DNA of 20,908 nt from positions 1-20,908 of the IMG/VR virus record IMGVR_UViG_3300032011_002262; one strand, written 5' to 3'. Of the stretch, positions 1 to 20,908 are shown one piece after another. How positions within the stretch are numbered: the first letter of the stretch is position 1; every line of letters starts with the position of its first letter. The notes under the pieces were generated by a model. The model saw nothing but the letters and a program-made list of their open reading frames with translations, was not told the origin of the DNA and did no database searches. The position numbers and the translations under genes were made by a program. This DNA comes from a virus.

Positions 1-72
1 ACAGTCTTTTATAGGTTCAAAGGTTATGATGGTATTATTGGAGATACTGGAGCACCAGATATAGGATGTTAA
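1..72 (+). CDS. C-terminal end of an upstream gene (partial)
   Basis: An open frame runs from the first base to a TAA at 70-72 and encodes the last 23 residues of a protein ending IGDTGAPDIGC. The next gene starts 1 bp after this stop, so the two are probably co-transcribed. The fragment is too short to name. Its glycine-rich ending would suit a structural protein, but that is only a guess. Confidence 0.6.
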   Translation, partial: TVFYRFKGYDGIIGDTGAPDIGC

Positions 73-73
73 T

Positions 74-655
74 ATGGAAGAAATGAAACTTACAGAAGTC
101 ACAGGTACAGAAATAGATACTCCCAAGGAACTAGAACTTATTCCTTTTTATGATGACTTACTAAAAGTTAATCCATCACCTTTTGATTTTGAGAAAGATG
201 ATGCTAAAGATCTAAGGGATAAACTAATTAAAAAGATGTACGACTTGGGAGGTGTTGGATTATCAGCAAACCAAGTAGGTATAGATAAAGCTGTCTTTGT
301 TATTGGTGACGGTAAAGAAGAAGGCTTAGAAAAGATTTTTATTAATCCAGAGGTTGTTGGTGTAGGTGAAGAGAAAGAATCTATGAAAGAAGGTTGTTTA
401 TCTTTTCCTGGCTTATGGCTTATGGTTAGTAGACCCACCCAGGTAGCTATAAAGTATTGGGACGAAGAAGGAGAAGAGTTCGTCGAAACATATCAAGGAG
501 TAACTGCAAGAGTTATCCTACATGAATACGATCACATGATTGGCCAAAACTTTACTATGAGAGTTACCAAATTAAAACTTGATAGGGCGATGAAGGCCCT
601 AGAGAAGAAGGTTAAGAAGTACCAAAGATCACAAGCTAAGGCCAAACAGGCATAA
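74..655 (+). CDS. def: Peptide deformylase
   Basis: Metal-dependent hydrolase that removes the formyl group from the N-terminal methionine of new proteins in the cytoplasm. All three family motifs are present in the 193-aa product: GVGLSANQVG (60-69), EGCLS (106-110, metal ligand Cys108) and HEYDH (150-154, two His ligands and catalytic Glu151). The length is close to that of bacterial enzymes, with a short N-terminal extension and a Lys-rich tail (about 178-193). The ATG at 74 follows the upstream stop by 1 bp; an in-frame ATG at 83 is a possible alternative. Marine T4-like phages are known to carry deformylases, and a role in keeping protein maturation going during infection is inferred. 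The stop codon lies inside a late-promoter-like CATAAATA. Confidence 0.95.
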   Translation: MEEMKLTEVTGTEIDTPKELELIPFYDDLLKVNPSPFDFEKDDAKDLRDKLIKKMYDLGGVGLSANQVGIDKAVFVIGDGKEEGLEKIFINPEVVGVGEEKESMKEGCLSFPGLWLMVSRPTQVAIKYWDEEGEEFVETYQGVTARVILHEYDHMIGQNFTMRVTKLKLDRAMKALEKKVKKYQRSQAKAKQA

Positions 656-658
656 ATA
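651..658 (+). promoter_or_regulatory. T4-type late promoter (CATAAATA)
   Basis: CATAAATA matches the NATAAATA late-promoter element of T4-like marine phages. It overlaps the TAA of the deformylase gene (653-655) and sits 22 bp before the ATG at 680. An AGGAG ribosome-binding site lies at 667-671. It probably drives the gene at 680 and those after it late in infection. Confidence 0.6.
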
Positions 659-679
659 GTATTAATAGGAGAAACACAA

Positions 680-1033
680 ATGGCAGACGACATTTTTGAC
701 TTTGGTTTTACAGCAGTAGACGAACCCGATCAAGGGACACCTGCTCCTGCACAACCCTCCGTTGATCAAGACGCAATCTTAGATAAACTAGCACAGCTAG
801 AAGCTAAGGTATTGAACGCAGATAATTCTGGGATGATTAATGAACACAGAACATTAATAGAATCAGATGTATCCAGCAAACTTCGTGATGTAGAGGATCT
901 TGTCCTCCCTTTACTTTACAATTTACAAAAGAATCCTGAGAAGGAATATATCCATTGGCCAAATAGAACGGCAATCATTGATAAACAAATTGAAAAAATA
1001 AAGGCGGTTACAAGATACTATGAGCGAATCTAA
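680..1033 (+). CDS. Small acidic protein, unknown function
   Basis: A 117-aa protein. The first ~35 residues are rich in Asp, Pro, Gln and Ala and look disordered. Residues ~33-75 look helical and coiled-coil-like. The C-terminal part contains a distinctive HWPNRTAIIDKQIEKI segment that resembles uncharacterised proteins of marine T4-like phages (from memory, not searched). It has a good AGGAG ribosome-binding site and a late-promoter motif upstream. Its last 14 bases overlap the start of the ClpP-like gene, which suggests translational coupling. No enzymatic motif is seen. A helper or scaffold role next to the protease is possible but only inferred. Confidence 0.8.
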   Translation: MADDIFDFGFTAVDEPDQGTPAPAQPSVDQDAILDKLAQLEAKVLNADNSGMINEHRTLIESDVSSKLRDVEDLVLPLLYNLQKNPEKEYIHWPNRTAIIDKQIEKIKAVTRYYERI

Positions 1034-1622
1034 CGGATTAAATAAGAACCAAGCATCAAACGCATATCAAAGACCTGTATCAAATATATTTGATCTTTAT
1101 TTAACAGGTCCTATAGGAGATGCAAAAGATTATCAGGACTGGAATCAAATGATGAGATCAGCTACTGAAAATGATATTGTATATCTACACATTAACTCTG
1201 GTGGTGGAGAGATTTTTACGGCTATACAGTTGATGAGATCTATGCAAGAGACACCAGCATGTGTTGTAGCATCAGTGGAAGGTATGTGCATGTCAGCAGC
1301 TACTTTATTGTTTCTAACAGCAGATATTTGTGAGATATCAGAACATAGTCATTTCATGTTCCATACATACAGTTCAGGTAATTGGGGTAAAGGGAACGAA
1401 CAATTAGCAGGTGTAGTAGCAGACGATAAGTGGGCTAGACATTTGTTTAATGTTACTTACAAAGGTTTCTTAGAACCTAATGAGATTAAGATGATTATAG
1501 ATGGTAAAGACTTTTGGATGAATCCTGTAGAAGTAGAGAAAAGATTAGAAGCAAGAAACAAAAAAATTAAAGGACCAAAAGGAAGTAAAAAAGCTTTACT
1601 TTCTAAACAAAAGAGTTCATAA
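1020..1622 (+). CDS. clpP: ClpP-like serine protease
   Basis: A 200-aa protein of the ClpP/crotonase fold. Motifs can be aligned with ClpP. HINSGGGEIFTAIQLMRSM (57-75) is the strand-helix forming the oxyanion region. Ser92 lies in GMCMSAATLLFLTAD, in the phage/SppA-like SAAT spacing. His115 lies in FMFHTYSSG. Asp164 lies in DGKDFWM, equivalent to the ClpP catalytic Asp before RF. The triad therefore looks intact. Residues 176-200 form a Lys-rich tail not typical of bacterial ClpP. No Clp/Hsp100 unfoldase is nearby, so it either borrows the host ATPase or acts alone. It overlaps the preceding gene by 14 bp; the nearest ribosome-binding site (AAGG, 1001-1004) is rather far away. Virion maturation or host protein turnover are both possible roles. 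Confidence 0.88.
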   Translation: MSESNGLNKNQASNAYQRPVSNIFDLYLTGPIGDAKDYQDWNQMMRSATENDIVYLHINSGGGEIFTAIQLMRSMQETPACVVASVEGMCMSAATLLFLTADICEISEHSHFMFHTYSSGNWGKGNEQLAGVVADDKWARHLFNVTYKGFLEPNEIKMIIDGKDFWMNPVEVEKRLEARNKKIKGPKGSKKALLSKQKSS

Positions 1623-2053
1623 TGCTTAGTACGATGAAATATATAGCAATAATAAGTTTAGTATTTGCATTTGTGTTTGCTCCCAAAGCGCACAGTGCTG
1701 ATACAAGTGATGTAATAGGAGCCTTAATACTAGGAGGTATTTTAGGTTCTGAAATACAAAAAGGAAAAAATAGCAACGGCACAAACACCGTTATTCTTCC
1801 AGGCGGAACAACAATTATAACACCGTCTTATAAAAGTGGAGATGAAGAATGCTATTGGGTCCTGGATAGAAATGGAGACCCAGTATATGCTGCTCCTATT
1901 TGTAATCCCAATCGAGATTATAATAGGTTCAACTGGCGTCCTCAATATAATAAACCTTACGACTCTAAAAGAAGTTACGAAGAAGCTTACCCTTGTGGAA
2001 ACAGATGGGGCTACAAGTGTGGCAAGCTTATCAAACTCTTAAAGGGTCAATAA
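1622..2053 (+). CDS. Small secreted protein with four cysteines
   Basis: A 143-aa protein not recognised as any known family. Residues 1-25 form a clear Sec signal peptide, with hydrophobic core IAIISLVFAFVFA and probable cleavage after AHS or SA at 25/26. A glycine-rich hydrophobic stretch (31-45, IGALILGGILG) follows and could be a membrane-inserting glycine-zipper helix. The remainder is polar and aromatic, rich in Asn, Tyr and Arg, with four cysteines (77, 94, 125, 133) that could make two disulfides in the periplasm. There is no lipobox cysteine. Its ATG overlaps the clpP stop (TAATG) and it ends 12 bp before the TonB-dependent receptor gene. This placement suggests that the two envelope proteins act together. 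Confidence 0.8.
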   Translation: MLSTMKYIAIISLVFAFVFAPKAHSADTSDVIGALILGGILGSEIQKGKNSNGTNTVILPGGTTIITPSYKSGDEECYWVLDRNGDPVYAAPICNPNRDYNRFNWRPQYNKPYDSKRSYEEAYPCGNRWGYKCGKLIKLLKGQ

Positions 2054-2065
2054 CCGAGATACAAC

Positions 2066-3622
2066 ATGGAAGGAAAAATTAAAGCTCTGCTTTTTGCAGG
2101 ACTATTGGCCATTGGCCTTTTGATGAGCGCCGTTGCTAAGGCCTCAGACATTGAAGAAGTAATTGTTATTGGAGCTAACACCACATACGGATATTCAAAT
2201 CCAGAAACAGATTACTCTATTATAGAAGCACTTGATCCTACAAGAACTTATCAGCCAGGTGGCATAGGTGGTTTCGTAGGAGCAACAACACATGGAACAG
2301 ATACTAAGCATACAACTGTTTATAGAAATGGAATTCCTGTTAATGATCCTGGCTCAGGCTGGTATGATTTTGGAACAGAACTTCCTACATTCCAATCACT
2401 AACAACAATATCAGGACCTAATAGTGCCTTGTATGGTTCTTCGTCAATGGCAGGAACAATACTTATGGAGGATAACTTTGACGGCAAAAATCTTTTTATG
2501 AGATTAGGCGATGATATGTATTCAATACAAGGCGGAACAGAATCGTTTCACTTGTCTACATATAAAGGATCTAATGGTTCTGTAAGAACAGATAATACAG
2601 AAGAGGATTGGTTTGAAAATGTAACACTTAAAACCAAGACAGAATACGGCCAATGGAAAATGATTTCAGTTCTACAAGACTACAAATATGATTATGATAA
2701 TTGTTGGTTTGGTTTAGGTGGAAATGAATGTGTTCAAGAAGGATTTAAATCAGATGTTTCTATCAGAGGAGATTGGTTGACTGTAGGTTACTCATTAAAT
2801 GATGTAAAACATAATACAGGATGGGAAGCTAAAAATGAAAGATATTTTATAGATGCTAATAAAGAAGTTATCCCTGGACTAATACTAGGTGCACAGAACA
2901 ACCAGGAAAAATATAATGATGCGTGGGATAATAGAACAGCAGGTTATCTTAACTACAATATTAATGGAAATTATGGAGTAGGTTATAGATTTGAGGAGAA
3001 CGAACACATTTATAGATTAGGTTATGAGTCAGCCGGCTTTAAAATATCTTTTGCTAATAGTTTTAGAAAGCCAAACTTATATGAAAGATATGGTGATGAT
3101 TGGGTCTTTGGTAATCCTAATTTACAACCTGAAAAAGGCAAAGGTATTGAGGCATCTATTAGTGGTATTACATTATGGCATTATGAATTCTCACAAAGCA
3201 TTGATTATAACTTTTCATCTTCATCATATATCAACGCAGGAGGATATGATTCTACAGGTATTAAGTATGCGAAAAATTGGATGTTAGATGAAGGTAACTT
3301 GAATGTGTTTTTAGGATATACAGATTCAGATAGAGTTAGAGTACCTGAACAAAGAATTAGAATAGCTTGGAGTGGTAGTAATACAGATGGTAGATTGGAT
3401 TATAGAATAACCTATATAGGACAATACAACAAAGGTAATGATTTTGACGGAACATCTATTGATGATGTATCTACTTTCAACTTTAACCTGGGATACTACC
3501 TAACACCAAGACATCGCTTAGGCTTTCAAATTAGGGACATTTTGGACAGAGATTTCGAGATTTTACCCGGTTTTGGGGCTGGTGGTAGGGAATTTTCCTT
3601 GTCCTTGGACCTAACTTATTGA
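2066..3622 (+). CDS. TonB-dependent outer-membrane receptor (BtuB-like)
   Basis: A 518-aa outer-membrane active transporter. Residues 1-26 are a signal peptide (AKA cleavage site). EEVIVIGA (30-37) resembles a TonB box. Residues ~50-135 form the plug, with RNGIPVNDP (87-95) and SGPNSALYGSSSMAGTI (116-132), classic TonB-dependent receptor motifs. From about 140 on the sequence is strand-like. FRKPNLYERYG (333-343) and GNPNLQPEKGKG (349-360) match the conserved barrel signature, and the protein ends in an aromatic residue (Tyr518), as outer-membrane barrels do. It is shorter than E. coli BtuB (about 590-615 aa), so outer loops are probably trimmed. It appears intact, with AT-rich codon use like its neighbours. 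The ligand cannot be read from sequence. The ribosome-binding site is weak (GAGA at 2057-2060). Confidence 0.92.
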   Translation: MEGKIKALLFAGLLAIGLLMSAVAKASDIEEVIVIGANTTYGYSNPETDYSIIEALDPTRTYQPGGIGGFVGATTHGTDTKHTTVYRNGIPVNDPGSGWYDFGTELPTFQSLTTISGPNSALYGSSSMAGTILMEDNFDGKNLFMRLGDDMYSIQGGTESFHLSTYKGSNGSVRTDNTEEDWFENVTLKTKTEYGQWKMISVLQDYKYDYDNCWFGLGGNECVQEGFKSDVSIRGDWLTVGYSLNDVKHNTGWEAKNERYFIDANKEVIPGLILGAQNNQEKYNDAWDNRTAGYLNYNINGNYGVGYRFEENEHIYRLGYESAGFKISFANSFRKPNLYERYGDDWVFGNPNLQPEKGKGIEASISGITLWHYEFSQSIDYNFSSSSYINAGGYDSTGIKYAKNWMLDEGNLNVFLGYTDSDRVRVPEQRIRIAWSGSNTDGRLDYRITYIGQYNKGNDFDGTSIDDVSTFNFNLGYYLTPRHRLGFQIRDILDRDFEILPGFGAGGREFSLSLDLTY

Positions 3623-3630
3623 TCTAATAA

Positions 3631-3693
3631 GGAAAAAGATTTCAAAAGATTAGCATAAAGTGCTTGACTCTTGGTTCTTTAGAGTGCATAATA
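3631..3693 (+). repeat. Duplicated promoter block, copy 1
   Basis: This 63-bp block matches 6401-6463 at 57 of 63 positions without gaps. It starts GGAAAAAGATTTCAAAAGAT, an A-tract that could serve as an UP element. It continues through TGCTTGACTCTTGGTTC and ends AGAGTGCATAATA. The two copies lie upstream of the CobT-like and CobS-like genes, so the two are probably co-regulated. Confidence 0.9.
3664..3692 (+). promoter_or_regulatory. Sigma70-type promoter of the CobT-like gene
   Basis: TTGACT (3664-3669), an exact 17-bp spacer and CATAAT (3687-3692) give a near-consensus sigma70 promoter. Transcription should start near 3699, 34 bp before the ATG at 3733. An A-rich tract lies directly upstream. 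This is probably an early promoter read by the host polymerase. Confidence 0.85.
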
Positions 3694-3732
3694 GTATACA
3701 TAATAAAGAAACAAGTAAAAAGTGAGGACTTT

Positions 3733-6288
3733 ATGCCAAATCAAATAGAAGTAAAATCAGTATTAGCCAAGTTATTAGCAACTGAAGACATCAGTGTTGA
3801 GCATGATGCGAAAGCACCAACAGCAGCATTTGATGTTAAAAACAGAAAGCTATATCTTCCAATGTGGAAGGACATGTCTAATGATTTATACGATCTATTT
3901 GTAGGACACGAAGTAGGACATGCACACGAAACTCCAGAAGAAGGATGGCATGGTACAGTTATTAGTAACCCTTCACTTAAATCTTTTCTTAACATTATTG
4001 AAGACGCTAGAATTGAGCGTAAAGTAAAAGAAAGATATCCTGGACTTGTTAAGTCATTCCACAAAGGCTACCAAGAATTATTCGACAAAGACTTTTTTGG
4101 TGTTAAGGGTAGAGACTTAACCAAACTTCCATTTGTAGATAGAGTTAACCTTCATTTTAAAATTGGACATTTACTTGGTCTTAAATTTACAGAAACAGAA
4201 CAGAACTTCCTAGACAGAGTTGCAAATACTGAAACATGGGAAGATGTAGAATTACTTGCTAATGAACTAGCAGATATTTCCAAACAAGAAGCTGAGGATA
4301 GAGCAGACGAACTTGAACCACTTCAACAATTACTAGATGACTTAATGTCTGATATGGATCAAACACAAGAATCAACTCCTGACTGGAACGATTACAAACC
4401 AGAACACATGAAACAAGAAGAGGAAGAGGAAGAAGAAGGCGAGGGAGAAGGCGAAGGTGAAGGCGAGGGAGAAGAAGACCCAAACAAAGATGAGTGGGGC
4501 AACCCTAAGCCAGGAACTCCAGGCGGTTCAAAAGGTGAAGATGAAACCGATGAAGAATACAATGAGCGTCGTGAACAAGAGTGGCAGGAAGAAGAAAAGA
4601 AACGCCAAGAAGAAAGAGAGCGTAGAGCTAAAGAATATCAAGCAGAAGAAAAAGCTCAAGAACTTTACAACGAAGCTTTAAAAGAAAACAAAGAGAAACA
4701 AGAAGAGCTTAAAGAAGCTATTGAAGAAGTTGAAAAGATGCATGGCTTCCTAGACAACGAAGGCCAAAAGTCAATTACAGATGAGGAGTTCAGAAGAAAC
4801 GAATCAGAACTTGTTGATGTAGATGCTAAGCCAATTACTTATGTTAGCCCTCAGAAAATGTTCAAGGCTAAAGATTGGATTGTCCCAATGAACGAACTAT
4901 ATGATTGGGATAACGCAATTGATCTTAAAGAGTTAGATAAAAACTCAGACGATTATTACTATGATGAGAAAGAAGTTCCTAACTCAGAACTTAAAGGCAT
5001 AGCTTCTAAGTTATATGCTAAGTTCCTTAAAGATACTGCTCCAGTAGTAGCATCCATGGCTCAACAGTTTGAACTTAAAAAAGCAGCAGCTGCCAACAAG
5101 AAGGCTAGAGAATCTAAGTCAGGTGATCTTAATGAGGACAAGCTTTGGGCTTACAAATTGACTGAAGACTTATTCCAAAAGAACATGATTATTCCTAACG
5201 GTAAGAACCATGGTATCATAATGTATGTTGACTTATCAGGTAGCATGCACAGACAAATGGAAGGTACTTTAGAACAGATGATGAATATGGCAATGTTCTG
5301 CAGAAAGGTTAACATTCCATTTGATGTATATGGTTTTTCAAACAATCGTCCATATGATTACGATACAAAAGAGTCTACTAGTCCTTGGAGTGAAAATTCG
5401 GACATGAACAAGACAGCAATTAAGAACACACCAGACGGTGAGATTTTAGTTACTGATTCAAGCTTTGCACTTGTTCATATGCTAAGCTCAACATGTAAGA
5501 AAACAGAATTCATCAACGCAATTTCATACTTATTACTTATGAAAATAGGTTATGGTAGAGGTAGATATTACAATGATGTTGCTAATTCTGAGAACCCATA
5601 CTTTGGTTACATCACTAACGAATACTTTAGACTAGGTGGTACACCACTTAATTCAGCAGTAATCATGGCAACTGAAGTGGCAAAAGATTTCCAAAAGAAA
5701 TATAATGTAGAATTACTTACAACAATTTTCTTAACAGATGGTGGTGCTACAGATTCAGTTACTTTCAGAAGAACAGAAAGAGATATGGAAGACAGAGTAG
5801 GTACAGAATCCGTTTACTCAGACCAAATTGCCGTTAAAGATGGTGCAGTGGTAACTAGACTTCCACAGAAAGATGGTTACTCCAGAAGAGATGGTGTTAC
5901 TACACAGACACTCTTAGAACATTACAAAAGAGTAACTGGTTCTACACTAATCAACTTCCACATTGTTGACGGTAAAAGAGAAGCATTCCACACAGAACAT
6001 CAAGCAGATGCTTGGATGGACGGTGAGGCAGAATACTACATGTCCAGCTCATGGATTGAGAATGTATGGAAGGATGTACTTGCCAAGAAGTTTGCAGTTA
6101 CTACTCCAGCATTTGGATATGACGCTAGGTTCTTACTTAAAGGTAGAGATGATCTTAAGATTGAACATAAAGAGTTAGATGTGAAGTCCAATAAGAAAGG
6201 TGACTTACTTAGAGGGTTCAGAAACTTCAACAAAAACAAGAAGACTTCTAGAACATTCCTTAACCAAATAATAGACTTAGTGGCATAG
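3733..6288 (+). CDS. CobT-like protein with HExxH and VWA domains
   Basis: An 851-aa protein. The N-terminal part has a zinc-protease-like HEVGH (59-63), followed by NIIEDARIER (87-96), a Glu/Asp motif that accompanies HExxH in this phage family. A low-complexity Glu/Gly tract (about 229-250) and a long charged coiled-coil-like region (about 265-355) follow. A C-terminal von Willebrand A domain shows a full MIDAS site: DLSGS (500-504), Thr637 in GGTPLNS and Asp669 in TDGG. VWA proteins of this sort pair with MoxR/CobS AAA+ ATPases, and one such ATPase is the next gene. An ATPase-driven chelatase, remodelling or protease complex is inferred. The ATG at 3733 is chosen because it has GAGG at 3724-3727 and lies downstream of the promoter; a longer reading from TTG 3664 would begin inside the -35 box. 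Confidence 0.85.
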   Translation: MPNQIEVKSVLAKLLATEDISVEHDAKAPTAAFDVKNRKLYLPMWKDMSNDLYDLFVGHEVGHAHETPEEGWHGTVISNPSLKSFLNIIEDARIERKVKERYPGLVKSFHKGYQELFDKDFFGVKGRDLTKLPFVDRVNLHFKIGHLLGLKFTETEQNFLDRVANTETWEDVELLANELADISKQEAEDRADELEPLQQLLDDLMSDMDQTQESTPDWNDYKPEHMKQEEEEEEEGEGEGEGEGEGEEDPNKDEWGNPKPGTPGGSKGEDETDEEYNERREQEWQEEEKKRQEERERRAKEYQAEEKAQELYNEALKENKEKQEELKEAIEEVEKMHGFLDNEGQKSITDEEFRRNESELVDVDAKPITYVSPQKMFKAKDWIVPMNELYDWDNAIDLKELDKNSDDYYYDEKEVPNSELKGIASKLYAKFLKDTAPVVASMAQQFELKKAAAANKKARESKSGDLNEDKLWAYKLTEDLFQKNMIIPNGKNHGIIMYVDLSGSMHRQMEGTLEQMMNMAMFCRKVNIPFDVYGFSNNRPYDYDTKESTSPWSENSDMNKTAIKNTPDGEILVTDSSFALVHMLSSTCKKTEFINAISYLLLMKIGYGRGRYYNDVANSENPYFGYITNEYFRLGGTPLNSAVIMATEVAKDFQKKYNVELLTTIFLTDGGATDSVTFRRTERDMEDRVGTESVYSDQIAVKDGAVVTRLPQKDGYSRRDGVTTQTLLEHYKRVTGSTLINFHIVDGKREAFHTEHQADAWMDGEAEYYMSSSWIENVWKDVLAKKFAVTTPAFGYDARFLLKGRDDLKIEHKELDVKSNKKGDLLRGFRNFNKNKKTSRTFLNQIIDLVA

Positions 6289-6313
6289 ATGATAAGACTA
6301 ACCAAAAACGACC

Positions 6314-6402
6314 CTACTAGCACCCCTCTAAGGGGAGAAGTAGACCTAGGTAATACACTAGGTACCCTGGATTTAGCCCCTGCCATAGCCCCTTATAGAG
6401 GG
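6314..6402 (+). other. Hairpin-rich intergenic stretch
   Basis: Three inverted repeats follow each other in the 211-bp gap between the CobT-like and CobS-like genes. The first is a two-part stem: CTACT/AGTAG (6314-6318 with 6339-6343) enclosing CCCCT/AGGGG (6323-6327 with 6331-6335). The second is ACCTAG/CTAGGT (6344-6349 with 6358-6363). The third is the short CCCT/AGGG (6390-6393 with 6399-6402). No T-run follows, so this is not a standard intrinsic terminator. It may be an mRNA-processing, attenuation or stability element at the end of the CobT-like transcript. Confidence 0.5.
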
Positions 6403-6463
6403 AAAAAGATTTCAAAAGATTTACATAAAATGCTTGACTCTTGGTTCGCCAGAGTGCATAATA
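6401..6463 (+). repeat. Duplicated promoter block, copy 2
   Basis: Second copy of the 63-bp block at 3631-3693. It differs at six positions: three in the middle of the A-rich part and three (GCC versus TTT) inside the -35/-10 spacer. Both promoter hexamers are unchanged. Confidence 0.9.
6434..6462 (+). promoter_or_regulatory. Sigma70-type promoter of the CobS-like gene
   Basis: TTGACT (6434-6439), a 17-bp spacer and CATAAT (6457-6462), with the same AGAGTG just before the -10 as in the promoters at 3664 and 16305. The predicted start near 6469 leaves a leader of about 30 bp before ATG 6500, which includes GTGAGG at 6485-6490. Confidence 0.85.
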
Positions 6464-6499
6464 CATGTATATTAAATAATAAAAGTGAGGACTTATAAT

Positions 6500-7681
6500 A
6501 TGAAAGCAATAGATAGAGAAAACTTAATCCAGGCGTTACAGTCACAGGACAATGGCACTGGAGTTTTTACCCGTAAACAAATCATTGAAACTGCTAGCTC
6601 AATAGGCTTAGGTTTCCCAGCGTGGTTGGTTAACGGCAAACCTGAAGTCAAAGTTGACAGAGGGGTTTATAATTTAACCAGCATGTTTGGTGGACAGGTT
6701 GCTCAGGCACAGCCCATTGAACAGGCTCAACAAGCACCTTTAGCAGTGGTTGAAACCCAAGCTCCACAGGTGTTGGTACAAGCTAAACTAGCTGTAGAAG
6801 TAGATGATTTGATCCCTAATAAGGATGCTACTTTTGTACCATTTGGTTTTTACAAGGACTTGAAAACAGTCCTAAGCACTAGCATGTTCTACCCAATATT
6901 CATATCAGGACTTTCAGGTAATGGTAAGACTACAATGGTTGAACAAGTATGTGCAAATCTTAAGCGTGAGGCTATAAGAGTAAATATTAGTATTGAAACT
7001 GATGAGGATGATTTAATCGGTGGCAATACATTAGTTGACGGAAACGTCGTTTATAGAGAAGGGCCCGTCCTCACCGCGATGAAGCGGGGCGCTGTTCTCA
7101 TTCTTGATGAAGTCGATAGGGGTTCAAATAAGTTGATGTGCTTACAAGCCATCCTTGAGGGGAAACCTTATTTCAACAAGAAGACCGGCGAAACCGTTAC
7201 TCCTGCTCCTGGATTTAACTTAGTGGCGACAGCTAATACTAAGGGTCGAGGTTCAGATGATGGCAAATTTATTTCAGCCAACATACTCGACGAGGCATTC
7301 CTAGAAAGGTTTGCAATTACAGTCGAGCAGGAGTACCCTACACTAGCTACCGAGAAAAAGATAGTGATCAAGAAGATGGAAAAAGTCAACAATGTTGACG
7401 AAGACTTCGCGACACACCTTGTTACTTGGAGTGATGTAATTCGTAAAACATATTACGAAGGTGCTATTGACGAACTTATTTCAACAAGAAGGTTGGAGCA
7501 CATTGTTAACGCATTTGCCGTGTTTAAGGACAAGCAAAAAGCAGTTCAACTTTGTGTTAATAGGTTCGACGAAGACACCAAACAGGCATTCATTGATTTG
7601 TATGCCAAGGTTGACCCTAGTGTTGAACTAGATGAAACCGAAGAAACTGAACAGGAGATACACGCAGATGGCGAAAGCTAA
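6500..7681 (+). CDS. cobS: CobS/MoxR-like AAA+ ATPase
   Basis: A 393-aa ATPase of the type annotated as cobS in many T4-like marine phages. Residues 1-60 form a small N-terminal domain. A Gln/Ala/Pro-rich linker (66-95) follows. The AAA+ core has Walker A GLSGNGKTT (137-145), SIETDEDDLIGG (164-175), Walker B LILDEVD (200-206), a sensor-1 region TANTKGRGSDDG (245-256), LERF (268-271) and an STRRLEH sensor-2 segment. In bacteria CobS is the ATPase of the aerobic cobaltochelatase CobNST. No CobN is seen here, so a more general MoxR-type job with the adjacent VWA protein is equally likely. The ATG at 6500 has a GTGAGG ribosome-binding site; the in-frame GTG at 6485 lies within that site. A GC-rich patch at 7061-7090 stands out from the rest of the gene. 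Confidence 0.9.
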   Translation: MKAIDRENLIQALQSQDNGTGVFTRKQIIETASSIGLGFPAWLVNGKPEVKVDRGVYNLTSMFGGQVAQAQPIEQAQQAPLAVVETQAPQVLVQAKLAVEVDDLIPNKDATFVPFGFYKDLKTVLSTSMFYPIFISGLSGNGKTTMVEQVCANLKREAIRVNISIETDEDDLIGGNTLVDGNVVYREGPVLTAMKRGAVLILDEVDRGSNKLMCLQAILEGKPYFNKKTGETVTPAPGFNLVATANTKGRGSDDGKFISANILDEAFLERFAITVEQEYPTLATEKKIVIKKMEKVNNVDEDFATHLVTWSDVIRKTYYEGAIDELISTRRLEHIVNAFAVFKDKQKAVQLCVNRFDEDTKQAFIDLYAKVDPSVELDETEETEQEIHADGES

Positions 7682-7976
7682 AGAACCGGAGTATAAGTTC
7701 AACGAAGGAGCTCTCATTAGAGAGCTCCAATCGTATATCGACGCCACTTATACAGGACATTATAGTCGAAACAAATTTCAATCAACAGAATTCATTAGTG
7801 ATTGTGGACATGGAATAGGATTTTCCATAGGTAACATTCTAAAATATGCACAACGCTACGGTAAAAAAGGCAGTCCAGAAGACTACAGAAAGGATCTTAT
7901 GAAGGTCCTACATTACGCTATTATTGCACTTAATGAACACGATAATAATACCGTAAAACATTATTTAGACGATTAA
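7668..7976 (+). CDS. DUF3310-like small phage protein
   Basis: A 102-aa protein. Its core (about 45-90) reads GIGFSIGNILKYAQRYGKKG followed by SPEDYRKDLMKVLHYAIIAL. This is the GN-x-x-KY-x-x-RY ... ED-x-x-K pattern of DUF3310, a small family common in phages and of unknown function, sometimes found with nucleotide-metabolism genes. The ATG at 7668 is preferred because AGGAG lies at 7653-7657. It overlaps the end of the CobS-like gene by 14 bp, so it belongs to the same transcript. Family assignment is from pattern memory. Confidence 0.7.
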   Translation: MAKAKEPEYKFNEGALIRELQSYIDATYTGHYSRNKFQSTEFISDCGHGIGFSIGNILKYAQRYGKKGSPEDYRKDLMKVLHYAIIALNEHDNNTVKHYLDD

Positions 7977-7981
7977 ACTCT

Positions 7982-7989
7982 TATAAATA
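7982..7989 (+). promoter_or_regulatory. T4-type late promoter (TATAAATA)
   Basis: TATAAATA is an exact match to the T4 late -10 element, 33 bp before the ATG at 8022. The surrounding 18 bp (7975-7992, AAACTCTTATAAATAATA) recur exactly at 15000-15017 upstream of hsp20, which supports a real regulatory element. Confidence 0.85.
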
Positions 7990-8021
7990 ATACGATTAGA
8001 ACAATTAATTAGGATAAACAA

Positions 8022-8375
8022 ATGGCAGCTACAATAACAACGGTTTATACAAGGACTAATACAGGAATTGACTTCCCTAAACTATCAGATCACAATGCAA
8101 ATTTTGATACTTGGAGAAGGCAATGGTTCACGGACAACGGCGTGGATATTAGCTTCTCTTTATCAGGAGATGAATTGACATTGACGGTAGTTATCGAGCA
8201 TGATAGCGACGCAGCTTATCAAACTTATAAAGATGCAAGAGATGTACAAGAAGATTATGATTTAACTTCATATAAAAATTGGGTACAAACCGCAATTGCT
8301 GATAATTCAGATCTAACATTATCTGTTGTCCTTAATAACGACGCAGGCGAAGATTCAACTCTTTGGCCTGAATAA
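8022..8375 (+). CDS. Small late-expressed protein, unknown function
   Basis: A 117-aa protein with no recognised family. It is acidic and strand-rich. The N-terminal part contains a TWRRQWFTDNG segment (about 30-40), the middle has alternating hydrophobic strands, and the C-terminus is Asn/Asp-rich. It has no signal peptide or membrane helix. An AGGA ribosome-binding site (8011-8014) and a strong late promoter indicate late expression. A minor virion or assembly protein is a reasonable inference, but nothing in the sequence proves it. It sits alone between early-type promoters, as a late island within the replication region. Confidence 0.75.
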   Translation: MAATITTVYTRTNTGIDFPKLSDHNANFDTWRRQWFTDNGVDISFSLSGDELTLTVVIEHDSDAAYQTYKDARDVQEDYDLTSYKNWVQTAIADNSDLTLSVVLNNDAGEDSTLWPE

Positions 8376-8385
8376 TTATATGAAT

Positions 8386-8400
8386 TGGTCCTAAAGACCA
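8386..8400 (+). other. Short inverted repeat abutting the gp45 promoter
   Basis: TGGTC (8386-8390) and GACCA (8396-8400) form a 5-bp stem with a CTAAA loop, ending exactly where the -35 box begins. The T-rich TTGACTTTT that follows could make it a weak terminator for the late gene upstream, or an operator. Confidence 0.35.
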
Positions 8401-8429
8401 TTGACTTTTAGTATGTAAGAATCTATAAT
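8401..8429 (+). promoter_or_regulatory. Sigma70-type promoter of the sliding clamp gene
   Basis: TTGACT (8401-8406), a 17-bp spacer and a consensus TATAAT (8424-8429). The predicted start near 8436 gives a leader of about 25 bp with GGAG at 8451-8454 before the ATG at 8461. Confidence 0.85.
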
Positions 8430-8460
8430 ACACTTATAGGTTTTAAATTTGGAGAATATT

Positions 8461-9123
8461 ATGAAACTAAGCAAAGATACTCTTGATACCCTCAAGAATT
8501 TCGCTACAATTAATACGAACATTCTGGTTCGTGAAGGGAACACACTTTCTACAATTAGCACAGGCAAAAACATTTTTGCTCGAGCTGAGATTAAAGAAAC
8601 ATTCCCTAAAGAATTTGCAGTCTATGATTTGAATAGCCTGCTTTCCCTTCTTACTGTAATGGAAGATACAGATGTTGACTTTGGAGATGAGAGTCTTAAA
8701 GTTACAAAAGGATCTTCTGTATTTGAATACTTTTATGCAGACCCTAACATTATTGTTAGTGCTCCTGACAAGAGTATTGAAGTTGATAACTTCTTCCAAT
8801 TCGATTTAACTAAAGAGGACATTGACATGATCCTTAAGGCAGCAGCTATTACAGCAGCTCCTATGTTAAGCGTAGTTGGTGATGGTTCTCAGGTAGTTAT
8901 TACAGTAGGAGACCCTGCTACACCTAAGTCTAATTCTTTTAGACAGGTTATAGGACAAACAGATAAAAAATTCGATGCTAGGCTAGCAGTGGAAAACTTT
9001 AAGATTATCCCTGGTGCTTATAGTGTTATTTTATCTGAGAAAAAGTTCATGTTCCTAGATTCTAGTAAGGGAGATACTAAATACTGGTTGGCGCTTGAGC
9101 GTTCATCAGAAATAGGAGAGTAA
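8461..9123 (+). CDS. 45: Sliding clamp, DNA polymerase processivity factor (gp45)
   Basis: A 220-aa protein close in length to T4 gp45 (228 aa). The N-terminus, MKLSKDTLDTLKNFATIN, is almost the T4 sequence. AVYDLNSLLSLL (48-59) and the C-terminal portion, including PGAYSVILSEKKFMF and WLALERS, follow the family pattern. As a homotrimeric ring it tethers gp43 to DNA and, in T4, also takes part in late transcription through the sliding-clamp-dependent sigma system, consistent with the late promoters seen here. The start at 8461 is chosen for GGAG at 8451-8454; the in-frame TTG at 8449 overlaps that site. It heads the replication block and is loaded by gp44/gp62 encoded downstream. Confidence 0.96.
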   Translation: MKLSKDTLDTLKNFATINTNILVREGNTLSTISTGKNIFARAEIKETFPKEFAVYDLNSLLSLLTVMEDTDVDFGDESLKVTKGSSVFEYFYADPNIIVSAPDKSIEVDNFFQFDLTKEDIDMILKAAAITAAPMLSVVGDGSQVVITVGDPATPKSNSFRQVIGQTDKKFDARLAVENFKIIPGAYSVILSEKKFMFLDSSKGDTKYWLALERSSEIGE

Positions 9124-9124
9124 C

Positions 9125-9304
9125 ATGGGAGAAGATAAATTAGAAGTAACTATCCGTGAAGCACAGAATGGCTGGGTAGTTGAATTTAACAAGGAAGGCG
9201 AAACAGTAGAATATATTTTTACTAGGCCTAATCCTGCGATTAACATCGTTAGAAAAGTAATGAAGGGCGAAGTTAATCCTTTTGAAGGAGAAGATAATGA
9301 GTAA
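9125..9304 (+). CDS. 59-aa protein, unknown function
   Basis: A short, well-framed gene 1 bp after the gp45 stop. It has AGGAG at 9114-9118 and overlaps the next gene by 8 bp (ATGAGTAA). The product has an EVTIREAQNGWVVEFNKEG strand-turn-strand start, a YIFTRPNPAINIVRKVM helix and an acidic tail. It looks like a small folded phage protein. Its position suggests coupling with the clamp, but no function is recognisable. Confidence 0.75.
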   Translation: MGEDKLEVTIREAQNGWVVEFNKEGETVEYIFTRPNPAINIVRKVMKGEVNPFEGEDNE

Positions 9305-9902
9305 TTTACCTGGAAGGGTGCCTGATTTTAAACTATCAAGGCAAGTTACAAAATCTGATGGCGAGACAGTATGGGTTGACCTAACTAGGGAAACTCTTTT
9401 TGATAGTAAGAGAGTGGTAATCTTTGGATTGCCTGGTGCTTTTACTCCTACATGTTCTAGTCAACAGTTACCTGGTTATGAAGAACTGTATCACAGTTTT
9501 AGAGAGGCGGGTATTGATGACATTTACTGCTTTACAGTTAATGATGGGTTCGTATGTAGAGCCTGGCAAGAACAACAAGGCATTGTTAATGTTAAGATTA
9601 TTCCAGATGGTAGCGCTGAGTTTGCTATTAAAATGGGTATGGATGTTAGGAAGGATAATTTATCCTTTGGAGTTAGATCTTGGAGATACGCAGCTATAGT
9701 TGAGTGTGGAGATGTAATTCAACAATTTGTTGAACCTGGCTTTACAGACAATGCAGAAGGTGATCCTTATGAATTGAGTGCACCTGAAAATGTATTGGAA
9801 CAAATCCAGGCATATGGATGGTCCTCAGTTAACGAAGAGGAAGGTAAGCATATAGATCTCGAGTTTTCAGATACGACAGATGTTAAGGAGAAATTCTCGT
9901 AG
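9297..9902 (+). CDS. Type II (Prx5-like) peroxiredoxin
   Basis: A 201-aa thiol peroxidase that reduces hydrogen peroxide and organic peroxides in the cytoplasm. The active-site motif PGAFTPTC (46-53) carries the peroxidatic Cys53, and Arg130 in RSWRYA completes the site. Cys78 lies 25 residues after Cys53, the spacing of the two redox cysteines in plant type II peroxiredoxins. The usual VNDPFV is VNDGFV here (81-86). A C-terminal tail of about 25 residues is extra and acidic, and no glutaredoxin domain is fused. The ATG at 9297 is chosen for AAGGAG at 9284-9289; the frame also opens with TTG at 9282. It sits between gp45 and gp44, which are normally adjacent, so it looks like an inserted auxiliary gene against oxidative stress. 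Confidence 0.93.
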   Translation: MSNLPGRVPDFKLSRQVTKSDGETVWVDLTRETLFDSKRVVIFGLPGAFTPTCSSQQLPGYEELYHSFREAGIDDIYCFTVNDGFVCRAWQEQQGIVNVKIIPDGSAEFAIKMGMDVRKDNLSFGVRSWRYAAIVECGDVIQQFVEPGFTDNAEGDPYELSAPENVLEQIQAYGWSSVNEEEGKHIDLEFSDTTDVKEKFS

Positions 9903-9923
9903 ACCTTTTTACCCTCGGAAAAA

Positions 9924-9958
9924 GTGGCCGATATTTTGGAGCAAAAAAAGTTCGCCAC
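9924..9958 (+). other. Inverted repeat in the gap before gp44
   Basis: GTGGC (9924-9928) and GCCAC (9954-9958) are perfect complements flanking a 25-base A/T-rich loop. This is the main structure in the 82-bp gap between the peroxiredoxin and gp44. No good promoter hexamers or T-run are seen. A leader or operator element is possible but weakly supported. Confidence 0.3.
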
Positions 9959-9984
9959 AAATTATATTATGATTAGGAGTGATT

Positions 9985-10923
9985 ATGGAACCAGGACAAT
10001 TTTTATGGGTAGAGAAATATAGGCCTACTCGTATAGATGATTGCATTCTCCCTGAGGATGTGAAAAAACAATTTCAACAGTTTATTAAGAAGGGTGAAGT
10101 CCCTAACTTATTATTGAGTGGCACAGCAGGTACAGGTAAAACTACTATTGCTCGTGCTTTATGTAATGAGTTAGAATGTGATTACATTGTTATTAATGGT
10201 AGTGATGAAGGTAGGCAGATAGATACCCTAAGAACTAAGATTAGACAATTTGCCTCAGCTGTCTCATTCGAGGGTAAGACTAAGGTTGTTATTCTTGATG
10301 AGGCAGACTATATGAACAGAGATAGTGTTCAACCAGCCCTTAGAGGGTTCATAGAACAGTTTGCTGAGAACTGTAGGTTTATATTTACATGTAACTATGC
10401 TAACAGGCTTATAGAGCCCTTACACAGCAGGACTACTGTTATAGACTTTAAACTAGCACCCTCAGATCGCCCTGTATTAGCCTCTAAGTTTATGGGAAGA
10501 ATGCAGTATATACTGACATCCGAGGGTGTTGTATACTCGGAAAAGGTGCTTGCTGAGCTCCTAATGAAGCACTTTCCTGACTATAGAAGGGTCATAAATG
10601 AGCTACAGCGGTACTCTGTAGGGGGTTCTATAGATGAGGGTATACTTAGTAACTTCCAGGAAGTTAACGCTAAGGCACTTGTAGAGAGCCTCAGAGAGAA
10701 GGATTGGCGTAAGATGAGACAATGGGTAGCCAACAATGTGGACACAGATCCTCAGGCTATATTTCGTCAGATATACGATATCCTATTAGAAGAAGTTAAG
10801 AGTCCTGCTCGCTTAGTACTAACAATAGCAGATTATCAGTACAAGGCAGCTTTTGTGGCAGATCAAGAAATTAATCTCACAGCAGCTTTAACTGAAATTA
10901 TGGTAGATACGGAATTTAAGTAA
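9985..10923 (+). CDS. 44: Clamp loader large subunit, AAA+ ATPase (gp44)
   Basis: A 312-aa protein (T4 gp44 is 319 aa). RFC/DnaX-type AAA+ motifs: box WVEKYRPTRIDD (8-19), Walker A GTAGTGKTT (46-54), Walker B VVILDEAD (101-108), and HSR (147-149), where the arginine finger of the SRC motif sits. With gp62 it opens the gp45 ring and loads it at primer-template ends using ATP. The start is ATG 9985 with TAGGAG at 9974-9979; GTG 9979 in the same frame overlaps that site. Its stop overlaps the start of the next small gene (TAATG), so gp44 and the small genes are translationally linked. Confidence 0.96.
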   Translation: MEPGQFLWVEKYRPTRIDDCILPEDVKKQFQQFIKKGEVPNLLLSGTAGTGKTTIARALCNELECDYIVINGSDEGRQIDTLRTKIRQFASAVSFEGKTKVVILDEADYMNRDSVQPALRGFIEQFAENCRFIFTCNYANRLIEPLHSRTTVIDFKLAPSDRPVLASKFMGRMQYILTSEGVVYSEKVLAELLMKHFPDYRRVINELQRYSVGGSIDEGILSNFQEVNAKALVESLREKDWRKMRQWVANNVDTDPQAIFRQIYDILLEEVKSPARLVLTIADYQYKAAFVADQEINLTAALTEIMVDTEFK

Positions 10924-11078
10924 TGGCCAACAAATCGCAGGTAATCCAAATTAGGGTTTCTCAGGCACAAAAAGAAGAAATACAAAAAGAAGCTAAAAAG
11001 AGAGAAATCACAGTAACCGAACTTTTAATGTCAGGTTACGAAACATTAAAAGAGGGGAAATATATTGACTTTAAGTAA
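10923..11078 (+). CDS. Ribbon-helix-helix-like DNA-binding protein
   Basis: A 51-aa protein overlapping the gp44 stop by one base (TAATG). The pattern QVIQIRVSQAQKEEIQKEA then KKREITVTELLMSGYETL is that of an Arc/MetJ-type fold: a short beta ribbon with alternating polar residues, a first helix, then a helix starting with the S/T-x-T-E motif. Such proteins dimerise and bind DNA, often as autoregulators. A regulatory role is inferred from the fold only. It is inserted between gp44 and gp62, which are usually adjacent. Confidence 0.7.
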   Translation: MANKSQVIQIRVSQAQKEEIQKEAKKREITVTELLMSGYETLKEGKYIDFK

Positions 11079-11229
11079 GATATGGAAATTATGGTGTATG
11101 TCGTTAGGTGAGAAAGCTAGCGACAATTCAAGTGAAGCAGATGCTGTTGCAGTTATGAGAACTATTGTAGTTCTTGTTAATTTCTTCACATGCTTCTTTA
11201 TCATTTCTGGCGTATTGAGGCATTGGTAA
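11065..11229 (+). CDS. 54-aa single-pass membrane protein
   Basis: Starts at TTG 11065 with AGGGG at 11053-11057 (7-base spacing) and overlaps the preceding gene by 14 bp. The product has a polar, basic N-terminal part with LWCMSLGEKASDNSSEADAV, then a hydrophobic helix (about 32-50, IVVLVNFFTCFFIISGVL) ending in RHW. I recall similar small proteins with LGEKASD and a terminal membrane helix in T4-like cyanophages. Function is unknown; a membrane anchor or lysis-timing role is only a guess. Confidence 0.72.
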   Translation: MTLSKIWKLWCMSLGEKASDNSSEADAVAVMRTIVVLVNFFTCFFIISGVLRHW

Positions 11230-11579
11230 TGTATGGAAGAGGAAAAGATAATCCTAACTACAAAGATGGTAAGACTGTTGGTAGGAAGGACAGACCTGAA
11301 GAATTCTCAGAATATGAGAAAGAAAGACATGCTAAAAATTGGCATGAGAAAAGATGGTGGGATACACATAGGCTAAATTGTATATATTATCTAGGTAGAT
11401 GGAGAATAGAAAAGAGACTATCTACTATGAGAAAGGCAAAGCAAGAATTTGATCTTTGGCAATCTAAATTACATGATCCTAGTAGACCGCCTATAACATC
11501 TGCACCAGGTAAACGAAGAGGTGGTGGTGTTAGAAAAAAGCAAGTTTTTAATGACTATGCAAGGACAAAATTTAAATAA
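11229..11579 (+). CDS. Basic 116-aa protein, unknown function
   Basis: Starts at ATG 11229, overlapping the previous stop by one base (TAATG). It is strongly basic, with a Trp- and Arg-rich middle (KNWHEKRWWDTHRLNCIYYL, about 36-55) and a C-terminal segment rich in Gly, Arg and Lys. The first residues, GRGKDNPNYKDGK, resemble the start of some HNH/NUMOD-type endonucleases, but no HNH residues follow, so that identity is not supported. A nucleic-acid-binding role is the most one can infer. Confidence 0.65.
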   Translation: MYGRGKDNPNYKDGKTVGRKDRPEEFSEYEKERHAKNWHEKRWWDTHRLNCIYYLGRWRIEKRLSTMRKAKQEFDLWQSKLHDPSRPPITSAPGKRRGGGVRKKQVFNDYARTKFK

Positions 11580-11728
11580 TGGGCGTATACGATATAGATT
11601 GGGATTTACTCTTAAGAAGAAGGTTTATGAATTGGGACGCAGAAGTTGCTCCTAACGATTCGTACACTAAAAAATTAAAGAAGAAATCTAAAAAGAAAAA
11701 GAACACAAAAAAGAAAATAAAGGAATGA
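11579..11728 (+). CDS. 49-aa lysine-rich peptide
   Basis: ATG 11579 overlaps the previous stop (TAATG), and its TGA overlaps the next ATG (ATGA at 11725-11728). The N-terminal half is MGVYDIDWDLLLRRRFMNWD. The C-terminal 19 residues are almost all Lys with a few Asn, Ser and Thr, a nucleic-acid-binding-like tail. This gene explains why the next start has no well-spaced ribosome-binding site: translation is probably coupled. Confidence 0.6.
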   Translation: MGVYDIDWDLLLRRRFMNWDAEVAPNDSYTKKLKKKSKKKKNTKKKIKE

Positions 11729-11973
11729 CATTACCAGATATAATAGGATTGAGTGGAGTAGCATTATTAATAATAACATATGCACTTTTACAAATAGATA
11801 GAATTGATCCTAAAGGGTTCTGGTATAGTTTTAATAATTTAATTGTAGCAATTTTGGTTACAGTTAGTTTGATTTATACTCCTAATCTTGCTAGTATTGT
11901 AATAGAAGTATTTTGGTTTCTAATCAGTTTATATGGCGTCTATATGTTCTATGAAAGGAAAAGTAATGGATAA
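11725..11973 (+). CDS. Three-helix membrane protein (CBU_0592-like)
   Basis: An 82-aa protein with hydrophobic helices at about 5-22, 36-51 and 55-75 and a basic C-terminus (YERKSNG). The pattern, with IGLSGVALLIITYALLQ first and a motif such as DPKGFWYSFNNL between helices one and two, resembles the small CBU_0592-type membrane domain found in bacteria. Function is unknown. It is coupled to the neighbours through overlaps at both ends. Confidence 0.7.
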   Translation: MTLPDIIGLSGVALLIITYALLQIDRIDPKGFWYSFNNLIVAILVTVSLIYTPNLASIVIEVFWFLISLYGVYMFYERKSNG

Positions 11974-12046
11974 TGATACAGACATAAAAATATTAACAAT
12001 ATATTTTATAATAATAATGTTAATAATCAGTTACAGTTTTGGTTAA
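11966..12046 (+). CDS. 26-aa membrane peptide
   Basis: A very short frame at ATG 11966, overlapping the preceding stop by 8 bp. The product is an acidic start MDNDTDIKIL followed by one Ile-rich hydrophobic helix ending ISYSFG. AAAGGA-like bases lie upstream (11955-11960). It is small, but its fit into an unbroken chain of overlapping frames favours it being real. Confidence 0.45.
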   Translation: MDNDTDIKILTIYFIIIMLIISYSFG

Positions 12047-12047
12047 T

Positions 12048-12149
12048 ATGAGTAGTTGGTGGTATAACTTTTTTACTTGGTTCTTTGTAGGTTCTATAAC
12101 ATACATATTAGTAACAAGGATTTGGATATGGTTGAAAAAGCAATTTTAG
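12048..12149 (+). CDS. 33-aa Trp/Phe-rich membrane peptide
   Basis: ATG 12048 lies 1 bp after the previous stop. The product begins MSSWWYNFFTWFFVGSITYI and ends in a basic tail (WLKKQF), which looks like a single inverted membrane helix. It overlaps the start of gp62 by 22 bp. No good ribosome-binding site is seen, so translation would need coupling. Confidence 0.42.
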   Translation: MSSWWYNFFTWFFVGSITYILVTRIWIWLKKQF

Positions 12150-12592
12150 AAGGATTTGGCGATCCAATAGAAGAAATTAATGAAGAAGAGTTTCAAGAGA
12201 AACTTAAAAAGATCTCTCCTTTTGATTTCGCTAATAGTATTAACACGACAAAAGAAAACCTCATAGTAGATGAAAGGACAGAAAAAGAATATAATCCTTT
12301 TATTGTAAATCGTGCTATGGGATTTGGCAAAGACACAGTTATTGCTGCTAACGAAATGAATGCAAGGCCTCATATTGATAACAAAATGCAATATGACTTT
12401 CTAAAAGACATTATCAGGCCTGCTAAAAGATACAATAAATGGATTAAGAGTGAAGAAGAAAACATTGAAGCTATTCAACAGTTCTTCGGTTATTCTTTCA
12501 TGAAAGCTAAAGAAGCACTTAATCTATTAAATGAAACACAAATTGATCTAATTAAGCTACATCTCAATTCGTCTAAAGGCGGTAAAGTATAA
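12128..12592 (+). CDS. 62: Clamp loader small subunit (gp62)
   Basis: A 154-aa partner of gp44. It has no ATPase motif but shows features I recognise from gp62 of marine T4-like phages: SPFDFANSIN (30-39), PFIVNR (57-62), ANEMN (74-78), the basic aromatic KRYNKW (100-105), YSFMKAKEAL and a GGKV end. T4 gp62 is longer (187 aa). ATG 12128 is chosen because AAGGA lies at 12116-12120; the frame could open upstream at TTG 12077, which would overlap the small membrane gene. Its stop codon lies inside a late-promoter motif. Confidence 0.88.
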   Translation: MVEKAILEGFGDPIEEINEEEFQEKLKKISPFDFANSINTTKENLIVDERTEKEYNPFIVNRAMGFGKDTVIAANEMNARPHIDNKMQYDFLKDIIRPAKRYNKWIKSEEENIEAIQQFFGYSFMKAKEALNLLNETQIDLIKLHLNSSKGGKV

Positions 12593-12595
12593 ATA
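12588..12595 (+). promoter_or_regulatory. T4-type late promoter overlapping the gp62 stop
   Basis: TATAAATA spans the TAA of gp62 (12590-12592), 48 bp before the RegA start. It matches the late element exactly, which would allow late transcription of regA and the radical SAM and oxygenase genes behind it. Confidence 0.6.
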
Positions 12596-12643
12596 CATCT
12601 ATATAAACTAACTTATATAATAAAATTAGGAATTTAGATTGAG

Positions 12644-13063
12644 ATGAGTGATCAAGAGAATTACTTTAACATAAACTATCCAGGGTATTCACCCTTAGAA
12701 GTTACCTTAAACGACCCAGAAGACTTTCTGAAGGTTAGGGAAACTTTATCTCGAATCGGAGTTGCTTCAAAGAAAGAACAAGTACTTTATCAGTCATGTC
12801 ATATCCTCCATAAAAAAGGTAGATATTTTATTACGCACTTCAAAGAATTATTTGCTCTTGATGGAAAGGAAGCAGACTTTCAAGATAACGATTTACAAAG
12901 AAGAAATACTATTGCAAAGCTACTCCAGGATTGGGGACTTGTGAATATTATTTCTGAGGTAGAGGACTATGCTCCTTTAAGCCAAATAAAGATAATATCG
13001 TTCAAAGAGAAAGGTGAGTGGGATCTTATCCCCAAATACAACATTGGAAAGAAAGTTAAATAA
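12644..13063 (+). CDS. regA: RegA translational repressor
   Basis: A 139-aa RNA-binding protein that in T4 represses translation of many early mRNAs, including gp44, gp45 and its own, by binding near start codons. Residues 18-137 follow T4 RegA closely: DPEDFLKVRETLSRIGVA (24-41), VLYQSCHIL (47-55), LLQDWGL (93-99), FKEKGEWDLIPKYNIG (120-135). The 16 residues before this core (rich in Asn and Tyr) are an extension relative to the 122-aa T4 protein. The ribosome-binding site is poor (AGGA at 12628-12631, 12 bases away), and a different start cannot be excluded. Gene order gp44-gp62-regA is as in T4, despite the insertions upstream. Confidence 0.94.
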   Translation: MSDQENYFNINYPGYSPLEVTLNDPEDFLKVRETLSRIGVASKKEQVLYQSCHILHKKGRYFITHFKELFALDGKEADFQDNDLQRRNTIAKLLQDWGLVNIISEVEDYAPLSQIKIISFKEKGEWDLIPKYNIGKKVK

Positions 13064-14345
13064 AAACCAGATAGAAGCCCTCCAACTTATTAAAGACGAA
13101 CAGGACAATGTAGGTCCTGGCTTCTGCGTGCTTAAATGGTATCATTTAGAAATGCACTTAGGTACAGGTGAAAGTCATTCCTGTTATCATTGTCCTACAC
13201 AGAAAATTCCACTAGGAGCCGACTTACATAATACACCTCAAAAGATTGAAAAAAGAGCTGAGATGTTGCAAGGCAATAAACCTTCAGAGTGCTCTTATTG
13301 TTGGGAGGTAGAGGATCTTGGACTTATATCAGATAGGCAAACTCTTGCCGTTCAGTTTTTTAAACATAATAGAGATATAGTAAAAGAAGCAACTGATGCT
13401 GGAACAGGATATGTTTATCCTAAGTATTTAGAACTATCATTTACTAACAAATGCCAATTGGCATGTTCCTATTGTGGTCCTGTATTCAGTACAACATGGG
13501 AAAGAGAAATAGAGGAAAAAGGGCCTTACAATTTATCAATACCTTATAATAAAATAGAATCACCTCAGATAGAAAACTCTCCCTATGTATCTAAGTTTTG
13601 GAAATGGTTTCCACAGGCATATAAGCATTTATTTGTGCTTAGAGTTACAGGTGGTGAGCCTTTATTAGATAAGAACACATATAAGTTACTCCAATATGTA
13701 AAAGATAACCCAAGAAAAGGATTAACATTCCATTGCAATTCTAATCTTATGGTTTCAGAAAATAGAGTAAAAAAGTATATAGGTTTGGTTAAAGATATTC
13801 CTAATACAAAACTTTATGCTAGTATTGATTCATGGGGTAAACAGGCAGAGTATATTAGACATGGATTAGATACCTCACATTTTGAGGAAAATTTACACAG
13901 ATTACTAGGTAACGGAATATCAGTAGGAATAATGAATACATTTAATTTTTTATCTATTCATAATATAGAAGAGTTCATATTTAAAATGGCAGAACTTAAA
14001 AATACATATGGAGATTTAATTACAATAGACATGCCTTATATGACAAATCCAGAACACCTTTCAGCACAAATTTTAGATGATACTCATATAAGTATTATGG
14101 AGAACAGTTTAAAGACAATGGAAATGTATGATGTCTTTAGTACAGCAGAAATAGAAAAATATAGAAAGACAGTAGGCTGGATAAAGGCAAATAGATTTCA
14201 AGACTTAGAACTTCTAAAACATAGAAGAGATTTTTGGCACTTTGTATATGAACATGATAAAAGAAGAGGCACAGATTTTAAAGATGCCTTTCCAAATATA
14301 GGATTTAATAATGGACCCATTGAAAGCAGATTACTCGGATCATAA
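13014..14345 (+). CDS. Twitch-domain radical SAM protein
   Basis: A protein of up to 443 aa. The cluster motif CQLACSYC (Cys147, 151, 154; CX3CX2C) binds the 4Fe-4S cluster that cleaves S-adenosylmethionine, and VTGGEPLLD (211-219) is the SAM-binding GGE motif. Further cysteines before it (57, 60, 93, 96, in SCYHC and CSYCWEVED) are conserved in this phage and bacterial family, called twitch because the second cluster domain is short. The substrate is unknown. The start is uncertain: GTG 13014 has no well-spaced ribosome-binding site, and TTG 13044 is an alternative; both lie inside the end of regA, so coupling is likely. The last 35 bases can overlap a longer reading of the next gene. Confidence 0.87.
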   Translation: MSGILSPNTTLERKLNKNQIEALQLIKDEQDNVGPGFCVLKWYHLEMHLGTGESHSCYHCPTQKIPLGADLHNTPQKIEKRAEMLQGNKPSECSYCWEVEDLGLISDRQTLAVQFFKHNRDIVKEATDAGTGYVYPKYLELSFTNKCQLACSYCGPVFSTTWEREIEEKGPYNLSIPYNKIESPQIENSPYVSKFWKWFPQAYKHLFVLRVTGGEPLLDKNTYKLLQYVKDNPRKGLTFHCNSNLMVSENRVKKYIGLVKDIPNTKLYASIDSWGKQAEYIRHGLDTSHFEENLHRLLGNGISVGIMNTFNFLSIHNIEEFIFKMAELKNTYGDLITIDMPYMTNPEHLSAQILDDTHISIMENSLKTMEMYDVFSTAEIEKYRKTVGWIKANRFQDLELLKHRRDFWHFVYEHDKRRGTDFKDAFPNIGFNNGPIESRLLGS

Positions 14346-14370
14346 AGTTGGAGAATTCCGAGGGTTTATA

Positions 14371-15000
14371 ATGAATAACCCTACGGTCTTTACAATAGAC
14401 GATTTTCTCCCTAAACCTTTATTCGATTTAATACTTGAAGGTATTAGAGAAGGAGAGGATACATTTGATAGAGCTAGTGTAGTAGATGCAGAAACAGGAG
14501 AGTCCACTATACATAGGTTGAGAACAAATCAGTCAGCTCCCTTAGGTTATGCTAAATTACCAGCTGCTTGTGCCTTTAGAGATTTAGCAGCAGCAACTTT
14601 AAGATTACATTATACACAGGCAGAAGAACTATCAGTAATTAAATATGATTTGGGACAAGAATATGCTCCACATCATGATTGTTTTTCGCCAGAAAATTTA
14701 AAGATGAATCGTCCAGAGGCGGGTAATAGAATATTTACAGCTTTATTATATATGACTGATGTTACAGAAGGCGGACAAACAACATTTCCTCATTTAAATA
14801 TAGAAATAACACCTAAGGCAAATAGATGTATTTTCTTTAGTACAACACACACCGGAACAGATAAGTCTTTAGATCAAGCATTACACGGTTCAAGACCAGT
14901 TATTAGAGGCGAGAAGATTGCTATTAACTTATGGTTTAGAGCTAATGTATATAACTATGGCGAATACCAAAAAACCCTAGATGAGCAAGAAAAACAATAA
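14371..15000 (+). CDS. 2-oxoglutarate/Fe(II) oxygenase, prolyl 4-hydroxylase type
   Basis: A 209-aa oxygenase of the prolyl-4-hydroxylase alpha-subunit fold, which couples decarboxylation of 2-oxoglutarate to hydroxylation of a protein or small substrate. Iron ligands: His101 and Asp103 in HHD, and distal His172 in LHGSRPVIRGEK; Lys182 in that motif binds 2-oxoglutarate. GGQTTFPHL (134-142) is the characteristic core strand. ATG 14371 has GAGGG at 14360-14364; the in-frame ATG 14311 would add 20 residues and overlap the radical SAM gene. Marine T4-like phages often carry several such genes and their substrates are mostly unknown. The stop directly precedes the late promoter of hsp20. Confidence 0.92.
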   Translation: MNNPTVFTIDDFLPKPLFDLILEGIREGEDTFDRASVVDAETGESTIHRLRTNQSAPLGYAKLPAACAFRDLAAATLRLHYTQAEELSVIKYDLGQEYAPHHDCFSPENLKMNRPEAGNRIFTALLYMTDVTEGGQTTFPHLNIEITPKANRCIFFSTTHTGTDKSLDQALHGSRPVIRGEKIAINLWFRANVYNYGEYQKTLDEQEKQ

Positions 15001-15006
15001 AACTCT

Positions 15007-15014
15007 TATAAATA
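15007..15014 (+). promoter_or_regulatory. T4-type late promoter of hsp20 (TATAAATA)
   Basis: TATAAATA inside an 18-bp stretch (15000-15017) identical to 7975-7992. It begins a few bases after the oxygenase stop and lies 62 bp before the hsp20 ATG. Confidence 0.85.
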
Positions 15015-15017
15015 ATA

Positions 15018-15040
15018 GTGATACGCCGAAAGGGTATCAT
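15018..15040 (+). other. Hairpin in the hsp20 leader
   Basis: TGATAC (15019-15024) pairs with GTATCA (15034-15039). Inside, CC (15026-15027) pairs with GG (15032-15033) around a GAAA tetraloop, leaving one bulged G at 15025. The 8-bp stem would be near the 5' end of the late transcript and could stabilise the mRNA. It does not cover the ribosome-binding site at 15062-15067. Confidence 0.5.
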
Positions 15041-15075
15041 ATATTAACCTTGCTAACTAATAGGAGGAAACTAAA

Positions 15076-15525
15076 ATGGTAAGATTAAACACGACTAACT
15101 GGAACGATTTTGTTTCAGCATTCCCACAAATAGAAAGTAGACTAATTGGATTTGACAGAGTCTTTGACGCTGTTACCAGACTTCACACCGTTGAAGGAGG
15201 CCAATCTAACTCTTTCCCACCTTATAATATTAAAAAGCTAGACGCTGAGAATTATGAAATTCAAATTGCTCTTGCAGGATTCAGTAAAGATGAATTAGAT
15301 ATTGTTGTGGAAGACGGCAACCTTGTTGTCAAAGGTGAACAGAACCATACGCCTAAGGCGGAGTTCTTACATAAAGGAATTGCAGAACGCAATTTTACTA
15401 GAACATGGGCATTGGCTGATGAAGTTAAAGTCACAGGTTCTGAATTGAAGGATGGAGTTTTATCTATTTCACTGGTACATGAAATCCCAGAGGAAAAGAA
15501 ACCTACATCTATTGAAATTAAATAA
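15076..15525 (+). CDS. hsp20: Small heat shock protein, Hsp20 family
   Basis: A 149-aa IbpA-like holdase that keeps unfolding proteins soluble without ATP. The alpha-crystallin domain runs about 47-136, with FPPYNI (47-52), AGFSKDEL (67-74), FLHKGIAERNFTRTW (97-111, with the conserved Arg105) and LKDGVLSISL (124-133, the GVL motif). An I-P-E tail (IPEEKKPTSIEIK) follows, as in bacterial relatives. The strong AGGAGG site (15062-15067) and late promoter indicate abundant late production, consistent with a role in virion assembly, as proposed for Hsp20 of T4-like marine phages. Hsp20 next to the replication genes is typical of these phages. Confidence 0.95.
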   Translation: MVRLNTTNWNDFVSAFPQIESRLIGFDRVFDAVTRLHTVEGGQSNSFPPYNIKKLDAENYEIQIALAGFSKDELDIVVEDGNLVVKGEQNHTPKAEFLHKGIAERNFTRTWALADEVKVTGSELKDGVLSISLVHEIPEEKKPTSIEIK

Positions 15526-15543
15526 TTAAAAGGAGAAGGCGCT

Positions 15544-15903
15544 ATGGCCAACATACAAATCGTTAAACTTACAACAGGTGAAGACTTAATTGGAGATCTC
15601 GAAGAACTCGAAATGGAAAGTAGGCAGTTTTTACTTATAAACAAACCTGCTATTATTATGATCATGCCTCAACCTGGAAGTGAAACAGATTTTACTGTTG
15701 GGCTAGCGCCTTACGCTCCATTTGCAAAAGATCATAAAGTACCACTATTTCCAAATCATGTGGTATCTATTTACGACCCTGGTGAAGAAATGCTTAAAAC
15801 TTATAATGATAAGTTTGGTGTTAAAGAGTCAGGAATTATTAAACCAGACTTTGTTAATAAAAAAGTTTTAAATGAAGCAAAGAACAACCCTAAAGGAAAA
15901 TAA
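15544..15903 (+). CDS. Sm-like protein of marine-phage type
   Basis: A 119-aa protein. The first 90 residues are strand-rich with the Sm-like opening IVKLTTGEDLIGDLEE (5-20), then LLINKPAIIMIM (30-41), VGLAPYAPFAKDHKVPLF (52-69) and VVSIYDPGEEMLKTY (73-87). A crystal structure of an Sm-like protein of putative cyanophage origin is known, and this pattern resembles what I recall of it. Sm/Hfq proteins form rings that bind RNA, so an RNA-related role is inferred. The AAGGAG site at 15530-15535 is good. It overlaps the nuclease gene by one base (TAATG) and follows hsp20 by 18 bp. Confidence 0.7.
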   Translation: MANIQIVKLTTGEDLIGDLEELEMESRQFLLINKPAIIMIMPQPGSETDFTVGLAPYAPFAKDHKVPLFPNHVVSIYDPGEEMLKTYNDKFGVKESGIIKPDFVNKKVLNEAKNNPKGK

Positions 15904-16304
15904 TGTATCAATATAGAATAAACATACACAAAATTATAGATGGAGATACTGTAGATGTGGATATCGACTTGGGCTTCGGAGTATGGCTTAAAAAACAAAG
16001 GATCAGGTTATATGGTATCGACACACCGGAAAGTAGAACCCGTGACCTCGACGAAAAACGATATGGACTCATGGCGAAGAAGTTCCTCACAGAACAGATA
16101 CAAGATGGAGCTATACTCAAAACGAGGCTCGATAAAAAAGGTAAGTATGGAAGGATACTTGGTGAATTTCTTAGTTTAGATGGTAATACAAATATCAATG
16201 AACTAATGATTCACAAACATCATGCCGTTTCCTATCACGGCGCAAGTAAAGCAGATATTGCTGAAGGACACTTGAAAAATAGGACCAGAGTTAAAGAAAT
16301 CTAG
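15903..16304 (+). CDS. Staphylococcal-nuclease-like (thermonuclease) enzyme
   Basis: A 133-aa calcium-dependent nuclease fold. DGDTVDVDID (13-22) carries the metal-binding Asp residues, RLYGIDTPES (35-44) supplies catalytic Arg35 and Glu43, and KYGRILGEF (81-89) supplies Arg84, equivalent to the second catalytic Arg. NINELMIHKHHAVSY (97-111) matches the C-terminal helix-strand of the family. Unlike secreted SNase it has no signal peptide, so it should act in the cytoplasm, for example on host DNA or RNA. It is the last gene before the polymerase promoter and overlaps the Sm-like gene by one base. Confidence 0.93.
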   Translation: MYQYRINIHKIIDGDTVDVDIDLGFGVWLKKQRIRLYGIDTPESRTRDLDEKRYGLMAKKFLTEQIQDGAILKTRLDKKGKYGRILGEFLSLDGNTNINELMIHKHHAVSYHGASKADIAEGHLKNRTRVKEI

Positions 16305-16333
16305 TTGACATTAAGTACGAAAGAGTGCATAAT
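16305..16333 (+). promoter_or_regulatory. Sigma70-type promoter of DNA polymerase
   Basis: Consensus TTGACA (16305-16310), a 17-bp spacer and CATAAT (16328-16333). The bases before the -10 are again AGAGTG, as in the two duplicated promoters, although the rest of the spacer differs. The predicted start near 16340 is 20 bp before the ATG, with AAGG at 16349-16352. Confidence 0.85.
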
Positions 16334-16359
16334 GTCTATATTATGTTTAAGGTGTTGTT

Positions 16360-18855
16360 ATGAATTTTTATACTTATGCGAGGCATTACGGAGATAAGAT
16401 ACTTGTCCGTGGTGTTAAGAATGGACAAAGGTACAAAGCGAGACATGACTTTAGACCTACTCTATTCGTTCCATCAGAAAAACAATCAGATTATAAAACT
16501 ATTTACGGCGAACAAGTTTCGCCTATACAGTTTGAAACGAATAAGGAGGCAACTGCCTTCTTTGACAGATATAAGGATGTTTCTAACTTTCCTATATTTG
16601 GACAAAACTACTACGCCTATCAATACATAACCGAGAAATTTCCCGGTACTGTTGAATGGGATGCTAGTAAAATGGCAATCTACTCTATAGATATTGAAAC
16701 AACATCTGAAGGTGGATTTCCTAATGTAGACTCTCCGAGCGAGAAGGTACTCGTTATTACTTTACAAAATAACAGCACCAAGAAAATAACAACCTTCGGA
16801 CTCGGGGAGTTTACTCCTTCTAAAGAAACAGAACATTTAGATGTGGAGTGGATAGGCTGTAATGATGAATATACATTACTTAAAACATTCCTTGAATGGT
16901 GGGAAGAAAACTGTCCTGATGTTATTACAGGTTGGAACTCTAATCTGTTTGATATGCCATATCTTATTACAAGAACAGAAAGAATATTAGGTGAGGGTGA
17001 ACATAAAAAATTCTCTCCTTTTGGATTAGTTAACAAACGACCTATTAGGTTTGCTAATCGTGAGATGACAGCATTTGAAATTACAGGTGTTGCACAATTA
17101 GATTATTTAGATCTATATAAGAAGTTTACTTATGTTACTCGAGAGTCTTACAAACTAGATTTTATTGCAGAAACAGAACTAGGTAAAAACAAACTAGAGT
17201 CTGGTTTTGACACATTTAAAGAATTCTATGACAACGACTGGAACAGGTTTGTTGAATACAATATTATTGATACAGTTATTGTTGACGAACTAGAAGACAA
17301 GATGCAACTTATACAGTTAGCTCTTACAATGGCATACGATGCTAAATGTAACTTTGGAGATGTGTTCTCCCCTGTTAGAATCTGGGACTCTTTAATTTAC
17401 AATTATCTCTGGGAAAGGAAGATTGTTGTAGGACAAGGTGGTGGTAGAAAAGACAGACAAATTGAAGGTGCTTATGTACAAGAACCTGTCCCTGGTAGTT
17501 ATGAATGGGTATCTAGTTTCGATGCTACAAGTCTATATCCTTCAATTATTATGCAGTACAATATGAGTCCTGAAACTATTGTTCCAGGCTTTAATTATGA
17601 TGTGAAAGTAGACGATCAACTAGATAGATATAAACTAGATAAACTAGTTGAAAAGAACTATGCTATGGCTGGTAATGGCTCTTGTTATACCCGTGAAAAG
17701 AAAGGCTTTATGCCTGAACTAGTACAAACATTCTTTAATGATAGATTAAGATATAAGAAGTTGATGCAGGAGTCTCAGAAGAAGTTCCAGGAGACAGGTG
17801 CTAAAGTTTATCAGAATGAGATTGCTAAATACAACAATTTTCAGATGGCTCGTAAGATCCAATTAAACAGTTTATATGGTGCCATGGCAAACCAGTACTT
17901 TAGATTCTATGATGATAGGATTGCAGAAGGTATTACAATGTCAGGACAATTAGTTATTCGAGATACTGCTAAGGCTTTAGATAAGTATATGAATAAAGTA
18001 TGTGGCACAGAAGATAAAGTGTATTCCTTTTATAGTGATACTGACTCTTGTTATGTTACATGCCAGAAAATGGTAGATGAATTTTTCCCTAACAAGGAAA
18101 CAGATAAGGTTGTAGGTTTGTTAGATCAAATTGCTACAGACAAAATAGAACCTGCTATTGCTCAGGCAATGGCTAGTTTGGCTAAGTATACAAATGCTTA
18201 TGAAAATAGAATAGATTTTAAGCGTGAGGTTATCGCAGACAAAGGTGTATTTGTTGCTAAGAAAAGATATGCCTTAAATGTTTTAGATGATGAAGGACTA
18301 AGACTAAAAGATCCTAAGTTGAAAGTTATGGGTTTAGAAATTGTAAGGTCCTCGACTCCAGCTCCTATTCGTGATAGTTTGAAAGAGGCAGTTCGTTTGG
18401 TATTGACTAGTGATGAAGAACACTTACAAACATATATTGCTGAGGCACAGAAACATTTTAAAACATTATCTGTAGAAGAAATTGCCTTCCCTCGAGGTTG
18501 TAACAATTTACAAAAATACACATCTACAGCAGACATTTATCAGAAAGGCACACCTATACATGTTCGTGGTTCTTTACTGTATAATAAGCTCTTAAAAGAT
18601 CAAAGTTTGAACCTTAAGTATGAGAAAATACAAGAAGGCGACAAGATTAAGTTCCTTTATTTAAAGGAGCCTAATAGTTTACATGAAAATACTATTGCCT
18701 TTGTAACTAAACTTCCTAAGGAGTTTGGTGTGAACAAGTATGTAGATTATGATTTAATATTTCAGAAAGCATTTATTGATCCTTTAGAAAATATATTGAA
18801 ACCTTTAGGATGGAATACAGAGCCACAAGCTACACTAGAGGATTTATTTGGATAA
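16360..18855 (+). CDS. 43: DNA polymerase, family B (gp43)
   Basis: An 831-aa replicative polymerase with proofreading (T4 gp43 is 898 aa). Exonuclease motifs: Exo I SIDIETT (Asp111, Glu113), Exo II GWNSNLFD (191-198, Asp198), Exo III YNIID (Tyr300, Asp304). Polymerase motifs: A DATSLYPS (388-395), B KIQLNSLYG (499-507), C YSDTDS (558-563, Asp560 and Asp562), then KKRYAL. The C-terminus, ATLEDLFG, looks like the short hydrophobic tail that binds the gp45 clamp. No intron or split is present. It has its own promoter and ends in a TAATG overlap with a small gene. Confidence 0.97.
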   Translation: MNFYTYARHYGDKILVRGVKNGQRYKARHDFRPTLFVPSEKQSDYKTIYGEQVSPIQFETNKEATAFFDRYKDVSNFPIFGQNYYAYQYITEKFPGTVEWDASKMAIYSIDIETTSEGGFPNVDSPSEKVLVITLQNNSTKKITTFGLGEFTPSKETEHLDVEWIGCNDEYTLLKTFLEWWEENCPDVITGWNSNLFDMPYLITRTERILGEGEHKKFSPFGLVNKRPIRFANREMTAFEITGVAQLDYLDLYKKFTYVTRESYKLDFIAETELGKNKLESGFDTFKEFYDNDWNRFVEYNIIDTVIVDELEDKMQLIQLALTMAYDAKCNFGDVFSPVRIWDSLIYNYLWERKIVVGQGGGRKDRQIEGAYVQEPVPGSYEWVSSFDATSLYPSIIMQYNMSPETIVPGFNYDVKVDDQLDRYKLDKLVEKNYAMAGNGSCYTREKKGFMPELVQTFFNDRLRYKKLMQESQKKFQETGAKVYQNEIAKYNNFQMARKIQLNSLYGAMANQYFRFYDDRIAEGITMSGQLVIRDTAKALDKYMNKVCGTEDKVYSFYSDTDSCYVTCQKMVDEFFPNKETDKVVGLLDQIATDKIEPAIAQAMASLAKYTNAYENRIDFKREVIADKGVFVAKKRYALNVLDDEGLRLKDPKLKVMGLEIVRSSTPAPIRDSLKEAVRLVLTSDEEHLQTYIAEAQKHFKTLSVEEIAFPRGCNNLQKYTSTADIYQKGTPIHVRGSLLYNKLLKDQSLNLKYEKIQEGDKIKFLYLKEPNSLHENTIAFVTKLPKEFGVNKYVDYDLIFQKAFIDPLENILKPLGWNTEPQATLEDLFG

Positions 18856-18974
18856 TGGATATTATGGCAGGCTGGGCAATGTTTGGAGTATTAATAGTTT
18901 CTAATACCATGATGTATGTATTAATAGATGGTTTTTTTAAAGGAGATATTGACGGAGTAAAATATGAAAAATAA
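18855..18974 (+). CDS. 39-aa membrane peptide
   Basis: ATG 18855 overlaps the gp43 stop by one base. The product has one hydrophobic helix (about 4-25, AGWAMFGVLIVSNTMMYVLI) followed by a polar tail (DGFFKGDIDGVKYEK). It overlaps the next small gene by 11 bp. Function is unknown. Confidence 0.6.
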   Translation: MDIMAGWAMFGVLIVSNTMMYVLIDGFFKGDIDGVKYEK

Positions 18975-19134
18975 AGATGAGAGAGATAGCCACTTCATGT
19001 ATAGTATATGGAAAAGTGGTTTCAGATGTGGTGGTTGTGTGATACCATTTGTTATTAACGAGCCATGGGCATGGCAAGTATTTTTAGCAGCTTTTTTTGT
19101 TGCAGAGATACTAGGAATTATTGAGGAGTTATAA
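18964..19134 (+). CDS. 56-aa membrane protein with Cys pair
   Basis: ATG 18964 has GGAG at 18954-18957. The N-terminal half is charged, then FRCGGCVIPFVINEPWAWQV contains a C-x-x-C pair (Cys22, Cys25), and a hydrophobic helix (about 38-53) ends in acidic GIIEEL. The C-x-x-C could bind a metal or take part in redox chemistry, but in so short a protein this is speculative. Confidence 0.6.
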   Translation: MKNKDERDSHFMYSIWKSGFRCGGCVIPFVINEPWAWQVFLAAFFVAEILGIIEEL

Positions 19135-19322
19135 TGGGAACTCATGCTTGGAGAAAGAAAGGCGTAAAAGCTAGAAGGGAAGGTGCTTTAGAAAGACTTA
19201 AAGCATCTAAATTTACACCAAAAATTGTGCAAGGAAAGGAACGCAATGAAAAGAACTGGACAAAGAAGAAGGAAGAACAAATCGCGACACTTGAATCCAG
19301 AATTACAGGGGCATACAATTAA
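19134..19322 (+). CDS. 62-aa basic protein, unknown function
   Basis: ATG 19134 overlaps the previous stop by one base. The product is highly basic at the start (GTHAWRKKGVKARREGALERLKAS is split by helix-forming residues) and ends in a helix with KKKEEQIATLESRI. It resembles short hypothetical proteins of T4-like cyanophages as far as I recall. It may bind nucleic acid. Confidence 0.6.
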   Translation: MGTHAWRKKGVKARREGALERLKASKFTPKIVQGKERNEKNWTKKKEEQIATLESRITGAYN

Positions 19323-19416
19323 GTTTCAGAAAAAGAAACTTGAAGATCAAGAAAAAGAGATTGAAGAGCAATGGAAAAGAATACAAAAATTGCAATCATT
19401 GGATACGGATTCGTAG
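19246..19416 (+). CDS. 56-aa charged coiled-coil-like protein
   Basis: ATG 19246 has AAAGGA at 19235-19240. The product begins MKRTGQRRRKNKSRHLN and continues into a Lys/Glu heptad-like helix (about 30-50). It overlaps the preceding gene by 77 bp and the next by 46 bp, which is unusual even here. The good ribosome-binding site and its role in bridging the gap support it, but it could be spurious. Confidence 0.42.
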   Translation: MKRTGQRRRKNKSRHLNPELQGHTIKFQKKKLEDQEKEIEEQWKRIQKLQSLDTDS

Positions 19417-20132
19417 GTAAAGCTACAGAATATCTTCTAAAGGAAAAATTTGAAGAACCTTTAGATGTTTATATTCAAGATCCTGACTTAGGATATACAG
19501 TAGATAATTGGGCAGAAATAGATTACGCATTTATTTGTGTTCCAACTAACCTAAAGAACGGATCTTTAGACACTTCTATTATAGATAAGATACTATCAGA
19601 ACTTTATATAGGAGTACAACCTATTATTAGGAGTACAATAGGTCCTGATCAAGCTGTTCAATATGCTAATAGAGGATTGATTATAATGCCAGAATTCTTG
19701 AGAGAGAAACATTGGAAGGAAGATGTTGATGATGAAAACATTGATCTTTTAATTGGTTGTTATAACTGTGATCCTTTTATAGATTTAATGTCCAGAGGAA
19801 ATAAATTTGTAAAACAAGTTACACCTGTACAGGCAAGTGCAATAAAAATGCTTAGAAATGCTGCACTGGCAGTTAAAGTAGGATTAGCAAATGACTTCAA
19901 AGCAATCTGTGATGTTTATGATACTGACTATCAAGTAATACAGGATTTTTTAGAAGAGGATGCTAACTTAGGAGGAACACATTGGGCTGTTCCTGGTCCT
20001 GATGGACTACATGGTTTTGGTGGAACTTGTTTACCAAAAGATTTGACACATGCTTCTTCGCTGTGCTACAATACAAATAACATAATGAAAACAGCTTTGG
20101 AAGCTAATAAAAGTAGGAGAAATAATGAGTAA
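19371..20132 (+). CDS. Short nucleotide-sugar (UDP-glucose-type) dehydrogenase
   Basis: A 253-aa protein of the UDP-glucose/GDP-mannose dehydrogenase family, which oxidises the C6 hydroxyl of a sugar nucleotide to a uronate with two NAD+. The Rossmann motif GYGFVG (11-16), CVPTN (56-60), STIGP (88-92), MPEFLREKHW (106-115), the helix with Lys159 and Asn163, and the catalytic GFGGTCLPKD (Cys220, Lys223, Asp224) are all present. The C-terminal UDP-binding domain (about 120-150 residues in full-length enzymes) is missing; the gene stops cleanly 30 residues after the active-site loop, with no frameshift remnant. Short forms are known in marine phages. It could modify host or virion sugars, or act with a host subunit. 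It overlaps uvsX by 8 bp. Confidence 0.88.
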   Translation: MEKNTKIAIIGYGFVGKATEYLLKEKFEEPLDVYIQDPDLGYTVDNWAEIDYAFICVPTNLKNGSLDTSIIDKILSELYIGVQPIIRSTIGPDQAVQYANRGLIIMPEFLREKHWKEDVDDENIDLLIGCYNCDPFIDLMSRGNKFVKQVTPVQASAIKMLRNAALAVKVGLANDFKAICDVYDTDYQVIQDFLEEDANLGGTHWAVPGPDGLHGFGGTCLPKDLTHASSLCYNTNNIMKTALEANKSRRNNE

Positions 20133-20908
20133 TCTATTAGATAAATTACAAAAAAATTCCACGATTAAAGATACAAACATTCTAACTGATTCTAAGTTTT
20201 TTAATGATAAAGACTTAATACAGACATCTGTTCCAGCAGTTAATGTTGCTTTAAGTGGTAAATTGGATGGTGGACTTACACCTGGACTAACAGTATTTGC
20301 AGGTCCTAGTAAACACTTTAAAACAGCATTTGCTATGCTATTAATTAAGGCACACCAGGAGAAATATCCAGAAGGTGTTGTTTTATTTTATGATAGTGAG
20401 TTTGGTGCACCTAAGTCTTATTTTGAGACTTTTGATATTGATACTAGCAAAGTATTACATACACCTATTGCAGACATTGAACAATTAAAACATGATGTGA
20501 TGCAACAATTAAATGGTGTTGAAAGACAAGATAATATTATGATTGTTGTTGACTCTGTAGGTAACTTAGCTTCTAAGAAAGAAGTAGAAGATGCCTTAGA
20601 AGGTAAGAGTGTAGCAGACATGACAAGGGCTAAACAAATGAAGTCCTTATTTAGAATGATTACACCTCATCTAACAATTAAAGATATTCCTGCTATTGTT
20701 GTTAACCATACATATAAAGAGATAGGATTGTTTCCTAAAGATGTTGTTAGTGGTGGTACAGGTATTTACTATTCTGCAGATAACATTTTTATTATTGGTA
20801 GGCGACAACAAAAGACAGGAACAGAAGTTACAGGTTATGAATTTGTAATTAATGTTGAGAAGTCTAGGTTTGTTAGAGAGAAGTCTAAGATTCCTGTAGA
20901 AGTTACAT
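20125..20908 (+). CDS. uvsX: UvsX RecA-like recombinase (partial, runs off the window)
   Basis: The first 261 codons of a gene that continues past the end. UvsX forms ATP-dependent filaments on single-stranded DNA for recombination-driven replication and repair. The match to T4 UvsX is close: SKFFNDKDLIQT (23-34), Walker A GPSKHFKT (60-67), LFYDSEFG, VVDSVGNLASKKEVEDAL as the Walker B region, ADMTRAKQMKSLFR, VNHTY and SGGTGIYYSADNIFIIG, then NVEKSRFVREKSK. T4 UvsX is about 390 aa, so roughly one third is missing. ATG 20125 has TAGGAGA at 20114-20120 and overlaps the dehydrogenase stop (ATGAGTAA). Confidence 0.96.
   Translation, partial: MSNLLDKLQKNSTIKDTNILTDSKFFNDKDLIQTSVPAVNVALSGKLDGGLTPGLTVFAGPSKHFKTAFAMLLIKAHQEKYPEGVVLFYDSEFGAPKSYFETFDIDTSKVLHTPIADIEQLKHDVMQQLNGVERQDNIMIVVDSVGNLASKKEVEDALEGKSVADMTRAKQMKSLFRMITPHLTIKDIPAIVVNHTYKEIGLFPKDVVSGGTGIYYSADNIFIIGRRQQKTGTEVTGYEFVINVEKSRFVREKSKIPVEVT

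Follow-up and report, generated by a model that had tools for sequence, protein, structure and literature searches.

The radical SAM (rSAM) gene and the 2OG-Fe(II) oxygenase (2OG) gene that follow regA in this uncultured marine T4-like phage, a member of a little-known family, are a co-inherited but dissolvable cargo cassette. They occupy a slot between regA and hsp20, and because they are usually inherited together, yet each is also found without the other, they are better described as swappable cargo than as a fixed machine. The explanation favoured here, to which we give about even chances of being right, is that this variable slot holds a cargo cassette within a late unit, encoding a prolyl 4-hydroxylase (P4H) and a peptide- or protein-directed rSAM enzyme which are separately useful. 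The idea of a fixed pair gives way to a measurable slot in which rSAM, P4H and desaturase genes swap among related phages, and the natural absences of the 2OG gene in otherwise similar phages provide a comparison set for a substrate search.

Locus and gene identity

The stretch of DNA that was analysed, referred to as the window, is a virus record of 20,908 bases which carries T4-type replication genes in order. Its DNA polymerase has its best match in the phage collection, at about 49.5% identity, to cyanomyovirus polymerases. The gene order is regA, rSAM, 2OG, hsp20, a conserved unknown ORF, a nuclease gene and gp43 (Table 1). An earlier note on this DNA had called the two enzyme genes and placed them directly after regA. 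Both are recovered as ORFs (the rSAM frame at 13014-14345 and 2OG at 14311-15000), their classes are confirmed by matches to PF04055 (E 2.9e-8) and PF13640 (E 6.3e-15), respectively, and the PF01818 gene that precedes them confirms the position. With the N_Twi_rSAM model NF033640 (twitch domain-containing radical SAM protein), whose cut-off is 170 bits, the rSAM ORF scores 302 over residues 36-429 as read from its GTG.

The same note had started the rSAM gene at this GTG (13014), which is improbable since the frame runs into a stop at codon 5 in most relatives inspected, whereas all regA-rSAM loci listed share a TTG (13044 in the window) 19 nt ahead of the final base of the regA stop. Comparison of the sequences therefore makes TTG 13044 the more likely start. 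These loci all have the TTG because their RegA isoleucine codon at that spot is invariably ATT. The claim that the two enzyme genes follow each other within 25 bp is correct for the second ATG of the 2OG gene (14371), which lies 25 bp downstream of the rSAM stop, but not for the first (14311), which lies inside the rSAM gene and gives an overlap of 35 bp. The 2OG genes of most relatives have in-frame ATGs that overlap the end of rSAM, and judged from the sequences ATG 14311 is probably the start.

Two further genes of the window lie outside the slot. A TonB-dependent receptor-like gene (PF07715 plug; 2066-3622) is carried here by a phage, and a 54% identical piece of it is found at the locus edge of a more distant relative. 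A peroxiredoxin-like gene (Redoxin, PF08534; 9282-9902) separates gp45 from gp44 in most relatives whose sequence reaches this part.

Table 1. Features of the regA-hsp20 region, in coordinates of the window
Feature	Position	Strand	Evidence
TATAAATA, T4-type late-promoter-like element 5' of regA	12588..12595	+	motif scan, conservation in relatives
regA, translational repressor gene, opening the unit	12644..13063	+	PF01818, E 9.3e-45
N_Twi_rSAM radical SAM enzyme, putative TTG start, 20 nt overlap with regA stop	13044..14345	+	PF04055, NF033640, start comparison, alignment
CxxxCxxC radical SAM cluster motif (C137, C141, C144, counted from TTG)	13452..13475	+	alignment
Prolyl-4-hydroxylase-type 2OG-Fe(II) oxygenase, alternative ATG 14371	14311..15000	+	PF13640, alignment, structure match
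HxD iron ligands H121 and D123 of 2OG enzyme	14671..14679	+	invariant, 21/21
Distal H192 of 2OG enzyme	14884-14886	+	invariant, 21/21
2OG-binding K202 of 2OG enzyme	14914-14916	+	invariant, 21/21
TATAAATA 5' of hsp20, next unit	15007..15014	+	motif scan
RNA hairpin between 2OG gene and hsp20	15013..15046	+	-11.7 kcal/mol, z -2.6
hsp20, downstream edge of variable slot	15076..15525	+	PF00011

The contents of the regA-hsp20 slot

Relatives were collected with three genes as baits. The rSAM bait contributed the 80 best of 191 relatives, giving 79 distinct loci; the 2OG bait contributed three loci as a single protein and, as an alignment, the 80 best of 180; and the regA bait contributed the 80 best of at least 599. 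Pooling all baits yielded 132 loci with regA and hsp20, after 18 loci with regA and no hsp20 in the stretch were dropped. Their slots comprise 71 different sequences, which fall into 53 clusters at 95% identity. In this pooled mixture, which is skewed toward the baits, the slot holds both genes in 29 clusters, rSAM only in seven, 2OG only in four, a desaturase in five, an ORF of 177 residues in one, and nothing in seven. The order regA-rSAM-2OG-hsp20 thus recurs in 29 of the 53 clusters (95% nucleotide identity), which argues that the adjacency is no chance effect. When the regA bait is taken alone, 67 of its 80 loci show hsp20 and form 43 clusters, of which 19 contain both genes, seven rSAM only, four 2OG only, five the desaturase, one the 177-residue ORF, and seven are empty. 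Absence of either enzyme gene refers here to the slot as searched by tblastn at 1e-5 and not to the genome; one record with a 2OG-only slot (G022) has N_Twi genes elsewhere. RegA identity is at least 80% in all 26 rSAM-bearing clusters found with the regA bait and in the cluster with the 177-residue ORF, and below 80% in the other 16.

The linked pair of the earlier note is therefore borne out as far as common descent and neighbourhood in 29 of 53 clusters are concerned, but not as an obligate association. Slots with a single gene appear in both tallies, and among the 43 regA-bait clusters seven have rSAM without 2OG and four have 2OG without rSAM, so an obligate rSAM-2OG pair is rejected. The desaturase-like ORF of about 240 residues is found in seven loci (L190, L192, L196, L204, L205, L206 and L215) and matches PF00487 in the two that were tested. 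The 177-residue ORF (L174 and L177) appears 2OG-like by eye only, and the copy tested has no Pfam or PHROG match.

Promoter-like elements and the probable transcription unit

The element TATAAATA is presumably a late promoter by analogy with T4. It is not enriched across the whole window (three found, 3.09 expected), and it lies upstream of regA in 44 of the 51 clusters that have enough upstream sequence, where shuffles predict 2.1; since the clusters are related to each other, these counts measure conservation and not independent events. The distance to the aligned regA start is mostly 45-56 nt, and the remaining seven clusters carry CATAAATA in place of TATAAATA. The element before regA is a candidate T4-type late promoter, which would be used by a gp55-like sigma factor. 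The motif was absent from the 120 nt upstream of rSAM (0/36) and of 2OG (0/33), and is found upstream of hsp20 in 28 of 53 clusters. With a late-promoter-like element before regA and none before either enzyme gene, regA-rSAM-2OG looks like a single transcription unit. Several relatives have a hairpin-like sequence 5' of hsp20 similar to the one in the window. Scans returned 12 sigma-70 promoter-like hits, below the shuffled mean of 16.4, and five terminator-like hits against 2.4.

Inheritance of the cassette

On a backbone tree of concatenated gp44, RegA and gp43, in which many rows are incomplete, the presence of rSAM requires two changes and that of 2OG four, and 2OG is absent in at least two separate rSAM lineages which fall in two parts of the tree. 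The 2OG proteins of the 29 pairs form one clade (support 99/97), and the four from 2OG-only slots form a clade of their own. The 2OG tree is uncertain, with several long branches, and a single clade uniting the pair and 2OG-only proteins is not rejected (AU p 0.097). In partial Mantel tests rSAM and 2OG co-vary at 0.62 given RegA and, given gp44, at 0.57 with 19 taxa (p 0.001), at 0.65 without the long-branched L030 and at 0.52 in 10 close relatives. Together with the single clade, this co-variation argues that the pair was inherited together, and regA, rSAM and 2OG are passed on like one block.

A possible explanation of this behaviour is that the two enzymes form one functional line and act one after the other on a single protein or peptide, a reading which would account for the 29 of 36 rSAM-bearing slot clusters that keep 2OG directly behind, with frames mostly overlapping or near-abutting, as well as for the co-variation. 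However, RegA and rSAM co-vary about as strongly given gp44 (0.46 with 19 taxa, 0.48 without L030, 0.65 in the 10 close relatives), so that physical linkage alone can explain the rSAM-2OG signal, and the partial Mantel tests lend no support to a functional co-evolution of the pair beyond linkage. The corresponding values for 2OG and Hsp20 are 0.06, -0.03 and -0.20. All of these values are noisy, as 2OG-Hsp20 gives 0.27 (p 0.004) when RegA is held constant and rSAM-SNase 0.57 in the 10 close relatives of the window phage. The seven clusters with rSAM and no 2OG, spread over separate parts of the backbone tree, and the four with 2OG and no rSAM at the slot likewise speak against a single line, the latter with the reservation that the one record examined has N_Twi genes at another place. 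A shared substrate modified in two steps is therefore regarded as unlikely. Because each enzyme occurs in the slot without the other, each can be useful alone, as the preferred reading of a dissolvable cassette supposes.

The two genes evolve at different rates. Of eight genes compared, 2OG is the fastest with a mean p-distance of 0.58 (rSAM 0.35, regA 0.11). The dN/dS of rSAM is about 0.11-0.16 in all five chosen comparisons, which indicates purifying selection, and that of 2OG is about 0.28-0.35 in four of five, with dN above dS in the fifth, a very close pair. In the 2OG genes of the very close phages L020 (6456-7121) and L021 (9300-9965), dN is 0.046 and dS 0.018, on few changes.

The radical SAM enzyme

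In an alignment of 40 rSAM sequences C141, C144, C28, C47 and C86 are invariant and C137 and C83 nearly so. The N-terminal cysteines of this set resemble an auxiliary Fe-S module of the SPASM/twitch-like type, which the enzyme may thus possess; PF13186 (SPASM) does not match the window protein at E 0.1, and in Bdellovibrionota it matches neighbouring radical SAM proteins at their N-terminus. The structural model (pLDDT 91) is closest to the RiPP maturase SkfB and to anSME, BlsE, DesII and MoaA, all of which match nearly equally, so the fold is uninformative on the substrate. The top matches are separated by only about 1-2 Z units and include the small-molecule enzymes BlsE, DesII, MoaA and viperin, and a non-peptide substrate is accordingly possible. 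Viperin itself was considered and rejected as an identity, with 15.3 bits against 180 for NF038283 and viperin structures standing beside many other radical SAM families among the matches. The rSAM profile had no match among PDB sequences at E 1e-3, and in cultured phages the matches are weak and all in Vibrio phages, with about 24-26% identity among the matches listed.

Small molecules or glycans of the cell surface are an alternative kind of target for both enzymes, suggested by the rSAM arrays that lie beside tailoring genes at other places in these phages. One relative of 170 kb (G001) has, besides its regA copy, four tandem N_Twi genes that score over the cut-off and a fifth, weak match; the array region (positions 1-30000) also contains a fatty acid desaturase, an Asp/Arg-hydroxylase-like ORF, a carbamoyltransferase and other ORFs. 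Radical SAM cassettes are also located in the host-recognition island of pelagimyophages, according to PMC7029224. Against this, the regA-hsp20 slot is without glycan genes and the 2OG enzyme encoded there resembles peptidyl prolyl hydroxylases down to the substrate-positioning residues, which makes small-molecule or glycan targets for both enzymes improbable.

A profile scan of genome contigs found at least 31 loci, the first 14 of which are long alignments at 34-40% identity, mostly from Bdellovibrionota. Eight genomes of this phylum have 2 to 19 matches each over the N_Twi cut-off (controls, 0/14). The marine phage enzyme is in this way connected with a radical SAM family that has undergone strong expansion in predatory bacteria. 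A run of N_Twi genes spans about 22-55 kb on one contig (C192) of one of these genomes, G021. In two of the eight a PqqD gene lies directly beside an N_Twi gene in divergent orientation (G016 contig 108 and G018 contig 47); no PqqD was found in 13 phage records, which are mostly fragments. The expansion of N_Twi genes in predatory Bdellovibrionota, sometimes with an adjoining PqqD, hints at a peptide as rSAM substrate. A larger proposal, which we consider quite unlikely, is that rSAM and P4H are a two-step tailoring line for a ribosomally synthesised protein or peptide, within a large N_Twi system common to predatory Bdellovibrionota and marine T4-like phages; if true, two kinds of bacteria-killers may use this system on proteins of their prey or on those with which they attack it.

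The prolyl 4-hydroxylase-type oxygenase

In addition to the iron and 2OG ligands (Table 1), E105 and R140 are invariant in the 21 aligned 2OG sequences. All structural matches of the model (pLDDT 93) ranked 1 to 35 are prolyl 4-hydroxylases, the best being the algal and the Bacillus anthracis enzymes, and one entry among the matches is titled as modifying EF-Tu. E105 and R140 align with Glu127 and Arg161 of the algal enzyme, which are key for placing the proline substrate (numbering and role from PMC5684110). The assignment to the P4H type is well supported by sequence and model, and as the Fe/2OG ligands and both substrate-positioning residues are kept, peptidyl-proline is the likely substrate. 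PF01391 and a Gly-X-Pro DNA pattern revealed no collagen-like target in 14 phage records, most of them fragments. In cultured phages, 2OG matches occur in nine records. A main role in draining 2-oxoglutarate or in DNA repair, both of which PMC3037559 proposes for cyanophage 2OG-Fe(II) oxygenases, is very unlikely in view of the P4H-type sequence and fold, the conserved peptide-positioning residues, and the lack of similarity, at E 1e-3, to any of four proteins that are annotated as 2OG in a stretch of pelagimyophage HTVC008M.

Proposed role

Under the favoured reading of a separable cassette, rSAM and 2OG would be transcribed together with regA from the late-promoter-like element, and their translation would begin at overlapping starts. 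The 2OG enzyme would most likely hydroxylate proline in a protein or peptide, and the rSAM enzyme, with its putative N-terminal auxiliary Fe-S module, would most likely modify a peptide or protein by radical chemistry. Together they would probably be active at a late stage of infection, with virion proteins of the phage or proteins of the host as targets, and the two enzymes need not share a target. We infer both the rSAM chemistry and the two substrates; protein substrates are plausible for both enzymes and most clearly for the P4H-type 2OG.

Comparison with known systems

HTVC008M resembles the window in that its replication module has 2OG genes beside hsp20 and upstream of gp62. Its 49 kb stretch around the replication genes contains four 2OG genes, with no rSAM detected and no match to the window-type 2OG at E 1e-3. 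The four annotated 2OG-Fe(II) oxygenase genes (HTVC008M 60000-109000) are distributed around replication and structural genes, and one of them adjoins a tryptophan halogenase gene. A literature search, which did not extend to supplementary files, found no paper on the rSAM-2OG pair and no described function for the N_Twi family.

The window 2OG has in common with the peptidyl prolyl 4-hydroxylases Chlamydomonas P4H-1, Bacillus anthracis P4H and PBCV-1 vCPH the fold, the Fe/2OG ligands and the equivalents of Glu127 and Arg161; it differs in having only about 17-26% identity to them in structural alignments and no collagen-like target found. The rSAM protein scores as a member of N_Twi_rSAM and is encoded here by a lone copy overlapping regA, unlike the members in Bdellovibrionota and elsewhere in G001, which occur in several copies or arrays. 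Radical SAM genes are known from marine T4-like phages, with 12 in one genome of 183 kb, and one such phage, OBV_N00005, has a likely SAR86 host by its IscU gene (PMC5332604, in the sections covered here). No description of a regA-coupled, 2OG-paired copy was found in those sections or in the corresponding ones of PMC7029224, and the radical SAM cassettes that they do describe in T4-like marine phages are the same kind of cargo as the rSAM gene of the window.
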